This document shows, piece after piece, positions 1 through 64,000 of a DNA stretch of 64,000 nt. Below the pieces are notes generated by a model. That model made no database searches. It was not told where the DNA came from and was given only the letters and a program-made list of their open reading frames with translations. The stretch is from Clostridia bacterium. Lineage in GTDB: Bacteria > Bacillota > Clostridia > Oscillospirales > Acutalibacteraceae. Numbering within the stretch: the stretch's first letter is position 1; each line of letters begins with the position of its first letter. The DNA is taken from positions 62,001-126,000 of the forward strand of contig JAFTXJ010000009.1 of assembly GCA_017461625.1 (NCBI GenBank). The letters run 5' to 3'. The position numbers and the translations under genes are program-made.

Positions 1-3
1 AAA

Positions 4-954
4 TTACTCGTCATCTCTGCGAAGATCATAGCCTAATGAAGCAAGTTTTGCAACAACTTCATCAAGTGACTTTCTGCCGAGGTTACGAACTTTCATCATA
101 TCGTCTTCTGACTTTCCGATCAAATCTTCAACTGTGTTTATACCTGCTCTCTTCAAGCAATTGAAAGAACGCACAGACAGGTCAAGTTCCTCAATGGTCA
201 TCTCCAGAACTTTTTCTTTGCCATTCTTGCTCTTTTCAACCATAATCTCTGTTTCAAATGCCTCATCTGAGAGGTCACCGAAGAGACTGAGGTGATCGTT
301 GAGGATCTTGGCGCCGAGAGATACAGCTTCTTTAGAAGAAATTGTACCATCTGTCCACACCTCAAGTGTAAGCTTGTCATAGTCAGTAATTTGACCAACA
401 CGTGTGTTCTCGACTGTGTAATTCACTTTTAAAACAGGTGAAAAAATTGAGTCAACAGCAATTACGCCGATAACAGGCTGCATTTCCTGCTTGTTTTTGT
501 CTGCTGACACATATCCTCTGCCCTTGTCACATGTAATTTCCATATGAACATCAGCATCAGAATCAAGGGAAGCGATGTGAAGCTCGGGGTTGAGAATTTC
601 AACATCCGAATCACATTTAAAGCAACCCGCTGTGAGTTCGCCTTCGCCCTTAATATCTACATACATAGTTTTGGGGCCTTCACCGTGAATTTTAAGAATA
701 ACGCTCTTGAGGTTAAGAACAATCTCAGTTACATCTTCCTTAACACCGGGAATTGTGGAGAACTCGTGAAGAATACCATCGATTTTAACAGAAGTGATAG
801 CATAACCCGGGAGAGAGGAAAGAAGTACTCTTCTGAGGCTGTTGCCAAGAGTAGTACCATAACCTCTTTCAAGTGGGTCTACTACAAATCTGCCGTAAGT
901 ACCGTCAGGGTAAACTTCAGCTGTTTCGATTTTGGGCTTTTCGATTCCTATCAT
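4..954 (-). CDS. rpoA: RNA polymerase alpha subunit
   Basis: Encodes the 316-residue alpha subunit, which dimerises to nucleate RNA polymerase assembly and contacts activators and UP elements through its C-terminal domain. The N-terminal dimerisation/insert domain fills roughly residues 1-230. A linker leads to the alpha-CTD at about 245-316, with the helix-hairpin-helix segment around '[12 protein letters not shown]'. The length is normal for Firmicutes. It is the last gene of the ribosomal operon in the window, 44 bp after rpsD; rplQ (L17), which usually follows, would lie outside. The ATG at 954 has an AAGGAGG-type ribosome-binding site. The identification is certain from the sequence and the gene order. 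Confidence 0.98.
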
Positions 955-998
955 TCAAAACCCTCCTTGTAATTTACAGCAAAACTGCTTAGTAGTTA

Positions 999-1622
999 TT
1001 ATTTTGAATAGAACTCAACGATAAGCTGTTCTTCAACAGGAGTTGCGATCTGGTCGCGTTCCGGAAGATTTACAACCTTTGCTTCGTAGTTTGATGTTTT
1101 ATCAAGCCACTGCGGAACAGGACGAGAACCGTTTGTTTCGAGTACAGCTTTGATTTTTTCACTGTCACGGCTGCCTTCTTTAACGGTGATTACGTCACCT
1201 GCTCTGAGAAGGATTGAAGGAATGTTAACCTTCTTGCCGTTTACAAGGTAATGATTGTGTGTTACAAGCTGTCTGCCTTCTGCACGGGAGTTAGCCCAGC
1301 CCAAAAGGTAAACAATGTTATCAAGGCGGCTTTCGCAGATTCTGAGAAGGTTTTCACCTGTCTTACCCTGCTTGCGCTCTGCCATTGCGAAATATTTACG
1401 GAACTGGCTTTCGTTGATGCCATAGTAGCGTCTTGCCTGCTGTTTAGCACGAAGCTGCATACCATATTCCGAAGTCTTTTTGCGGCTCTGACCATGCTGA
1501 CCGGGAGCATATGAACGACGCTCGATAGCACATTTCTGTGTGTAGCATCTTTCACCTTTAAGGAAAAGTTTTTTGCCCTCACGGCGGCATAATTTACAAA
1601 CCGCACCGGTATATCTTGCCAT
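999..1622 (-). CDS. rpsD: 30S ribosomal protein S4 (zinc-binding form)
   Basis: Encodes the 207-residue S4, a primary 16S rRNA binder that nucleates 30S assembly. The N terminus carries CxxC (C9, C12) and a second Cys pair (C26, C31), the ligands of the C+ zinc-containing form. The S4 RNA-binding domain occupies the middle ('[17 protein letters not shown]'). It lies 27 bp after rpsK in the alpha section of the operon. S4 is a classic autogenous repressor of the alpha operon in other bacteria, but no S4-binding leader was identified here. Confidence 0.98.
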
Positions 1623-1649
1623 GTAGTTACACCTCCTGAAATTATAGGT

Positions 1650-2057
1650 TTATACGCGCCTTCTCTTAGGCGGACGGCAGCCATTGTGAGGAATGGGAGT
1701 AACGTCTTTGATCATTGTTACGTCCAAACCTGCTGTCTGCAAAGCTCTGATTGCGGCTTCACGACCTGCGCCCGGGCCTTTTACGTAAACCTCAACTGTT
1801 TTCATACCGTGTTCAATAGCAGCCTTTGCTGCAACCTCAGCAGCTGTCTGAGCTGCGAAGGGAGTTGACTTCTTAGAACCTCTGAAGCCCATTTCACCGG
1901 CGCTTGCCCATGAAACTGCGTTGCCCTGAGTGTCGGTAATAGTAACAATTGTGTTGTTGAAGGTGGATTGAATATGAGCTGCTCCGCGCTCGATGTTTTT
2001 ACGCTCACGGCGTCTGCGAGTTGCAGTGCCTTTTTTAGCGGAACCCTTAGGTGCCAT
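1650..2057 (-). CDS. rpsK: 30S ribosomal protein S11
   Basis: Encodes the 135-residue S11, a platform protein of the small subunit. It has the conserved core ('[15 protein letters not shown]') and the basic C-terminal tail ending 'CRPPKRRRV', both diagnostic of the family. The ATG at 2057 has an AGGAGG site, and the gene follows rpsM by 15 bp. Length and context (rpsM-rpsK-rpsD-rpoA) are standard, with nothing unusual. Confidence 0.98.
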
Positions 2058-2072
2058 AATTCTACCTCCTTA

Positions 2073-2441
2073 TTATTTCTTCTTGTTAGCAATAGTCTTT
2101 TTGGGACCTTTGCGTGTACGGGCGTTTGTTTTAGAACGCTGTCCTCTTACGGGCAGGCCCTTGCGATGACGAACACCGCGATAACAACCGATTTCGATAA
2201 GTCTCTTAATATCGAATGCGGTCTCTCTGCGAAGGTCACCTTCCACTTTAACGTTGTGGTCGATGTACTCACGCAATTTTGAAACATCTTCTTCAGATAA
2301 ATCCTTAACTCTTGTGTCAGGATTGATACCTGTAGCTGCGATAATGTCGCTAGCAGTCTTACGACCTATACCAAAGATATAAGTAAGAGCGATTTCAACT
2401 CTCTTCTCTCTGGGAAGGTCAACACCTGATATACGCGCCAT
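2073..2441 (-). CDS. rpsM: 30S ribosomal protein S13
   Basis: Encodes the 122-residue S13, a head protein that contacts the P-site tRNA and forms inter-subunit bridges with L5. It begins '[19 protein letters not shown]' and has the helix-two-turn-helix core ('[14 protein letters not shown]') and a very basic C-terminal extension. It lies 37 bp downstream of rpmJ in the usual order. The family call is unambiguous. Confidence 0.98.
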
Positions 2442-2478
2442 TTGTCAGTTGCACCTCCATTGAATGGTTTGCGTCGGA

Positions 2479-2592
2479 TTAACCCTGACGCTGTTTGTGC
2501 TTAGGATTCTCACAGATAACCATGATTTTTCCCTTGCGCTTAATGATCTTGCACTTCTCGCAAATTTTCTTTACAGAAGGTCTGACTTTCAT
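2479..2592 (-). CDS. rpmJ: 50S ribosomal protein L36 (zinc-binding form)
   Basis: A 37-residue protein beginning '[15 protein letters not shown]' and ending '[10 protein letters not shown]'. It has the C-x2-C...C-x4-H zinc-ribbon ligands (C11, C14, C27, H32) of the C+ L36. L36 binds 23S rRNA late in 50S assembly. It sits between infA and rpsM, its canonical place. The ATG at 2592 is preceded by an AAGGAGG site, which supports this very small gene. Confidence 0.97.
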
Positions 2593-2639
2593 ATTAGAAT
2601 GCCCTCCTTAAAAATTAGCCTGTTAATTTCTGTAAGCGT

Positions 2640-2858
2640 TTATTTGGAACGCCATGTGATACGCCCTCTGGTAAGGTCATAAGGTGATACCTCAACCGTT
2701 ACCTTATCTCCGGGAAGGATTCGGATGTAATTCATACGAAGCTTGCCTGAGATGTGGGCTAAAATTTTGTGTCCGTTTTCCAACTCAACCTGAAATGTTG
2801 CGTTTGGTAATGCTTCGATTACTACGCCTTCAAGTTCAAGCATATCTTGTTTTGACAT
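2640..2858 (-). CDS. infA: Translation initiation factor IF-1
   Basis: Encodes the 72-residue IF-1, a single OB-fold protein that occupies the 30S A site during initiation. The sequence runs from '[19 protein letters not shown]' through the OB core '[17 protein letters not shown]' to the C-terminal '[13 protein letters not shown]', matching the family over its full length. It lies 13 bp after map and 47 bp before rpmJ, the usual Firmicute arrangement (adk-map-infA-rpmJ). The KOW-domain gene that some Clostridia carry between map and infA is absent. Confidence 0.98.
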
Positions 2859-2871
2859 TGCTTTTTCCTCC

Positions 2872-3621
2872 TCAAATCTGGGTCAGTATAACCGGCCCGT
2901 CCGGTGTAATAGCCACCGTGTGTTCAAAGTGTGCTGACAGTGAACCGTCTTTGGTTTTTACTGTCCAACCATCGGATAATGTTTTAACTCCTGCTTTGCC
3001 CATATTTATCATAGGCTCTATGGCAATTGTCATACCCGGTAACAGTCGCACACCTCTTCCGGGAGTGCCGTAATTCGGGACACTGGGGTCTTCGTGAAGT
3101 TTTTTGCCGACGCCGTGACCAACATACTCACGAACAACTGAAAAACCTCTCTCTTCGCAGTAAGCCGCAACAGCTGAACCGATGTCACCGACTCTGCCGC
3201 CTGCAACAGCCTTCTGAATGCCTACATAAAGGCTTTCTCTGGTTGTGTCGCACAGCCGCTTCGCTTCAGGAGTGATGTCCCCCGCTGCGAAAGTAGCAGC
3301 ATTGTCGCCGTTAAATCCGTTCAATTTGGCTCCAAGGTCAATGCTGACGATGTCGCCTGCCTTGATAACGCGGTCTTTACTTGGAATTCCGTGAATGACC
3401 TCATCGTTTATGGAAATGCATGCGGTAGCGGGGAAACCACCGTAACCAAGGAAGTTGGGCTCTGCGCCACACTTGGTAATGTAATCAAAGGCGATTTTGT
3501 CGATTTCAGCGGTTGTTACACCGGGCTCGACTGCCTCCCCCGCTAATTTTAATGCTCCTGCCGATATAACACACGCTTCACGCATCAGCGCTAACTCGTG
3601 ATTCGTTTTGAGCACTATCAT
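2872..3621 (-). CDS. map: Type I methionine aminopeptidase
   Basis: Encodes a 249-residue cytosolic metallopeptidase that removes the initiator Met from nascent proteins. The pita-bread fold ligands are visible: the Asp pair in '[17 protein letters not shown]', the His in '[14 protein letters not shown]', the Glu in 'IAIEPM' and the Glu in '[13 protein letters not shown]'. The length matches type Ia enzymes without an N-terminal zinc extension. It starts 2 bp after adk, so the two are probably translationally coupled. Confidence 0.97.
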
Positions 3622-3623
3622 GC

Positions 3624-4256
3624 TTAATCCTCCAATGCCTTGAGAGTGAGAGCTGTTGTATCAGCTACTTCCTCCTGGCCTTCAACTACCTTAAGCAAGC
3701 CTGCTTTTGAGTAGTAATCCTTGAGAGGCTCAGTCTGTTCATGATAAACATTGAGTCTGTCAAGAACGGTGTCCGGATGGTCATCCTTACGCTGGATGAG
3801 CTCACCTTCGCAAACATTGCATATGCCGTCTTTAGCAGGTTTCTTATATTCAAGATGATAAGAAGCACCGCACTTTGAGCAAACACGTCTGCCGGACATT
3901 CTTTTAATAATTTTCTCATCAGGAACTTCGATGTCAATAACTCTGTCAATGACAACACCCATTGCATCAAGAGCTTCTGCCTGAGGAATTGTTCTTGGGA
4001 AACCGTCAAGGATAAATCCTTTTTGGCAATCATCTTTAGCAAGTCTTTCTTTGATAATTCCGATAACTACTTCATCGGGAACAAGCTGACCTGCGTCGAT
4101 GTATGATTTGGCTTTAACGCCCATCTCCGTGCCCTTAGCAAGAGCTTCACGGATGATGTTACCGGTTGAAATTGCAGGAATTGAAAGCTTATCGCAGATG
4201 ACCTCTGCCTGTGTGCCTTTACCTGCACCCGGTGCACCGAGAAGAATTAAATTCAT
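3624..4256 (-). CDS. adk: Adenylate kinase (zinc LID form)
   Basis: Encodes a 210-residue enzyme that interconverts ATP + AMP and 2 ADP. The P-loop 'GAPGAGKGTQ' lies at residues 7-16. The LID domain carries four Cys (CSKC...CNVC), the structural zinc-binding form typical of Gram-positive bacteria. The AMP-binding 'GFPRTIPQAEAL' segment is present. It lies between secY (15 bp) and map (2 bp), the conserved Firmicute placement in the spc operon. Confidence 0.98.
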   Translation of the reverse strand: MNLILLGAPGAGKGTQAEVICDKLSIPAISTGNIIREALAKGTEMGVKAKSYIDAGQLVPDEVVIGIIKERLAKDDCQKGFILDGFPRTIPQAEALDAMGVVIDRVIDIEVPDEKIIKRMSGRRVCSKCGASYHLEYKKPAKDGICNVCEGELIQRKDDHPDTVLDRLNVYHEQTEPLKDYYSKAGLLKVVEGQEEVADTTALTLKALED

Positions 4257-4271
4257 ATTCTCGTCCTCCGA

Positions 4272-5615
4272 TTAATCAAGGAATCCCTTGTAGTGACGCA
4301 TCATCATCTGTGATTCAAGCTGCTTAACTGTTTCAAGAGCTACACCAACAAGAATGATGATTGATGTACCGCCAAGTGAAACTGCCATTTCGTAGCCGCA
4401 TACTTTTGTGATCTGCTGGAACAGAATCGGGAAAAGAGCAACAACGCTAAGAAGCAATGCACCAAGCAAAGTAATTCTTGACAAAATTTTCTTGATGTAA
4501 TCAGATGTGGGCTTACCGGGACGAATACCCGGAATAGCACCGCTGTTTTTACGGATATTGTTTGCCATTTCAACAGGATTGTACTGAATGCTTGCGTAGA
4601 AGTAAGCAAAGAAGATAATCATGAAGAAATACATAATACCGTAAGCCCAATGTGAGCTTGTGAAAATGCTGAAGAATGTTGCAAGGCCTGTGCCTTCCTC
4701 TGCGTTAACGAAAAGGTTAATTGTGGGAGGAAGTGAAAGAATTGAGCTTGCGAAGATGATGGGCATAACACCTGACATATTAACCTTAATCGGAATATGA
4801 GTGCTCTGGCCACCGTACATCTTACGGCCTACAACTCTCTTTGCATACTGAACCGGAATACGGCGTTCTGCGTTGTCCATCCATACAATGTAAGCGATCA
4901 TAAGAAGAAGAACGATTACAACTGCAACTGAAAGAACAGCCCAAACACCACCCTTGCTGAAGTAACCGCCTTCTGTTGAGAAAAGCTGAGCTACGAGAGT
5001 TGGGATTCTTGACACGATACCGGTGAAAAGAATAAGTGAAATACCGTTGCCGATACCGTTTGCGTTAATCTGCTCACCAAGCCACATAAGAAGTGCTGTA
5101 CCGCCGGTGAAGCAAAGGATGATAATCAATGCCTGGAACACTGCTGCAAAGCCTGTGAAGGCTGCGCCGTCAGCATTGCCGAGCAAAAGGTCATTACCTC
5201 TGAGATAGAAGTAATAAGCAGTACTCTGAAGAAGAGCAAGAGCGATTGTAACAAATCTTGTAATTGAAGCAATCTTTTTTCTGCCCTCTTCACCGTCTTT
5301 TGCAAGTCTCTCAAGGGGAGGAATTGCAACGGTGAGCAACTGCATGATGATGGAGCTGTTAATATACGGTGTAATTGACATAGCGAAAATTGTACCGTAG
5401 TTAAAAGCGTTACCTGTCATCATTGTCAGATATTCCATAAATGTGCCCTGCATTGTAGCGTCGTTAGCAAAGTCGAAAATACCGTTTTCGCCAACGTTAA
5501 TGAAGGGAACAGGAATAGCTGAACCAATTCTAAAAACTAAAAGAATTAAAGCTGTGAATAAAATCTTTTTTCTGAGTTCGGGGATTTTCCATGCATTAGC
5601 AAATGTCTGAAACAT
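4272..5615 (-). CDS. secY: Preprotein translocase channel subunit SecY
   Basis: Encodes the 447-residue pore subunit of the SecYEG translocon. The hydrophobic pattern fits ten transmembrane helices, starting 'MFQTFANAWKIPELRKK' and containing the signature 'ITPYINSSIIMQLL'. The cytosolic C5 loop 'GIRPGKPTSDYIKKIL', used by SecA and the ribosome, is present. Its ATG follows the rplO stop by 1 bp, with the ribosome-binding site inside rplO, suggesting coupling. Length and context are normal. Confidence 0.98.
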   Translation of the reverse strand: MFQTFANAWKIPELRKKILFTALILLVFRIGSAIPVPFINVGENGIFDFANDATMQGTFMEYLTMMTGNAFNYGTIFAMSITPYINSSIIMQLLTVAIPPLERLAKDGEEGRKKIASITRFVTIALALLQSTAYYFYLRGNDLLLGNADGAAFTGFAAVFQALIIILCFTGGTALLMWLGEQINANGIGNGISLILFTGIVSRIPTLVAQLFSTEGGYFSKGGVWAVLSVAVVIVLLLMIAYIVWMDNAERRIPVQYAKRVVGRKMYGGQSTHIPIKVNMSGVMPIIFASSILSLPPTINLFVNAEEGTGLATFFSIFTSSHWAYGIMYFFMIIFFAYFYASIQYNPVEMANNIRKNSGAIPGIRPGKPTSDYIKKILSRITLLGALLLSVVALFPILFQQITKVCGYEMAVSLGGTSIIILVGVALETVKQLESQMMMRHYKGFLD

Positions 5616-5616
5616 G

Positions 5617-6060
5617 TTAAATCACCTCAGCCTTTCCTCCGGCTGCCTCAATCTTCTGTTTGGCAGACTCAGAATAAGCATTTACCTTAACCTCAAGGCT
5701 CTTGGTGATTTCACCGTTACCGAGAACCTTAACAGAATCAAAGTAATTTTTAACGAGACCTGCTTCTTTAAGAGCTGCAACATCAACAACAGCACCGTTG
5801 TCGAATCTTGCTTCGAGGTCAGAAACATTAACTGTAACAACTACATCACGGAAAATGTTGTTGAAACCTCTCTTAGGAACTCGTCTTTGCAAAGGCATCT
5901 GACCGCCTTCAAAACCCGGACGCATGCCTCTACCGGCACGGGCTTTCTGACCTTTGTGACCTTTACCGGCTGTCTTGCCCTGACCGGAACCTGCACCTCT
6001 ACCGATACGCTTACGCTCCTTTGTTGAGCCAGCTGCCGGTGAAAGTTCGTGCAACTTCAT
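5617..6060 (-). CDS. rplO: 50S ribosomal protein L15
   Basis: A 147-residue protein beginning '[20 protein letters not shown]' with the glycine-rich N-terminal tail that threads into 23S rRNA and the '[18 protein letters not shown]' signature. An in-frame GTG at 6069 is only 9 bp upstream but lies inside the AAGGAGGTGC ribosome-binding site. The ATG at 6060 is therefore taken as the start. It follows rpmD by 17 bp and ends 1 bp before secY. Confidence 0.97.
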
Positions 6061-6077
6061 ACTTCGCACCTCCTTGC

Positions 6078-6257
6078 TTATGCTTCGCTAACCTGGATAA
6101 GGTGAGAAATCTTCTTTACCTTACCTAAGGTCTGGGGATTTTCGGGCTGAACCGAAACATCACCGATTTTATGAAGACCAAGTGCATGGGCGGTGGCAAT
6201 CTGATCTTTCTTGCTGCCGATTAAGCTTTTTACAAGTTTAACCTGAACTTTTGCCAT
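6078..6257 (-). CDS. rpmD: 50S ribosomal protein L30
   Basis: A 59-residue protein, '[20 protein letters not shown]', with the L30 ferredoxin-like core. An in-frame GTG at 6266 belongs to the AAGGAGGGTGG ribosome-binding site, so the ATG at 6257 is preferred. It lies between rpsE (14 bp) and rplO (17 bp), as in other Firmicutes. The length is that of the short bacterial form. Confidence 0.97.
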
Positions 6258-6271
6258 TGTGTCCACCCTCC

Positions 6272-6772
6272 TTAACCTAAAATTTCTTTAGCTGATCTGT
6301 CGCGAACTGCTGCAACTTCGTCAAGATTACGAAGCTTTGAAAGTCCGTCGATAGTAGCTCTTACTACATTGCAGGGATTGTTGGAACGAAGGGCTTTAGA
6401 ACGGATGTCCTTAATACCTACTGTTTCAACAACGGCACGAACCGGGCCGCCTGCGATAACGCCGGTACCGGGTGCTGCCGGTTTAAGAAGAACAACACCT
6501 GCGCCGAACTTACCAATGATTTCGTGAGGGATTGTTGTGCCCTTAAGTGAAACCTTGATAAGATTTTTCTTTGCATCTTCAATGCCTTTACGGATAGCGT
6601 CAGGAACTTCGCCTGACTTACCCATACCAAAACCAACTGTGCCGTTACCATCGCCAACAACAACAAGAGCTGCGAACTTGTAGATACGACCACCCTTTAC
6701 TGTTTTGGAAACTCTGTTGATGGCAACTACTCTTTCCTGAAGCTCCATAGCCGATGCATCAATCTTAGCCAA
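6272..6772 (-). CDS. rpsE: 30S ribosomal protein S5
   Basis: Encodes the 166-residue S5, involved in decoding fidelity and mRNA helicase activity at the entry tunnel. It has an N-terminal double-stranded-RNA-binding-like domain ('[19 protein letters not shown]') and a C-terminal domain with 'KARRS-like' conserved '[15 protein letters not shown]'. The start is a TTG at 6772. It has an AGGAGG site at 6781-6786 with 8 nt spacing, whereas the next ATG (6748) would be too far and would remove family-typical N-terminal residues. It lies 17 bp after rplR. Confidence 0.96.
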
Positions 6773-6789
6773 AAGTAATTCCTCCTTAC

Positions 6790-7149
6790 TTAGAACTTGA
6801 GGCCACCCTCACGGGCGCCTTCGGCCAGCTCTTGCACACGGCCGTGATAAATGTAACCGCCACGGTCAAAAACACATTCTGTGATGTCTTTTTCAGCGGC
6901 TCTCTTTGCCAATAATTCGCCCACTTTGTGAGCTGCGGTTTTGTTTCCGCCGTACTCTTCGAAGTCCTTTTCTACAGTTGAAGCAGATGCAAGGGTAACA
7001 CCATTAACATCGTCAATTAACTGAGCGTAGATGTTCTTGAGAGAGCGGAATACATTAAGGCGAGGGCACTCAGCTGTGCCTGAAATCTTACCACGAACTC
7101 TTGTGTGGCGCTTGATTCTTGCCTTATTACTATCAGGTCTGCTAACCAT
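6790..7149 (-). CDS. rplR: 50S ribosomal protein L18
   Basis: Encodes the 119-residue L18, which binds 5S rRNA in the central protuberance with L5. The basic N terminus ('[18 protein letters not shown]'), '[18 protein letters not shown]' and the C-terminal '[20 protein letters not shown]' match the family. It lies between rplF (27 bp) and rpsE (17 bp). Confidence 0.98.
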
Positions 7150-7176
7150 AAGTGTTTCACTCCTTCATTTAGACTC

Positions 7177-7731
7177 TTATTTGCCGCCCTTACCGGCTTT
7201 ACCTTCTTTACGACGGATAACTTCATCAACATACTTGATGCCCTTACCCTTATAAGGTTCCGGAGGACGCTTTTCGCGGATATTAGCGGCAAACTGACCT
7301 ACCTTCTGCTTGTCAGGACCGGAAATACGGATTTTTGCGGGTGATACAGGAACAAGAACTTCAACTGTGATACCCTCAGGGATCTGCATGTTTACAGGAT
7401 GAGAGAAACCGAGGTTCATCTGAAGCTCGCTGCCCTGAACTGCAACACGGTAACCGATACCTACGATATCAAGTTCTTTGCTGTAGCTTTCGTTACAGCC
7501 CTGAATCATGTTAGCGATAAGTGTTCTTGTAAGACCGTGAAGTGAACGGTTCATCTTATCGTCGTTAGGACGAGAAACAACTACTGTTTCGCCCTCTTTA
7601 GCAACAGTGATGTTGCTGTGCACTGTTCTGGTAAGAGTTCCTTTAGGACCTTTAACTGTAACAGTGCTGCCGTCGATTGTTACGTCTACACCAGCAGGAA
7701 TAGCAATCGGTAATCTACCTATACGTGACAT
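7177..7731 (-). CDS. rplF: 50S ribosomal protein L6
   Basis: Encodes the 184-residue L6, a two-domain protein near the sarcin-ricin loop. It begins '[19 protein letters not shown]' and has the C-terminal signature '[20 protein letters not shown]'. It lies 15 bp after rpsH, in conserved order, with a normal length. Confidence 0.98.
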
Positions 7732-7746
7732 TCTAACAGCACCTCC

Positions 7747-8145
7747 TTACCAGACGAATGCAAGAACTTCGCCGCCTACGTTGGCTTTGCGAGCGTCCTT
7801 ATCAGTCAAAATACCCTTGGGTGTTGAAAGGATTGCAATACCAAGGCCTTTCATAACCTTAGGCATATCCTCAACATTTGTATAGATACGCAAGCCGGGC
7901 TTAGAAACTCTGCGTAAACCTGTGATAGCTGATGTCTTATTAGGACCATACTTGAGAACGATCTCAATCATGCCCTGTTTGCCATCATCTTCAACTTTAA
8001 AACTTTTTACATAACCCTCATCAACAAGAATCTGAGCAATCGCTTTCTTCATGTTGGATGCGGGAACCTTAACCGAATCATGTTTAGCCGAACTTGCGTT
8101 ACGGATTCTTGTTAACATGTCGGCGATGGAATCAGTAATCTGCAT
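7747..8145 (-). CDS. rpsH: 30S ribosomal protein S8
   Basis: Encodes the 132-residue S8, a primary 16S rRNA-binding protein and, in several bacteria, translational repressor of the spc operon. It starts '[20 protein letters not shown]' and ends with the family motif 'GVLTDKDAR-like' segment plus 'GGEVLAFVW'. It lies 30 bp after the S14 gene. No S8-binding mimic was identified in the neighbouring spacers by eye. Confidence 0.98.
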
Positions 8146-8175
8146 ACCGTCAACCTCCTTTATGCAACTGCTCTC

Positions 8176-8361
8176 TTACCAACTAGCTTTTTTAACTCCG
8201 GGGATCTGACCTGCGTGAGCAAGTTCCCTGAAGCAGATACGGCAAACTCCGTACTTACGGAGGTAGGCATGAGGCCTGCCGCAGATCTTGCATCTGTTGT
8301 ACTGTCTTGATGAATATTTAGCGGGTTTTGCCTGCTTAACTTTCATAGATGTCTTGGCCAC
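8176..8361 (-). CDS. rpsZ: 30S ribosomal protein S14 type Z (zinc form)
   Basis: A 61-residue S14 of the short zinc-containing type, with CxxC-x12-CxxC ligands in '[20 protein letters not shown]'. It helps assemble the 30S head. The start is GTG at 8361 with an AAGGAGG site 7 nt upstream; the next Met (codon 6) is too far from it. It lies 12 bp after rplE. No second S14 gene was seen in the window. Confidence 0.97.
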
Positions 8362-8373
8362 AATAATACCTCC

Positions 8374-8913
8374 TTACTTTGAGAACGGAGCGCCCATAAG
8401 TGTGAGTAACTCACGAGCTTCTTCGTCTGTATTAGCTGTTGTAACGAAGCAAATATCCATGCCTCTTACCTTGTCGATCTTATCATAATCGATTTCAGGG
8501 AAAATCAACTGCTCTTTGATACCCATAGAGTAGTTACCTCTACCGTCAAATGAGTTGGGGTTGATACCTCTGAAGTCTCTTACTCGTGGAAGTGCGAGAT
8601 TGAAGAATCTGTCAAGGAATTCATACATTCTCTCACCACGGAGTGTTACTTTAACACCGATGGTCATACCTTCACGAAGCTTGAAGTTAGCAACTGACTT
8701 CTTTGCCTTACAGAGAACAGGCTTCTGACCTGTGATCTGCTGAACATCGCTAACGATAGCGTCAACAACCTTTGGGTTGTCTCTTGCTTCGCCGCAGCCT
8801 ACGTTGATAACGATTTTATCAAGCTTAGGAATCTGCATGACACTCTTGTATTCAAACTTTTTCATCAAAGCCGGTGCGACTTCGTTAACATAAGTTTCCT
8901 TTAATCTTGCCAT
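8374..8913 (-). CDS. rplE: 50S ribosomal protein L5
   Basis: Encodes the 179-residue L5, a 5S rRNA-binding protein of the central protuberance. It carries the family segments '[18 protein letters not shown]', '[19 protein letters not shown]' and '[17 protein letters not shown]'. It lies 15 bp after rplX, with normal length and order. Confidence 0.98.
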
Positions 8914-8928
8914 ATGTCATGCTCCTCC

Positions 8929-9255
8929 TTATTCAAATTCTGCGTGGCAGCCGTCTTTCTTACAAACACGGACTTTTTTGCCTTTAGCATTTACTTTGTG
9001 GCCAACTCTTGTGGGCTGACCGCATTTGGGGCAAACAAGCTGAACTTTGTCTGCGTAGAGAGCGCTCTCAGCTTTGAGAAGGCCGCCCTGCTGACCCATC
9101 TTTCTTGGCTTAACATGCTTTGTAACAATGTTAACGCCTTCAACGATAACCTTGCCTTCAGAAGGGCTTACCTGAAGCACCTTACCTCTTGCACCACGGT
9201 TTTTACCATTGATAACTACGACTGTATCACCAGTCTTAACGTGTACTTTGTTCAT
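8929..9255 (-). CDS. rplX: 50S ribosomal protein L24 with Cys4 zinc-ribbon tail
   Basis: A 108-residue protein with an N-terminal KOW domain ('[18 protein letters not shown]'). Its C-terminal half contains CPKC and CKKDGC, a probable zinc ribbon found in L24 of many Clostridia but not of E. coli. L24 initiates 50S assembly. The frame is open for 22 codons further upstream, but the ATG at 9255 follows an AGGGGGTG site and matches the family N terminus. It lies 16 bp after rplN. Confidence 0.96.
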
Positions 9256-9271
9256 CTTCTGCACCCCCTGA

Positions 9272-9640
9272 TTAAAGTACTTCAGGAGCGAGTGACAAGA
9301 TCTTTGTGAAGTCTTTTTCACGAAGTTCTCTTGCTACCGGTCCAAAAATACGAGTTCCTCTGGGATTTTTATCTTCTCTGATAATAACAGCTGCGTTCTC
9401 ATCAAAGCGGATGTATGTGCCGTCATTACGACGAACACCGCTTGCTGAACGAACAACTACTGCTTTTACTACCTCACCTTTTTTGACAACTCCACCGGGT
9501 GTTGCTTTTTTAACTGAAGCAACGATTACGTCACCGATGTTAGCATATCTTCTGCCTGAGCCACCGAGAACGCGGATACATCTGATCTCTTTAGCGCCCG
9601 TGTTGTCAGCTACTTTGAGGTTACTTTCTTGCTGTATCAC
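9272..9640 (-). CDS. rplN: 50S ribosomal protein L14
   Basis: Encodes the 122-residue L14, which forms inter-subunit bridges with 16S rRNA and L19. It matches the family end to end, starting '[19 protein letters not shown]' and containing '[18 protein letters not shown]'. The start is a GTG at 9640, placed 8 nt from an AAGGAGG site. It lies 27 bp after rpsQ. Confidence 0.97.
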
Positions 9641-9667
9641 AATATAGGCCTCCTTACACCTGCGCCA

Positions 9668-9925
9668 TTATTTGGCTTTCTCGATAATTTCTACTACGCG
9701 CCATCTCTTATCTTTTGAAAGAGGACGAGTTTCCATTACAAGTACGCGGTCACCGATGCCGCATTCATTGTTCTCATCGTGTGCTTTAAGTTTAATGGTA
9801 CGGTTAATAATCTTCTTATAAAGAGGATGCTTTACCTTATCCTTAACTGAAACAACAACAGTCTTATCCATCTTGTCGCTGCTAACAATGCCTACACGAG
9901 TTTTTCTGAGGTTTCTTTTTTCCAT
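9668..9925 (-). CDS. rpsQ: 30S ribosomal protein S17
   Basis: Encodes the 85-residue S17, an OB-fold primary 16S rRNA binder. The signature '[20 protein letters not shown]' is present near the C terminus, and '[19 protein letters not shown]' near the N terminus. It lies 19 bp after rpmC. Confidence 0.98.
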
Positions 9926-9944
9926 TAAAATCTACCTCCCTTTC

Positions 9945-10148
9945 TCACGAATTAGCGCCGTGAAGTTCGATATCACGCTGAACAGTTTTGATTCTTGCGA
10001 TATCCTTTTTAACGGCGTTAATACGCATTGGGTTGTCGAGCTGGTTAATGGCCTGCTGGAAACGCAGTTTAAAGAGCTCGTCCTTCAAATCGTGAAGCTT
10101 TGCTTCTTGCTCAGCTGCGGACATCTTTCTGATTTCACTAGCTTTCAT
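9945..10148 (-). CDS. rpmC: 50S ribosomal protein L29
   Basis: A 67-residue two-helix protein, '[20 protein letters not shown]', that lies at the peptide exit tunnel and forms part of the SRP/trigger-factor docking site. Its ATG overlaps the rplP stop codon by one base (TAATG), which indicates translational coupling. Length and order are typical. Confidence 0.97.
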   Translation of the reverse strand: MKASEIRKMSAAEQEAKLHDLKDELFKLRFQQAINQLDNPMRINAVKKDIARIKTVQRDIELHGANS

Positions 10149-10573
10149 TACTGCTCACCACCCGTTTCTTCCTTAGTAACAAATTTGCATTTGATTGGGA
10201 GCTTGTTAGCCGCAAGGCGAAGAGCCTCACGTGCAAGTTCCTCATCAACGCCGGCGATTTCAAAAAGAACTCTGCCGGGCTTAACAACGGCAACCCAATA
10301 TTCGGGAGAACCTTTACCAGAACCCATTCGAGTTTCAGCGGGCTTCTCTGTGATTGGCTTGTCGGGGAAAATCTTGATCCAAACTTTACCACCACGTTTG
10401 ATATGACGAGTCATAGCAATACGGGCTGCTTCAATCTGGTTTGATGTGATCCATGCAGGTTCGAGAGCCTGAATACCGTACTGACCATTAGTAACTGTAT
10501 TACCTCTGGTTGCCTTACCCTTAAGGCGGCCTCTCTGCACTCTGCGGTGTTTAACGCGCTTAGGTAACAGCAT
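10148..10573 (-). CDS. rplP: 50S ribosomal protein L16
   Basis: Encodes the 141-residue L16, which shapes the A-site region of the large subunit and is added late in assembly. It begins '[19 protein letters not shown]' and contains the family signature '[19 protein letters not shown]'. Its ATG overlaps the rpsC stop by one base and its own stop overlaps the rpmC start, giving a three-gene coupled block. Confidence 0.98.
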
Positions 10574-11256
10574 TATTTAGCTCCTCCTTCCCTGCGACGT
10601 CTGGGTCTGCGAGTTGTGGTATCGTGAAGAACCTCTCCTTTGTAAACCCAAACTTTAACGCCTATACGGCCGTAAGTTGTTTTTGCCTCTGCAAAACCGT
10701 AGTCGATGTCAGCACGAATTGTCTGAAGCGGAATTGTGCCTTCATGATACTGTTCTGTACGAGCGATTTCAGCGCCGCCGATACGACCTGAAACCTGAGT
10801 TTTAATACCCTTTGCACCGAGCTTCATTGCACGTCCGATAGACTGCTTAAGAGCACGACGGAAAGAAATACGTCTTTCAAGCTGAGATGCGATGTTTTCA
10901 GCTACAAGCTGAGCATCGAGATCAGGCTGCTTGATTTCAATAATGTTAATTGAAACCTGCTTGTCACCGCCAAGCTTCTTAGCACAAATTGCCTTGAGCT
11001 TTTCAATCTCTGAACCGCCACGGCCGATTACCATGCCGGGCTTTGCGCAGTGAATGTTGATGTATACACGGTTTGCATCTCTTTCGATTTCAACCTTTGG
11101 TACACCGGCGGGAGCGAGAGTTTCAAGAAGGTACTCACGAAGGTTATAGTCTTCAACGAGTGTATCGCCGAATGTGCCTTTGTTGGCGTACCAACGTGAT
11201 TCCCAGTTTTTGATAACACCGATTCTTAAACCGGTTGGATTAATTTTCTGGCCCAT
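10573..11256 (-). CDS. rpsC: 30S ribosomal protein S3
   Basis: A 227-residue protein with an N-terminal KH type 2 domain (GxxG-type loop in '[14 protein letters not shown]') and the C-terminal S3 domain. It acts at the mRNA entry tunnel. The frame is open for 27 codons further upstream, but '[13 protein letters not shown]' is the universal S3 N terminus and its ATG at 11256 follows an AGGAGG site. It lies 19 bp after rplV. Confidence 0.97.
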
Positions 11257-11275
11257 TTGTAAACCTCCTCCTCGC

Positions 11276-11611
11276 TTATTCTGCTTCTTTGAGCACCATT
11301 GTGATGTGCGAAGTCTTCTTGTTGATTCTGAATGCACGACCCTGTGCTCTTGGTCTGATACGTTTAAGAGTAGGACCCTGACATACGAAGCACTGTGCTA
11401 CGTAAAGTCTTGTAACGTCCATATTCTTGTTTGTTTCCGCATTTGCAACTGCTGATTTGAGAAGCTTTGCAAGCGGTTCACACGCGGCCTTTGGCGTGTG
11501 CTTGAGGATAGCCATTGCTTCTTCAACTGGCTTATTTCTGATAAGGTCAAGAACGATCTGAACCTTTCTGGGCGCTATGCGAACATAAGTAACTTTCGCT
11601 GTTGCTTCCAT
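11276..11611 (-). CDS. rplV: 50S ribosomal protein L22
   Basis: A 111-residue protein whose globular domain sits on the 50S surface while its beta-hairpin lines the exit tunnel. It contains '[18 protein letters not shown]' and the tip signature near '[20 protein letters not shown]'. The GTG four codons upstream lies within the AAAGGAGTG ribosome-binding site, so the ATG at 11611 is used. It lies 23 bp after rpsS. Confidence 0.97.
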
Positions 11612-11634
11612 TTTATTACACACTCCTTTGCCGA

Positions 11635-11916
11635 TTATTTACCGTTATTTGATGTTTTTGAACCTGCATGACCTCTGTAAGTTCTTGTAGGTGCAAATTC
11701 GCCTAACTTATGGCCTACCATGTCCTCTGTAACATATACGGGAACATGTTTGCGTCCGTCATGAACTGCAAATGTGTGGCCGACAAAGTCAGGGAAGATT
11801 GTGGAGCTGCGGCTCCATGTTTTAAGAACAATTTTCTCGCCCTTTTCGTTCATCTCGATTACTTTCTTAAGCAACTCGGGACGGACATAGGGGCCTTTCT
11901 TTACGCTTCTGCCCAT
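11635..11916 (-). CDS. rpsS: 30S ribosomal protein S19
   Basis: Encodes the 93-residue S19, a head protein that pairs with S13 near the A site. It starts '[18 protein letters not shown]' and has the signature '[18 protein letters not shown]' and '[16 protein letters not shown]'. It lies 20 bp after rplB, as expected. Confidence 0.98.
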
Positions 11917-11936
11917 TATCTTTATCTCCTTTCGAC

Positions 11937-12770
11937 TTATTTGCCGTTACGACGTTTAACGATAAGTTTGTCTGATGCTTTCTTGGTCTTACGTGTCTTG
12001 TAACCGAGAGCAGGTTTGCCCCAAGGTGTAACAGGACCGGGACGACCGATGGGTGACTTACCTTCACCACCACCGTGTGGATGGTCATTGGGGTTCATTA
12101 CAGAACCGCGAACTGTAGGTCTCCAGCCCATATGACGTTTACGACCGGCTTTACCAATCTTAACGTTTTCATGGTCTGTGTTGCCAACAACACCAACTGT
12201 TGCCATACAACCGTTCGGAACATTTCTGAGTTCGCCTGAAGGAAGACGAAGAAGGGCATAAGGACCTTCCTTAGCCATGAGCTGAGCTGCATTACCTGCT
12301 GCACGAGCGAGCTGGCCGCCGCGACCGGGATAAAGCTCAACGTTGTGTACGAAAGTACCTGTAGGGATGTTGATAAGAGGAAGAGCGTTACCGGGCTTAA
12401 TGTCAGCCTCGGGGCCTGCCATAACCTTATCACCTACTTTGAGGCCTGCGGGAGCGATGATGTATCTCTTCTCGCCATCCTCATATTTAACAAGAGCGAT
12501 GTGTGCTGAACGGTTGGGGTCATACTCAAGTGTGAGAACCTCAGCTGCTACACCAAACTTATCTCTCTTGAAGTCGATAACACGGTATTTTCTACGGTTT
12601 CCGCCGCCACGATGACGAACGGTGATTCTGCCGTAGCTGTTACGACCTGATTTGTTGCTCAATGGAACGAGCAAGCTTCTTTCAGGAGCTACTTTTGAAA
12701 GCTCTGAATAATCAGTAACCGACATATCACGACGAGCGTTTGTGGTCGGTTTATAAACTTTAATCGACAT
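11937..12770 (-). CDS. rplB: 50S ribosomal protein L2
   Basis: A 277-residue protein near the peptidyl-transferase centre, important for subunit association. It starts '[18 protein letters not shown]', and its C-terminal region holds the conserved '[19 protein letters not shown]' with the functionally important His. An upstream in-frame ATG at 12827 would add 19 residues foreign to the family. The ATG at 12770 has a GGAGTG site at normal spacing. The gap of 78 bp to rplW is the largest inside the S10 section. Confidence 0.97.
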
Positions 12771-12848
12771 TTTTTCACACTCCTTTTCAAGTGATTCAAG
12801 CGGCTTAGCGGAGATGTCAAACTCCATACATTACCGCTTAAGTTGTTA

Positions 12849-13160
12849 TTACATCATGCCGTCGAAGAACTCGATGGTCTTTGAATCTTCAGCGAGGGTA
12901 ACGATAGCCTTTTTCCAAGAAGCTGTGAAGCCTTCGAAACGGCCCTGTCTGCGAAGCTTACCTTTGCAGTTAATTGTGTTAACCTTTGCTACTTTGATGT
13001 CGCCGGGCTTTGATGAGAAGAGCTCTTCAACAGCCTTTGCGATTTCAATTTTGTTAGCAGTCTTAGCAACAGCGAAAGTGTATTTCTTTTCTGCTGTGCC
13101 CATCATGCTTTCTTCTGTGATAATCGGGCGGAGGATAATATCCTGTGCTACTTTACTCAT
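12849..13160 (-). CDS. rplW: 50S ribosomal protein L23
   Basis: Encodes the 103-residue L23 at the exit of the nascent-chain tunnel, the docking site for trigger factor and SRP. It has '[13 protein letters not shown]' at the N terminus and the RNA-binding '[15 protein letters not shown]' loop. The start overlaps the rplD stop by 4 bp, implying coupled translation. Confidence 0.97.
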
Positions 13161-13780
13161 GCGTAAACCTCCTCGATTTTAGAAACTGCATCCTTAAGAA
13201 CAACCATTGTGTCGCAGTTAAGAATATCGTAAACATTGAGAGTGCTTACAAGTGAAACCTGAACACCTGCGATGTTACGAGCGCTTCTGTAGATTACATC
13301 ATTCTTTTCAGGAAGAACGATAAGAACTTTCTTACCTGTTTCAAGTGATGAAAGAACGCTTACAACGTCCTTGGTTTTGATTGCTCCAAGCTCGAGGCTT
13401 TCAAGAACTACCATCTCTTCAGCTGCTACCTTTGAAGAAAGAGCTGATTTCATAGCAAGTCTTCTTACCTTCTTATTGATTGAGAAACCGTACTCACGAG
13501 GCTTGGGACCGTGAGCGATACCACCGTGTGTCCACTGAGGAGATCTTGTTGAACCCTGACGTGCACGGCCTGTTCCCTTCTGTCTCCAAGGCTTTCTGCC
13601 GCCGCCACTAACTTCGGAACGAGTTTTAGTGGACTGTGTGCCCTGGCGCTGGTTTGCAAGATAATTTACTACGCAAAGATGCATAGCTGACTGGTTAGGC
13701 TCAATACCGAAAACTGACTCTGCGAGCTCGATATCTGAAACTTTCTTACCCTTGCTGTCAAATACTGAACAATTAGGCAT
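13157..13780 (-). CDS. rplD: 50S ribosomal protein L4
   Basis: Encodes the 207-residue L4, whose extended loop lines the exit tunnel ('[20 protein letters not shown]'). In E. coli, L4 also represses its own S10 operon by binding the leader. Whether it acts on the structured leader at 14797-15095 here is unknown. It lies 16 bp after rplC and overlaps rplW by 4 bp. Confidence 0.98.
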
Positions 13781-13796
13781 ACATTACACTCCTTCC

Positions 13797-14426
13797 TTAA
13801 GCTTTCTTAGCGTCTGCGATAACAACGATTCCGCCCTTAGGACCCGGAATGGCGCCCTTAACTGCGATGAGGTTGTTTTCTGCATCAACCTTGGCAACTG
13901 TCAAATTCTGAATTGTAACACGCTCTGCACCGAGGTGACCTGCCATTTTCTTTCCTTTGAAGATTCTGGCGGGGTCGATAACACCGAGTGAACCACCATT
14001 TCTTACAACAGGACCTGTACCATGGCTTTCTCTGAGTCTTGCAAAGTTCCAACGTTTAATTACGCCGGCTGTACCTTTACCTTTGCTTGTGCCGATTACG
14101 TCAACCTTTTCGCCTACTTCAAACAAGTCTGCTTTGAGGATGTCGCCAACATTAACTGAATCGATGTCTGAAAGACGGAACTCTTTGAGAACCTTCTTGG
14201 GGGCAACATTGCCTTTGTCGAAGTGACCTTTCATAGGCTTGTTAACGCGTGTTGCTTTCACGTCGCCGTAACCCACCTGAACAGCCTGATAACCATCGTT
14301 CTCAGCAGTCTTCTTCTGAACAACTGCACAAGGACCGGCTTCAATAACTGTAACGGGGATTACGTTACCTTTTTCGTCGAAAATCTGTGTCATGCCGATT
14401 TTCTTGCCGATAAGACCTTTTTTCAT
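13797..14426 (-). CDS. rplC: 50S ribosomal protein L3
   Basis: Encodes the 209-residue L3, an early assembly protein whose loop approaches the peptidyl-transferase centre. It begins '[20 protein letters not shown]' and carries the extension '[20 protein letters not shown]' typical of bacterial L3. It lies 58 bp after rpsJ. Length and order are standard. Confidence 0.98.
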
Positions 14427-14484
14427 TATAATTTCCTCCTTATAGGTTATTGGTTGGCTGAGCCAACATGACCTGCGGCGTTAA

Positions 14485-14796
14485 TCAAAGTTTGATTTCG
14501 ATTTCTACGCCTGCGGGAAGCTCAAGACCTTTCAAAGCGTCAACGGTCTTAGCTGACGGTCTGATAATGTCGATAAGCCTTTTGTGTGTGCGCTGTTCAA
14601 ACTGTTCACGAGAATCCTTGTACTTATGAACTGCGCGAAGAACTGTAACTACTTCCTTCTCGGTGGGGAGCGGAACAGGACCTGAAACCTGAGCGTTTGT
14701 ACGCTTTGCAGTTTCAACGATCTTTTCTGCTGCCTTGTCGACAAGGCTGTGGTCATAGCCCTTGAGTCTGATTCTGATCTTTCCCTTAACTGCCAT
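14485..14796 (-). CDS. rpsJ: 30S ribosomal protein S10 (NusE)
   Basis: Encodes the 103-residue S10, a 30S head protein and the NusE factor in transcription antitermination. It has '[19 protein letters not shown]' and the signature '[20 protein letters not shown]'. It is the first gene of the operon. Its ATG has an AAGGAGG site (14804-14810) with 7 nt spacing, and it is preceded by a structured leader and a consensus promoter. Confidence 0.98.
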
Positions 14797-15095
14797 GATT
14801 CTGCCTCCTTAAAATTTGGCGGGCATTCGTTTTGAACATTTTCCTCAACTTATCCGGGTGTTTCCACCCTTCACATTTAAAAACCGGAATGGGTTAGTTC
14901 CGGGTAGTGTGCATCGTTCAAAACGCACTTACACACATAGTTAGTCCGCTAAGGGAAGCGAACTTCTGTGTGCTCGTTATTCTTGCGCCCGGTTTAAAAT
15001 CGGACATACTCCGCGAGAGTTCCCAACTTCTACGAGTTGCCACATCCCACATCAACGCATATCTACACACCATACTACATAATAATATAGCGTAC
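14797..15095 (-). promoter_or_regulatory. Structured 5' leader of the S10 operon
   Basis: About 300 nt separate the predicted start site from rpsJ and hold no gene. By eye the minus-strand RNA can form several helices. They are: CAACT/AGTTG (15024-15039); ACTC/GAGT (15007-15019); CACACA/TGTGTG with an inner 4-bp stem (14932-14972); CCGGAA/TTCCGG followed by five U (14884-14903); and GGGTG-GAAA-CACCC (14856-14869). A perfect 10-bp long-range pairing (14916-14925 with 14828-14837) encloses the last two hairpins, making a closed three-way junction just upstream of the ribosome-binding site. This architecture suggests an autoregulatory r-protein leader, though the ligand is unknown. Confidence 0.6.
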
Positions 15096-15118
15096 TGTAG
15101 AATAATACCACAGTACGC
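15090..15118. promoter_or_regulatory. Inverted repeat spanning the S10 promoter -10 box
   Basis: Perfect 9-bp arms GCGTACTGT (15090-15098) and ACAGTACGC (15110-15118) flank the -10 hexamer with an 11-nt centre. A symmetric site in this position could bind a repressor. Alternatively it would put only one arm in the RNA and have no RNA role. No regulator can be named. Confidence 0.5.
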
Positions 15119-15130
15119 TTATTATGTCAA
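15102..15130 (-). promoter_or_regulatory. Sigma-A promoter of the S10 operon
   Basis: On the minus strand, TTGACA (15125-15130), a 17-nt spacer and TATTAT (15102-15107) form a near-consensus sigma-A promoter pointing to rpsJ. Transcription would start near 15095. Homopolymeric A/T tracts just upstream could act as an UP element. Confidence 0.85.
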
Positions 15131-15264
15131 GCATTTTTTTGATTTTTTTAAAACTTTTTTTGATGTTTTTTGAGATTGGCTTTTTAAGCATTTTTTACAC
15201 AAAAATCACCCTAAAAACACACATATATAAATGTATAGGAATTTTGGTGCCTTTCGGGTAAAAA

Positions 15265-16992
15265 TTAACTTCTCTTCTGGTTATCCTGACCGTCGTCACC
15301 TTTGCCGTAACTTCCGTATCCGCCTGAGCCGCCATAGCCACTATAACCACCGTAGCTGTTATCATAACCGCCATAGCTGCTTCCATAGCCATAACCGCTG
15401 GAATAACCGTAACCACCGTATCCGCCATAGCCACCGTATCCGCCATAATCACCGTAAGCTCCGTAAGAACCTTTCTTTTTGCCGTAACCGTAACGACCGT
15501 AACGTCCGCTTCTTCTTCGGTAATAGCCTTTCTTTTTATAATAGCGGTTATTTTCTTCGCCTGTACTCATTGTAAGAATTGTACCGATAATCTCAATACC
15601 TGCACCACGGATTTCATCAACAGTTCTTGTGATTTCGCTTGCCTTTGCATAGTCATTTCTTACACAGTAAATGATGCCGTCAGCAAGAGGGGCAATTACC
15701 AAGCTGTCAGTAACAACATGTGTGGGAGGAGAGTCGATAATAATATAGTCAAACTCTTTTCTTGCCTGGTCAATTACATTACGCACCTTTTCAGCATCAA
15801 GAACCTCAGTGGATTTAAGGGAAACACCGCCTGTAGGCAACACAAAAATACCGAGAGATTTAATAAATTTAATTGAATCAACATAAGTTGATGTACCTTT
15901 GATAATCGGAATCAAGCCGTAACGTGTGTCACTCTTAACACCAACAGCACGAAGAACGGCAGGTTTTCTGAAGTCACAGTCCATAAGAAGAACTGATTTA
16001 CCCTTCTGAGCAAGAGCAACAGCTATGTTAACTGATGTAGTCGTTTTACCCTCATCTTCATAAGTACTTGTAACAACAAAGCATTTATGACCCTTATCGG
16101 TATACACATTTTCCAGCTTCGTTCTGATAGCTTTAAAGCTTTCAACAAAGGAGAACGAAACTTTTTGCTCGTCCGTTATAAGCAGCGAGCCCGAAGGAAC
16201 CTTTTTTTTCATAAATAATCCGTTCGGCTTTTCAATAACAGGAATTGCACCGAGCACCTTTGTGCCTGTAATAGCCTTAAGATTATCCATATTCTGAATT
16301 GTGTCAGAAACAATTACTGTAAAGAAGATAATCAGCACAACCAAAGCAGCTCCGATAATAAAGCCGTACATAGCATTGGCGATTGAACCTGAATCGTTAC
16401 TTACCCCCGGTGCAGTGGGCTCATTGATAACACTGATACTGATAGTATTATCAAAACCATTGATATAACCTTCAAACTCTTCCATAACTATTTTCAGAGC
16501 ACGTTCACAATATCCGCTGTCAACGCTCGTAACGCTGATAACAAAGAAACCTGAAAGATTTTCAACGCCTGAAATTCTCAACGAGTTTCTGATAAATGAC
16601 TCCGAGTAAACCGTAGACAAACCTTGAGCATCAAGTGCCGTCTTTATTTTTGAAACCATGACATCACCGGTCAGCAAACGCTGATAGCGGTCAACAACAT
16701 CTTCTGTATAGAAGGTTGTTGTTTCCTGAATATAAGTGTCAGCTTCACCAGTTTCAGAATAGTCGGTAACCCTTACATATTTAGTTTGCATAAAAGCAAG
16801 CGTTGTTGAAACAGAATACTGCCTTACATATGTTGATTCTGAAATAATATATCCTGCAGCTGCACCAACAACACCTACAAGCAAAATAATCCACAGCTTG
16901 CTTATAATGCTTTTAAACAGCTTGATAATGTCAATAGATGAACCGTCTTCATAAATATTATGAGGCACCTGATCAAATCTGTCTTGATTCAT
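15265..16992 (-). CDS. Exopolysaccharide BY-kinase fused to Wzz-type co-polymerase, with Tyr/Gly-rich tail
   Basis: A 575-residue membrane protein likely to control polysaccharide chain length and export. The N-terminal Wzz-like domain has two membrane helices (about 32-55 and near 220-242) around an extracytoplasmic region. The cytosolic BY-kinase domain has a Walker A variant 'TYEDEGKTTT', Walker A' 'VLLMDCDFRKP' and Walker B 'IIIDSPP'. The last ~93 residues (about 483-575) hold roughly 24 tyrosines in Gly-Tyr repeats, an unusually long version of the autophosphorylated Tyr cluster. The ATG at 16992 is chosen because the GTG at 17001 lies in the AGGAGTG site. It is the last gene of the EPS operon, next to its likely cognate phosphatase. 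No convincing terminator separates it from the S10 promoter. Confidence 0.92.
   Translation of the reverse strand: MNQDRFDQVPHNIYEDGSSIDIIKLFKSIISKLWIILLVGVVGAAAGYIISESTYVRQYSVSTTLAFMQTKYVRVTDYSETGEADTYIQETTTFYTEDVVDRYQRLLTGDVMVSKIKTALDAQGLSTVYSESFIRNSLRISGVENLSGFFVISVTSVDSGYCERALKIVMEEFEGYINGFDNTISISVINEPTAPGVSNDSGSIANAMYGFIIGAALVVLIIFFTVIVSDTIQNMDNLKAITGTKVLGAIPVIEKPNGLFMKKKVPSGSLLITDEQKVSFSFVESFKAIRTKLENVYTDKGHKCFVVTSTYEDEGKTTTSVNIAVALAQKGKSVLLMDCDFRKPAVLRAVGVKSDTRYGLIPIIKGTSTYVDSIKFIKSLGIFVLPTGGVSLKSTEVLDAEKVRNVIDQARKEFDYIIIDSPPTHVVTDSLVIAPLADGIIYCVRNDYAKASEITRTVDEIRGAGIEIIGTILTMSTGEENNRYYKKKGYYRRRSGRYGRYGYGKKKGSYGAYGDYGGYGGYGGYGGYGYSSGYGYGSSYGGYDNSYGGYSGYGGSGGYGSYGKGDDGQDNQKRS
15305..15465. 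repeat. Low-complexity Gly-Tyr codon repeat
   Basis: An imperfect tandem repeat of roughly 9-nt units (GGATACGGTGGCTATGGC-like on the minus strand) encodes the Gly-Tyr tail of the BY-kinase. It is in frame, and such repeats can change length by slippage. The unit has no spacers of constant size, so it is not a CRISPR. Confidence 0.7.
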
Positions 16993-17039
16993 ATAAATCA
17001 CTCCTGAAAAAGAATTATATCAAATCTTCTTAACTATTG

Positions 17040-17801
17040 TCAATAAAATCTACGCTTTTCAATACGTCTGTAGCGAATCCTGGGCATATCATCATCGCTT
17101 AAAACAATCTGCGGATTAATTACAAGCATTTTATTCATAAGCTCGGGATTAATATCTTGCGGAAACTGTCTGAGCATTTCAGCAATGTCATTTGGTCTGT
17201 GAGCCAATGAATGGGCATCAGTAGCTATAAAAGAAGCTATGCCTTTATATGCCATTTCGTAAGCAAGCTCAAATTCTTCACGTCCGTCTCGGCTGGCAAG
17301 ACTGCCTGCATTCAACTGAAACAGCACTCCACGTGAAGCAAACTCGTTCACTGCATCATAATCATTCTGAAAAAACTCATATCTTTCAGGGTGAGCAACA
17401 ATCGGAACAACACCCATAGAAAAAATCTCGTTGAGGTAATCAGAAACATGCTTTATCTTTAAACCGTAAAAACTGAACTCAACCAACAGATATTTTGAAT
17501 TGTTTATCGTCAGGCGTTTGAGGTTGTTTGAATAAAATATATCGTCATCAACAAAAACCTCTGCACCTGCATAAAGCTTAGTGTTAATATTATTTTTTTC
17601 TGTTTCTCTTCTCAAAACAGAAAGTCTGTCATCTCTTTGCTTTAAGAAGTTGTCTATATCTCCGATAGCATTAAAATGGGGCGTTGCTACAATTTTTTTG
17701 ATGTGATTTATTCTCCCCAAAGCACACAAACGAACAGCCTCATTCAAGCTCTGTGCGCCATCATCAATTTCAGGCAGAATATGTGAGTGCAAATCAATCA
17801 A
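17040..17801 (-). CDS. CpsB/YwqE-type tyrosine-protein phosphatase (PHP family)
   Basis: A 253-residue metal-dependent phosphatase of the PHP superfamily, which dephosphorylates BY-kinase tyrosine clusters in capsule systems. The N-terminal 'DLHSHILPEIDDGA', the central 'EFSFYGLK' with 'PIVAHPERY', and the C-terminal 'FIATDAHS' are the metal-binding motifs. The best start is a TTG at 17801, 8 nt from a GGGGG site. No ATG fits the family N terminus. It lies between the GH105-like gene and the kinase it probably counteracts. Confidence 0.92.
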   Translation of the reverse strand: MIDLHSHILPEIDDGAQSLNEAVRLCALGRINHIKKIVATPHFNAIGDIDNFLKQRDDRLSVLRRETEKNNINTKLYAGAEVFVDDDIFYSNNLKRLTINNSKYLLVEFSFYGLKIKHVSDYLNEIFSMGVVPIVAHPERYEFFQNDYDAVNEFASRGVLFQLNAGSLASRDGREEFELAYEMAYKGIASFIATDAHSLAHRPNDIAEMLRQFPQDINPELMNKMLVINPQIVLSDDDMPRIRYRRIEKRRFY

Positions 17802-17816
17802 AATATGAACCCCCTT

Positions 17817-18974
17817 TTATTCTTTATTAAGCATCATATATGTTTTTAACGCAAAACCTTGGGTTGCCGGCAACACTATAGATTCCTGCGAATAAAATCC
17901 GATTCCCATAGTATCACCTTGAGAATAATCAACAGTTCCGTTTCGTCTGGTAACGCTGTAAATATAACTCATAGCTTTCTTTGCTCCGACCGTGAAATCC
18001 TCACGCCCGGCAAGTTCACCTGAATAAGCCAGCATATAAGCAATCATTGCGGTAGCTGAACTGTCAGCACCCGAATGAGCAAAAATGTTTCTGTCAAAAG
18101 AACCGTTATTGCTTTGAAAGGCTAACATTGTTTTTGAAAAGCTCAGCATATTTTTAAGGATAAGTTTTTTCTCTTCAATATAGCTGTCACTATCCGTTTC
18201 ATTTAATATTCTGAATGACTCTGCAAGACCAATCGCCCACCAGCCGCATCCTCTGCCCCAGCTATATAACCCCAACGGTGCTTTTGTTTTAGCATTGAAG
18301 CAATGAACGGGCACTGAAAACTCATCATGCAAACCGTTCTGCTCATATTCATCAATTATACTCACAGCAGCCTTCATTGCATCAGGCTTACCGTAAACTA
18401 AAGAATATTTCATCAAAAAAGGACAAACCAAGCCGATTGTATCCACATATCTGTGATCAGGATTTTGCGAATACGGTATACTTCCGAATTTTTTGAATTT
18501 TTCAAGCAACAATGAAGCCATAGAATCCATGGCAGGTTTTATTGAATCCGGGTCAATATATTCATTATCAAGCAACGAATAAGCTAAAAAGGCAAAATCT
18601 ACACGTTCAATCAGTTTGAGCCATTCACCTGTTTCAGGGTCAATATATTTAGTTGCTGCTTCTTTTGAAATCTGCGGATTCAATTCATTAACACTTAAAA
18701 GCACAGAACCGGTTTGCCATGATTGAATTGTTGTTGATTTGTAGTCATTTTTAAGTCTGTCAATAATCTGAAGGCGTTTGCCCGCAACTCGAGGCACTTC
18801 AGGCAGTCCTCTTGCACACCATTTTTGTGCAACATGGCTTGCAGCTTCAAACCAAGCCTTATCTTTGAGCGAGCCTATTTTCATACACCAAAACGCATCA
18901 AAAACAAGCGGAACAATATCAAAAGACAGTGCCACCAGAATCAATATTAACAAAATCAATAAAAAAACTATCAT
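17817..18974 (-). CDS. Membrane-anchored GH88/GH105-like unsaturated glycuronyl hydrolase
   Basis: A 385-residue protein with an N-terminal membrane helix (about 2-22) followed by an (alpha/alpha)6-barrel region. 'DTIGLVCPFL', 'YSWGRGCGWWAIGLAE' and the C-terminal 'SIVLPATQGFALKTYM' parallel the D-x-M-x2-PFL and WGRGNGW signatures of the YteR/GH105 family. Those enzymes hydrate the unsaturated uronic acid left by polysaccharide lyases. Inside an EPS operon it may trim or release polymer containing uronic acid. The ATG at 18974 follows the upstream stop by 1 bp, and an in-frame TTG at 18986 is less likely. Family confidence is moderate; the substrate is unknown. Confidence 0.75.
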   Translation of the reverse strand: MIVFLLILLILILVALSFDIVPLVFDAFWCMKIGSLKDKAWFEAASHVAQKWCARGLPEVPRVAGKRLQIIDRLKNDYKSTTIQSWQTGSVLLSVNELNPQISKEAATKYIDPETGEWLKLIERVDFAFLAYSLLDNEYIDPDSIKPAMDSMASLLLEKFKKFGSIPYSQNPDHRYVDTIGLVCPFLMKYSLVYGKPDAMKAAVSIIDEYEQNGLHDEFSVPVHCFNAKTKAPLGLYSWGRGCGWWAIGLAESFRILNETDSDSYIEEKKLILKNMLSFSKTMLAFQSNNGSFDRNIFAHSGADSSATAMIAYMLAYSGELAGREDFTVGAKKAMSYIYSVTRRNGTVDYSQGDTMGIGFYSQESIVLPATQGFALKTYMMLNKE

Positions 18975-18975
18975 A

Positions 18976-20151
18976 CTAACTCTCAATCAAATCATAAAGT
19001 TTTTGAATCTCTTCTTCATTGCCGATTTTTTCTTTTGCAAGATTATTGCTCAAATCCTCTCGCAGTTGCTTATTAAGAATAAGCTTCTCAATTGCATCTG
19101 CAACCGATTTGGCATCCATTTCGCAAATGAGACCGTTTATACCATCTTGAATCTGGTCATAAACAGACGGAAAGTTTGTTACCACAATTGGTTTATGTAA
19201 GCACTTTGCTTCGTCAATAGCTATGCTTTTACCTTCATTCCTTGACGGCTGAACATAAATATCACACGACTTAATATATGGATAAGGATTAGCCTTTTCA
19301 CCAAGTAAAATAAACGTATTATCTAATTTTTTTGATTTAATGCGTGCAGTTACATTATTCTTTTCTTCGCCCACGCCAATATGATACCATTTAATATCAT
19401 AACCCTTGTCTTTAAGGATTTTACAAGCATCAACTGCGTATTCCAAACCTTTTTGATAAGCAAGTCGCCCTACTGTAAGAAGTTTAATCTCGGCTTCATC
19501 AGGCAAACCGTCACCGTCTGATGCCTTATTTATAAAAGAAGGAGAAATAATATTATGAATTAAATGAACATTCTCATAATCGGAACAACTTTTCTTTATG
19601 TTCTCTTTGCACTCAGGTGAAACCGTTATAAACTCGTCAAAACTTTTTATCCGTCTAATGAAATTCTCTTTATTGAGAGAAGTCTTATCAAGATATATAT
19701 GCAGATAACCGATTTTTTTTGCAGCATCAATTTCTTCCGCCAGCCAATTTGAAGGCCCTTCCAAATATCCTATAACGCAATCATAATGTTCCTTAGGATA
19801 ATTCAATGTTCTTTTCATTTGTTTCCATAGGTCGACTTCCCGCTTATATCCATCAGGATTTTTCAGACTTTTAGCGTATAAGAATCTGGCGAAAGCAAGA
19901 TCAAATCTTCCTTTTTTTATAAAGCTTTTTATGGCTATCCCGGAATCACCGTCAAAAAGTCTGTAATTTTCACCTGCATCAAGTATTCTCACTTGATATG
20001 GTAAATGCTCTAAAAATAAGCCTTCTCTTCTAAACATAAACAGAGAAACATCATATTTATCATAATCAAAAAGTTGCAGAAGTGTAACGAGGCTTTTTTC
20101 AGCTCCACCGCTTTTAAGATTGGGGATTATGAAAAGTATTTTCTTTTTCAT
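18976..20151 (-). CDS. Glycosyltransferase family 4
   Basis: A 391-residue GT-B glycosyltransferase that probably adds one sugar to the lipid-linked EPS repeat unit. The N-terminal 'FIIPNLKSGGAEKSL' acceptor-side motif and the C-terminal donor-site region 'SRNEGKSIAIDEAKCLHKP' (E-x7-E type) are clear. It is cytosolic and lacks membrane helices. It lies 15 bp after the pyruvyltransferase. Donor and acceptor sugars cannot be assigned from sequence alone. Confidence 0.9.
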   Translation of the reverse strand: MKKKILFIIPNLKSGGAEKSLVTLLQLFDYDKYDVSLFMFRREGLFLEHLPYQVRILDAGENYRLFDGDSGIAIKSFIKKGRFDLAFARFLYAKSLKNPDGYKREVDLWKQMKRTLNYPKEHYDCVIGYLEGPSNWLAEEIDAAKKIGYLHIYLDKTSLNKENFIRRIKSFDEFITVSPECKENIKKSCSDYENVHLIHNIISPSFINKASDGDGLPDEAEIKLLTVGRLAYQKGLEYAVDACKILKDKGYDIKWYHIGVGEEKNNVTARIKSKKLDNTFILLGEKANPYPYIKSCDIYVQPSRNEGKSIAIDEAKCLHKPIVVTNFPSVYDQIQDGINGLICEMDAKSVADAIEKLILNKQLREDLSNNLAKEKIGNEEEIQKLYDLIES

Positions 20152-20166
20152 TCTCTTCCCTCCGAA

Positions 20167-21312
20167 TCAGAGTTTCTTAAGCTGCTCCCCTGCATCCATA
20201 GCACTTTTGATTGCCATGGGCACAACCTTTTTTAAAGTCTTTCTGACCTCATCTTCACAACTGATTAATTTTAAAAATTCAGCATTTAAAACTTCAGCAC
20301 AGGAAATAGTACCTGCATCAACAACAAATTTTTCTTCTCCGAACAAATCCTTTGAGATTCCCCTTGACTTAACGCTGTAGCCTATAACCATTGTAGGCAC
20401 ACCGTTAGAATAAGCAGCAATCGTGGCGTGAGTACGTGCACCAATAAAGAAACGGCATCTTGCAATATAGCCTTTATATTCCATAGCATTGAGATTTCCG
20501 GATATTTTTACTACTCTGGTTGGGTCATTTAGTTTATTATAAATCTCATCAAGCACTGAGCAATCATTATTGCTTTCAAAGGTCACATGAGGAATAAGAG
20601 CTATCTGCAGAGTTGTATTTTTAATAATTCCTTTCAAAAAATCCACACACGCATCAAGGAGGTCTGGATTCTTTTTAACAACTAACGGACTTAAATTAAA
20701 TCCGAGGGTGTTATCCTGTTCAAAACCATGCGGTAACCCAAGGTCTTTTCTTTCCATACAAAAAGCCGGGTCAGAAAACTGAAAAAGTTTATCTTCAGGT
20801 ATTATTTTGCTCAGAAGTGAATAAGTAAGTGATTCTCTCGCAAATATAGCATCAAATGTTTTTAATGTATCTATTTTTTCAGCAGACAAATCCTCTTTAC
20901 CTATCGATGCACCCCAAAGAACAGTTTTCTTGCCTTTTTTATGCAAAGCTGTTGCTATCGCTCTTGAACGTGCATTATCTCCGTAGCAGTATGTATCTCC
21001 ACCTATGGAAAGACATATATCACAATCGTCTGCTTGTTCGATTACGGGTGAATATGCTGTTTTCAGTGAATAGTACTCACTGTGATTAATTTTGAAATTT
21101 AATGCGGCTATAATATTTTCAGTTTTAGTAAGAGCACGAGATTGCATTGCCCCCGTTGGTATACCCAACAATGAGTCCGTTTCAGGTGCATAAGAAACAA
21201 GACGGTAAGACGGAGAAGCATCGCTTCTTGATATAATATTCATTGTGCCTCTCACTATAGCCTCACAGCCTCTATTGAAACATCCGGAATGGTCAAATAA
21301 AAAGTATTTCAT
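20167..21312 (-). CDS. Polysaccharide pyruvyltransferase family protein
   Basis: A 381-residue member of the CsaB/WcaK family, which transfers pyruvate from phosphoenolpyruvate onto sugars as a ketal. The N-terminal 'NRGCEAIVRGTMNII', the 'LSIGGDTYCYGDN' loop and the C-terminal 'GARTHATIAAYSNGVP' are family hallmarks. It lies 10 bp after the GT2 gene. It suggests the polymer carries pyruvate ketals and is therefore acidic, which is inference from the family. Confidence 0.88.
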   Translation of the reverse strand: MKYFLFDHSGCFNRGCEAIVRGTMNIISRSDASPSYRLVSYAPETDSLLGIPTGAMQSRALTKTENIIAALNFKINHSEYYSLKTAYSPVIEQADDCDICLSIGGDTYCYGDNARSRAIATALHKKGKKTVLWGASIGKEDLSAEKIDTLKTFDAIFARESLTYSLLSKIIPEDKLFQFSDPAFCMERKDLGLPHGFEQDNTLGFNLSPLVVKKNPDLLDACVDFLKGIIKNTTLQIALIPHVTFESNNDCSVLDEIYNKLNDPTRVVKISGNLNAMEYKGYIARCRFFIGARTHATIAAYSNGVPTMVIGYSVKSRGISKDLFGEEKFVVDAGTISCAEVLNAEFLKLISCEDEVRKTLKKVVPMAIKSAMDAGEQLKKL

Positions 21313-21322
21313 ATTTCCCTCT

Positions 21323-22345
21323 TTAATGAATTAATCGGTATAATTTTTCTTTAAGTTCCATGACTTTTATATAGACAAAGCATTTAATTACCTGCTTTTT
21401 CAAAATATAATACAACACCTTTTTATGAGCAAAATTATACAACACAACATCATCGTTAGCTCTGATAACATCCATAAGCTGTTGGTTTTTAATAAGACTT
21501 TTTACAGATTTCATATAAGCTTCGAAGTTGCTTTTTGATGCAGAAAACACACCGGAAATAGCATTTCTGACGGCTGTTTTTTCACTGATATCTTTAACCA
21601 ATTCTGACGGAAGGTTGAATTTTTTGCCTATGCTTTGTTTAAAATTAAGCTCATAATAGATATTGTCAAAATAGTCTGTACGAGAACTGTTTACTGCACT
21701 GGATTTAACATAACGGTAAAAATAACCCTCTTCAGGCAAGTAATATGCTGTTTCGGCCACAGATAAAAATTTCAGCACGAAGTCTCTGTCTTCACCATGC
21801 TTTTGCCCCGTTTTAAAATCAATACCGAAGATGTGAATCATTGAACTTTTAAAAAACTTGTTGCAAGAAGAATTGAAATTATCGTGATATAACATGTATT
21901 TAAAAAGCCTGTCATTATCCTTAAAGCATACATTTTTATCAAATCCGTAATTCACCTTTAACGATTCAGAAGATTGCTCATAAATAAAATCATAAAACAG
22001 CATATCAGGATTGTGAGCCTTTAAAACCTGAACAGATAAATTCAAAACATCATTCAAATAATAATCGTCAGCATCGCAAAAAGTAATATACTCACCTTTT
22101 GCCTGTGCAATGCCAATATTTCTCGCATTGCTTACCCCACCGTTTACCACATGAAACGCTCTTATGTTGTCATGTTCATTGCTAAAGCTGTCACATATTT
22201 CAGGTGAACCGTCATCTGAACCGTCATCTATTAACAATACCTCAATATCGCTGAAAGCATGGCTTGATATAATAGAGTTTAAACACTCTTTCAGATACCT
22301 TTCAGCATTAAAAACAGGTATAATTACAGAAACAAAACAACTCAT
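21323..22345 (-). CDS. Glycosyltransferase family 2
   Basis: A 340-residue GT-A glycosyltransferase, with 'VSVIIPVFNAERYLKECLNS' at the N terminus, 'EVLLIDDGSDDGSPEIC' and the DXD-type 'CDADDYYL' for metal and nucleotide-sugar binding. The C-terminal third is basic with a hydrophobic stretch ('VLYYILKKQVIKCFVYIKV') that may associate with the membrane. It lies 10 bp after the polymerase gene in the EPS operon. Confidence 0.92.
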   Translation of the reverse strand: MSCFVSVIIPVFNAERYLKECLNSIISSHAFSDIEVLLIDDGSDDGSPEICDSFSNEHDNIRAFHVVNGGVSNARNIGIAQAKGEYITFCDADDYYLNDVLNLSVQVLKAHNPDMLFYDFIYEQSSESLKVNYGFDKNVCFKDNDRLFKYMLYHDNFNSSCNKFFKSSMIHIFGIDFKTGQKHGEDRDFVLKFLSVAETAYYLPEEGYFYRYVKSSAVNSSRTDYFDNIYYELNFKQSIGKKFNLPSELVKDISEKTAVRNAISGVFSASKSNFEAYMKSVKSLIKNQQLMDVIRANDDVVLYNFAHKKVLYYILKKQVIKCFVYIKVMELKEKLYRLIH

Positions 22346-22355
22346 CTGTTTCTCC

Positions 22356-23495
22356 TTAGCTAAATTTGAGATTCGGGAAGAATATATCTGATCTATAGTC
22401 TACAAGAGCATATGCTAACTGCGTAGAGTAATAGTAAAATGCAGCCAGACACAAGACATAGTAAAGCGTCCTGTCTTTTTTGGACACAGCATTATAAGTA
22501 ACCCATGACATGAGTATTATGAAATAGGCACTTGTATAAATAGCAAATCTTGCAAAAATCCAGTTGTACATTGAAATTATATAAAAAGCAACATGCACAC
22601 AGCATAAATTTACAAGAATATCACCTATATGACCCAGTGCACGCATTCGTGCTCTTGAGAAATACGCTATTGCAATCGGAACAAAAGCAACTACTACTCG
22701 CAAAAAGCTGGAACCGCTTTCATTTCCGCTGGTAAACCATCCGTCCTGTGAATAATGACCGTAAGAGGTCTCTTCCAAAACAGACAAAAATGATGGCAGA
22801 ATCATATCAAAAATAGAAAGTGCCACTGCACTTAAAAATATCAGCATAAAGGATGATGGTTTCCATGCCTTTCTTCTGACAAAAAAGAAAATAGGAATCA
22901 TTATTATCGCACTTTTGTGGAAAAGCCAAGCTACCAAAACTATTACGGCATACTTTAAAAAGGACGATTTTTTAGGAGAGAATAAAAATCTTGTTCCGAG
23001 CATCAATATACCGGCAGCGCAATACTGACGTATTCCGTTCATGCCCATTCCGAAATATCCTGTAGCCATAAACAAAAACACTGACAGCTCAAACGGATGA
23101 GAATATTTATATAATAGCCATAAAACAGGAACGAAACTTATAACAGATGTAATAAATATGAGCCAATGATAATCATCAACTGTTTCTTTTATTAACTCAA
23201 AAAAAATCGAGTAAAGATTACCGCCGCCAAGAACAAAATCAAATTTTCCGTCAGGCTTGGCCAACTCAAAGTCATGGATATAATAAACTGTATCACCACT
23301 GTTAGTTCTGAGCCCTGCAAAAGGTACATATGCCAACACACTGATAATAAAGCAAAGCGGGTTTGGCAACGGCTGCCCAATACCACCGAGTTTTCTGAGT
23401 GGATATTTACGGCAGAACATACCTATAACAAAACAAATAAATGTAAAAAACCACGCTAATTTCAAAAAAGCATTAGGGTCATAGTTTACGTACAT
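22356..23495 (-). CDS. EpsG/Wzy-type exopolysaccharide polymerase
   Basis: A 379-residue integral membrane protein with about ten helices. It has the EpsG-family features 'AGLRTNSGDTVYY' near the N terminus and 'GMGMNGIRQYCAAGI' in the middle; the latter G-x-RQ motif is typical of the family. It probably links repeat units on the outer face of the membrane. It lies 3 bp after the GT4 gene. No Wzx flippase gene is present in the operon to deliver its substrate. Confidence 0.85.
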   Translation of the reverse strand: MYVNYDPNAFLKLAWFFTFICFVIGMFCRKYPLRKLGGIGQPLPNPLCFIISVLAYVPFAGLRTNSGDTVYYIHDFELAKPDGKFDFVLGGGNLYSIFFELIKETVDDYHWLIFITSVISFVPVLWLLYKYSHPFELSVFLFMATGYFGMGMNGIRQYCAAGILMLGTRFLFSPKKSSFLKYAVIVLVAWLFHKSAIIMIPIFFFVRRKAWKPSSFMLIFLSAVALSIFDMILPSFLSVLEETSYGHYSQDGWFTSGNESGSSFLRVVVAFVPIAIAYFSRARMRALGHIGDILVNLCCVHVAFYIISMYNWIFARFAIYTSAYFIILMSWVTYNAVSKKDRTLYYVLCLAAFYYYSTQLAYALVDYRSDIFFPNLKFS

Positions 23496-23498
23496 TTT

Positions 23499-24608
23499 TT
23501 ACCCCTTTAAATCAGAATAGATAGTTTTCATCTGAGCAAAAACAGTTTCTTTTGAAAAACGCTTTATGTTTTCCGAAGCTCTTTTTGACAGCTCGCCATA
23601 AAGTGATTGATTACTAAAAAGCAGATCAATTTTTTGTGCGGCTTCATCACAATCATTCGGGTTGACTATAAAACCGTCAACTTCATTTGAAATCAAAGAC
23701 CTGTGACCGCGGTTATCCCCTGCAACAACCGGAAGCCCCACTGCCATAGCCTCCATAATATTAACCGGCAATCCTTCACGTAAACTTGAAGCAACACAGA
23801 TGTCACTCATTTTTAAAAGCTGTTCAACATCTTCTCTATGACCGAGAAAAAAAACCTTTTCTTCAATACCAAGATTTTTTGCCAGTTTTTGATATTCTCC
23901 GTTAAAATTATCTGCACCGGCTAATAAAAGCTTAACGTTTTGTGTTTTAAGCTTTGACATCATTCTGATAAGCATGCTTTGATTTTTATTTGCATTCAGT
24001 TCTGCCACATAAATCAACAGCTTATCATTAACAAAGAAGCCCTTTTCTTTACGAATTTTGTTTTTTTCTTCTTTTGATACAGAAAAAAACAAATCATTAT
24101 TGTATCCTACACCGTCCACTAACTTAACTGTTGGCTTTTTGAATTGTTTGCAGGCTAAATCATAATCTTCCTGATTAATAGTAATAAGGCAATCTGTTAT
24201 TCGTGACATTATCCATTCAATCGGAAAATATATTGCCCAATTTAAAAACGGAGCACCTTTGTAAAAATGGAAACCGTGAGCAGTATAAATTACCTTGGTG
24301 CCATTTTTACGTTTTTTTGAAGCCGCGATGCGTGCAAGCATTCCGCCCATCGGCGTGTGACAATGGATTATATCAAAATCGTTGTCATCTATAACTTTTT
24401 TCAGTTGCTTATATGCCTCTATATTCCCTTTTGAAAACGGTGAACGTTCAAACGGAATATCGTATTGAAAATCACAGTCAGGCAATTTTCTGCTGCCTCT
24501 GCCGGCAACATGAACTTCCCAACCAATATCGTGAAAGTATTTAAGATAAGGTAAATGAAAATAATAAAAATGATCTGTAATTGTTGCCGCAAACAGAATC
24601 TTTTTCAT
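23499..24608 (-). CDS. Glycosyltransferase family 4 (EpsD-like)
   Basis: A 369-residue GT-B enzyme. 'HDIGWEVHVAGRG' and 'FDIIHCHTPMGGMLARIAA' are typical of the EpsD/CapM-like subgroup with a Glyco_trans_4-type N domain. The C domain has 'SLREGLPVNIMEAMAVGLPV' (E-x7-E). It directly follows the initiating transferase (5 bp), so it may add the second sugar of the repeat unit. The sugar specificity is not deducible. Confidence 0.9.
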   Translation of the reverse strand: MKKILFAATITDHFYYFHLPYLKYFHDIGWEVHVAGRGSRKLPDCDFQYDIPFERSPFSKGNIEAYKQLKKVIDDNDFDIIHCHTPMGGMLARIAASKKRKNGTKVIYTAHGFHFYKGAPFLNWAIYFPIEWIMSRITDCLITINQEDYDLACKQFKKPTVKLVDGVGYNNDLFFSVSKEEKNKIRKEKGFFVNDKLLIYVAELNANKNQSMLIRMMSKLKTQNVKLLLAGADNFNGEYQKLAKNLGIEEKVFFLGHREDVEQLLKMSDICVASSLREGLPVNIMEAMAVGLPVVAGDNRGHRSLISNEVDGFIVNPNDCDEAAQKIDLLFSNQSLYGELSKRASENIKRFSKETVFAQMKTIYSDLKG

Positions 24609-24613
24609 TTTAT

Positions 24614-25237
24614 TTACCTGCCTTTCTCAACGGTATTACTTCCTGTGAATTTTTCCATTGTGTTTTGCTCACTGCAGTTAATATCTGCACCGTCAAAAAC
24701 ATTTTTAACTGTTTTAAATAATATTTTTATATCCAAAAACAAGCTTATATTATCAACATAAAAAACATCGTAATCGAACTTTTTTTCCCAGGTTATTGCG
24801 TTTCTTCCGTTGACTTGTGCCCACCCGGAAATTCCCGGTCTTACCTCATGCCTTCTTGCCTGATGAGGTGAATAAAGCTCGAGATACTCACACAAAAGAG
24901 GCCTCGGACCGATAAAGCTCATCTCACCCTTTAAGACATTTACAAACTGAGGCAGCTCGTCTATGCTTGTTTTCCTGAGAAGTGTTCCTATTTTGGTCAT
25001 TCGCTCCATATCCGAAAGAGGTCTTCCGTTTTCATCTTCGGTTTTTATGCTCATTGTTCTGAATTTATAAACCTCAAAAACTTTGCCGTCTTTACCTGGA
25101 CGTTTTTGTCTGAATAAAGCGGGACCGCCATCATCTGCTTTTATCAGCACCGCCGCCACAAACATTATGGGTGACAAAACTATTATCGCAAAAAGAGCAC
25201 AGATAAAATCCAATATTCTTTTAACGCTTTTATACAA
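24614..25237 (-). CDS. Undecaprenyl-phosphate sugar-1-phosphate transferase (initiating PGT)
   Basis: A 207-residue monotopic phosphoglycosyltransferase of the PglC/EpsL type, which loads the first sugar phosphate on undecaprenyl phosphate. It has one N-terminal membrane segment ('FICALFAIIVLSPIMFV'), the catalytic region 'PALFRQKRPGKDGKVFEVYK' and 'TSIDELPQFVNVLKGEMS', and the C-terminal 'PGISGWAQVNGRN'. The TTG at 25237 has an AAGGTGAT site. The GTG at 25246 would overlap that site, so it is less likely. It lies next to a PglF-like dehydratase, suggesting a diNAcBac-like or QuiNAc-type first sugar. Confidence 0.9.
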   Translation of the reverse strand: MYKSVKRILDFICALFAIIVLSPIMFVAAVLIKADDGGPALFRQKRPGKDGKVFEVYKFRTMSIKTEDENGRPLSDMERMTKIGTLLRKTSIDELPQFVNVLKGEMSFIGPRPLLCEYLELYSPHQARRHEVRPGISGWAQVNGRNAITWEKKFDYDVFYVDNISLFLDIKILFKTVKNVFDGADINCSEQNTMEKFTGSNTVEKGR

Positions 25238-25255
25238 ATTAATCACCTTACTCAG

Positions 25256-27115
25256 TTATTCAGACTCGTGAAAATTCGGAACGATTTCTTTAAGTAAATC
25301 TCTGATTTGTGAAGCATCAGCTTTTTTAATTGCTTCAAGCTGTGTAATAAAAAGCTCATCATCCATTTTAACCGGGCTTGTCACAAAAATTTTATTGTTA
25401 GCAGTCATCTTTCTGTCACCTATTTCATCCTCAAGAGCAAGCTCTTCATAAAGCTTTTCACCCGGACGCAAACCGGTAAACTTAATGTCAATATCAACAT
25501 ACGGCTTATAGCCTGAAAGGCTGATAAGATTCTCTGCAAGAGAAAGTATTTTGACGGGTTCGCCCATATCAAGCACAAAGATTTCTCCGCCTGATGCCAT
25601 ACCGCCTGCCTGAATTACAAGCTGTGAAGCTTCGGGAATAGTCATAAAATATCTTGTAATGTCAGGATGAGTAACCGTAACCGGTCCGCCGCTTTTAATT
25701 TGCTCTGTAAAAAGAGGAATAACGCTTCCGCTGGAACCGAGAACATTGCCGAAACGAACGGCAGCAAACTTTGTTGAGTTGTTGCATTTTCTTTCAAAGT
25801 ACTGAATTATCATTTCAGTAACACGTTTTGTGGCACCCATTACATTTGTGGGGTTCACGGCTTTGTCAGTTGAAATACTTACAAATCTTTCAACCTTGTA
25901 TTCAACAGCCAGCTTAGCAAGATTAAATGTTCCGAAAACGTTGTTTTTAACAGCTTCTCTGGGACTGTCTTCCATCAAAGGAACATGCTTATGTGCAGCA
26001 GCATGGAAAACAACATCAGGATGAAACTCTTCAAAAACCTCTCTGAGACGGTCTTCATCTCTGACGGATCCGATTCGAATTTCAATTTCAGGAAAGCCTC
26101 CGTAAAACTTATCAAGTTGATTTTTAAGAACGTAGGCATTATTTTCGTAAATATCAAATACAATAATTTTAGCAGGAGAATATTTTGAAATCTGTCTACA
26201 CAGTTCACTTCCGATTGAGCCGCCACCACCTGTTACAAGCACATTTTTGCCTGTGATGTATTTACAGATTTCTGTATCAAGCTTAACCTCAGGTCTTGAA
26301 AGGAGGTCTGTGATATTAACGTCTCTGATTTTTGATTCGGTACCTTCAACCATTTCAAGGACACTTGGAGAAATCTTAAGCTTACAGCCTGTTGAAACAC
26401 AAATATGTAAAATTTCATTGATTCTTGTATCACTTGCAGACGGAATACAGATAATAATTGTGTCAATTCTGTATTTTTCGGCAAGCTCAACAATATCATT
26501 GCAGCTTCCCCTTACCGGAACTCCGCGAATGGACTGACCTTTTTTAAACGGATTGTCATCAACCGCAACCACAGGCTTACCTTTGTGATAATTATTGGCT
26601 TCAAGTTCTTTTATGATTATCATACCCATATCGCCTGCACCGACAATCATAACTCTGTTGTTGGTTTTGTGAAAGAACCACATCAAATCCTGTGAAGAAC
26701 GTCTCAACAATCTGTAGCTCAATCTGAAAGCACATGTGAAGAACAGCACCAAAGCTGTACCGATAATATAAAACGATGTTCCGAAATTGCCACCTTCAAT
26801 GTTGGACACTTCAAAACCGAAATTCGACATAATAATGTCAACTGCAATGCTTGATATACCACCGATAACGGTGGCACCAAAAATTTTGGCAAGTTCTTTG
26901 GTACCCGCATACTCCCACATGCTTTTATACACTTCAAAGGCAGCATACAAAAAAAGGAAAATGACGGTAACCGGAATACTTCTTTGAAGCAGTGCAACAA
27001 ATCCGTTGAGTTGTATATCTTCCAACAAAGCTGCAAGAACAAAAGATAGATTTACAACTATAGCATCATAAATCATCATTATGATTCTTTTTGTTTTTAC
27101 GTTATTAAAACTCAT
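25256..27115 (-). CDS. Membrane-anchored nucleotide-sugar 4,6-dehydratase (PglF/CapD/EpsC-like)
   Basis: A 619-residue protein with four N-terminal membrane helices (to about 125) and a CoA-binding-like Rossmann region ('MIVGAGDMGMIIIKEL'). The C-terminal extended SDR domain has NAD motif 'VLVTGGGGSIGSELCRQI' and active-site 'STDKAVNPTNVMGATKR', where Met replaces the usual Tyr as in PglF/FlaA1-type enzymes. It likely converts UDP-GlcNAc to a 4-keto-6-deoxy sugar. It is the first gene of the EPS operon, preceded by a consensus-like promoter; its ribosome-binding site is weak (GAGA). Confidence 0.92.
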   Translation of the reverse strand: MSFNNVKTKRIIMMIYDAIVVNLSFVLAALLEDIQLNGFVALLQRSIPVTVIFLFLYAAFEVYKSMWEYAGTKELAKIFGATVIGGISSIAVDIIMSNFGFEVSNIEGGNFGTSFYIIGTALVLFFTCAFRLSYRLLRRSSQDLMWFFHKTNNRVMIVGAGDMGMIIIKELEANNYHKGKPVVAVDDNPFKKGQSIRGVPVRGSCNDIVELAEKYRIDTIIICIPSASDTRINEILHICVSTGCKLKISPSVLEMVEGTESKIRDVNITDLLSRPEVKLDTEICKYITGKNVLVTGGGGSIGSELCRQISKYSPAKIIVFDIYENNAYVLKNQLDKFYGGFPEIEIRIGSVRDEDRLREVFEEFHPDVVFHAAAHKHVPLMEDSPREAVKNNVFGTFNLAKLAVEYKVERFVSISTDKAVNPTNVMGATKRVTEMIIQYFERKCNNSTKFAAVRFGNVLGSSGSVIPLFTEQIKSGGPVTVTHPDITRYFMTIPEASQLVIQAGGMASGGEIFVLDMGEPVKILSLAENLISLSGYKPYVDIDIKFTGLRPGEKLYEELALEDEIGDRKMTANNKIFVTSPVKMDDELFITQLEAIKKADASQIRDLLKEIVPNFHESE

Positions 27116-27170
27116 AAAAAATCAATCTCTTTCATTAAAAATTCGAGCATAATTAGGGAATTGTATAATT

Positions 27171-27192
27171 AATATATATTGTAATATATATT
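27171..27192. repeat. Double AT-rich palindrome over the EPS promoter -10 region
   Basis: AATATATATT occurs twice (27171-27180 and 27183-27192) separated by GT, and each copy is self-complementary. The pair overlaps the -10 hexamer of the EPS promoter. It is a candidate binding site for an AT-preferring or MarR-like regulator, but could also be chance in an AT-rich spacer. Confidence 0.4.
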
Positions 27193-27206
27193 GTCTGAAA
27201 AGTCAA
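27178..27206 (-). promoter_or_regulatory. Promoter of the exopolysaccharide operon
   Basis: On the minus strand TTGACT (27201-27206), a 17-nt spacer and TACAAT (27178-27183) precede the dehydratase gene, leaving a leader of about 55 nt. No terminator-like structure was seen in that leader. Confidence 0.7.
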
Positions 27207-27229
27207 CATTTTACAGTTCTAAATTGCAG

Positions 27230-27258
27230 TTGACAATAAATGTAAGTAATGATAAAAT
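27230..27258 (+). promoter_or_regulatory. Promoter of the small protein gene at 27281
   Basis: TTGACA (27230-27235), a 17-nt spacer and TAAAAT (27253-27258) give a near-consensus promoter with a leader of about 15 nt. It is divergent from and only about 24 bp away from the EPS promoter, so the two could be co-regulated. Confidence 0.8.
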
Positions 27259-27280
27259 TTGTAAAAAGAGAGGTGTAGCT

Positions 27281-27589
27281 ATGCTTGGCTTGGGAGTATG
27301 GGAAGTTCCCGTAAATTCGATGTTTTTTAAAGGAACTGCAAAAATAACCGTCAGAGATAACAACGGAGAATATGAATTCAAATTTGAAGTACCCGGCTTT
27401 AATGTGCCTGAGATGGAAATTTCTAACTTAAAAATAAACGGAAATACCCTCAGTGCAGACGCCACATGTGATATGCTTAAAGGAAAAATGCTTCACACAG
27501 ATGTGACCTTCAGCGAAACCACCTGCACAGGTATTCTTAAAGGACCGATGGGTGTCAAAATTAAACTCAACGGTAAAAAAATCGGATAA
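27281..27589 (+). CDS. Small hypothetical beta-rich protein
   Basis: A 102-residue protein that I do not recognise. It starts 'MLGLGVWEVPVNSMFFKGTA' and alternates charged and hydrophobic residues in short strands separated by turns ('NNGEY', 'KINGNTL', 'LNGKKIG'), which suggests an all-beta fold such as a lipocalin-like barrel. It has no signal peptide, membrane helix or Cys cluster beyond two Cys. The ATG at 27281 has an AGAGAGG site and a strong promoter. The frame is open upstream to 27191, but that part would precede the promoter. It is monocistronic, followed by a strong terminator. Confidence 0.75.
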   Translation: MLGLGVWEVPVNSMFFKGTAKITVRDNNGEYEFKFEVPGFNVPEMEISNLKINGNTLSADATCDMLKGKMLHTDVTFSETTCTGILKGPMGVKIKLNGKKIG

Positions 27590-27600
27590 TATATATAATA

Positions 27601-27637
27601 ACAGCTGCTACCGGTTAACTGTAGCAGCTGTTGTTTT
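27601..27637. terminator. Bidirectional intrinsic terminator
   Basis: Perfect 11-bp arms ACAGCTGCTAC / GTAGCAGCTGT (27601-27611, 27621-27631) with a 9-nt loop are followed on the plus strand by TGTTTT. It ends the 27281 gene and lies just downstream of the GH84 stop on the other strand, where the following tract (TATTATATAT) is poorer in U. Confidence 0.85.
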
Positions 27638-29282
27638 ACATTACCATATCAATAGTTCTTTCTGCCGCTTCTCTCAAACAGAATCCTGTAAGAATAACTG
27701 CATCTGAATTATACTGTTCGAGAAGGCAAGCGAGTTTTTGAGCAGTTTCTTGTGAAGGTGACATCCATACTGTCAGAATTGCATCAAGCAAATCACAACA
27801 CAAAGAAAACTTCTTTACCCATTTCTGAAGCTCAGCAAAAAGCGGCACAGAAGTGTCACTGACCATTTCAAGGCACTGTCTCATTTTAGTGTTATACTCG
27901 CTAAATTCAGTAAGAGCCTGTTGCATCTGACCTGTTGACAATAAAAAATTAATATGTGATAAAACATCACTCATAAGCTCAGACCCATGTCGGGACACAC
28001 ACGAAACACAAAGGTGGTCGGCTATGTATGCAAACTGCTCTGCCCTTTCACCTAAGAGCTCTCTATGAGCATTTTTTAACGATTTTTCACTGTTATACTG
28101 CAACGGATTCCACAGATAGTCAGCAATTGTCATTAACGGAATTTTTGAACATTCAGCATATTCCATTACGTTTGAAATAAGACCTTCACTGTGTTTGTAA
28201 AGCTCCTTATCTCTTCCTTTAACGGCTCCCAAATGCATCTCCTGGAACATCTCAGCATCATTAACGGGATAATTATCCCAATAAAACGGCTTATGATTGG
28301 TCGAACGAATAAAATCATCAGCTTCACGGCAAGTTAAAAAGCCGGAACAAATTTCTCGTCCTGTCCAGAAAACACGCACATCCGCAGGAATACCTCTTGC
28401 GAACTTGCTGATATAATAATCGTCTGCTTCGCCAAAATATTGTGTGGGGCAAACAGTAAGACGGATTGAAGAATCAACAGCCTTAAGAGATTTGTATGTC
28501 TTATTCACAAGTGCAATGTGGGCATCGACAATATCGCTGTAATTTTCTGCATCTTCAGGATACTGAAAATCAGCGGGAATATCATCAAGAAGCAATCCGA
28601 AATTTTTTGCACCCAAAGCATAAATGCTTTTAATTTTGTTTATAAGCGTTTCAAAATCCGAATCAGATGAGTAGCAATAAGTCAATCCCGGACCTATGCA
28701 CCAACAAAAATCAAGCTCGTTAAATCTGGCAGCTTCAAGGAGCTTTTTGAGCTGCATAATTTCTTTTTCGGGGTAAAATTCACGCCATTTTGCACGGTGA
28801 TATTCATCATCCTTCGGAGCATAAAAAAACGTATTCATACCGTACTTTGCCATAAGCTGCAACACGCTGAGGCGTTTTGATTGCTCCCAGGTATGACCGT
28901 AAAAGCCCTCGATGTATCCTCTTGTCTCAAACAGCGGATAATCTTCAAGCTCACCTTCTTTAAGCTCACCGTTTACAATAAGCTTTGATAATGTATTGAT
29001 TGCTCTGAAAACACCTCGACGTGATGATGTTTCAACAAAAGCTCCGTCACTATTAACAGTGATAAAATATTTTTCGTCACTCAAGCGTGAAAGCTCTTCA
29101 ATATATGTTGTTTTGCGTTCATTTTTCACTTTTATTTTAACTAAAAAATCGCCCTTGGTGCCGATGCCGTAATCTTCAAAAACAGTAAGTGCAAGGGATT
29201 GAAAATCTCCGCTTACAGCAACGTCTTTGATAGTAACGGGTACACCGCAAAGATTATTTTTTTGTGGTATAGGATAAATCAC
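27636..29282 (-). CDS. GH84 beta-N-acetylglucosaminidase (O-GlcNAcase-like), no signal peptide
   Basis: A 548-residue glycoside hydrolase of the OGA/NagJ family, which removes beta-linked GlcNAc by substrate-assisted catalysis. A GH84 N-terminal domain (about 1-115) precedes the barrel, which has 'RGYIEGFYG' (121-129), 'FFYAPKDDEYHRAKWREFY' and the catalytic Asp pair in 'GLLLDDIPADF' (D233-D234). A helical C-terminal region follows. Unlike secreted clostridial NagJ enzymes it lacks a signal peptide and binding modules, so it probably acts inside the cell. The GTG start overlaps the preceding SIS gene stop (GTGA), with an AGGAGG site 10 nt upstream. The substrate is likely imported or internally made GlcNAc conjugates. 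Confidence 0.9.
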   Translation of the reverse strand: MIYPIPQKNNLCGVPVTIKDVAVSGDFQSLALTVFEDYGIGTKGDFLVKIKVKNERKTTYIEELSRLSDEKYFITVNSDGAFVETSSRRGVFRAINTLSKLIVNGELKEGELEDYPLFETRGYIEGFYGHTWEQSKRLSVLQLMAKYGMNTFFYAPKDDEYHRAKWREFYPEKEIMQLKKLLEAARFNELDFCWCIGPGLTYCYSSDSDFETLINKIKSIYALGAKNFGLLLDDIPADFQYPEDAENYSDIVDAHIALVNKTYKSLKAVDSSIRLTVCPTQYFGEADDYYISKFARGIPADVRVFWTGREICSGFLTCREADDFIRSTNHKPFYWDNYPVNDAEMFQEMHLGAVKGRDKELYKHSEGLISNVMEYAECSKIPLMTIADYLWNPLQYNSEKSLKNAHRELLGERAEQFAYIADHLCVSCVSRHGSELMSDVLSHINFLLSTGQMQQALTEFSEYNTKMRQCLEMVSDTSVPLFAELQKWVKKFSLCCDLLDAILTVWMSPSQETAQKLACLLEQYNSDAVILTGFCLREAAERTIDMVM

Positions 29283-30016
29283 AGGTGTTTTACCTCCTTT
29301 TGATATTTCTCAATAAATGCAGCATTTATTTCATCACCGTTATCAATGTTTGCACTAGCAAAATGATCGGGATAATAACCGTTTTCTGCACATATTTCAA
29401 CTGCCCGTGCAACAACACTGTTAAGTATCATTGCTCCGCAAACCGTTGAAGTGGGGCAAATTTTACCGACAACGCCTTCAACCTCAATGCAAGCATCACC
29501 AACGCAACCGCCGTTATCAAGCACAATGTGAGCAATTTCACAAAGTCGCTTTCCGCAGTGATGACGAGAAGCCCCCGACATAGTATGTTCAATGTTGGTA
29601 AGAGCAATAACATTCATCCCTTTTTCACGGCATAAGAGCGCCATGTCTATAACAACACCGTTCCTGCCTGAGTTAGAGATGATAAAAATCGTATCGCCTT
29701 CACTCATCAGATAATCTGTAAATATCTTCTCTGCAAGACCCTCTTCACGCTCCGCTTCGGTGCTGCCTGATGCTGAAACATGAAGCATCAGCTCATCAAT
29801 AAGTACAGGATGAATCTCAACCAGACCGCCTGCTCGGTAAAAAAGCTCTTCTGCAAGCATATGAGAATGACCTGTGCCGAAAAGATAAATTCTCTTTTTC
29901 TTCATTAAAGTTTCAGCCATAAGGCTAGCTGCCTGTTCAATGGATCCCATTCCGTCAACAGAAATTTTTTCAATTATAGACTCAATCTTTTTTATATATT
30001 CCAAATGTTTTTTCAT
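29279..30016 (-). CDS. SIS-domain sugar isomerase/phosphosugar-binding protein (UPF0309-like)
   Basis: A 245-residue cytosolic protein with one SIS domain. 'IYLFGTGHSHMLAEELFYRA' and 'TIFIISNSGRNGVVIDMALL' are the nucleotide-like and phosphosugar-binding turns. The family is related to GmhA and MurQ but is uncharacterised biochemically as far as I know. In an operon with a GlcNAc/MurNAc kinase and GH84 it could isomerise or de-etherify the phosphosugar made by that kinase. Two adjacent ATGs exist (30019 and 30016); the second has better ribosome-binding spacing. Its stop overlaps the GH84 start by 4 bp. Confidence 0.85.
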   Translation of the reverse strand: MKKHLEYIKKIESIIEKISVDGMGSIEQAASLMAETLMKKKRIYLFGTGHSHMLAEELFYRAGGLVEIHPVLIDELMLHVSASGSTEAEREEGLAEKIFTDYLMSEGDTIFIISNSGRNGVVIDMALLCREKGMNVIALTNIEHTMSGASRHHCGKRLCEIAHIVLDNGGCVGDACIEVEGVVGKICPTSTVCGAMILNSVVARAVEICAENGYYPDHFASANIDNGDEINAAFIEKYQKEVKHL

Positions 30017-30909
30017 CATAAATCCCTCGCAAGGTTTAATGCACTTTCTTCAGGTGGAACATCTATAATTTTTATTGAAAGTTCCGGGAAACTCTCTCTT
30101 ATTTTTTCAGAAAAAAATTCAACAAAAATCCTATTATTTTCAAATACCCCGCCATAAAGCCCAAGCAAACTGCAAACCTTAACTTTTTTGAGCAAAATTA
30201 AAACGGTATCGGCAAATTTCTGTGCCTCAGTTTGAATAATTTTCAAAGATGTTTCATCACCGCCACAAGCAAGCTCACAAACTTTTGTTGCAAAAGCGGC
30301 AATCACATCTTTTGTCGTTTTATCAGAATAAATAACATCAATCACTTTTCTGAAATCTGTTACATCAAAGAATTTAAGAGCACTTTTTAAAAGTGGTGTA
30401 TCCTCACCTTTGTCAAATTGCCGACAGCAAAGCTTTAACGCCCGCAATGAAATTGCATAAGCCGAGCCCTCATCACCGATTATGTGACCCCAACCTCCTG
30501 TTATATGAATGTTACCTGAAAAATCTTGAGCAATAGCCATAGAACCTGTACCGCAGATTGCCACACAAGGACATATTGCATCACCCACAGCTTTAAGGGC
30601 AATATAAACATCGCTGTTGATTTTAATTTTTTCTGCATCAATAACATCAGAGCACAGTGTTTTTACAAGCTCTTCATCAGCCTCACCGTCAAGGGCAGAG
30701 CATCCGATAAAAACGCTTTCAAACCGATTTATCTTCAACTCAGATTCAATTTCACATATAAGTTCAGAGAGGTTCTTTCTGGCAATTTGCATACCTACGG
30801 AATAAAAATTGATTGTTTTGCCCTCTCTTTTAAATAAAAGACCGTTTTCATCTGCAACAGCCGCCGTCGTTTTTGTTCCGCCACCGTCTATACCTAAATA
30901 ATATTTCAT
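30016..30909 (-). CDS. BadF/BadG-type N-acetylglucosamine/N-acetylmuramate kinase
   Basis: A 297-residue ASKHA-fold kinase. The phosphate-1 motif 'GIDGGGTKTTAAVADENG' is at the N terminus, phosphate-2 'AICGTGSMAIAQ' in the middle, and 'GGWGHIIGDEGSAYAI' carries the sugar-binding Asp/Glu region. This family includes mammalian GlcNAc kinase and the clostridial MurK that phosphorylates MurNAc and GlcNAc. Its stop overlaps the SIS gene start region and it follows the ceramidase-like gene by 20 bp. GlcNAc or MurNAc is the likely substrate from context; it cannot be distinguished from sequence. Confidence 0.88.
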   Translation of the reverse strand: MKYYLGIDGGGTKTTAAVADENGLLFKREGKTINFYSVGMQIARKNLSELICEIESELKINRFESVFIGCSALDGEADEELVKTLCSDVIDAEKIKINSDVYIALKAVGDAICPCVAICGTGSMAIAQDFSGNIHITGGWGHIIGDEGSAYAISLRALKLCCRQFDKGEDTPLLKSALKFFDVTDFRKVIDVIYSDKTTKDVIAAFATKVCELACGGDETSLKIIQTEAQKFADTVLILLKKVKVCSLLGLYGGVFENNRIFVEFFSEKIRESFPELSIKIIDVPPEESALNLARDL

Positions 30910-30929
30910 AACTCAGGTTCTCCTCAAAA

Positions 30930-32399
30930 TTATTTTGCAGAAAGAATAATCTTTTCAACAGCATCAAGCAATGTTCTTGCCGTTTCAGGGCCTGTTGAAT
31001 TAGTTTCTTCATAGTGGTTTCTGCCAAATTTATCATTACCTGAATTGATATACGGCATTTTGGCGTCAAGGTAAAAATCATTGTCCGGTATAATATATCC
31101 GAGTTCATCATTACAAAGACCAACAACAAATTTATGCTTGGCATCACCTTGTCTGCAAAGCACATTATACTTGGCCTTCACTCCGTTGGCAGCATCTTTT
31201 TCAGACAAAAACTCTCCGTTAAACAGTTCAGGAAAAAGCTCACCCGGAATGAGGAACATACCAATATCTTTGTCACCTAATTCAAGATAACCGACCTCTG
31301 AAAAAATATAAGCCTCTGTTCGCTTTTTGTTACGAACAATATCATTGTTAAGCACCTTAAGAAATCTTGCAAGAATCAGCACAAAATTAGCACCCTTAAT
31401 GTTAACCGGTGCGGATTTAACATTAACACGCGGAACAAGCTCTTTTTCATCATCAAGTGAATTTACAATTTCACCAAGAATTTTGCCGAATTGCTGTGTA
31501 TACTGCTCACAGTCAATGGTGTTACGATAAACCTTTTTTATTTCTTTTGCAGAAATCATTCCGCCGATTGCGCCGTTAAAAAATACTGCATCACAGTTTT
31601 TGTTGTTTCGCTCAATCTCTTTAATCATATACGCAGGAAAATCTGCACTTATACTTTTGGTTTTGCTACCGAGAAGCTCGGCGTGTGAGGCAAAATTCAC
31701 TATACATATATTTTTGCTTTCATCAAAAGATTTAAAACGTATCACTGTAAGATTCGAGTCAAAAGTGTCGGGAGTGCGACAATCAAATTGCAAACCGTCA
31801 GTTTTTGTTACGGAATAAAACATCTTGCCGTCAGCTCTGTTTTTATAAGCAGAGATTATTGCCTGAGCTGTAAGTCGACAAAGCCTTTCCATAAACTTTT
31901 CATCTCTGCCACACTTATAGATCTTTTCACCCCACAGCCCTTGAGTATCAACAGCCGAATGAGAGTGTGTAGCACATATATTCAGCGACTTAAGTAAAGG
32001 AATTTCGCCGCTTTCAATAACAATTTTTCTGATACGGTTAATATCTTTTCGGCTGATACCAACAGCATCAACAGCACACATAACCACACCACCGGAGCCG
32101 GTATTATCATCAATATAAACAGCACGTGCAAACATATCATCAAGCACACCTGTTGCAGGGTTATTTGAATCATAGCCTGCAATAAAATATTTTCCGTTTT
32201 CAATATCTTCAGGTGTAAGTACGCTTTTTGCAAATCCGCAAGTAAAACAATCGCCATTTTTAATTTTGAACTTTTCATCACCGGTCAGCAGATATTTATT
32301 TGCTTCTTCTGCAGTTGTAAAATTTCTTTTTGGCATAGCAAAAATAATTGCTTTTGACAAAATGCGCAACATCCTTGCAGTAATACTATCAGTTTTCAT
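30930..32399 (-). CDS. Neutral/alkaline ceramidase-like amidase
   Basis: A 489-residue protein related to the N-terminal domain of neutral ceramidases. The metal-binding 'NICATHSHSAVDTQGLWG' corresponds to the T-H-x-H-S motif and 'AVFFNGAIGGMIS' to the nucleophile-Ser region. 'NDELGYIIPDNDFYLDAKMP' matches the family C-terminal segment. There is no clear signal peptide, although a hydrophobic stretch occurs near residues 9-21. It is the first gene of the GlcNAc kinase-SIS-GH84 operon, so a role in deacylating an amino-sugar or lipid-linked conjugate is more likely than true ceramide cleavage. The ATG at 32399 has an AGAGAGG site; the TTG at 32405 is an alternative. Confidence 0.75.
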   Translation of the reverse strand: MKTDSITARMLRILSKAIIFAMPKRNFTTAEEANKYLLTGDEKFKIKNGDCFTCGFAKSVLTPEDIENGKYFIAGYDSNNPATGVLDDMFARAVYIDDNTGSGGVVMCAVDAVGISRKDINRIRKIVIESGEIPLLKSLNICATHSHSAVDTQGLWGEKIYKCGRDEKFMERLCRLTAQAIISAYKNRADGKMFYSVTKTDGLQFDCRTPDTFDSNLTVIRFKSFDESKNICIVNFASHAELLGSKTKSISADFPAYMIKEIERNNKNCDAVFFNGAIGGMISAKEIKKVYRNTIDCEQYTQQFGKILGEIVNSLDDEKELVPRVNVKSAPVNIKGANFVLILARFLKVLNNDIVRNKKRTEAYIFSEVGYLELGDKDIGMFLIPGELFPELFNGEFLSEKDAANGVKAKYNVLCRQGDAKHKFVVGLCNDELGYIIPDNDFYLDAKMPYINSGNDKFGRNHYEETNSTGPETARTLLDAVEKIILSAK

Positions 32400-32422
32400 A
32401 AGCAAAATCCTCTCTTAGGTGT

Positions 32423-32450
32423 ATTATACACGATTTTCGCCTTTTTTCAA
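32423..32450 (-). promoter_or_regulatory. Promoter of the amino-sugar (GH84) operon
   Basis: On the minus strand TTGAAA (32445-32450), a 16-nt spacer and TATAAT (32423-32428) lie close upstream of the ceramidase-like gene, with a leader of about 17 nt. Confidence 0.75.
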
Positions 32451-32469
32451 TTATGCATTGGCAAAAGTA

Positions 32470-32498
32470 TTGATTTTTTTACTGATTTTATATATTAT
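32470..32498 (+). promoter_or_regulatory. Promoter of the GNAT gene
   Basis: TTGATT (32470-32475), a 17-nt spacer and TATTAT (32493-32498) point toward the GNAT gene. It is divergent from the GH84-operon promoter, with about 20 bp between the two -35 boxes. Confidence 0.6.
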
Positions 32499-32530
32499 AA
32501 ATTGGAATTATTTAAACTAGGAGATTTATT

Positions 32531-33082
32531 ATGCTAAGCATCAGAAAATATGAAAAAAGAGATTTTGACTCAGTCCGTTATGTTTGCCTCAACAGTGACG
32601 GTCATATTGAAGACCAGAATCTTTGCAATTTTATTCTGCACACTTTTTGCGATTATTATATTGAGCACGAACCCGAAAACTGCTTTGTTCTTGACGATGA
32701 CGGCAAAGCGGTTGGATACATCATATGCTCAGAAGATTATGACGGTTATAAGAAAATATTTGATGAAGAATATCTTCCTTTAGCAGAAAAATGCGGTGAG
32801 GAATTATATAAATGGGCACTTGTTTCTACGGTGTTGCAAAATAAATATAAAGCCACCTACCCTGCTCACCTTCACATTGATTTGTTGCCCGATTATCACC
32901 GTCAGGGTTGGGGCGGTAAGCTGTTAAACACGCTGTTTGATCACCTTCGTTCAAAAGGGATAAGCGGAGTTATGCTCACTGCAGGAACCGATAACATAAA
33001 CGCAGGCAACTTTTATAAAAAACAAGGATTAACTCACCTCGAAAACCTCGGTACAGACGTTGCCTTCGGAATAAAGCTTTAA
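32531..33082 (+). CDS. GNAT acetyltransferase related to the OGA HAT-like domain
   Basis: A 183-residue GCN5-type fold protein. The acetyl-CoA-binding motif A is 'HIDLLPDYHRQGWGGKLL', followed by 'AGTDNINAGNFYKKQGLTHL'. 'HEPENCFVLDDDGKAVGYII' and 'EYLPLAEKCGEELYKWAL' resemble the pseudo-acetyltransferase domain of animal O-GlcNAcase and its bacterial relatives. The acetyl-acceptor is unknown. It has an AGGAG site and its own promoter, divergent from an operon that encodes a GH84 enzyme. It retains a Q-x-x-G-x-G/A-like loop (RQGWGG), so acetyl-CoA binding is plausible. Confidence 0.85.
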   Translation: MLSIRKYEKRDFDSVRYVCLNSDGHIEDQNLCNFILHTFCDYYIEHEPENCFVLDDDGKAVGYIICSEDYDGYKKIFDEEYLPLAEKCGEELYKWALVSTVLQNKYKATYPAHLHIDLLPDYHRQGWGGKLLNTLFDHLRSKGISGVMLTAGTDNINAGNFYKKQGLTHLENLGTDVAFGIKL

Positions 33083-33084
33083 AG

Positions 33085-33127
33085 AAAACCACTTCACAAG
33101 CCATTACGCTTATGAAGTGGTTTTTTT
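33085..33127. terminator. Bidirectional intrinsic terminator
   Basis: Perfect 12-bp arms (33085-33096 with 33113-33124), core ACCACTTCA/TGAAGTGGT, have a 16-nt loop and are followed by a T run on the plus strand. The complementary strand gives TTTTCTTT. It serves the convergent GNAT and nrdG genes. Confidence 0.9.
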
Positions 33128-33644
33128 AATAATATAAAACTATTGTTCCTGCTTCGAGGGATTTTTTAACATTGATTATACGCTGATTTTCGGAGCCTCG
33201 GAACTTGAGAGTGATATTTTTAAGCTCCTGCTTAAATTCACCGTCAACAAGCACATCAATCATACTGAGCATTTCATCGGTTACTTCACATCTTGCACGG
33301 CTGTCTTTCAGTAATTCTGCATCAAAAAGATAACCAGTATAACACCATATATTTTTTGTGGGATACAACTCTTTCACCTTTTTAAGAAACGGTAACAAAG
33401 CTCTTTGATTTTGAGGCTCAAAGGGTTCGCCTCCTAAGAGAGACAGACCGTTGATAAAATCAGGAGCAAGTGCATTCAAAAGCTCATTTTCGGTTTCTTC
33501 GGTAAATTCCTTACCGTAACCAAAATTCCACGTTTCGGGGTTAAAGCAACCCTCACAGTGATGAGTGCAGCCCGAAACAAACAGCGACACTCTGACACCC
33601 TCGCCGTTGGCAATATCTGTTTTTTTTATTTCGCCGTAATTCAT
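33126..33644 (-). CDS. nrdG: Anaerobic ribonucleotide reductase activating protein
   Basis: A 172-residue radical SAM activase that installs the glycyl radical on NrdD. The 4Fe-4S-binding C26-x3-C30-x2-C33 lies in 'SGCTHHCEGC', followed by 'SLLGGEPFEPQNQ' (the GGE SAM motif). The start overlaps the nrdD stop by one base (TAATG), indicating coupling. The short length and the 'GEGVRVSLFVSGC' context separate it from pyruvate formate-lyase activase. Confidence 0.96.
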   Translation of the reverse strand: MNYGEIKKTDIANGEGVRVSLFVSGCTHHCEGCFNPETWNFGYGKEFTEETENELLNALAPDFINGLSLLGGEPFEPQNQRALLPFLKKVKELYPTKNIWCYTGYLFDAELLKDSRARCEVTDEMLSMIDVLVDGEFKQELKNITLKFRGSENQRIINVKKSLEAGTIVLYY

Positions 33645-35806
33645 TACAGGTGAAGCACTCTTTCTTTAATTTCCTGTGTTCTGCCCTGATTCCAGAATTG
33701 AGAGCCGATGTAACCACAAGTTCTTCTTGCAACATTCATCTTAGCCTGGTCGCGGTTGCCGCAGTTGGGGCATTCCCAAACAAGCTTGCCGCCATCATCA
33801 GAAACAATCATAATTTCGCCGTCATAGCCACATTCCTGACAATAGTCACTCTTTGTGTTAAGTTCGGCATACATAATATTGTCATAAATAAACCTGATAA
33901 CCTGCAAAACTGCTTCAAGGTTATTTTGCATATTAGGAACCTCTACATAAGAGATTGCACCGCCTGTGGAAAGAGCCTGGAACTTAGCCTCAAAAGCAAG
34001 CTTATCAAAGGCATTTATTTCTTCTGTTACATGAACATGATAGCTGTTGGTGATGTAATTTTTATCAGTTACACCTTCAACAATACCAAATCTCTGCTGA
34101 AGGCACTTTGCAAAGCGGTAAGTTGTGCTTTCAAGAGGAGTGCCGTAAATACCAAAGCCGATTGTGGTTTCAGCTTTCCACTGATTACAGGCTTTGTTCA
34201 TATATTTCATAACATCAATGGCAAATGGTGTTGCTTCGGGGTCAGTGTGTGACTTGCCTGTCATATATCTTACACATTCACAAAGACCTGCATAGCCAAG
34301 TGAAATCGTGGAATAACCGCCATAAAGAAGCTCATCAATGGGAGTTCCTTTAGGAAGACGTGCAATAGCACCGTGCTGCCACAAAATTGGCGCGGCATCG
34401 GAAAGTGTGCCTTTAAGTCTGTTATGGCGGCACATAAGAGCTTCATAACAAAGCTCAAGTCTTTCGTCAAAAATCTTCCAGAACTTGTTCATATCACCGC
34501 CTGAAGAAAGAGCAACATCAACAAGGTTGATTGTTACAACACCCTGATTAAAGCGACCATAGAACTTATAGTTACCATTTTCATCTTTCCAAGGAGTCAA
34601 AGCACTTCTGCAACCCATAACCGGGAAGCAGTTGCCCTCTTTGAGCTCCATCATTTTCTTTTCAGAAATGTAATCGGGAACAAGACGCTTGGCTGTGCAC
34701 TTTGCAGCAAGCTCAGTCAAATAATAATAACGTGAGCCGGGCTGAATGTTATCCTCTTCAAGAACATAAATAAGCTTGGGGAATGCGGGAGTTACCCACA
34801 CACCGCTTTCATTTTTAACACCCTGATAGCGCTGATTAAGTGTTTCTTCAATAATCAAAGCAAGGTCAGCCTTTTCTTGCTCACTTTTTGCTTCGTTAAG
34901 ATACATAAACACGGTAACAAATGGAGCCTGACCGTTGGTTGTGAGAAGGGTTACAACCTGATACTGAATAGTTTGAACGCCTTTGCGGACCTCTTCTCTC
35001 AAACGTCTTTCAACAACTTTGTTTATAGTTTCTTCGTCAACATCACCGCCAAACTCCTGAGCTTCAATAAGAACATCCTTACGGATTTTTTCTCTTGAAA
35101 CCTGAACAAAGGGAGCAAGGTGAGCCAAGCTGATGCTCTGACCGCCATACTGACTGCTGGCAACCTGAGCAATAATCTGAGTTGAAATATTGCAGGCTGT
35201 TGAAAAGCTGTGTGGTTTTTCAATGCAGGTGCCACTGATAACTGTGCCGTTCTGGAGCATATCCTCAAGGTTAACCAAATCGCAGTTATGCATATGCTGA
35301 GCAAAATAGTCCATATCGTGAAAATGGATTATACCCTGCTCGTGAGCCTCGGTAATATGCTGAGGAAGAAGGATTCTCTTAGTAATATCCTTACTGACCT
35401 CACCCGCCATATAATCACGCTGAACACTGTTAACAGTGGGGTTTTTGTTAGAATTTTCTTGTTTTACTTCTTCGTTGTTACACTCAATAAGAGAAAGAAT
35501 CTGATTGTCGGTAGTATTTGCCTTACGGATAAGAGAACGGGTGTAGCGATATTTAACATAACGCCTTGCAACATCAAAGGCACCCTGAGCCATAATCTGA
35601 TTTTCTACAATATCCTGAATTTCTTCAACAGAAAAAGCTCTGTTTGCCTTGCTGATTTTAAACTCTACATATTCCGAAATTTCTTTAATCTGTGCATCAG
35701 AAAGCTCTTTTTTGCCGTCAGTTGCTTCATTGGCTTTTGTTACAGCCGCTGCGATTTTAGATACATCGAAGTCAACCTCAGAACCGTTTCTTTTAATAAT
35801 TCTCAT
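33644..35806 (-). CDS. nrdD: Class III anaerobic ribonucleoside-triphosphate reductase
   Basis: A 720-residue oxygen-sensitive enzyme that reduces ribonucleoside triphosphates. An ATP-cone allosteric domain (about 1-95, starting 'MRIIKRNGSEVDFDVSK') precedes the ten-stranded barrel. The C terminus has a Cys4 zinc site (C656, C659, C679, C682) and the glycyl-radical loop 'RRTCGYIGSQFW' with the radical Gly near residue 698. It is followed by nrdG. No class I or II reductase occurs in the window, consistent with an anaerobe. Confidence 0.97.
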   Translation of the reverse strand: MRIIKRNGSEVDFDVSKIAAAVTKANEATDGKKELSDAQIKEISEYVEFKISKANRAFSVEEIQDIVENQIMAQGAFDVARRYVKYRYTRSLIRKANTTDNQILSLIECNNEEVKQENSNKNPTVNSVQRDYMAGEVSKDITKRILLPQHITEAHEQGIIHFHDMDYFAQHMHNCDLVNLEDMLQNGTVISGTCIEKPHSFSTACNISTQIIAQVASSQYGGQSISLAHLAPFVQVSREKIRKDVLIEAQEFGGDVDEETINKVVERRLREEVRKGVQTIQYQVVTLLTTNGQAPFVTVFMYLNEAKSEQEKADLALIIEETLNQRYQGVKNESGVWVTPAFPKLIYVLEEDNIQPGSRYYYLTELAAKCTAKRLVPDYISEKKMMELKEGNCFPVMGCRSALTPWKDENGNYKFYGRFNQGVVTINLVDVALSSGGDMNKFWKIFDERLELCYEALMCRHNRLKGTLSDAAPILWQHGAIARLPKGTPIDELLYGGYSTISLGYAGLCECVRYMTGKSHTDPEATPFAIDVMKYMNKACNQWKAETTIGFGIYGTPLESTTYRFAKCLQQRFGIVEGVTDKNYITNSYHVHVTEEINAFDKLAFEAKFQALSTGGAISYVEVPNMQNNLEAVLQVIRFIYDNIMYAELNTKSDYCQECGYDGEIMIVSDDGGKLVWECPNCGNRDQAKMNVARRTCGYIGSQFWNQGRTQEIKERVLHL

Positions 35807-35846
35807 AAATTCACCTTTCTAATCAAATTCCACTTCAAAATTTTAA

Positions 35847-35894
35847 TTCCCAAATAGTGTGCCGAATGCCTATAAATAATACTATATCTTGTGT
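35847..35894 (-). promoter_or_regulatory. Putative pair of NrdR boxes
   Basis: Minus-strand ACACAAGATATAGTAT (35879-35894) closely resembles the NrdR consensus ACACWATATWTWGTGT. A weaker match, GCACACTATTTGGGAA (35847-35862), lies exactly 32 bp away, and NrdR box pairs are normally spaced about three helical turns. The upstream box sits in the spacer and -10 of the nrdD promoter, as expected for repression. Confidence 0.55.
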
Positions 35895-35904
35895 TGCATG
35901 TCAA
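35876..35904 (-). promoter_or_regulatory. Promoter of nrdDG
   Basis: On the minus strand TTGACA (35899-35904), a 17-nt spacer and TATTAT (35876-35881) form a near-consensus sigma-A promoter about 70 bp upstream of nrdD. Confidence 0.8.
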
Positions 35905-35911
35905 TAGGTAT

Positions 35912-35947
35912 AAAAAATTTTCCTCCTTATCAAAGGAGGAAAATTTT
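35912..35947 (-). terminator. Terminator of the MBL/AEC operon
   Basis: A perfect 15-bp stem (35914-35928 with 35933-35947), core TTTTCCTCCTT, with a 4-nt loop directly follows the metallo-beta-lactamase gene stop. On the minus strand it ends in TTTTTTA. Confidence 0.85.
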
Positions 35948-35948
35948 A

Positions 35949-37226
35949 TTAAAGCTTGCCGCCGTTTTTTAAGAATAATTCACGAAGCTCTTGCTTTCGT
36001 TCATCAGTATATGTATATGCCCAAAGATTATAAATCCCGTCAAAATCTTCAAAGGTTTCATCATCGTGGTGAACAGCCTCACCCACTTTGTACGGGAGAT
36101 TAAACTCCATTGTTCCGTTAGAAGCTATAAAGCATTCATCTGCAATATCAACCGCTATACGGTTAGTTTCAATTTTTTCAAACTCTTCATCATATTTAAT
36201 CTGAGTTGTAGGGAAGAGTATTGTTTTAGCATCTGCAAGCTCATAAAACTCTGTTCTTGTTCCAAAATGACCGTGATGAGCCGCCTGCATAATGTCACAT
36301 TTTAAAAGCTTACCAAAACGAGGGCAGACAATGTCACTCTCTTCAAACCCTGCATCACCAGGGAATTGAACGGTGTTTCCGCAGGTGTTCATGATAAGCA
36401 TTGTTGAAGAATCGTTATAATTGAGATTTGAGTTGGGATAAACATCTTCGTGAGTGCAGAGAACTCTGAATTCAAGATTTCTGACAAAGAAATGCTGACC
36501 CGAATGGAGCTTGATTTTTTTGATTTCAGGATGTTCGCTAAAAAGCTGTTCATACATTCTTTGGAAGTTCTTGCCTGAGTTCATCCAATTGTGGCTGTCA
36601 CGGTGCTCGGTTGAAATAAAATTATAATAGAGGGCTTCAATTTCAATATCAGTTTTATATCTCAATATGTCACAGAATTTACCTACATGGTCCTCGTGAG
36701 CATGGGAGAAAAACCAACCTGCAACTCTGATTTTTTCACCTTCAGGGGTGTATTTTCTAAGGAAACTGTATATTCTTTCATCGTCATTGATTGAATACGG
36801 ATGAGCACTGTCAATCACAAAAAAGCTGTTGTCACAGCAACGGATTATATAACACATACCGCAGTCAATGAGGGTATGGTCAACTTCAAACTGCCACAAT
36901 GTGGTTGAACAACGTTCTTCAACCTCAGGTTTTTTCGGCTCATAAAGGTCAGTAAAGCCGTCTGCAATTATTCGCAAAGATGAATCATAGGTAGTAAAAT
37001 AAACATGAAGACAAAAGCCGTCTTTTATAAGGGTTGAGTAAAAATTCTCACCAAATGAAGTTTCGTCAAAAACGGTATAGCCCATATCTAAAGCTTTGAC
37101 AACGTAAGCATCCATATCTTCTTTGGCTTTATCTCTGAAAAGAAAGAGCCACACACCGTTGTTACAATCATACGGAGCTTCACCGCCCTGAGGCAAAGCA
37201 GGTATTTTAGTAAGTATATTTTCCAT
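35949..37226 (-). CDS. Metallo-beta-lactamase-fold hydrolase
   Basis: A 425-residue cytosolic MBL-fold protein. A domain of about 130 residues without a recognised family precedes the MBL domain, whose 'FFSHAHEDHVGKFCDI' (HxHxDH), 'VQFPGDAGFEES' and 'IMQAAHHGHFGT' are the metal ligands; the arrangement resembles the ComEC-like branch. Its substrate is not known. It follows the AEC transporter by 10 bp and is the last gene of a three-gene operon, so it may process an organic acid derivative handled by the carrier, which is inference only. Confidence 0.8.
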   Translation of the reverse strand: MENILTKIPALPQGGEAPYDCNNGVWLFLFRDKAKEDMDAYVVKALDMGYTVFDETSFGENFYSTLIKDGFCLHVYFTTYDSSLRIIADGFTDLYEPKKPEVEERCSTTLWQFEVDHTLIDCGMCYIIRCCDNSFFVIDSAHPYSINDDERIYSFLRKYTPEGEKIRVAGWFFSHAHEDHVGKFCDILRYKTDIEIEALYYNFISTEHRDSHNWMNSGKNFQRMYEQLFSEHPEIKKIKLHSGQHFFVRNLEFRVLCTHEDVYPNSNLNYNDSSTMLIMNTCGNTVQFPGDAGFEESDIVCPRFGKLLKCDIMQAAHHGHFGTRTEFYELADAKTILFPTTQIKYDEEFEKIETNRIAVDIADECFIASNGTMEFNLPYKVGEAVHHDDETFEDFDGIYNLWAYTYTDERKQELRELFLKNGGKL

Positions 37227-37236
37227 AAAACCACTC

Positions 37237-38253
37237 CTATAAAAGGCTGAAAGATTTTAAAATAACCGCACTGATAAAAACAGTTGCCACCGAACCTATA
37301 CTGGTCCACACAACAAGCTGACCGGCAAGCTGCTCATCATTATGCATTTCTGCCGCCATAACCGCACTTGAAACAGCTATAGGCGAGCCAAAAAGTGCAA
37401 TAAAAGCAGCGTAATCATTAGAATTAAAAGTGAAAACACCAAGCTCGTTCAATAAAATTGCACCGCCTACACCGATAACGGGAGCTAAGATAATTCGCAT
37501 AAATGTGCCCATAGCGATCTGCTTTTTAAGAGCCCCAATCGCTTCAAATGAAAACTGACCGCCTAAAACTATCAGCATCAAAGGTGATGCCATTTTAGCC
37601 GCAGTTTCAACAGCTGAATACAAAAACGGAAGCTGATTTTTGAGTGTGAACACAGGATTTCCGTCGGAAGTTACCGGCTCAACCGACCTAAACAAAAGGC
37701 AGAGAAGCCCAAGCAAAATGGCTATAATCAACGGATTTTTGCTGATTTTAATTAAAATTGATTTAACGCTTGGCTTGCTGTTTTCTTCATCTTTGATAAA
37801 TACGGTTAATGAAATAACCGCAAGCACATTAAAAAGTGCTATTGAAAAAGCCGAAAGCACCGACACAACCGCCAATGTTTCATCCCCACCCAAAGACTGA
37901 GCAAGCGGTATACCGATTATAGCAAAATTTGAACGGAATGAACTTTGAAGTAAAACACCTTTTTGTCTGTCATTTTTGCAAAAAACCATAACTGCAACTA
38001 AACCCACTGCAAACAAAACAAGAATTGTAACAATGGCATATAAAACGGTTGACCAATTTATTGAAGCTAAGCTGTCAATTTTATAAACATTATAAAACAA
38101 CAGCATTGGCAAAACTACCCTGAAGCCTAACTTATTGGCAGTTTTAAGAAACTTTTCATCATAAAAATTACGCTGTCGCAAAAAGTATCCCAAAGCAATG
38201 AGTAAAACTATTGGTAAAACTGCATTTGCCGCATACAAAAATACATTTATCAT
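37237..38253 (-). CDS. AEC-family (auxin efflux carrier-like) transporter
   Basis: A 338-residue inner-membrane carrier with about ten helices in two inverted repeats. The N-terminal 'VLPIVLLIALGYFLRQRNF' and 'KLGFRVVLPMLLFYNVYKID' are typical of the AEC/malonate-malate carrier family. Bacterial members export or import dicarboxylates and related anions; the substrate here is unknown. Its ATG overlaps the stop of the small upstream gene by 4 bp. Confidence 0.9.
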   Translation of the reverse strand: MINVFLYAANAVLPIVLLIALGYFLRQRNFYDEKFLKTANKLGFRVVLPMLLFYNVYKIDSLASINWSTVLYAIVTILVLFAVGLVAVMVFCKNDRQKGVLLQSSFRSNFAIIGIPLAQSLGGDETLAVVSVLSAFSIALFNVLAVISLTVFIKDEENSKPSVKSILIKISKNPLIIAILLGLLCLLFRSVEPVTSDGNPVFTLKNQLPFLYSAVETAAKMASPLMLIVLGGQFSFEAIGALKKQIAMGTFMRIILAPVIGVGGAILLNELGVFTFNSNDYAAFIALFGSPIAVSSAVMAAEMHNDEQLAGQLVVWTSIGSVATVFISAVILKSFSLL

Positions 38254-38594
38254 AAAGCTGATCTTTCTTTCATCACGGCATCAAAAGCATCCTGCAACCA
38301 TTGACGTGCCTTTTCAACACCGTCATCGTTGCCTTCAAATTCGAGGGATTGAATCTTTTCCTTATCCACAGCGTCAAAGGACTGATTACCCACAAAGCAT
38401 TGAGCACACACAACAAATTCTTTTTCACCGTCAATCTCTTTTTCAATTAAAAAAGTACGATATTTAAACTCTTCATCAGCTGCATTATGCCTTCGAGGAT
38501 TTAAAGAAAGGGAACCTGTATATGAGTTACTCTTCCATCCTACATTTGCTGCACCAACAAGATATTTGTAGCTTAACACTTTAACTTCGCCCAT
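38250..38594 (-). CDS. Small conserved-looking hypothetical protein
   Basis: A 114-residue soluble protein that I do not recognise. It starts 'MGEVKVLSYKYLVGAANVGW', is mixed alpha/beta in character and acidic at the C terminus ('FEGNDDGVEKARQWLQDAFD'). The ATG at 38594 has a GGAGG site, and the in-frame TTG at 38612 is too far upstream of any site. It is first in an operon with the AEC transporter (4-bp overlap), so it may be linked to that transport function. Confidence 0.75.
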   Translation of the reverse strand: MGEVKVLSYKYLVGAANVGWKSNSYTGSLSLNPRRHNAADEEFKYRTFLIEKEIDGEKEFVVCAQCFVGNQSFDAVDKEKIQSLEFEGNDDGVEKARQWLQDAFDAVMKERSAL

Positions 38595-38618
38595 TGTAAC
38601 GCCTCCGTTCAAGTGAAT

Positions 38619-38647
38619 ATTATATCACCTTTTAAAACTCATATCAA
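38619..38647 (-). promoter_or_regulatory. Promoter of the hypothetical-AEC-MBL operon
   Basis: On the minus strand TTGATA (38642-38647), a 17-nt spacer and TATAAT (38619-38624). It begins immediately after the terminator of the upstream gene. Confidence 0.75.
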
Positions 38648-38648
38648 T

Positions 38649-38675
38649 AAAAAAGAGGCAGAAAATATCTGCCTC
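38649..38675 (-). terminator. Terminator of the PI-PLC-like gene
   Basis: GAGGCAGA (38668-38675 read on the minus strand) pairs with TCTGCCTC (38655-38662) around a 5-nt loop, followed by six T on the minus strand (38649-38654). It is a compact intrinsic terminator directly after the stop codon. Confidence 0.9.
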
Positions 38676-38679
38676 AAAA

Positions 38680-39813
38680 TTATTTGACTCTGATTGTTTT
38701 ATTGTTTCCGAATGAAACTACGTAACTGTCAGCTATTGAGTCGGTTCTTACAGGATAATCGGTTGAGATAATCTGAGCTCCGCTTTGTATAGAATCATCA
38801 AGATCTTTTTGAGAAACATCAGTATAACTGTCTGCCATTGTTCTGACAATGAGTTTTTTGGTGTCAATAATCTCATCTCTATTTTCAAAAGCATCCCAAG
38901 GGTTATTCATAAGCAAAAAGCTTGCATATGGCAAATCACTGTCATCATAACGCAACATCGGAAACATCGCTTGAGATTTAATGCTTTCATCAAGCTTAAT
39001 ATAATCTTCTGTAATGCCGGTGTCGTGAAGAAGCACCACAACCTTACCAAGCATATCTTCAACCTTACACCAATCATCCGCATAACGCATTTCAGCAAAA
39101 GAAGCGTAATCCCTGAGCATATCGGCAGGTTCAAACAAATTATCACCAAGAACATCCCTTAACATTTCATCAAGCTTAAGAGCATAATCAAGATTCATAT
39201 ACTCCATATTTTCCAATGGGATAAATGATGTTTTGGGCTCAATTATAATTGTTATAGGTAAATGGCTCGGATTGTAATCAGACCACATTTTAATCTCTTT
39301 AAGTGCAAGCTCAAAGCTATAGCTGGTTGTTCCCATATCGAAATAAGGATTATGCATACAAACAAAAGATACATCATCACCATTTTTGACTGTTTCTATA
39401 TCCATTTCAATGCTTCTTATTCCACAGTTAAACTGATCAGTCAGCGTCTGGCTTGAAAATTCACCCGATTTGTTGCTCACAAGATTAAATGTAAGAGCTG
39501 AAAGATTATCAAAAATCTGACAATAAGCCTCAACTGTCTTAGTCTGATAACTGTTATGAGTGGCAACAAATGAAATTTCATTGAATTTAATGCCGTTTTC
39601 AATGGCAATGTTTAAATCTCCAAGAACAAAATCCTGCTCATTCACTTTTAAAGCTTCACCGTTTGCATAAGCTTGTTCAAGCCGAGCAATTCTTTCAATC
39701 TGTGCTTTTTTGTCAGACTCAAGCCGTTCAAAGCCCTGAGAAAAAATCGACGGCACAAGCATTACCGTAGCAACGAGTAAAGATACAATTTTTTTAACTA
39801 CAGAACCAATCAT
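38680..39813 (-). CDS. Secreted calcium-type phosphoinositide phospholipase C-like protein
   Basis: A 377-residue protein with an N-terminal hydrophobic signal segment ('IVSLLVATVMLVPSIFS'). The TIM-barrel PLC-like domain has 'FVATHNSYQTKTVEAY' with the first catalytic His, 'GIRSIEMDIETVKNG', 'FVCMHNPYF' with the second His and the C-terminal 'SGAQIISTDYPVRTD'. It resembles the Ca2+-dependent bacterial PI-PLC-C1 group rather than the Bacillus PlcA type. It probably acts outside the membrane on lipid or glycolipid phosphodiesters. The ATG at 39813 has an AGGAG site. It is monocistronic. Confidence 0.8.
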   Translation of the reverse strand: MIGSVVKKIVSLLVATVMLVPSIFSQGFERLESDKKAQIERIARLEQAYANGEALKVNEQDFVLGDLNIAIENGIKFNEISFVATHNSYQTKTVEAYCQIFDNLSALTFNLVSNKSGEFSSQTLTDQFNCGIRSIEMDIETVKNGDDVSFVCMHNPYFDMGTTSYSFELALKEIKMWSDYNPSHLPITIIIEPKTSFIPLENMEYMNLDYALKLDEMLRDVLGDNLFEPADMLRDYASFAEMRYADDWCKVEDMLGKVVVLLHDTGITEDYIKLDESIKSQAMFPMLRYDDSDLPYASFLLMNNPWDAFENRDEIIDTKKLIVRTMADSYTDVSQKDLDDSIQSGAQIISTDYPVRTDSIADSYVVSFGNNKTIRVK

Positions 39814-39841
39814 ATTTATACTCCTTAAAAAATATATTGTC

Positions 39842-39870
39842 ATTATAGCAATTCAAGTGTAAAAATGCAA
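39842..39870 (-). promoter_or_regulatory. Promoter of the PI-PLC-like gene
   Basis: On the minus strand TTGCAT (39865-39870), a 17-nt spacer and TATAAT (39842-39847). Confidence 0.65.
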
Positions 39871-39880
39871 TATCAATCCA

Positions 39881-39908
39881 TTGAAATTGGAATTTATTGT
39901 GATATAAT
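39881..39908 (+). promoter_or_regulatory. Promoter of the metallophosphoesterase gene
   Basis: TTGAAA (39881-39886), a 16-nt spacer and TATAAT (39903-39908) lie divergent from the PI-PLC promoter, with about 10 bp between the two. Confidence 0.75.
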
Positions 39909-39936
39909 AGGAATATCTTTTTACGGGAGGCTTATT

Positions 39937-41565
39937 ATGGCTTTTAAAGAAAAACCGGTAAGAGGCTCACAAAAAAGCCCTGACCATATAATGCTCAGCA
40001 TCTCTGACGATGCAAAAACAACAATGACCGTTACTTGGAGAACTTCCACTGATGTTCCTTCAGGATACACTCTTTGCAAAAAAGAAGGCTCTGATGAAAT
40101 TATCAAAACCGAGGCAATATCTGAAATTTTTGAAAGTGATATTGACATCAGCTACATACATTGGGCTAAGATAACAAGTCTTGAGCCCGGCACAAAATAT
40201 TATTACACCTGCGGTGATGACGAAAACCGCAGCGAAGAGTTTTATTTTGAAACCGAACCTGAGAACCTTACAAAGTTTAAATTCATTGCAATTTCTGACC
40301 ATCAGAAATGCAAAAATTTCAACAAACCTGATTACTCCGAGCTCCAAAACTGGCTCAATGAAGTTTTAGAAAAGCACCCTGACACCCGTTTTATTTTAAC
40401 AGGCGGTGACAACTGCGACTGCGGTCAGCACGAGGTGCAGTGGAACGGTATGTTTAGCGGTCTTACCGGAATCATTGAGCACGTACCGTATATGATGACT
40501 TTAGGTAACCACGACAATCGGGGTTTTGAAGTTTACACTGAAGAAGAGTGCACCGGCAGATATTACTCCGAGCCTGCTGAATTTTTTGGCAAACAGTTTA
40601 AATATTCTTACCCCTACAACGGACCAAAGGATTGGAAAACCGAAAACTATTCATTTGACTACGGCAACTGTCACTTTGTGGTTTACGGCGTTAACGGCCC
40701 GGAAGACGTTAACGAATGGTCACTTGAAGACCACAAGAGCCACAACAAAACCTGGACCTTCGGTGCCTACCACTTCCCCGTTTACTATTCAGGTCCTGAG
40801 CTTACCAACGATGATGCTTACCCTATGATGAGAGAATGTATGGAAAAATGCGACATTCTTTTCTCGGGTCACGAGCATAATTTTTCACGAAGCTATCCTA
40901 TCAAGAACGAAGAGCTTTTTGATAAACCATCACAGGGTACAATTCACTATATGCTTGGCAACGGCAACAACAATCCCCCCGGCTCACGAACAATGGACAA
41001 AGTGTGGCACTGCTCATTCTATCCTCAGGAAGAATATAATCAGATGGTGGCAATCATTGAGGTTGACGGCAACAAGGTAACAATGACCTCCGTTCTTAAC
41101 GATGGCAGAATTGTTGACGAATGTATCATTGACAAAGATAAAGACGATATATTCCCCCACAGAGTTGCTCCCATTTTCAAGCAGACAAGATTGATGTTCA
41201 AGGGTGCAGACCTTGGTCTTTGTATGGCAGAAACTCCGCCTGAAGAAAAAGACGGCGTCTGGTACGCGCCAATGTCTACAATGGTTGCATTCATCGGCGG
41301 CGGAGTGTTCAAAGAGCAAGGTAAGGTTACTTGCGAGCTTTACGGCCACAAGGCAACATTTTTTGAAGGCAGTGAAGTAGCCTTTGCTGACGGTAAAAAT
41401 TTTATAATGGACAATAAAGTTTACCGTGGTGCAAAAGGTCAGCTCTATATCCCTGTTGACGGCTTTGCTAAAATCTTCGGTATGAAGTGGGCATACGCCA
41501 AGAGAAACAATTTCATAACAGTTGAACACCCAAGTGAAGACAAACCGTTCACCGTTCAGCCATAA
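39937..41565 (+). CDS. Purple-acid-phosphatase-like metallophosphoesterase with C-terminal Cu-amine-oxidase-N-like domain
   Basis: A 542-residue protein. An N-terminal fibronectin-like PAP domain (about 1-95; 'HIMLSISDDAKTTMTVTWRT') precedes a calcineurin-type phosphoesterase domain with 'ISDHQ', 'LTGGDNCDCG', 'MTLGNHDNRG', 'GAYHFPVY' and 'LFSGHEHNFSRSY', which give the dimetal ligands. The final ~120 residues ('WYAPMSTMVAFIGGG', 'LYIPVDGFAKIFGMKWAY') resemble the copper amine oxidase N-terminal-like domain common on clostridial surface proteins. No signal peptide is visible despite these extracellular-type domains. The ATG at 39937 has a GGGAGG site. The phosphate substrate is unknown. Confidence 0.88.
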   Translation: MAFKEKPVRGSQKSPDHIMLSISDDAKTTMTVTWRTSTDVPSGYTLCKKEGSDEIIKTEAISEIFESDIDISYIHWAKITSLEPGTKYYYTCGDDENRSEEFYFETEPENLTKFKFIAISDHQKCKNFNKPDYSELQNWLNEVLEKHPDTRFILTGGDNCDCGQHEVQWNGMFSGLTGIIEHVPYMMTLGNHDNRGFEVYTEEECTGRYYSEPAEFFGKQFKYSYPYNGPKDWKTENYSFDYGNCHFVVYGVNGPEDVNEWSLEDHKSHNKTWTFGAYHFPVYYSGPELTNDDAYPMMRECMEKCDILFSGHEHNFSRSYPIKNEELFDKPSQGTIHYMLGNGNNNPPGSRTMDKVWHCSFYPQEEYNQMVAIIEVDGNKVTMTSVLNDGRIVDECIIDKDKDDIFPHRVAPIFKQTRLMFKGADLGLCMAETPPEEKDGVWYAPMSTMVAFIGGGVFKEQGKVTCELYGHKATFFEGSEVAFADGKNFIMDNKVYRGAKGQLYIPVDGFAKIFGMKWAYAKRNNFITVEHPSEDKPFTVQP

Positions 41566-41568
41566 TTT

Positions 41569-41595
41569 AAAGCTCCCTTTCGAGGGAGCTTTTTT
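41569..41595 (+). terminator. Terminator after the metallophosphoesterase gene
   Basis: A 10-bp stem with core AGCTCCCT/AGGGAGCT (41569-41578 with 41583-41592), a TTCG tetraloop and a following T run. It also faces the convergent LysR gene. Confidence 0.9.
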
Positions 41596-41606
41596 GTATT
41601 GATGGT

Positions 41607-42500
41607 TTAATTTTTAAACTCGTGCACTTTTACATATTCGAGAAAAGCGTAGAGACAATTCGAAATCCATTTATTCTTATGATAAATCAGCTGCTTCCAT
41701 ATATCCGTTTCAAAATCACAAATATCAAGATAAACCAGTGATCCGTTTTTTATCTTTTTATCTGTGGCAAAGCACGGCAAAAACGAAATGCAGTCATCAT
41801 TTTCTTCAAGCAACTTTGTAATAACATCTGTTCTGCCCACTTCAAGAACAGGCTTTATGTCAATAGACTTTTTTGCAAGGGTTTCATCAAAAATTCCTCT
41901 GTAGCCCATACCCCTTTCCGTTAAAACAAAAGGACTGTTTATTATATCCTCAACCGAAAGATTCTTTTTACCTGCAAAAACTGAATTTTTGTTTGCCACA
42001 AAGTTCATTTGAATATGCTCTTCTTTGGCTATTACATAATCACTGCGATAAACATGATTGTCAAGCGTTATTATGGCATCAGCCTCATTGCGGTCAAGCA
42101 TACCAAACATATCGCCTGTGTCGGCATTCGTAAATTTAAGATTTATCCCGGGATAGTGCTTGTGAAAATCAAAATAGTTGGTCAATAGCATATCCTCACA
42201 CACCGAGTCAGGAGAAACAAAGTGGATTAACCCTGTCAACTCCTTTGGTGAATCCATGCTTTGCATAAACTCATCTGTCAGAACATTTACCTGCTGGGCA
42301 TATGACAGAAGCTCCTTTCCTCTGTCTGTTAAAGAAATTGTATGATTTATTCTTTCAAACAAAAGGCAATCAAGCTCGGTTTCAAGCTGTTTTATCTGAA
42401 ACGAAATGGTTGACTGAGAATAACCCAAAGCCTGAGCCGCCTTTGTAAAGCTGTTGAGCTCTGCCACATGAACGAACGATATAAGATTACGGATTTCCAT
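41607..42500 (-). CDS. LysR-family transcriptional regulator
   Basis: A 297-residue regulator with an N-terminal winged helix-turn-helix ('SFTKAAQALGYSQSTISFQI', residues about 18-37) and a C-terminal substrate-binding domain. The ATG at 42500 has a GGAGG site 5 nt upstream. It is divergent from the tyrosine phenol-lyase-like gene, the usual LysR arrangement, so it probably senses the amino-acid substrate or product and controls that gene. The effector cannot be named. Confidence 0.93.
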   Translation of the reverse strand: MEIRNLISFVHVAELNSFTKAAQALGYSQSTISFQIKQLETELDCLLFERINHTISLTDRGKELLSYAQQVNVLTDEFMQSMDSPKELTGLIHFVSPDSVCEDMLLTNYFDFHKHYPGINLKFTNADTGDMFGMLDRNEADAIITLDNHVYRSDYVIAKEEHIQMNFVANKNSVFAGKKNLSVEDIINSPFVLTERGMGYRGIFDETLAKKSIDIKPVLEVGRTDVITKLLEENDDCISFLPCFATDKKIKNGSLVYLDICDFETDIWKQLIYHKNKWISNCLYAFLEYVKVHEFKN

Positions 42501-42518
42501 ATTTTCCTCCAATCGAAT

Positions 42519-42528
42519 TTATCGATAA
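42519..42528. promoter_or_regulatory. Palindrome in the LysR/lyase intergenic region
   Basis: TTATCGATAA is a perfect 10-bp palindrome 18 bp upstream of the LysR start. TTATC recurs at 42532-42536 and 42554-42558 region in the same spacer. It is a weak candidate for a LysR-binding site. Confidence 0.35.
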
Positions 42529-42615
42529 TGTTTATCTAAACTATTTGTTTTATTTATCATGGAATGTATTGTATACTGTTTCTCGACAAAAAACAATACC
42601 TTGGAGGAAAGAAAT

Positions 42616-44064
42616 ATGTCAGAAGTTAAGTTTTACTCAAGAAAACCTGTTCCCGTTGAAATGCACAAGGTTAAAATTGTGCAAAAGCTCTCTCTTCTTC
42701 CCGCAGAAGACAGACTTCAGAAAATGAAGGATGCAGGATTTAATACATTCCAGCTTCATAATGGCGACATCTTTATGGATATGCTCACAGACTCAGGTGT
42801 TAACGCAATGAGCGATAATATGCAGTCTGCTATGTTCAGAGCTGACGATGCTTATGCAGGCAGCGAAACATTTTATCGTATGCGTGACAAGCTTGAAGAA
42901 ATTACAGGTATTGCAAACCTTCTTCCTGCTCATCAGGGCAGAGCTTGTGAAAACATCATAGCTTCCCGCTTTGTAACACCGGACAGCTGTGTTATTATGA
43001 ACTACCATTTCACAACAGCAAAGGCTCATGTTACAAGATTGGGCGGACGAGTTGAAGAGCTTGTTAAAGCCGAAGGTCTTGAACCAAAGAGCGACCTTCC
43101 GTTCAAAGGCAACATTGATCTTGAAGCAGTTGAAAACTGCATTAAAAAAGAAACCCCTGAAAACATTGCTTACATTCGCATTGAAGCAGGCACAAACCTT
43201 ATCGGTGGTCAGCCAATTTCCTATGAAAATATGAAAGACGCTACCGACCTTGCTAAAAAATACGGTATTCTCACTGTTCTTGACGCATCTCTTCTTCAGG
43301 ATAACCTTTACTTCATTAAAACACGTGAAGAAAGCATGAAAAACAAGTCACTTCGTGAAATCACAAGAATGATTTGTGACCTTTATGATATAGTTTATTT
43401 CTCAGGCAGAAAGTTCGGCTTTGGCCGCGGCGGCGGAATCCTTGTTCGTGATGAGGAACTTTTCCATTCAATGGAAGACCTTATTCCTATGTTTGAAGGT
43501 TTCCTTACATACGGCGGTATGTCTGTTAAAGAAATGGAGGCTCTTACAGTCGGTTTTGATGAAACAATGGATCTTGACATTATTTCACAGGGTCCGCAGT
43601 TTATTAACTACTGCGTAAATGAGCTTGATAAAATGGGTATTCCCGTTATCACTCCCGGTGGTGGACTTGGTGCTCACATCAATGCAAGTGCTTTTGTTGA
43701 CCACATTCCTCAAGAAGAATACCCCGCAGGCGCTCTTGTTTGTGCTCTTTATCTTTGCGGTGGTATCCGTGGTATGGAGAGAGGAACACTTTCAGAAGAA
43801 AGAAATGCTGACGGCAGTGAACGCTTTGCATCAATGGAGCTTGTTCGTCTTGCTCTGCCCAGACGTGTATTTACTCTTTCACAGGTGGAGTATGTAATTG
43901 ACCGTGTTAAATGGGTATATGACCACAGAGACCTTATCGGCGGACTTAAATTTGTTCACGAACCTAAAACTCTTCGCTTCTTCACAGGTAAGCTTGAGCC
44001 TACATCAGACTGGCCCGAAAAGCTTGTTGCCGCATACAAAGCAGACTTTGGTGAAGACCAGTAA
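42616..44064 (+). CDS. Tyrosine phenol-lyase/tryptophanase family beta-eliminating lyase
   Basis: A 482-residue PLP enzyme. Residues align with Citrobacter tyrosine phenol-lyase at a constant offset of 9. Lys266 in 'FSGRKFGFG' binds PLP and Asp223 matches the PLP-N1 Asp. Thr133 ('HFTTAKAH'), Arg389 ('GMERG') and Phe455 ('LRFFTG') match TPL Thr124, Arg381 and Phe448 rather than the Asp137/His463 pair of tryptophanase. The position of TPL Arg217 is Leu226, an unusual change near the cofactor. It would cleave an aromatic amino acid to pyruvate, ammonia and the aromatic leaving group. Start 42616 has a GGAGG site. Confidence 0.85.
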   Translation: MSEVKFYSRKPVPVEMHKVKIVQKLSLLPAEDRLQKMKDAGFNTFQLHNGDIFMDMLTDSGVNAMSDNMQSAMFRADDAYAGSETFYRMRDKLEEITGIANLLPAHQGRACENIIASRFVTPDSCVIMNYHFTTAKAHVTRLGGRVEELVKAEGLEPKSDLPFKGNIDLEAVENCIKKETPENIAYIRIEAGTNLIGGQPISYENMKDATDLAKKYGILTVLDASLLQDNLYFIKTREESMKNKSLREITRMICDLYDIVYFSGRKFGFGRGGGILVRDEELFHSMEDLIPMFEGFLTYGGMSVKEMEALTVGFDETMDLDIISQGPQFINYCVNELDKMGIPVITPGGGLGAHINASAFVDHIPQEEYPAGALVCALYLCGGIRGMERGTLSEERNADGSERFASMELVRLALPRRVFTLSQVEYVIDRVKWVYDHRDLIGGLKFVHEPKTLRFFTGKLEPTSDWPEKLVAAYKADFGEDQ

Positions 44065-44074
44065 TATAATATTT

Positions 44075-44107
44075 CCCTCGGATTCATAGTCCGAGGGTTT
44101 ATTTTTG
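44075..44107 (+). terminator. Terminator after the lyase gene
   Basis: CCCTCGGA (44075-44082) pairs with TCCGAGGG (44090-44097) around a 7-nt loop, followed by TTTATTTTT. Confidence 0.9.
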
Positions 44108-44115
44108 ATTTTCTA

Positions 44116-44144
44116 TTGAAATATTAACTCTTTTTTGCTAAACT
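44116..44144 (+). promoter_or_regulatory. Promoter of the beta-helix protein gene
   Basis: TTGAAA (44116-44121), a 17-nt spacer and TAAACT (44139-44144), about 30 bp upstream of the ATG. Confidence 0.6.
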
Positions 44145-44173
44145 TGAATTATTGAAAACAAAGGAGTGTTTTT

Positions 44174-45808
44174 ATGAAAACAATTAACAGAGTTTTATGC
44201 TTTTTAGTTTCATTTGCAATCGTTTTCGGTTGCATGGGAACATTATCCTTCGCACAGAATTTTAAAAGATATTATTATATCGACTCCATCGACGGTGATG
44301 ATACAAACAGCGGAACTGACATCAACAACCCTGTTAAAACTATAAGCGGTCTTAAGGATCTTGTAATTGAAGCAGGTACTCATTTCCTTTTTAAGAACGG
44401 CGGTGAATATGACTGTGAAGTTACCCTCACCTGCAACGGTACAAAAGAAAACCCAATTGTAATTTCATCTTACGGTGACGGTGAAAAAGCAATTCTTAAA
44501 ACGAACGAAAAAAACGAAGTTCTTCGCCTTTTCGACTGCTCATATGTTACAGTTTCAAACATTCATATTGATGCTCCGAATGGTGGCGGAATCTGGATTG
44601 ACACCCTCAACCGGACATCCGAGGGCATTGTTATTGATAATGTGTTTTTTACCAATATGCAGAATTACAGAGTTAACAGCCGCGACGATTTTTCAAACGG
44701 TGCTGCAACCGCAAGAGCTGCAATTATGGTTAAAGGTCTCCCCGCCCGTTCAAGATATGCAGTAAACGACCTGACAATTTCTGACTGTGAAGTTTATAAC
44801 TGTGCTAACGGATTTATGATTTGGGGTTCGTGGAACGATAATCAGGATTGGGCATGCAAAAACGAAGAAGACATTGACCCCGTTTATAATGAAGGTCTTT
44901 TAATTGAAGGCTGCTATTTCCACGAAATGGATGCTGAGGCTGTTATTGTAGGAATGTGTGACGGAGCTTTGGTTACTGATTGCCGTGCCATTAACTGCTG
45001 TCAGGGTCCCGGAACAGACGAAAACGGCAATATTCTTTATTTCACTGCAGCAATGTGGTTCTGGGGAAGTGAAAACAGCACCATTCAATATTGCGAGATT
45101 GCCGGTCAGAAAAACGTAGGCGACGGTATGGCAGTTGACTTTGACTCCCATTCTAACAACTGCACTTATCAATATATTTATTCTCACGATAATATGCGTT
45201 TTGTCTGCAACTGCCCCAATTACAGCGGTCAGTTCAATAACACGGTTCGTTATTGCCTTTCTGTGAACGATAACGGCGGAAGAAGCCGTATTTCAGCAAA
45301 TCCGGGTGAACACGGCTTTAAATTTTACAACAACACAATTGTAAACTGTTCTGATTTTTATATGATTGATATGTATAATTCTGTAATTGCCAACAACATT
45401 ATTATCCCTGACGAAGGTTATGTTGTATGCTACGATATGGCAGACTATTTCAGAGACGGCAACATTTTTGCAAGCAACTGCTATTACGGAACAAACAAAC
45501 CTCTTTGTGACACAATAAAATCCATAAACAGACTCCCCGGATTTGTTAGTGATGATTTAACTGACCCGGAAAGCTTTAAGCTTTCTGCCGACTCACCATT
45601 GATAGGCAGAGGTGTTGAGGTTGAAGGCAACAATCTTTCAACAGACTTTTTCGGCAACGAAATCACAAGTAATAACATCGGCTGCTTTGGTGGTGACGGT
45701 GAAGATGTGAAATATGAAAGAGAAAATATTTTTGAAAGAATTATAAGCTTCTTCCAAAGCCTTATGGAAAGAATTGAGCACGAAATCAAAGGCATTAAAG
45801 AATATTAA
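44174..45808 (+). CDS. Secreted right-handed beta-helix protein
   Basis: A 544-residue protein with a signal peptide (about 1-27, 'VLCFLVSFAIVFGCMGTLSF'). The mature part starts 'YIDSIDGDDTNSGTDINNPV', typical of pectate-lyase-superfamily and alginate-lyase-like proteins. Repeated rungs follow ('CSYVTVSNIHIDAPN', 'ENSTIQYCEIAG', 'YNSVIANNIIIPDEG'). The C terminus is a charged amphipathic helix ending 'IKGIKEY' without a sortase motif. It may bind or cleave an extracellular glycan; neither catalytic residues nor substrate can be assigned. A convergent GH29 fucosidase gene shares its terminator. Confidence 0.85.
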   Translation: MKTINRVLCFLVSFAIVFGCMGTLSFAQNFKRYYYIDSIDGDDTNSGTDINNPVKTISGLKDLVIEAGTHFLFKNGGEYDCEVTLTCNGTKENPIVISSYGDGEKAILKTNEKNEVLRLFDCSYVTVSNIHIDAPNGGGIWIDTLNRTSEGIVIDNVFFTNMQNYRVNSRDDFSNGAATARAAIMVKGLPARSRYAVNDLTISDCEVYNCANGFMIWGSWNDNQDWACKNEEDIDPVYNEGLLIEGCYFHEMDAEAVIVGMCDGALVTDCRAINCCQGPGTDENGNILYFTAAMWFWGSENSTIQYCEIAGQKNVGDGMAVDFDSHSNNCTYQYIYSHDNMRFVCNCPNYSGQFNNTVRYCLSVNDNGGRSRISANPGEHGFKFYNNTIVNCSDFYMIDMYNSVIANNIIIPDEGYVVCYDMADYFRDGNIFASNCYYGTNKPLCDTIKSINRLPGFVSDDLTDPESFKLSADSPLIGRGVEVEGNNLSTDFFGNEITSNNIGCFGGDGEDVKYERENIFERIISFFQSLMERIEHEIKGIKEY

Positions 45809-45814
45809 CAAAAA

Positions 45815-45845
45815 GCCCTCTGCTAAAAACAGAGGGCAAATTTTA
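45815..45845. terminator. Bidirectional terminator between the beta-helix and fucosidase genes
   Basis: GCCCTCTG (45815-45822) pairs with CAGAGGGC (45830-45837) around a 7-nt loop. A-rich on the left and T-rich on the right, it works for both convergent genes. Confidence 0.9.
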
Positions 45846-46853
45846 TTTCATAAGTAATGCTGATTTTTGTAATGCTTCAACCGAAAAAGACGGAATCCTT
45901 CCAAGACCATCAGGACCGATGTTAAGAAGATAATTGACGCCAAGGGAGTTAAGACGCTTTCTTCTTTCTGCAATCTCCTCGGGAGTAATCCAGTTCTGGT
46001 CGTAATATTTATATCCCCAAGAAGAGTTCAGCGTACCTGCAGTTTCATAAAGGCCATAAGGTGAATATTTAAAGCCGTCAAGGCTGTTAGGGTCAGAATT
46101 TTCTGTTGGTTTGAATTCTGTAGGATATTCATTATCCCCCAATGAAACATAGTCATAAGCACCATTGCCGATTCTTGAATTTATAAGGCAATCAGGCTGA
46201 TACTCTTTTACAAGAGCATTCAATTCAAGGCTCTGCTCTTTTGTAATTGTATGAGGAACATCAAACCAGATTAAACACAAATCACCGTAATTTGTGAGAA
46301 TTTCCTTAACCTGAGGCTTGATTTTTTCTTGGAAACAAATAGAAAAATCCTTTTTACTTCTGTCAGGAAAATCCCAGTTATTATCCCACGAAGTGCCTGA
46401 ACACCCTGCAAAATTGGTATATCCTCCACCGTGAGGATGATGCCAGTCAAGCTCCTGTGAATAATAAAGACCAAACTTAAGCCCGTATTTGTAACACGCC
46501 TCACCAAGCTCAGCAACAACATCCCTGCCAAAAGGAGTTGCATCAACAATATTAAATTTATCGGCACGTGACTTAAACATCGCAAAGCCGTCGTGATGCT
46601 TTGAAGTGAAAACAAAATATTTCATTCCGCAGTCACGGGCAAGACGTATCCATTCATCTGCATTAAAATAAATCGGATTAAAGATATCAGCAAGCTTACC
46701 ATATTCTGCGTTTGGAACAGGCATATTGCTTTGAATCCATTCGGCATAATCGAGCACCCGGCGGCCATGATATTCACCGCCAAGAAGGGAGTATAATCCC
46801 CAATGAGCCATCATACCAAACTCTGCCTGCTTAAACCATTCTCTGTTATTCAT
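45843..46853 (-). CDS. GH29 alpha-L-fucosidase, cytosolic
   Basis: A 336-residue GH29 catalytic barrel without a C-terminal beta-sandwich and without a signal peptide. 'EFGMMAHWGLYSLLGGEYH' at the N terminus, 'YFVFTSKHHDGFAMFKS' and 'LCLIWFDVPHT' with the likely catalytic nucleophile Asp are family hallmarks; 'LLNIGPDGLGRI' closes the domain. An intracellular enzyme implies action on imported fuco-oligosaccharides. It lies downstream of the HprK-like gene but behind a terminator, and no clear promoter of its own was seen. Confidence 0.9.
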   Translation of the reverse strand: MNNREWFKQAEFGMMAHWGLYSLLGGEYHGRRVLDYAEWIQSNMPVPNAEYGKLADIFNPIYFNADEWIRLARDCGMKYFVFTSKHHDGFAMFKSRADKFNIVDATPFGRDVVAELGEACYKYGLKFGLYYSQELDWHHPHGGGYTNFAGCSGTSWDNNWDFPDRSKKDFSICFQEKIKPQVKEILTNYGDLCLIWFDVPHTITKEQSLELNALVKEYQPDCLINSRIGNGAYDYVSLGDNEYPTEFKPTENSDPNSLDGFKYSPYGLYETAGTLNSSWGYKYYDQNWITPEEIAERRKRLNSLGVNYLLNIGPDGLGRIPSFSVEALQKSALLMK

Positions 46854-46876
46854 ATCACACCTCTACTATAAACAAC

Positions 46877-46899
46877 AAAACCCCCTCTCGGGTGGTTTT
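46877..46899 (-). terminator. Terminator after the HprK-like gene
   Basis: A stem of AAAACC-CCC with GGG-T-GGTTTT (46877-46885 with 46890-46899, one bulged T) has a TCTC loop and ends in TTTTG on the minus strand. It separates the peptide-modification operon from the fucosidase gene. Confidence 0.7.
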
Positions 46900-46917
46900 A
46901 TTGCATAAAATATATAA

Positions 46918-47676
46918 TTAATCGAAAACCTTTTTAAAAGTCAGATTAACAGCTTCTTCGTCAGGGCGGCAGGTAAGGTGCCACACGGGAACACTGCTAA
47001 CCAAAGAATCAAATGTTTTTAACGCCTCAACTACACAAGATTCATCCCAATGAGGGAGAAAAACATGAGGTATTAACATATCAGTTGACGACTCTTCAAG
47101 CTTTGTTATTTTATTTTCTTCAGACTGATTTAAAACAATGATTGCTTTAAGCAGAACTTTTTTATTAAGACAATACTCCGACGAACCCTTCCAAGGTAAT
47201 CCGCAAGCGAAAAAATCACCGTCAATATTACGTACAAAAGCTTTGTCTCCGTTTACAATCTCCGCTTTCATAAACTTATTCCATAACTCTGCCTGAGTAG
47301 TTTTACCCACACCAGAACAGCCGATAAAAAGCAAGCCCTGACCGTTATAATCAACAAGCGAAGAATGGAAAAGCAATGCACTATAACAAGAAAACCTTGC
47401 ACATAAAGCAGCTAAAGGCAAAGAAAAATCATTGTAGGTCATAGGTTTACAAAACACTGTAACCCTGCTCCAATCATTATTTGCACAAAGGCACTGACCG
47501 CCATCGGTTTTTAAAAATTTTTCACTTTGTGCATATTGAATTCCGTGACACTCGGGCATTTTTTCTGCAAAACGAATTGACATTATTGCTTCTTCGTTAT
47601 CTGCTGAAACAAATCCGTCAGCAAAATCGGTGTCATCATTTTGCCAGTCTATAAGCAAATCTGCTATTTTAATCAT
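46918..47676 (-). CDS. HPr-kinase-like protein of a peptide-modification cassette
   Basis: A 252-residue protein with the P-loop kinase fold of HPr kinase/phosphorylase but no N-terminal HprK domain. Walker A 'GCSGVGKTT' is at residues 119-127, and the C-terminal 'VWHLTCRPDEEAVNLTF' resembles HprK-related proteins in RiPP clusters. Related kinases in paeninodin-type lasso-peptide clusters phosphorylate the precursor; a similar role on the adjacent peptide is inference. The ATG at 47676 follows the peptide stop by 1 bp and lacks a strong ribosome-binding site, suggesting coupled translation. An in-frame TTG at 47730 would overlap the peptide gene. It is the last gene of the PqqD-rSAM-peptide-kinase operon. 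Confidence 0.8.
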   Translation of the reverse strand: MIKIADLLIDWQNDDTDFADGFVSADNEEAIMSIRFAEKMPECHGIQYAQSEKFLKTDGGQCLCANNDWSRVTVFCKPMTYNDFSLPLAALCARFSCYSALLFHSSLVDYNGQGLLFIGCSGVGKTTQAELWNKFMKAEIVNGDKAFVRNIDGDFFACGLPWKGSSEYCLNKKVLLKAIIVLNQSEENKITKLEESSTDMLIPHVFLPHWDESCVVEALKTFDSLVSSVPVWHLTCRPDEEAVNLTFKKVFD

Positions 47677-47677
47677 T

Positions 47678-47947
47678 TTATTTGCGTTTAAAGCAGTCAA
47701 ACCAAGCTTTATAGTTGCCGGTTTGTTCAACCAACTGTGTTAAATTATCATAATAGTCAATAAATTCTGTTCCTGTTGTTGTAACAGCAATCAAATTGGT
47801 GTAAAGATCACGGCAGTTTTCGAGAATCTCGGTAAAAGTGATAATAGCAGCACCGCCAACCTCTGATGCACCGGCTGAAATTGCGATGTTTTCACTGACA
47901 CTTATGGTGATAAGCTTGCTTTCGGGTGCAATGTAACTCTTTTTCAT
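47678..47947 (-). CDS. Candidate RiPP precursor peptide
   Basis: An 89-residue peptide starting 'MKKSYIAPESKLITISV'. Y5-x-x-P8 matches the YxxP leader motif that PqqD-like recognition domains bind in lasso-peptide systems. A small-residue and Gly-Gly segment at 25-34 ('AGASEVGGAA') could divide leader from core. The core is rich in Thr, Asn, Tyr and acidic residues, contains two Cys (C45, C85) and ends in basic 'FKRK'. It has no homology that I recognise. The strong AGGAGG site lies in the last codons of the radical SAM gene, and the gene sits between that enzyme (2-bp gap) and the kinase (1-bp gap). Modification and function are not known. Confidence 0.7.
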   Translation of the reverse strand: MKKSYIAPESKLITISVSENIAISAGASEVGGAAIITFTEILENCRDLYTNLIAVTTTGTEFIDYYDNLTQLVEQTGNYKAWFDCFKRK

Positions 47948-47949
47948 AA

Positions 47950-49002
47950 TTACATTTCCTCCTTTTTGATATTATATAAATCCTGAAGTCGCTTTGCCAT
48001 AAGGCAAAAGCTGCTGTCAATTTTTTCGGGATGCCCGCTTTCGGCACACAAAATACCGGGGCAACGCTGACAAAATTCTTTCCATTCACAGCTATGACAC
48101 TCAATGGGGCTTTTTACGCTCCGAAGTAATTTATCTAACGAATGAAAATCTTTTAAAAAATCACCGGAATACTGTACATATGGGTCACTTAAAGACGTGC
48201 ACAGCTGAAAATGACCATGCCATGTTATAACAAGGCTTTGCCCCAGGCTCGCACACCAGGCAAAAGGTGTTTCAAGCGGCGGAAACTTGCTTCTTTCTAA
48301 CATATCAAGACTTATTTCGTCAGGGAAATCGGCAAATTCGAACCTTGAAGACTCAACAGTGTTTATAGAACCTCTTGATGACTTATGCACCGAAATTGTA
48401 TGCTGCATCGAGATACCCTTTTCATGGGCAAAAGCATAAATCTTTTGCAAATCACAGGCATTTTCTTTAACTATGGTTGATGTCATTTTAAGAGGAACTC
48501 TCGCCTCTTTCAATAAATCAACTGCTTTTGATAGCTTTGTAAATCCGTCTGAGGAATTACAAACCCTCTTATAAGTTTCATCGCTTGCACCGTAAACAGT
48601 GAGCTTCATCATATGGGGCATACCGTAACGGCGAAAATTAGCCATTGCTTCTTCATCAATCAATGAACCGTTTGAAAGGATATTAATTAAAAAGCCCATC
48701 TTATTAAGCTCTTTATATATCTTCCAAAAATCAGGATGAGATAACGGTTCTCCCCCGGTTAATGTTAAATGGAGTGTTCCTGCTTCTTTAGCTTGGCGAG
48801 CAATTTCTATCCACTGATCAGCAGTGAGCATTTCGCCTTGCTCCTTAGCCAGATTTTTATCAAGGCGAACGTAACACATTACACAGCTGAAATTGCAAAA
48901 AGGAGTCAATTCAAATGTTGTATAAAGCGGAATTCTATTCTGCTTTGCCCAAATAGAGATTTCATTTAAAAAGTCATCGCCGAAATGCTGACAATCTATC
49001 AT
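47950..49002 (-). CDS. Radical SAM/SPASM peptide-modifying enzyme
   Basis: A 350-residue enzyme. The SAM-cluster Cys C36-x3-C40-x2-C43 lies in 'TPFCNFSCVMCYV', with 'LTLTGGEPLSHPDF' as the GGE motif. The C-terminal Cys set (C302, C305, C311, C314, C319, C333; 'CHSCEWKEFCQRCPGILC') plus the upstream 'AWCASLG' and 'HFQLCTSL' Cys fit a SPASM/twitch domain with auxiliary Fe-S clusters. Such enzymes crosslink or epimerise ribosomal peptides or make peptide-derived cofactors. Its start overlaps the PqqD stop by 4 bp and the peptide gene follows after 2 bp, strongly linking the three. The chemistry cannot be predicted from sequence. Confidence 0.88.
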   Translation of the reverse strand: MIDCQHFGDDFLNEISIWAKQNRIPLYTTFELTPFCNFSCVMCYVRLDKNLAKEQGEMLTADQWIEIARQAKEAGTLHLTLTGGEPLSHPDFWKIYKELNKMGFLINILSNGSLIDEEAMANFRRYGMPHMMKLTVYGASDETYKRVCNSSDGFTKLSKAVDLLKEARVPLKMTSTIVKENACDLQKIYAFAHEKGISMQHTISVHKSSRGSINTVESSRFEFADFPDEISLDMLERSKFPPLETPFAWCASLGQSLVITWHGHFQLCTSLSDPYVQYSGDFLKDFHSLDKLLRSVKSPIECHSCEWKEFCQRCPGILCAESGHPEKIDSSFCLMAKRLQDLYNIKKEEM

Positions 49003-49265
49003 TGTAGTGCACCTTGCTCTTTTAATCCATCAAGGAAACTTTCAACATCTGAGACTGCCACAGAATGTTCAACATCATAATTGTCAGTTAGGATGCCTGC
49101 AAGGGTTTCAATATCTGCCCCTTGTTCAAGAGCTGCCCACAAAAGAGCACCACTTTCGCTTAAAGCAATCATACCGTGAATTTCAGAGGTTCGGCTACCT
49201 ACCGGCACAGCCATAAATCGGTTGCCGATTTTTCTGACAATAAAACCGTCTTTCACTTTAAACAT
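48999..49265 (-). CDS. PqqD-family peptide-recognition protein (RRE)
   Basis: An 88-residue PqqD-like winged-helix protein, 'MFKVKDGFIVRKIGNRFMAV' then 'ALSESGALLWAALEQGADI' and 'VSDVESFLDGLKEQGALQ'. PqqD-type RiPP recognition elements present leader peptides to radical SAM enzymes. The ATG at 49265 has an AAGGAGG site 7 nt away; earlier in-frame codons precede that site. It is the first gene of the operon, with its own promoter, and its stop overlaps the radical SAM start (ATGA). Confidence 0.9.
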   Translation of the reverse strand: MFKVKDGFIVRKIGNRFMAVPVGSRTSEIHGMIALSESGALLWAALEQGADIETLAGILTDNYDVEHSVAVSDVESFLDGLKEQGALQ

Positions 49266-49311
49266 TGCAGCACCTCCTTCAGCAATAGACAAAAGCCCTA
49301 TTATTTTTTAA

Positions 49312-49340
49312 ATTATAACACAACCGCAATAGCAAATCAA
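49312..49340 (-). promoter_or_regulatory. Promoter of the PqqD-radical SAM-peptide-kinase operon
   Basis: On the minus strand TTGATT (49335-49340), a 17-nt spacer and TATAAT (49312-49317), followed by a leader of about 40 nt. It lies after the terminator of the ABC transporter gene, so this operon is a separate transcription unit. Confidence 0.8.
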
Positions 49341-49372
49341 TAACATATTCACCATTTTTTCAAATTCAAATA

Positions 49373-49409
49373 AAAATGCAGATATGCCAAAAAGCAATGA
49401 CACATCTGC
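49373..49409 (-). terminator. Terminator after the ABC exporter gene
   Basis: On the minus strand GCAGAT (49404-49409) and ATCTGC (49378-49383) pair, with inner TGTC/GGCA pairing, and are followed by ATTTTTATTT. The stem is imperfect but fits the end of the operon. Confidence 0.7.
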
Positions 49410-49414
49410 TTAAT

Positions 49415-51136
49415 TTATTTTTCAATTTGGGTTAAATTGCCTTCTTCATTAATTCTGTAAACGCGTTTGCAATACTGTAACATACTCGGTCTGTGAGTTG
49501 TAATGACGCAGGTGCGATTCGGATATGTTTTCATAATATTGGCAAGAACAGTTGCTTCAGTCTGTGCATCAAGGGCACTTGTAGCTTCATCCATAACAAG
49601 CACAGGTGCATTCCTGAGCAATGCTCTTGCAATGGAAATCCTCTGAATCTGACCTTCTGAGAAATTCACGCCCCTCTCACCTATTTCAGTATGGATTCCA
49701 TCGCTGAGCTTTTTAATAAAGCTCCACGCATCAGCGGTTTCGAGGGCCGCTATCAGTTCATCATCAGTGGCATCGGGTTTTACTATTCTCAGATTATCAG
49801 CAATACAGCCTGAGAAAACTGCATTATCCTGAGGAACATATGAACAGAATCTTCGAGTGCTGTCTGAAATAGTTAATTTTTCACCATTTTGTGTGATCAT
49901 TGACATTTCGCCAGAAGCAGGACTAACAAGCCCTAAAATCAAACGAAGAATTGTTGTTTTACCCTCACCCGAAGGACCAACAAGAGCAATCGTTTCACCG
50001 GGGTCTGCATAAAATGAAATGTTTTTAACAACAGGAGCTGTTCCGTTTTTATATGTATACGTAAGATTGTCACACCTCAGGTGCAAGCCGTCTTTTTCTG
50101 CAGTTTCTCTGATAGATTCGGCCTTTTTACCATCAATATCTTTTTCTGTAGGCAAGTCATTCAATTCCATAACTCTGCCTGCAGCAGTTGCGATTGAAAT
50201 GGCATTTGGAATCAACTTGACCAACGCAGAAAAAGAAGATGATAACTGACCCGAAAGCTGCAAAAACAGTGTCATGGTACCGTAAGTTATTGCTCCTTGC
50301 CACAGTTGCCATACACCCCAACCATAACACAGATACGTTACCATAAGACCGATTACCGACATACACAAAGACATTACAATTGAAAACTTTCCATGATCTA
50401 ATCTTAATTTTCTGTATAAATCAAGGTTGTTTTTTAGCTGGGTCACATAATATTTTGTCATACCGAAAGCTTTGATCGTCTGGATATTCTGAATCGACTC
50501 AGAATAAAATGACAAAATTTTTCCGTTCATCTCACGTGCCTGCTCATTGTATTTTCGCATCATTTTAGCTGAAAATTTTGAAGTGAGCAAAAGAAACGGA
50601 GAGCTTAGAAAAGCAAACACCGCCATTATCGGATCGTAATATAAAACCACAGCAAGGCAACCGATAAACTGAGCAGACTTTGTGAAAACACCCGGAATAT
50701 AAGAAACAACACTTCCAGCCAAGGCAGCAACATCGCCTTCAATCCTGTTAAGCAATTCGCCCGAGTGATACTTGCTTATGTCTTCCCAATGAGAAAAAAC
50801 AATATGCTCATAAATATCTTCACGAATTTCATTGCTTATTTTTGTTCCGACAACTGAAGCGATTCTGGAAATAGCCGACCCGGTGACAACCTGCAAAATG
50901 GCAAGTGAGATAGCAAATACTGCACTTGTAACAATCGTATCATTATTATGCGACACAACAGCATCAATCAGATATTTGGAAGCTACACCTGAACCTAGCC
51001 CCATGCAGATGCTTACCACACCTAAGACAACATAAATAATCATTTGAAGACGGTAGCGAGAAACATAATGTAAAAGCCATCTCCACTCTTTACTTAAAGA
51101 GTGAAGAAGTTTAGCATATTCGCCGGGCTTTTTCAT
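49415..51136 (-). CDS. ABC exporter with fused membrane and ATPase domains
   Basis: A 573-residue half-transporter of the ABC-B/MsbA-like type. Six membrane helices (about 30-320) precede the ATPase with Walker A 'LVGPSGEGKTTIL', Q-loop 'CSYVPQDNAVFSG', signature 'VNFSEGQIQRISIARALL' (a FSEGQ variant of LSGGQ) and Walker B 'VLVMDEATSALD'. There is no N-terminal C39 peptidase domain. It is last in an operon with two BY-kinases and next to the peptide-modification operon, so it could export either a polysaccharide precursor or the modified peptide. The substrate is unresolved. Confidence 0.9.
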   Translation of the reverse strand: MKKPGEYAKLLHSLSKEWRWLLHYVSRYRLQMIIYVVLGVVSICMGLGSGVASKYLIDAVVSHNNDTIVTSAVFAISLAILQVVTGSAISRIASVVGTKISNEIREDIYEHIVFSHWEDISKYHSGELLNRIEGDVAALAGSVVSYIPGVFTKSAQFIGCLAVVLYYDPIMAVFAFLSSPFLLLTSKFSAKMMRKYNEQAREMNGKILSFYSESIQNIQTIKAFGMTKYYVTQLKNNLDLYRKLRLDHGKFSIVMSLCMSVIGLMVTYLCYGWGVWQLWQGAITYGTMTLFLQLSGQLSSSFSALVKLIPNAISIATAAGRVMELNDLPTEKDIDGKKAESIRETAEKDGLHLRCDNLTYTYKNGTAPVVKNISFYADPGETIALVGPSGEGKTTILRLILGLVSPASGEMSMITQNGEKLTISDSTRRFCSYVPQDNAVFSGCIADNLRIVKPDATDDELIAALETADAWSFIKKLSDGIHTEIGERGVNFSEGQIQRISIARALLRNAPVLVMDEATSALDAQTEATVLANIMKTYPNRTCVITTHRPSMLQYCKRVYRINEEGNLTQIEK

Positions 51137-51172
51137 AATATCATCTCACTTTTGTCTGTTTTAATTATTGTT

Positions 51173-52630
51173 TCAGGATTTTTTACTTCCGTATCCGTAT
51201 TTTTTAGAATATCCGTAGTTATAAGAATATCCACCGCGGTAGTATTTGTAATAACTGCCGTAACCTCCGATACCGCCGGTTGCACAGTTAAGAACACAAC
51301 CAAGTAAATTTGCATCTGTTTCAAGCAAGGAGCTGATACCCGAACGTATGTTAGATTGAATAACGGCATCCTGCCTTACAACATATATAATTGTATCAAC
51401 GGCACCTGCAATAATTGTTGCATCCGAAATCATTCCGCAAGGCGGTGTATCAACAAGCACCATATCATATTCATACTTCAGAGTCATCAAAAGTTCTTTA
51501 AGCTTAACTGTTCGGACAATTTTTTGAACAGAATCAACATTTGGCTTGAAGCTGAGCAAATCAAAATCAAGCTTTTCAATATGTTCAACAGTAAAGTATT
51601 CATTATCAACCAATAAAAGTCTTTCAAATTTTCCTTCAGAAATCATTTTATGAATACCTGAATTTCTCAAATCCGCATCAACCACAAGCATTCGCTTTTC
51701 TTCACGCGATAAAGATATCGCAAGGTTAACCGTTAACACAGTCTTGCCTTCACCAGGAGCAGTACTTGTAATCATTACAGTCTTTTCCCCATCTTCCAAA
51801 GATACCTGTACAGCACTGCACAAAAGGCGAAAAGACTCATAAAATTCATTTCCGATGAGCGGGTTAGTTACTACAAGGCTTTTGCTGATTTCTCTACGAT
51901 ACTTTTTAAACACAACCTGAGGCAAAACTCCGATGCAGTGCTGATTAAGAATATTCTGAACATCATCCTTTGTCCTGATTGTTTTCCTAAACATTGCATA
52001 AATCAGTATCCAACCAAACCCCAAAACAAAGCCGATAAGCACCCCATAAAAAACAGATTTCATCCATTCACTGGAATTTGAAGGGCTCGTAGGAACAACG
52101 GGGTCATTAATCATAACAAGCTTCGTTCGTCCGATTATGTACTCAGCAACAGAAGAATAGTTTTCAATAACAGAAAGCAACGTATCGTAAGTAAGCTGGG
52201 GATCAGAACCTTTTGCAGTAAGGGTAATCATATTTGTTCCCTCAACACAAGCTGCTGTAACAGAAGCAGGCATACTATCCACTCCCAAATCTTCGCATAC
52301 TTGTTTACGAAGAATTGCATTGCTGATAATATGGGGGAATACCATTTCAAGTTGGTCGGCTGTTTCTCTGTCATAATAGAAAGAGTATGCCGACACACCG
52401 TTATCACCTGAAAGCACCTTGTTTTCAGTGTGAACAGTAAATGTTGCAGCGGCTGTATATTCAGGAGTAAAGCGAATATAGCTTCTGTAAAACTGCACGC
52501 CACCCAACAGAACAGCTAAAGCTAAAGCTACCCATCCAAACTTCTTTACACCACGCCAAACATCACTGAACAAAACACCTATTTCAATCGATGAAATTGT
52601 ATTGTCCTTTGGAGAAGCGTTATTGTTCAT
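51173..52630 (-). CDS. BY-kinase/Wzz-type protein with Tyr-rich tail (second copy)
   Basis: A 485-residue protein with an N-terminal Wzz-like region (helices near 33-52 and 196-217) and a cytosolic BY-kinase. Motifs are Walker A 'TSTAPGEGKTVLTVNLA', Walker A' 'LVVDADLRNSGIHK' (the usual Pro is replaced) and 'LVDTPPCGMISDA'. The C-terminal ~37 residues hold about 11 Tyr with Gly and Lys ('GGYGSYYKYYRGGYSYNYGY'). It follows another BY-kinase by 4 bp. No glycosyltransferase gene is nearby, unlike a standard capsule locus, so its role here is open. Confidence 0.88.
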   Translation of the reverse strand: MNNNASPKDNTISSIEIGVLFSDVWRGVKKFGWVALALAVLLGGVQFYRSYIRFTPEYTAAATFTVHTENKVLSGDNGVSAYSFYYDRETADQLEMVFPHIISNAILRKQVCEDLGVDSMPASVTAACVEGTNMITLTAKGSDPQLTYDTLLSVIENYSSVAEYIIGRTKLVMINDPVVPTSPSNSSEWMKSVFYGVLIGFVLGFGWILIYAMFRKTIRTKDDVQNILNQHCIGVLPQVVFKKYRREISKSLVVTNPLIGNEFYESFRLLCSAVQVSLEDGEKTVMITSTAPGEGKTVLTVNLAISLSREEKRMLVVDADLRNSGIHKMISEGKFERLLLVDNEYFTVEHIEKLDFDLLSFKPNVDSVQKIVRTVKLKELLMTLKYEYDMVLVDTPPCGMISDATIIAGAVDTIIYVVRQDAVIQSNIRSGISSLLETDANLLGCVLNCATGGIGGYGSYYKYYRGGYSYNYGYSKKYGYGSKKS

Positions 52631-52634
52631 AATA

Positions 52635-54143
52635 TTAATCCTCTTTTTTACTATTCATATCGTCTAATAAATCAGCAGAAAAACCTTCATCAAGCACTTC
52701 AGTCAAAGAACTTGATTTAGAATATTTGGAATAACCATAATAATTACCATATCCGTAACCACCACGTTCATCAGCACCCATCTGGCCAAACAAGGTGAAC
52801 GGCTTATAAACATTGTTTAAAATACATCCTTCAAGATTACCGCCTGCATCTGCAATTGAAAGAATAGTATCATTAATGTCTCTTACCGGAACACAGTCAG
52901 TTCTTACCACAATAAGCGTACTGTCAGAATAAGTTGAAAGGGTGATTGCATCTGCAGAAACAGAAGTGGGAGGAGTATCTATTATGACAAAATCCATTTG
53001 CTCTCTCAAGGTCAAAATACAATCTTCAAAATAGTGACCTTTAAATAATTCTGCCGAATTAGAATAAGTTTTTTTATTAAATGCAATCAGCAAATCACTT
53101 TTTCTGTAACGGAAAAATCTGAAATTACCAATACCTATTTTGCTTGAAAGAACATCAGAAAAATCATTTTTGATTTCATCATAAAAGTCAAAAATCTTAT
53201 AAAGCGAAGGCTTGTGTACGTCAAGGTCAAGAAGTGCTATCTTATAGCCACGGTTTGACAAAGCAATAGCAAGGTTAGCCGCAACAGTAGATTTACCTTC
53301 GTTTTCAGCAACACTGGTAATAGTGATAACCTTTTTACCATTATTTTTATTAATATATTCAAGCTTTGTCGCAAGTTTTTGATAGTCCTCTGTAAACTTT
53401 AAGCTTGAATAAGGGTCATTTATCAGCAGAGCCCTTTTTTTCTTTTGTAAAATCTCTTTAAACGACAGATGCGGTCGTTCGTGAGGAACAATACCCAAAA
53501 GCTTTGAATCAATCTTTCCGGAAAATCCCTTTTCCTCTTTAACGGTTTCGCGAAGCAAAGAGAGAAGTATAACAATTGCGGCCTCAAATGCCATAGCAAG
53601 CAAGATAATATGCTTTCTATAAGTAATCAATGCCGAGTTTGCCGGATAAGAAGGCATTTGAGGTTCAGAGATTATATTGATGACAGCATCTGTAAAAACA
53701 GCATCAGAAACTTTGGGATAAACTTCAAGAATAGAAGTAAGAAGCTGAAAAGCTAACTCAGGTTCATCAGCTTTTACCGATATATTAAGCATATTTGTTG
53801 AACCTTTAACAGAAGTTTCAATTGTACCGTCAAATGAATCTAACCCGAGATTTTCGGCAGCCAGCTTTTTCATTGAATTCTGCTTAAAAACCTTTGTAAA
53901 TATTTTTGCCATTTCAGCTGAGGCAGTGAGGTTGCTGTATGCACCTGAAATACCAACCTTGGAGCGAACAACAAGCACAGCACTACTGACATAAGTGGGT
54001 GTGTAAACGCTTGTTTCATAAACGTGAATGCCCATCCATGCAATTATTGCTGCGAGCACAATTGCCCAAGAGCAACGAATCAGGTCTTTAATAAGGCTGT
54101 TCCATTCAAAAGTGAAAGAAATCCAAGTATTATTCTTTTTCAA
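52635..54143 (-). CDS. BY-kinase/Wzz-type protein (third copy)
   Basis: A 502-residue protein with Wzz-like membrane part (helices near 26-45 and 179-200) and BY-kinase domain: Walker A 'TSVAENEGKSTVAANLA', 'IALLDLDVHKPSLYK' as Walker A' and 'FVIIDTPPTSVSADA'. A short Tyr cluster lies near the C terminus ('GGYGYGNYYGYSKYS', about six Tyr). The TTG at 54143 is 8 nt from a GAGGAG site; the GTG at 54152 overlaps that site and also overlaps the upstream stop, so the TTG is preferred. Being tandem with a diverged paralogue suggests a heteromeric system. Confidence 0.85.
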   Translation of the reverse strand: MKKNNTWISFTFEWNSLIKDLIRCSWAIVLAAIIAWMGIHVYETSVYTPTYVSSAVLVVRSKVGISGAYSNLTASAEMAKIFTKVFKQNSMKKLAAENLGLDSFDGTIETSVKGSTNMLNISVKADEPELAFQLLTSILEVYPKVSDAVFTDAVINIISEPQMPSYPANSALITYRKHIILLAMAFEAAIVILLSLLRETVKEEKGFSGKIDSKLLGIVPHERPHLSFKEILQKKKRALLINDPYSSLKFTEDYQKLATKLEYINKNNGKKVITITSVAENEGKSTVAANLAIALSNRGYKIALLDLDVHKPSLYKIFDFYDEIKNDFSDVLSSKIGIGNFRFFRYRKSDLLIAFNKKTYSNSAELFKGHYFEDCILTLREQMDFVIIDTPPTSVSADAITLSTYSDSTLIVVRTDCVPVRDINDTILSIADAGGNLEGCILNNVYKPFTLFGQMGADERGGYGYGNYYGYSKYSKSSSLTEVLDEGFSADLLDDMNSKKED

Positions 54144-54148
54144 CGCTA

Positions 54149-54970
54149 TCACTCCTCTACAACAACAGTAAGAATGGAATGACCCTCATATCCGCTATCT
54201 GTTGTAATATAATAATGAACATTATAAGTTCCGGGCTCTTCAGAATCAAAGTTTGTGGAAATAAGAAGGTTGTAATTCTTCATAAGAACACCGTTTACTG
54301 TTACTTCCTTAATATAATCATCAAATACAGGTTTTTCACCTTTCTTTATATAAATAAGGCTCTTTTCAAGCTGAATTTCAGGAGCCATTGTTTCATTACC
54401 TTCAACGTGAATGGTAACATCAAGATAAATTGAATCACCCATACTGTTTGTTACCTGTAAAGAAACGGTAAAAACACCGGCAGTGTTCTCAACATAGTCA
54501 GTTGCAAGAATCGTTACTTTATCGCTGATATCGCCGTCAATGCAGTCACGTGCGCCAACAGCAGAACGGATGTCAAGAGCTTCTTCAACCGAATATACCA
54601 ATGCTCGTTTCATATAAAATTCAGGGGCAGTATAGTCGATATAACGAACGGTACGGCTCTGCTTGGTTACATGTCTGTCACTGTCAGCTACAGCATATGT
54701 AACAGTGCACACACCGGGCTCTATAAATTTGGAAACAGACTCGATTAAGATCTCATCAGTAATATCTCCGTCCTTACCGTCATAAGCAGTTACACCCTGA
54801 AGAAGAACATCTCTTTTGTCTTTTACACTGATCTCTATCTCTTCTGAAGCAATCGTAATTTCAGGTAAAGTTCGGTCTGTTGTAAACTCGGCAATCATTG
54901 TGAACAAAACAAACGCAACCAATGTTACCGAAAAAATCATAATAGTTATTTTTTGTAGCAGTTTAATCAT
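54149..54970 (-). CDS. Membrane-anchored extracellular Ig-like (DUF5011-type) protein
   Basis: A 273-residue protein with one N-terminal membrane helix ('ITIMIFSVTLVAFVLFTMI') and an extracellular part of about three beta-sandwich repeats. The first two carry 'TAYDGKDGDITDEI' and 'GARDCIDGDISDKV', the D-G-D-I-[ST] calcium-like turn of DUF5011/HYR-type domains; the third is degenerate. It is first in the operon and precedes the two BY-kinases. It may be a surface scaffold or sensor for the same assembly; no enzyme motif is present. Confidence 0.8.
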   Translation of the reverse strand: MIKLLQKITIMIFSVTLVAFVLFTMIAEFTTDRTLPEITIASEEIEISVKDKRDVLLQGVTAYDGKDGDITDEILIESVSKFIEPGVCTVTYAVADSDRHVTKQSRTVRYIDYTAPEFYMKRALVYSVEEALDIRSAVGARDCIDGDISDKVTILATDYVENTAGVFTVSLQVTNSMGDSIYLDVTIHVEGNETMAPEIQLEKSLIYIKKGEKPVFDDYIKEVTVNGVLMKNYNLLISTNFDSEEPGTYNVHYYITTDSGYEGHSILTVVVEE

Positions 54971-55055
54971 TTACTTCATACCTCTTGATTTTATCGTTAG
55001 TCGGTTTTAAGGATAAAACACCTTAAAAAGAAACACCTATACCATTATAAAATAC

Positions 55056-55084
55056 ATTATACCACACAATATTTCAAAACACAA
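55056..55084 (-). promoter_or_regulatory. Promoter of the Ig-like/BY-kinase/ABC operon
   Basis: On the minus strand TTGTGT (55079-55084), a 17-nt spacer and TATAAT (55056-55061). A second TATAAT occurs at 55044-55049. The leader is about 75 nt. The rest of this 271-bp spacer is AT-rich and shows nothing else that I can name apart from the elements near 55207. Confidence 0.55.
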
Positions 55085-55206
55085 CGATAAACATCATTTT
55101 TTTGCTAAACCGAATGAATTATTTAAATACTTACCAACTGTATATAACTATAAAATAACAGACAAATTTTTATTAAATATGCGAATTGATTTGATTCTAA
55201 AATGGT

Positions 55207-55224
55207 GTTAAACTTAACTATAAT
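55207..55224 (+). promoter_or_regulatory. -10 box and adjacent palindrome upstream of the MFS gene
   Basis: TATAAT (55219-55224) lies about 17 bp upstream of the GGGAGG site of the transporter gene. A good -35 was not found at 16-18 bp. The palindrome GTTAA-AC-TTAAC (55207-55218) directly abuts the -10 box and could be an operator. Confidence 0.45.
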
Positions 55225-55241
55225 TTTTCGGGAGGTTTTTT

Positions 55242-56666
55242 ATGGAAGTACTTACATCCGTTTCGGTAAACGAAAACAAGAAGTATGTTAAAACCAAAAA
55301 TCTTGTATTGTATCTCATCGGTATTTTCTTTTACACAAATATGACAGGTATGGTCGGCTCATACCGTAATGCCTATCTTGTTAACGTTTTACGCCTTGAA
55401 GAGGAACAAACCGCACTTTTCAATTCATTGACAAGCGTTATCTGCTTTGTGCTTAACTTCTTTATAGTTATGTATATTGACGGCAGAAAAATGGGTAAAA
55501 GAGGCAAATTTAAACCACTTGCTTTGCTCACCGCAGTACCAATGGGCGTTTTACTGGTTCTTTCATTCTGGGCACCGTCAGGCATAGCAAGCTCTACTTT
55601 ATTCATTTATGTTGTAACTGTTGCTGTTCTCTGGGGTGTTGGCTGCAACTTCGGAAACTCTGTAAATATGATTTGTAACGTTATGACTCCTAATAACAAA
55701 GAACGTGACAGCATTATTTCTTTCAGAAGCATTTCTTCAGCAGTCGGCAACTCTGCTCCCCTCGTAATCGTTCTTGTTATAGGTCTTATCTGGAAGGATG
55801 AAGGCACTCAATACATAATTGGTGCCGGTCTTTGCAGCGTAGTTGGTATAATCACTACTCTTATCGGCATGAGCGCAGTAGAAGAACGTGTTAATTACAC
55901 AACCGAAAGAAAAAATCCTTTGGTTGGTTTTGGTGATATCCTTAAAAACAAATATGCCTGGGCAATTATTATTTCTGACACACTCAAAAGTTTCAGAAAC
56001 ATTTCAAACTATATGGGTCCGTTCCTTGCTGCAGCCCTTCTCGGTTCAACGTCAAAGTTCCTGCTTTTCGGTCTGCCCACAGGTATCGGCACCGCTGTAG
56101 GTATGCTTGTTATCAACTTCCTGCTTAAAAAGTTCAACGCTAAAGTTCTTTATATAGCAAGTGGTATATATTCAGTGCTAGCAAACACAGCCGCATTTGC
56201 TGTTGGTTATTTTTATTTCAAAAATCCAAGCACAATTCTTCAGATTGTGTTCATTGTGTTCCTTTTCCTTATCGGTCTTCAGTTCGGCGCATCAAATCTT
56301 TTGCCGTCAATGTTCCAAGCAGACGTGCTTGAAGACATTGAGGTTAAAACAGGCAAACGTCTTGACGCTTCGCTTCCCTTTGTTATTTCAATCGGCACAC
56401 TTATCAGCGGAACAATCGCAAGCACTCTTGCTCCGTTGGCTCTTTACGGCGAAAATTCTATTATTCAGTATATTCAACCGACAGACCTTAACCCCAACCC
56501 CGAACAGAGCCTTGAAACAAAAATTCTTATGCTGTTCTTCTACACAATTGTTCACGGTCTTATGATGTTCCTCGCAGGTGTTCCGTTCTTCTTCTATAAG
56601 CTTACAGGGCAAACAAAAGAAGAAGTTCACCAAAAAGCTCTTACAATGAGAGAACAAAACAAATAG
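55242..56666 (+). CDS. GPH/MFS-type sugar:cation symporter
   Basis: A 474-residue membrane transporter with about twelve helices. The loop 'YIDGRKMGKRGKFKPLALL' corresponds to the D-x-x-x-R-[GST]-K/R-G-R-[FY]-[KR]-P-W motif of glycoside-pentoside-hexuronide symporters, and the N-terminal 'GMVGSYRNAYLVNVL' is typical of the Firmicute subgroup. It likely imports a sugar or glycoside; the exact solute is unknown. It is monocistronic, with the TetR operon following its terminator. Confidence 0.88.
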   Translation: MEVLTSVSVNENKKYVKTKNLVLYLIGIFFYTNMTGMVGSYRNAYLVNVLRLEEEQTALFNSLTSVICFVLNFFIVMYIDGRKMGKRGKFKPLALLTAVPMGVLLVLSFWAPSGIASSTLFIYVVTVAVLWGVGCNFGNSVNMICNVMTPNNKERDSIISFRSISSAVGNSAPLVIVLVIGLIWKDEGTQYIIGAGLCSVVGIITTLIGMSAVEERVNYTTERKNPLVGFGDILKNKYAWAIIISDTLKSFRNISNYMGPFLAAALLGSTSKFLLFGLPTGIGTAVGMLVINFLLKKFNAKVLYIASGIYSVLANTAAFAVGYFYFKNPSTILQIVFIVFLFLIGLQFGASNLLPSMFQADVLEDIEVKTGKRLDASLPFVISIGTLISGTIASTLAPLALYGENSIIQYIQPTDLNPNPEQSLETKILMLFFYTIVHGLMMFLAGVPFFFYKLTGQTKEEVHQKALTMREQNK

Positions 56667-56670
56667 TATA

Positions 56671-56707
56671 AACAAGAGGGTTCACCACGAGCCCTCTTGT
56701 TTTTTTT
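56671..56707 (+). terminator. Terminator after the MFS gene
   Basis: AACAAGAGGG (56671-56680) pairs perfectly with CCCTCTTGTT (56692-56701) around an 11-nt loop and is followed by a long T run. Confidence 0.92.
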
Positions 56708-56714
56708 AAAACTA

Positions 56715-56743
56715 TTGACAAATAAATAACAATACCTTAAAAT
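56715..56743 (+). promoter_or_regulatory. Promoter of the TetR operon
   Basis: TTGACA (56715-56720), a 17-nt spacer and TAAAAT (56738-56743). The -10 hexamer merges into the large operator palindrome, which fits autorepression. Confidence 0.85.
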
Positions 56744-56774
56744 GGAACGTGTTCAGTTGAACGCGTTCCATTTT
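56739..56774. promoter_or_regulatory. Tandem-palindrome operator, probable TetR binding site
   Basis: A 36-bp dyad centred between 56756 and 56757, with 16 of 18 positions complementary. Each half is itself a palindrome: GAACGTGTTC (56746-56754 region) and GAACGCGTTC (56759-56768). This nested layout could bind two TetR dimers. It covers the -10 box and start site of the adjacent TetR gene. Confidence 0.8.
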
Positions 56775-56796
56775 GTGCTTTTAAAGGAGGAGTGTA

Positions 56797-57504
56797 ATGT
56801 CAGCGAAAGAAAAAGTCAAGGCAAGCTCAACCAAGCTGCAGATTATTCGTGTAGCAACACGAATGATTATGGAAAACGGATATACCGAAGCATCAATCAG
56901 AACAATTGCCAAAGAGGTTGACTTAAGCCCCGGTAATGTGATGTTCCACTTCCCCTCCAAAGAACATATTCTGGCAGTTCTTGCGGATATGTTGTGCAAA
57001 TTCCAATGGAAATTGATAGAAACAGAAGCCAACGACGGTATCAGCTCGGTCATGTCAATTTGCCTTGAGCTTATGTCAATGGCTGTAGCCTGCGAAGAAA
57101 GCAGCGTTGCAAAAGAATTTTTTATTTCAGCGTATCAAAGCCCTATGTGTCTTGAAATCATCCGTAGGAATGATACCAACAGATCTAAAAAGGTTTTTGC
57201 TCAATACTGCAACGATTGGACCGATGAACAGTTTATTGAGGCAGAAACTATTGTTTCGGGCATTGAATACGCAACGCTTATGACAACGGGAGACTCAGCT
57301 TCACTTGAAACAAGAATTTCAGGAGCACTTGACAGCATTATGTTAATTTACAGAATCCCTGAAGAAACTCGAAAAAACAAAATCAACAAGGTGCTTTCAA
57401 TTGATTACCGAACCATAAGCAGACGAATACTTAAAGAGTTTATTGAATATGTTGAAAATATCAATGAATCAGAATTAGAAGAGCTTTTGGCAATTAAAAG
57501 ATAA
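56797..57504 (+). CDS. TetR/AcrR-family transcriptional regulator
   Basis: A 235-residue regulator with an N-terminal TetR DNA-binding domain. 'LQIIRVATRMIMENGYTEAS' is followed by the helix-turn-helix 'IRTIAKEVDLSPGNVMFHFP' (residues about 33-52). The ligand domain has no recognisable family. The ATG at 56797 has an AAAGGAGG site. It almost certainly binds the tandem palindrome at its own promoter. The lipoprotein and 5'-nucleotidase genes follow on the same strand, making them likely targets. The ligand is unknown. Confidence 0.93.
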   Translation: MSAKEKVKASSTKLQIIRVATRMIMENGYTEASIRTIAKEVDLSPGNVMFHFPSKEHILAVLADMLCKFQWKLIETEANDGISSVMSICLELMSMAVACEESSVAKEFFISAYQSPMCLEIIRRNDTNRSKKVFAQYCNDWTDEQFIEAETIVSGIEYATLMTTGDSASLETRISGALDSIMLIYRIPEETRKNKINKVLSIDYRTISRRILKEFIEYVENINESELEELLAIKR

Positions 57505-57536
57505 AAATTGATTTTATTACAGAAAGGGTGTATACC

Positions 57537-58019
57537 ATGAACGAAAAAATTAAAAAACTACTTATCGGTGCAGGCGCTATAATACTGGTTATTGTCGGCT
57601 GTGTATGGATATTCAGCAGTAATCTTGAACACATTGAAGACACTAACGGTGATGAAAATTACTCACTACAGACTATTACAGATGACAATATCATAAAAAT
57701 GGACTTAGGTGCTTTAAATCTTAAGGAATCTACCGACAGCATTTCAAACACTACAACCTATTCTTCAAATAAATTTACCGGTGTTTCCGAAATATACGGT
57801 GAAAACATCATCGGTAACCGTTTTGAAATTACAATCAATCACGCTCGTGTTGATTCGGGAAATTTCAAAATCGTTTTACTTGAGGACAACGAAATTGTTC
57901 ACGAATTTAAGCTCAATGAGCTGACTCAGAGCTATGTTCTTGAAAACCCGTCAGGCTACATTTCACTCAGAATCGCAGGTGAAAGTGCTGACTTTATGTT
58001 TGATTATAATATGATTTAA
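57537..58019 (+). CDS. Small lipoprotein or membrane-anchored hypothetical protein
   Basis: A 160-residue protein of unknown function. The N terminus 'MNEKIKKLLIGAGAIILVIV' is hydrophobic and ends in G-C, matching a lipobox (IVGC) with the Cys near residue 22. The outer part is beta-rich ('FEITINHARVDSGNFKIVLL', 'YISLRIAGESADFMFDY'). The ATG at 57537 follows an AAAGGG site; the GTG at 57528 lies within it. It sits between the TetR gene (32 bp) and the nucleotidase gene (12 bp), so all three are probably one operon. Confidence 0.78.
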   Translation: MNEKIKKLLIGAGAIILVIVGCVWIFSSNLEHIEDTNGDENYSLQTITDDNIIKMDLGALNLKESTDSISNTTTYSSNKFTGVSEIYGENIIGNRFEITINHARVDSGNFKIVLLEDNEIVHEFKLNELTQSYVLENPSGYISLRIAGESADFMFDYNMI

Positions 58020-58031
58020 GGAGGAAATTAA

Positions 58032-59819
58032 ATGAAAACTAAAATTTTAAGCATTATTCTTGCAGTTGTGATGGTGATTTCCACTTTCCCGCTTGCATTT
58101 GCCGCTGAGGCAGAAACAGTCATCCTCTACACAAATGATGTTCACTGTGCCATTGACGATTATGCAGTGCTTGCCGCATATAAGGCTCAGCTTGAAACAG
58201 AAGGCAAAAACGTTATTACTGTTGATGCAGGCGATGCAATTCAGGGCGAGGTTATCGGTTCAATGACCAAAGGCGAAGCTGTTGTTGACATTATGAACGC
58301 AGTGGGGTACGACTATGCTGTGCCCGGTAACCATGAATTTGATTACGGTATGGATACATTCCTTGAAATCGCCGAAATCAAGGCAGAGTATGAATATATC
58401 AGCTCTAATTTTTATCATCTCACATCAAACACCCCTGTGCTTGCACCATATGCAGTAGAAAATTTGGGCGATTATCAGGTTGCCTTTGTGGGCATTTCAA
58501 CTCCTGAAACAATCACCTCTTCAACACCGGAATATTTTAAAGATGAAAACGGCAATTATATCTACGGCTTTCCTGCATATCTGGGAAATTTAACAGATGA
58601 GATTCTTTATGAAAACATTCAGGATAGTGTTAATGATGCAATTGACGACGGTGCAGATTTTGTTATTGCTGTGGGTCATGCAGGCATTCTCGGCTCAAAA
58701 GACGGTTGGAAATCAACTGACATTATCGCAAACACAAGCGGTATAGATTTCTTCATTGATGCACATTCTCATGAAACAATTGAAAGTGACATTTATAAAA
58801 ACTATAGTAATGAAGATGTTATTCTCACTTCAACAGGTACAAAGTTTGCTAACTTCGGTGTCTTAACAATCAGCGAAGACGATGTAAGCTTTGAGCTTAT
58901 AAACCCTGATGAAATTTATATTGACACCATGTCAGCAAGTGCAAAATCAGTTTATAATACTGTTAAAGCAAAGATTGACAGATACAACGAAGAAATATCA
59001 TACCTTTATGACGAAATCGGCACATCGGAAGCTAATCTTGTCATATACGACTCTGACGGAATCAGAGCTGTCAGAAAAAGAGAAACCAACGCAGGCGACT
59101 TCGTTGCTGATGCTTACCGTGCAGTAACAGGTGCAGATGTGGCAATCGCCAACGGAGGCGGTATACGAGCAGAAATTGAAATCGGCAGTATATCAAGGAA
59201 AAATCTGATGGATGTAAATGCATTCAATAACAGTATGTGTGTTGTTGAAGTTACAGGTCAGCAGATTATCGACATACTTGAGCACGGTGCACGTAAATGC
59301 CCTGAGGTTCTCGGCAGTTTCTTCCAGGTTTCAGGTATGAGTTTTGAAATTCATACTTACAGAGAATCTCCTGTTATTACCGACCAGATTGACAACTTTA
59401 TGGGAATTGACGAAACGAAGGAACGTCGCATTCAAAATGTGTACATAGGCAACGAACCGATAGACCTTAATCAAAAGTATACATTAGCAGGCAGTACTTA
59501 TGTAATTCTTCAGGGTGGTGACGGACTCACAATGCTTGACGGAGTAAAAATTATTCAGCAAGAAGGATTGCCTTGTGACTCAGAAATGCTTATAAAATAT
59601 TTCACTGAGAATTTGAACGGTAAAATCACAGCAGAGCAATACGGTAACCCCGACGGTGACGGAAGAATAAAAATAATTGATACCGTATCTGCAAACACCT
59701 GTGAACACCTTTGCCATAACGATTGTTTTGTTCCGCAATTAATTTGGAAAATAGTCTGTTTCATCTTCAAGGTATTTGATGTTCAGCAGTATTGTGATTG
59801 CGGAAGCTTACATTATTAA
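58032..59819 (+). CDS. Secreted bifunctional metallophosphatase/5'-nucleotidase with Cys/His-rich tail
   Basis: A 595-residue UshA-like enzyme. A signal peptide (about 1-25, cut near 'FAAEA') precedes the metal-binding phosphoesterase domain, with 'ILYTNDVHCAID', 'DAGDAIQGEV', 'VPGNHEFDYG', 'AVGHAG' and 'DAHSHE'. The C-terminal substrate domain has 'NAGDFVADAYRAVTGADVAI' and 'NGGGIRAEI'. The last ~40 residues are different: a C-x2-x-C-H-type cluster ('CEHLCHNDC'), a hydrophobic helix ('IWKIVCFIFKVF') and a terminal 'CDCGSLHY'. That tail resembles an uncharacterised C-terminal domain on gut Clostridia surface proteins. It is last in the TetR operon and has an AAGGAGG site. Confidence 0.9.
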   Translation: MKTKILSIILAVVMVISTFPLAFAAEAETVILYTNDVHCAIDDYAVLAAYKAQLETEGKNVITVDAGDAIQGEVIGSMTKGEAVVDIMNAVGYDYAVPGNHEFDYGMDTFLEIAEIKAEYEYISSNFYHLTSNTPVLAPYAVENLGDYQVAFVGISTPETITSSTPEYFKDENGNYIYGFPAYLGNLTDEILYENIQDSVNDAIDDGADFVIAVGHAGILGSKDGWKSTDIIANTSGIDFFIDAHSHETIESDIYKNYSNEDVILTSTGTKFANFGVLTISEDDVSFELINPDEIYIDTMSASAKSVYNTVKAKIDRYNEEISYLYDEIGTSEANLVIYDSDGIRAVRKRETNAGDFVADAYRAVTGADVAIANGGGIRAEIEIGSISRKNLMDVNAFNNSMCVVEVTGQQIIDILEHGARKCPEVLGSFFQVSGMSFEIHTYRESPVITDQIDNFMGIDETKERRIQNVYIGNEPIDLNQKYTLAGSTYVILQGGDGLTMLDGVKIIQQEGLPCDSEMLIKYFTENLNGKITAEQYGNPDGDGRIKIIDTVSANTCEHLCHNDCFVPQLIWKIVCFIFKVFDVQQYCDCGSLHY

Positions 59820-59827
59820 CAAATACG

Positions 59828-59857
59828 AAAGCACCCTCAATGGGTGCTTTTGCTTTT
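59828..59857 (+). terminator. Terminator after the 5'-nucleotidase gene
   Basis: AAAGCACCC (59828-59836) pairs with GGGTGCTTT (59842-59850) around a 5-nt loop, followed by TGCTTTT. It also faces the convergent small membrane protein gene. Confidence 0.88.
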
Positions 59858-59858
59858 A

Positions 59859-60200
59859 TCAATCTAAAATTACTGATTTTTTCTTTCCGTTTTTATTAAG
59901 CGGATATTCTCTGATTCTTACTACAAAGTCAATGTTTATTACTTCTAACGACCCTGACTTTTCCACAAGAATACCACTCTCATTCACTTCTTTGATTGTT
60001 CCGCTCAGCTGTGAATTAAAGGTATATATAATGCATTCTTTTCCTAAAAACTTTTGAGCCAGTTCATACATTATGTTGTCCTCCGATTTTCTTTTTTTCA
60101 AAATGTTTTTTAACAGCGTTTTTTCGTTCCTTTGATTTATAAAGATAATTATCATTAACACAATTATAGGAACGAACGACATCATATAAGTATAATCCAA
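59859..60200 (-). CDS. Small membrane protein with possible Sm-like C-terminal domain
   Basis: A 113-residue protein I do not recognise by name. One N-terminal membrane helix ('FVPIIVLMIIIFI') is followed by a basic linker. The C-terminal ~55 residues ('LGKECIIYTFNSQLSGTIKE' onward) alternate strands and Gly turns as in an Sm-like or SH3-like barrel. The start is a TTG at 60200, 6 nt from an AAGGAGG site that overlaps the PAS gene stop; the first ATG is 21 nt from it. It is last in the flavin reductase-PAS operon. Confidence 0.72.
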   Translation of the reverse strand: MDYTYMMSFVPIIVLMIIIFINQRNEKTLLKNILKKRKSEDNIMYELAQKFLGKECIIYTFNSQLSGTIKEVNESGILVEKSGSLEVINIDFVVRIREYPLNKNGKKKSVILD

Positions 60201-60211
60201 ACTATGCCTCC

Positions 60212-60571
60212 TTACAGTGCATACGGTTGCCCTGTCTCGCAGTTTCGGTATTCGTGCTTTTCATAGTAACCGATGAGTTTACCTTCATCATCACGCAAAG
60301 CTATCATATAAACATCCTTGTTCTCTTCATCATTTCGTGAAGTGAAAACTTTGTTATTCTCTTTGCTTTCTTTAAACCATTCAATCACTCTGTCGATTTT
60401 TTGATTAGAACCAGAATTATGACAAAGCTTGATGCTTTTTCCTGTTAAATCTGTGTGATAACGCTTTATTGATGCCGGGTTCATATAGACCACAATATGC
60501 TCCAAATCACATATCACAACAGGGGCAGAGTCACTGTCAATCACGCTTTTAAAAAACACGGACAATTCCAT
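60212..60571 (-). CDS. Stand-alone PAS-domain protein
   Basis: A 119-residue single PAS fold ('VVICDLEHIVVYMNPASIKR', then 'TGKSIKLCH', 'VYMIALRDDEGKLIGYYEKH') with no attached output domain. PAS domains bind heme, flavin or small ligands; no cofactor can be assigned, although one Cys-His pair occurs in 'KLCHNSG'. It starts 2 bp after the end of the frameshifted flavin reductase gene and is followed by a small membrane protein, so it probably senses or supports a redox function. Confidence 0.8.
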   Translation of the reverse strand: MELSVFFKSVIDSDSAPVVICDLEHIVVYMNPASIKRYHTDLTGKSIKLCHNSGSNQKIDRVIEWFKESKENNKVFTSRNDEENKDVYMIALRDDEGKLIGYYEKHEYRNCETGQPYAL

Positions 60572-60573
60572 AA

Positions 60574-61123
60574 TTATTTCAACTTCTTTCCGTCAGAGAA
60601 GGCGTTGCCCACCTTTTCCCCAAGCTTTATATATGAGTGATGAACAGGGTCATAAGTAATGGCTTCAAGCTTTGTCGGGTCAATCTGCCCCGAGAACGGA
60701 TTCATCTGCACTTACATTTACAATTTCACCAATGCAGATTCCGTCTTCGTTAAATTTTAACAGTTTGCACTCAATAGCCATAGGAAACTCATTGATAACA
60801 GGTGCATTCACAAATTCGGATTTAACCGTTGTTAACCCTGCTTTTTTCATTTTATCAGGCTCACTGTTACCTGAAACAACTCCGACATAATCAGCTTCAA
60901 CAATATGCTTTGCATCAGCAATGCTAACACTGAAAGCTTTGCTTTCAAGAATATTTTTGGTGGTTTTATGACCTTGTGAAATACACACCATAATCTGATT
61001 TTCTTCATAAATTCCGCCCCAAGCGGCGTTCATGCAACAAGCCTCACCGTTTTTATCATAAGCAGCAACAATGAATACAGGCATCGGATATGCCCATGTT
61101 TTTGCTCCGAAATTTTTACGCAT
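60574..61123 (-). pseudogene. Flavin reductase-like protein, frameshifted near the 3' end
   Basis: Codons from 61123 encode a flavin reductase/DIM6-like split barrel ('MRKNFGAKTWAYPMPVFIVA', 'GVVSGNSEPDKMKKAGLT', 'NVSADESVLGAD') but meet TGA at 60680-60682. In another frame the sequence continues without break to TAA at 60574-60576 with the expected family tail ('IDPTKLEAITYDPVHHSYIK' then 'LGEKVGNAFSDGKKL'). The gene thus carries one frameshift at about 60683-60692. The junction GGGGCAGATTGACC fits loss of one copy of an 8-bp repeat GGGCAGAT. It could be a real mutation or a consensus error. The N-terminal 147 residues may still be made. Confidence 0.82.
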
Positions 61124-61152
61124 ATAAATTACCTCACTTTCTGTATATTTTA

Positions 61153-61180
61153 ATTATACCACCGGTCTGCCTTTTTTCAA
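61153..61180 (-). promoter_or_regulatory. Promoter of the flavin reductase-PAS operon
   Basis: On the minus strand TTGAAA (61175-61180), a 16-nt spacer and TATAAT (61153-61158), about 30 bp upstream of the ATG. Confidence 0.75.
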
Positions 61181-61196
61181 TGCTTTTTTGTTAATC

Positions 61197-61225
61197 TTGA
61201 ATTGACTTTAAAATAATGATATAAT
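61197..61225 (+). promoter_or_regulatory. Promoter of the CapA-like gene
   Basis: TTGAAT (61197-61202), a 17-nt spacer and TATAAT (61220-61225), divergent from the flavin reductase promoter. Confidence 0.7.
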
Positions 61226-61257
61226 AAAATCACAACTTTACCGTTTGGGAGTGCGTT

Positions 61258-62421
61258 ATGAAAAAAGAAACTTCTTTAGTGTTTACAGGTGATATAGGAT
61301 TTGACAGATATATGCTTGGTCAATGGAATGATAACGAGCTATTATCAAAGGATGTGCTTGATTTTTTGCACTCTGCTGACCACGTTATTGCAAATGTGGA
61401 AGGTCCCATTGCTGAAGTACCCGCCAACACCACTCAAAATGGTGTGCAACAACTGCTTCATACTATTGACCCGTCAGCAATAAAAGTGCTTAACAATATG
61501 CACGCTGACATATGGAACATCTGTAACAATCACATTATGGATGCAGCCACTTTCGGGATTGAGAGCACCTTAAAGCATGCACAAGAAAACGGTGTGCAGA
61601 CTATAGGCGCAGGCATGAACATTGACGAAGCAAGGAAGCCTGTTATCCTTGATGAAGCAGGCGGAATAGGTGTGTTTGGTGTTGGGTATCAACGAGCCTG
61701 CAGAAAAGCTGACACTGACAAACCGGGTTGCTTCAGCTGGAGTGATCTTGATGAAATTGAAAAACTGATTAAGGACATCAAATCAAAATGCCGTTGGTGC
61801 GTTGTTGTTGCTCACGCAGGTGAAGAGTTCACCCCCCTGCCGTCACCATACACAAGAGAAAGATTTCATAAATTCCTTGAAATGGGCGCAGATGTGGTTA
61901 TAAATCACCACCCACACGTTCCGATGAATTATGAAACTGTTGGGGACAAAATGATTTTTTACTCCCTCGGCAACTTTATTTTTGACACAGATTATCAGCG
62001 TTCACAGTTTAACACTGAGCTTGGATTGCTTATCAAACTCAATTTTACTGAAAACAGCTTCACCTATGAGCCGATGGGATTAAAAATTGACAGAGAAACC
62101 GAACACGTTATAAAAGCAGAACTTCCGAGAATTTTTGTTGATGTTCAGGAGGATGAATACAAGCTCCTGGCTCCCCTTTCAGCCAAAGTTCTTGTTGCCG
62201 CAACCAAAAGGCAGATGACCTACCTTAACCCGAGTCGGTTCAAAAATGCAACTGAAGAAGAGTGGGCAGAGCATTTTGCCGAACCGTTGAGGACAGGCAG
62301 AGTTCCGGGTGAAACGCTTGATTTTTATATTATTTGTCCACTTGCAGAAGAAGCGGAAAAAGGCGAATGGAAAAAGAGTAAACTTGAAAAAGTTAAAGAA
62401 TATATGCTCGAGCAGATATAA
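61258..62421 (+). CDS. CapA-family metallophosphatase-like protein
   Basis: A 387-residue protein of the CapA/PgsA family. 'LVFTGDIGFDRYM' (first metal site), 'VIANVEGPIAEV', 'NICNNHIMDAATFGIESTL' (N-N-H-x-M/D), 'VVAHAGEE' with 'VINHHPHVPMNYE', and 'IFYSLGNFIFD' are all present. Family members act in poly-gamma-glutamate or capsule metabolism, but none of the other pga genes is nearby and no membrane anchor is visible, so the role is uncertain. It has a GGGAG site and ends at a terminator. Confidence 0.87.
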   Translation: MKKETSLVFTGDIGFDRYMLGQWNDNELLSKDVLDFLHSADHVIANVEGPIAEVPANTTQNGVQQLLHTIDPSAIKVLNNMHADIWNICNNHIMDAATFGIESTLKHAQENGVQTIGAGMNIDEARKPVILDEAGGIGVFGVGYQRACRKADTDKPGCFSWSDLDEIEKLIKDIKSKCRWCVVVAHAGEEFTPLPSPYTRERFHKFLEMGADVVINHHPHVPMNYETVGDKMIFYSLGNFIFDTDYQRSQFNTELGLLIKLNFTENSFTYEPMGLKIDRETEHVIKAELPRIFVDVQEDEYKLLAPLSAKVLVAATKRQMTYLNPSRFKNATEEEWAEHFAEPLRTGRVPGETLDFYIICPLAEEAEKGEWKKSKLEKVKEYMLEQI

Positions 62422-62454
62422 AAAAGCCCTGACTTCAACAATGAGAAGTCAGGG
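62420..62454. terminator. Bidirectional terminator between the CapA-like and nucleotidyltransferase genes
   Basis: CCCTGACTTC (62427-62436) pairs with GAAGTCAGGG (62445-62454) around an 8-nt loop. On the minus strand it is followed by C then a T run; on the plus strand by TTAATTTATTTT. Confidence 0.9.
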
Positions 62455-62459
62455 TTAAT

Positions 62460-63194
62460 TTATTTTATACCTTTGTATTCAGCTTTCACTTTTTCATAGC
62501 TTTCAAGGTTGCCGATGTCATACCGCTTTCCCGGCATTTCCATTGCGTGTACGGTTGACTGCGTGCAAAGCCAAGCAATATAACTTCCCGGTGCATCCGT
62601 TCCGCAGCCGCTGTCAATACCTTTCTGAACCAATTTGGCATCATTTTTAGTATAATAATAAAACGGTGGGCAACACCAATGAGTTGCAGGTGTGGAAGAC
62701 TTTTCGGTCATATTCAGAACCTTATCGTTTTCGTCAACGCTTACCACACCGCATTTTAAAAGCTTATTAAAATCTTCCTCATAATAACGCATTATGCAGG
62801 AGGAATTTTTCTTTTGTGCGTATGACACAAACTTTGTAAGGCTGAAATCAAGAACATTATCGCCTGCAATAACAAGCATATCGTCATCAATATTTAATCT
62901 GTCAATGGCAAACTGAATATCCTTAACGGCACCAAGACGTGTTTCGTTAGATTCTGTTGCGTCATCAACAACGGTGATTTTCTGTTGCTTTGATTTTGCC
63001 CATTCATCAAAGTGACAGGCATACTTGTGATTTGAAATTACCACATATTCATCAACAACAGATGAAGTATCTATATCATCAATTAACCAATCGAGAATTG
63101 TTTTATCACCGACTTTTAAAAGTGGTTTTGGAAAATTCTCGGTTAAAGGATAAAGCCTTGTGGCATAGCCTGCCGCAAGAATAATACATTTCAT
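62460..63194 (-). CDS. Sugar-1-phosphate nucleotidyltransferase
   Basis: A 244-residue nucleotidyltransferase of the GT-A-like NTP_transferase family, with 'IILAAGYATRLYPLTENFPK' at the N terminus (the G-x-G-T-R-type loop with the catalytic Arg and Lys), 'VIAGDNVLDF' as the metal-binding Asp region and 'EMPGKRYDIGNLESY' near the end. It activates a hexose-1-phosphate with an NTP. Directly downstream of galactokinase (12 bp), it may use galactose-1-phosphate. The ATG at 63194 is chosen because the GTG at 63203 lies in the GAGGTG site. Confidence 0.88.
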   Translation of the reverse strand: MKCIILAAGYATRLYPLTENFPKPLLKVGDKTILDWLIDDIDTSSVVDEYVVISNHKYACHFDEWAKSKQQKITVVDDATESNETRLGAVKDIQFAIDRLNIDDDMLVIAGDNVLDFSLTKFVSYAQKKNSSCIMRYYEEDFNKLLKCGVVSVDENDKVLNMTEKSSTPATHWCCPPFYYYTKNDAKLVQKGIDSGCGTDAPGSYIAWLCTQSTVHAMEMPGKRYDIGNLESYEKVKAEYKGIK

Positions 63195-63206
63195 ATAAAG
63201 CACCTC

Positions 63207-64000
63207 TCATTTGAGATTTACACCGTCAGCACTTTCACAGAGATGAGCAGAATATTTACCTCTCATCTCAGGGAATTCTTTAAGATATTTTTTAGTAACG
63301 GTCTCTATAATTTGTTCTTCAAATTCAGGGTCAATCAATGCCATACAGCAACCCTTGAAGCCTGCACCCGAAAAGCGACCGCCGTAAATGCCGTCAGTGC
63401 AAGTCATAACCTCATAAAGTGATTTCAACTCAGGAGAACCTGTTTCCCAATTATAAATTGACGATCTGCCGCTTTCAAAAGAAAGCTTGCCAAACTCTTC
63501 AATATCTCCCCTTCGCCACGCCTCTGCACCTTTTTGCACACGGTCAAACTCTGTGAACCAATGCTCGGCACGTTTACGCCAGTTATCTGGGAGCTTATCT
63601 TCATATTTTAAATATACTTCATAAGGTACATCACGAAGATTGGTTTCTTCAAACTTTCCGTATTCCATACCTGCATAAGCCTTTAATGCGTATGCGGCAC
63701 TGCGGCACTCATCAACACGCATATTAAAAGCAGAGCCGGCAAGGCTACGTTCGAGTCCGCTGAAAAATATGGCAATTTTGTATGGCTTCATATCCGGGTG
63801 TTGAGGAATAAGCTCGTAACTGTCATCCTGCAAATCCATATAAAGCAATTTATCTTTTTTACAATAAACTTCACAAGATTGATCAAGCTTACCGCAGGAA
63901 ACACCAACATATTTATTTTCAGCTTCTTTAGAAATAATGATGAGTTCCTTTGAAGTCAAAGAAATTCCGTTCATTGTGCAAAGAGCTGACAAAAAAGTAA
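63207..64000 (-). CDS. Galactokinase (GHMP family), 5' end outside the window
   Basis: About 264 C-terminal residues of a galactokinase-like protein. The frame is open to the window edge, so the N terminus with the 'GRVNLIGEH' and P-loop-like motifs is missing. 'ISKEAENKYVGVSCGKLDQS' matches the GalK segment that carries the catalytic Asp in 'G-x-x-D-Q', and 'YGGRFSGAGFKGCCMALID' is the third GHMP motif. It phosphorylates galactose, or a related sugar, at C1. A nucleotidyltransferase gene follows after 12 bp, suggesting a galactose salvage step to a nucleotide sugar. Confidence 0.88.
   Translation of the reverse strand, partial: TFLSALCTMNGISLTSKELIIISKEAENKYVGVSCGKLDQSCEVYCKKDKLLYMDLQDDSYELIPQHPDMKPYKIAIFFSGLERSLAGSAFNMRVDECRSAAYALKAYAGMEYGKFEETNLRDVPYEVYLKYEDKLPDNWRKRAEHWFTEFDRVQKGAEAWRRGDIEEFGKLSFESGRSSIYNWETGSPELKSLYEVMTCTDGIYGGRFSGAGFKGCCMALIDPEFEEQIIETVTKKYLKEFPEMRGKYSAHLCESADGVNLK

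Follow-up and report, generated by a model that had tools for sequence, protein, structure and literature searches.

Linear Polyphosphorylated Peptides (LPPs) were first described in 2026, as linear peptides, and are encoded by the lpp cluster of Paenibacillus alginolyticus DSM5050 (PMC13381572). According to the text of that report available to us, a YxxP motif is required for binding to the RRE, the kinase LppK phosphorylates the precursor, and LppS cut unphosphorylated precursor poorly; phosphorylation was suggested to serve as a transient mark (PMC13381572). Here we analyze a locus on a 64,000-nucleotide stretch of a contig from a gut Clostridia bacterium (JAFTXJ010000009.1, positions 62,001 to 126,000; hereafter the window), in which an RRE, an HprK-like kinase and an MsbA-like exporter occur together with a radical SAM/SPASM enzyme.

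Organization of the cassette and its relatives

The four genes of the original prediction were each recovered at the stated positions, on the minus strand, which carries all window features given below: a predicted PqqD-type RRE of 88 aa that would act as a leader-binding adaptor (48999–49265; Pfam PqqD, E = 6e-13), a radical SAM/SPASM enzyme of 350 aa (47950–49002; Pfam Radical_SAM, E = 2e-25, and its Cys pattern), a precursor peptide of 89 aa (47678–47947) and an HprK-like kinase of 252 aa (46918–47676). The junctions are as tight as had been claimed, with a 4 bp overlap of the PqqD stop and the radical SAM start (48999–49002), 2 bp between the radical SAM stop and the peptide ATG, and 1 bp between the peptide stop and the kinase ATG (47676–47674).

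A GTDB genome scan with the radical SAM enzyme alone yielded 79 loci, the best of 177 matches. Both PqqD and HprK were found near the radical SAM gene in 64 of these 79 best of 177 matches, one of the two in 14 and neither in 1; some of the 15 loci without PqqD or HprK nearby lie at contig ends. An ABC gene was near in 60 and an S26 peptidase in 24 of the same 79, while a small ORF directly follows the radical SAM gene in 66, a count that takes in any ORF below 150 aa, some of which (L096 and L098) are unlike the precursors. These 79-locus counts rest on a home-made gene caller that misses genes and that hides the window’s own precursor behind the TTG-extended kinase ORF; the loci are also related, and p values drawn from them are not independent tests. 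At least 64 loci, mostly in anaerobes, have closely similar machinery. For detailed comparison, we used the 20 closest loci among the matches listed, termed window-type, with L075 dropped as a copy of L074.

In the mechanical ORF list, both PqqD and the kinase open at a TTG, at 49292 and 47730, respectively. We prefer the ATG starts at 49265 and 47676, because they fit the junction spacing and the lengths in relatives: of the 19 window-type loci with a called PqqD, 18 give a protein of 88–90 aa, and the kinase measures 247–263 aa in 20/20. A generic promoter scan is meaningless on its own, since its 11 promoter-like sites compare with 12.2 (sd 3.9) for shuffled sequence. Conservation nonetheless bears out the promoter proposed for the cassette, TTGATT-17-TATAAT with a TG before the second hexamer (49312–49340): among 19 loci compared, window included, the identical site starts 72–77 bp before PqqD in 6, a TATACT version is found in 2 more, and a different promoter-like site lies at −50 in 1. 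In 10 of the 19 there is no room for such a site, because the gap between the ABC exporter gene and PqqD is only 0–24 bp. Ten of the 18 compared relatives thus have so short a gap, and there the exporter is probably co-transcribed with PqqD, though not in the window, where a terminator-like hairpin lies between the two genes (49378–49409; found by scan, folding z −4.8). The terminator foreseen after the kinase gene corresponds to a hairpin at 46872–46904 (−18.9 kcal/mol, z −5.1), which a simple terminator scan did not list (2 terminators found, fewer than the 3.8 in shuffles). The four packed genes stand between this promoter and this hairpin, but the cassette extends beyond them, with the ABC exporter, two Wzc-like proteins and an Ig-like surface protein adjoining.

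The precursor peptide and its modifying enzymes

The peptide gave nothing credible in Pfam or NCBIfam searches, with no family above cut-off. It was nonetheless found as an ORF between the radical SAM enzyme and the kinase in 20/20 window-type loci, so that a conserved short precursor with leader and core stands beside modification enzymes in every one of them, as expected of a RiPP. Purifying selection, the other check suggested with the original prediction, was also detected, with omega of 0.15 for the window against L100 and 0.08 for L086 against L088; we relied on such closer pairs because dN/dS is saturated for most (many pS ≥ 0.7, several dS undefined). The leader is nearly invariant, and the core of ~65 residues is variable but carries two invariant cysteines, Cys45 (codon 47813–47815) and Cys85 (47693–47695), each present in 21/21. 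The invariant residues are M1, K2, Y5, P8, S10, L12, E19, I21, A22, F38, C45, Y49 and C85. Y5 and P8 (21/21) define the YxxP motif, here YIAP (aa 5–8, 47924–47935). Of 73 free ORFs of 40–110 aa by HprK, 45 have YxxP near the N-terminus; away from HprK, 8 of 165 ORFs in these loci do (Fisher p = 4e-21, overstated because the loci are related; the size limit omits longer ORFs, mostly without the motif). At the C11 locus of the window genome, Y/WxxP occurs in only two short ORFs, of 31 and 32 aa, both of which overlap other genes.

Ser24 (47876–47878), at the leader/core border, is the predicted kinase target, proposed on the basis of the Ser3 site of LPP. Its context is ExIAxS in 17/21 sequences and ExIAxxS in the remaining 4. 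Counting from Y(−16), Ser24 is at +4, versus +3 in LPP, and of the neighboring LppA residues E−2 alone fits, F−3 and T−1 being replaced by S18 and N20 in the window. Alternatively, A-x-S at 22–24 may mark the point of signal-peptidase cleavage, Ser then occupying −1.

The window PqqD has NCBIfam lasso PqqD matches, all sub-threshold. Its D73 is invariant in 20/20 aligned RREs, window included, and aligns in a weak match (E = 0.025) with a Gln of PDB 9x90, taken to be PbaB1 Q79; LppB is reported to have the Tyr-binding D70 at that position (PMC13381572). In the radical SAM enzyme, the CX3CX2C motif and the seven C-terminal cysteines characteristic of SPASM enzymes (C250, C268, C302, C305, C311, C314 and C333) are present in 21/21 window-type enzymes, as are C4, C148 and C319. 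The C-terminal spacing here is CX2CX5CX2C, the usual SPASM spacing being CX2CX5CX3C, and the Pfam SPASM model did not match the window enzyme. Its best PDB sequence matches are SkfB (E = 6e-13) and PqqE. In NCBIfam, PqqE (E = 2e-22) ranks ahead of ScmE (E = 1e-18; 67 of 400 bits) and StsB, and no model exceeds its cut-off for the radical SAM enzyme or PqqD. PapB is among the NCBIfam matches of the L136 enzyme.

The kinase retains a P-loop, H104 and NGD144K, invariant in 21/21, and among kinase homologues of the fetched loci the His and Gly-Lys are each kept in 115/115 and the Asp in 114/115. Scanned from 47664, four residues short, the window kinase gave sub-threshold HprK matches (PF07475, E = 0.007; NCBIfam ScmC best at 6e-4, 19 of 125 bits; hpr-ser, 1e-3), with no Pfam or NCBIfam family above cut-off, and phmmer against PDB chains returned only chance myosin matches. 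The L136 and L104 kinases and the L136 radical SAM enzyme likewise fall below the NCBIfam cut-offs for SynChlorMet models. In a quick, midpoint-rooted tree of 111 kinase rows, from which kinases of ≤ 180 aa and the duplicate loci L075, L033, L034 and L046 were omitted, the radical SAM-type kinases fall mostly into two clades, one of 64 rows (62 with a radical SAM gene; support 95) and one of 25 (24; support 96). A separate clade of 14 rows (support 99) comprises 10 LPP-like loci, 3 others and 1 radical SAM locus; support for the deeper branches is weak, and some radical SAM rows belong to neither main clade. Of 41 kinase loci in the fetched family stretches, 25 have a radical SAM gene near and 11 have S26 without one.

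Leader peptidase, exporter and surface neighbors

No leader protease lies beside the window cassette, as originally noted, but the absence is local: on contig C3 of the same genome, a candidate that is homologous to signal peptidases and shares 49% identity with the L033 cassette peptidase adjoins a nucleotidyltransferase (NTase). Most close relatives have an archaeal-type signal peptidase and an NTase, here of family PF14907, after the cassette; S26 is found in 13/20 and the NTase in 16/20 window-type loci. S26 was not seen in the stretch examined in seven of the 20 (L072, L100, L084, L086, L087, L088 and L091, the absence in L084 being limited by a contig end), nor the NTase in four; in the window, L072 and L100, the cassette has neither. 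The contig-C3 pair would serve the window cassette in trans. Its S26 protein best matches archaeal signal peptidase TIGR02228, below cut-off (32.6 of 51.85 bits). Among 46 aligned S26-like proteins, including some from duplicate and radical SAM-free loci, Ser33 is kept in 42/42 with a residue there, His73 in 45/45 and Asp89 in 46/46. These appear to resemble the reported LppS triad S29/H68/D93 (PMC13381572), for which we infer the matching Asp. ORFs of ~150 aa beside HprK–PqqD in other loci were considered as lasso B2 proteases and rejected, being S26/archaeal signal-peptidase-like, a nature that NCBIfam was used to check for the copy in the window genome.

Upstream lies an MsbA-like ABC exporter of 573 aa (49415–51136; Pfam ABC_membrane and ABC_tran), found one or two genes upstream of the radical SAM gene in 19/20 window-type loci. 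It is preceded by two Wzz/Wzc-like proteins of 485 aa (51173–52630; Pfam/NCBIfam) and 505 aa (52635–54152), each with homologues in 20/20, and by an Ig-like surface protein of 273 aa (54149–54970; Pfam Bact_surface_Ig-like), with homologues in 19/20 and none seen in L079. The Wzc-like and surface protein neighborhood recurs in 47 of the 79 loci (best of 177 matches).

Proposed pathway and relation to known systems

The RiPP reading of the original prediction is right in outline, given the small ORF in 20/20 loci and its purifying selection, although the unit is larger and the missing protease a local matter. We propose, with a probability of roughly 0.7, that the cassette specifies an LPP-like RiPP with an added radical SAM/SPASM maturase and a full pathway including crosslink, kinase, peptidase and export. 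The gene set, its co-conservation and co-localization, the purifying selection, the motifs and the conserved catalytic residues are observed; from them we infer the following chemical steps, order and biological role. The leader of the 89-aa precursor (residues ~1–20 or 1–24, MKKSYIAPESKLITISVSENIAIS) would be held by PqqD via YxxP, and PqqD would present the precursor to the SPASM enzyme. The most likely radical modification is a crosslink, either thioether or carbon-carbon, in the conserved part of the core around IxFTxxxxxCRxxY and the C-terminal Cys. Ser24 would be phosphorylated by the HprK-like kinase, so that both enzymes would modify the peptide, a pairing of radical SAM enzyme and phosphate-adding kinase of which we found no description in the searchable literature. 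After phosphorylation, the archaeal-type signal peptidase, here encoded in trans, would cut the leader; the phosphate may receive a further group from the neighboring NTase, and export would be through the MsbA-like exporter. With two Wzc-like proteins and a surface Ig protein as such constant neighbors, the product may act at the cell surface or in connection with exopolysaccharide.

The phosphate might not survive in the product. The position of Ser24 at the leader/core border and the poor cleavage of unphosphorylated precursor reported for LppS (PMC13381572) would both fit a transient mark that clears the way for leader cleavage or NTase action, with only the radical modification left in the product, which we consider a somewhat unlikely outcome. 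It is rather improbable that only the radical SAM enzyme acts on the peptide, with the HprK-like protein directed at another target, such as a Wzc-like partner or a sugar-transport protein, or serving as a P-loop adaptor: its similarity to HprK is weak and Wzc-like proteins lie near, yet H104, the P-loop and D144 are invariant, the kinases of radical SAM loci mostly form their own clades, and LppK does phosphorylate the LPP precursor (PMC13381572).

A small redox cofactor or carrier peptide, as in PQQ or mycofactocin, is a very doubtful alternative to a secreted RiPP. PqqD plus a SPASM enzyme is the PQQ/mycofactocin plan, and PqqE and ScmE are the best NCBIfam matches of the radical SAM enzyme, both far below cut-off. 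Against this stand the MsbA-like exporter near upstream in 19/20 relatives, Wzc-like neighbors in 20/20, a signal-peptidase homologue in 13/20, and a ~65-residue core with two invariant Cys.

Beyond the LPP-like pathway that we favor for this cassette, the chances seem about even that such loci form a widespread RiPP class in its own right within Clostridia (also in Coriobacteria and Erysipelotrichia), whose precursor, bearing both a SPASM crosslink and phosphate from an HprK-like kinase, is exported to partner a Wzc-type exopolysaccharide machine, with LPP as the radical SAM-free branch. The LPP class would extend further and hold more varied chemistry than reported so far, because at least 64 loci have closely similar machinery and the radical SAM enzyme is fixed beside the precursor. 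The recurring Wzc-like/surface protein link makes the guessed capsule role of kinase-bearing RiPPs testable.

The predicted SynChlorMet cassette (TIGR04249/04250/04251) likewise combines an HprK-like protein, ScmC, with a PqqD-like protein and SPASM enzymes, of which Scm has two. The scores here are far under the NCBIfam cut-offs (19 of 125 bits for the kinase, 67 of 400 for the radical SAM enzyme), and our literature search found no paper under the SynChlorMet name. The SPASM maturases SkfB, StsB and PapB of sactipeptides and ranthipeptides act on Cys-containing precursors. SkfB is the best PDB match and StsB third in NCBIfam, but the present cassette differs in its separate PqqD protein and its kinase, and the similarity is limited, with no curated model past cut-off.

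Paeninodin-type lasso clusters, the original point of comparison, share the RRE and HprK-like kinase, in some cases an NTase, and a Y/WxxP leader, according to the accessible text of two reports (PMC13381572, PMC7533575). This comparison is weaker than that with LPP (PMC13381572). As originally noted, the cluster lacks the lasso cyclase: no Asn-synthetase-like cyclase or B2 peptidase occurs among the genes at positions 44174 to 54970. In the window’s 87% complete genome, PF13471 (B2-type) has no match, and Asn_synthase (PF00733) has a single match, on contig C4, spanning 42 of the 354 positions of the model. Moreover, the motif here begins with Tyr, whereas paeninodin leaders are described as nearly always having Trp (PMC13381572).

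As far as the published text describes it, the LPP system has in common with the present one the discrete RRE, HprK-like kinase and MsbA-like exporter, which occur together here, the YxxP leader, an archaeal-type signal peptidase, an uncharacterized NTP transferase, a Ser near the core start, a capsule/exopolysaccharide setting and the lack of a lasso cyclase (PMC13381572). The LPP leader consensus YxxPxVLxHQxIxFETxxS is shared only in YxxP, the E at −2 and a nearby Ser, VLxHQxIxFET being absent from the leader here. The window genome further differs in having the peptidase and NTase in trans, a long core with two invariant Cys, and a radical SAM/SPASM enzyme between RRE and precursor, which the main text of the LPP paper does not mention (PMC13381572). 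A SPASM enzyme fixed in the cassette argues against a purely linear product.

The cassette and its neighbourhood

The four minus-strand genes of the original prediction, encoding a PqqD-type leader-binding protein (RRE; 48999–49265), a radical SAM/SPASM enzyme (rSAM; 47950–49002), an 89-residue precursor (47678–47947) and an HprK-like kinase (46918–47676), are real and lie where claimed when checked against the open reading frames. Assignment of the first two proteins to the PqqD and radical SAM families is firm. The SPASM identity is predicted from the cysteine pattern, CX3CX2C plus seven C-terminal Cys, which recurs in all 21 window-type enzymes (the window and its 20 closest loci) and throughout alignment A1, where three of the five sequences are more distant. 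The kinase showed only remote similarity to HprK in profile searches. Its His104, GxSGxGKTT and NGD144K are invariant in 21/21 window-type kinases; among 115 homologues from fetched loci, the His and Gly-Lys are present in all and the Asp in 114.

With the kinase as query (threshold E 1e-5), matches were found in 72 of 150 genomes of the same family, counting the window genome. The GTDB species collection, scanned with the rSAM alignment only, gave 246 pattern matches and 177 relatives, the best 80 of which yielded 79 loci. Among these, PqqD and HprK both lie near the rSAM gene in 64/79 loci, PqqD only in 9, HprK only in 5 and neither in 1. An ABC exporter is nearby in 60/79, an S26 (signal-peptidase)-like protease in 24/79, a Wzc-like gene in 52/79, and Ig-like and Wzc-like genes together in 47/79. 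A ruminant or deer host is named for 17 of the 20 closest distinct loci.

Most of these 20 share the order [Ig-like]-[Wzc-like]-[Wzc-like]-ABC-PqqD-rSAM-precursor-HprK, followed by an S26 gene in 13/20 and a nucleotidyltransferase (NTase) gene in 16/20. One exception is locus L079, where another set (rSAM, 387 aa; YxxP peptide, 56 aa; HprK, 378 aa) directly precedes PqqD of the window-type set. Another is L087, in which PqqD was not found by the gene caller used. Lachnospiraceae loci such as L102 and L104 have the blocks reordered as PqqD-rSAM-ORF-HprK-ABC-Ig-Wzc-Wzc.

Precursor peptides

Across the 21 aligned precursors the leader is almost frozen (Y5, P8, S10, L12, E19, I21 and A22 invariant). 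The core is more variable than the leader, with F38, C45, Y49 and C85 kept in 21/21. The motif after Glu is ExIAxS in 17 and ExIAxxS in four (L081, L086, L088 and L090). The peptide is under purifying selection, as the RiPP reading requires, with omega of 0.15 (window versus L100, 89 codons) and 0.08 (L086 versus L088). At loci with both rSAM and HprK, a YxxP start occurs in 45/73 free ORFs of 40–110 aa near HprK versus 8/165 elsewhere. In many loci from Lachnospiraceae and related groups, the precursor position is instead occupied by another kind of ORF, of 96–146 aa (33 aligned), lacking YxxP and displaying W...gG.tg.gW and a C-terminal Cys; thus the precursor type varies with lineage. The reading of the four genes as a RiPP cassette is well supported.

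Several other rSAM-linked precursors (L034, L042, L046, L097, L119, L147 and the large-protein type) have Cys in place of the Ser after ExIA, or one residue on, perhaps a switch of target. L092 and L093 carry tandem, different YxxP precursors between rSAM and HprK.

Protease genes and related loci

In locus L033 (same contig as L077, judged by length and peptide), genes for an S26-like protease and for a PF14907 nucleotidyltransferase follow that of the kinase; neither lies beside the cassette in the window or in L072 and L100, the two loci most closely related to it. The originally stated absence of a leader protease holds only locally: elsewhere in the window genome a candidate S26-like protease (top NCBIfam match an archaeal signal peptidase, below cut-off) adjoins an NTase gene on contig C3. 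Contig C11 of this genome bears a second, rSAM-free HprK-ABC-PqqD-S26 locus, at which no precursor ORF was found; it looks like a cluster for Linear Polyphosphorylated Peptides (LPP). L136 (Thermincola ferriacetica MAG) reads PqqD-rSAM-peptide-HprK-S26-ABC and then PqqD-HprK-S26, apparently rSAM and rSAM-free cassettes in tandem.

A second rSAM architecture (L035, L038, L040, L043, L048, L050, L060, L061, L062) includes a very large ORF, 1,373–2,665 aa in 8/9 loci, several running past the stretch end, with only its end visible in L062. Next come a Cys-containing peptide of 45–83 aa (YxxP in 8/9, YxxA in L050), in most loci a 228–327-aa protein, then HprK, rSAM and usually PqqD. A role as partner or target is possible for the large protein. 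In L064 and L065, HprK neighbours a 726–736-aa protein whose ends appear LanM-like by eye; L064 also has rSAM.

Comparison with LPP systems

Among the open-literature matches listed, none by title or abstract has radical SAM and HprK-like enzymes acting together on a single precursor; PMC4289311 treats radical SAM enzymes and an HPr kinase separately, in sections devoted to different peptides. The LPP system, as described in PMC13381572, comprises the RRE LppB, kinase LppK, signal-peptidase-like LppS, NTP transferase LppN and exporter LppD, and its clusters are often located in capsule loci. LppK places several phosphates onto core Ser3, and LppS cleaves after T-1. 'Radical SAM', 'rSAM' and 'SPASM' have 0 occurrences in that paper's main text.

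Asp73 of the RRE, invariant in 20/20 aligned, pairs in a weak match (E 0.025) with Gln97 of PDB 9x90, which we infer to be PbaB1: an 18-residue offset would turn Gln97 and Gly60 into Q79 and G42, the PbaB1 residues altered to mimic LppB (PMC13381572). At the second of these positions the window RRE has Ser, whereas LppB has Asn.

We do not assign the cassette to LPP proper: its leader, tested against the consensus YxxPxVLxHQxIxFETxxS (PMC13381572), departs from it. In LPP numbering (motif Tyr = -16), window E19 is -2 and Ser24 is +4, whereas the LPP Ser is at +3. Compared with LPP, the window cassette has the same kinds of parts, with the candidate protease and NTase genes on contig C3, plus a SPASM enzyme, and would work like an LPP system with an additional radical step.
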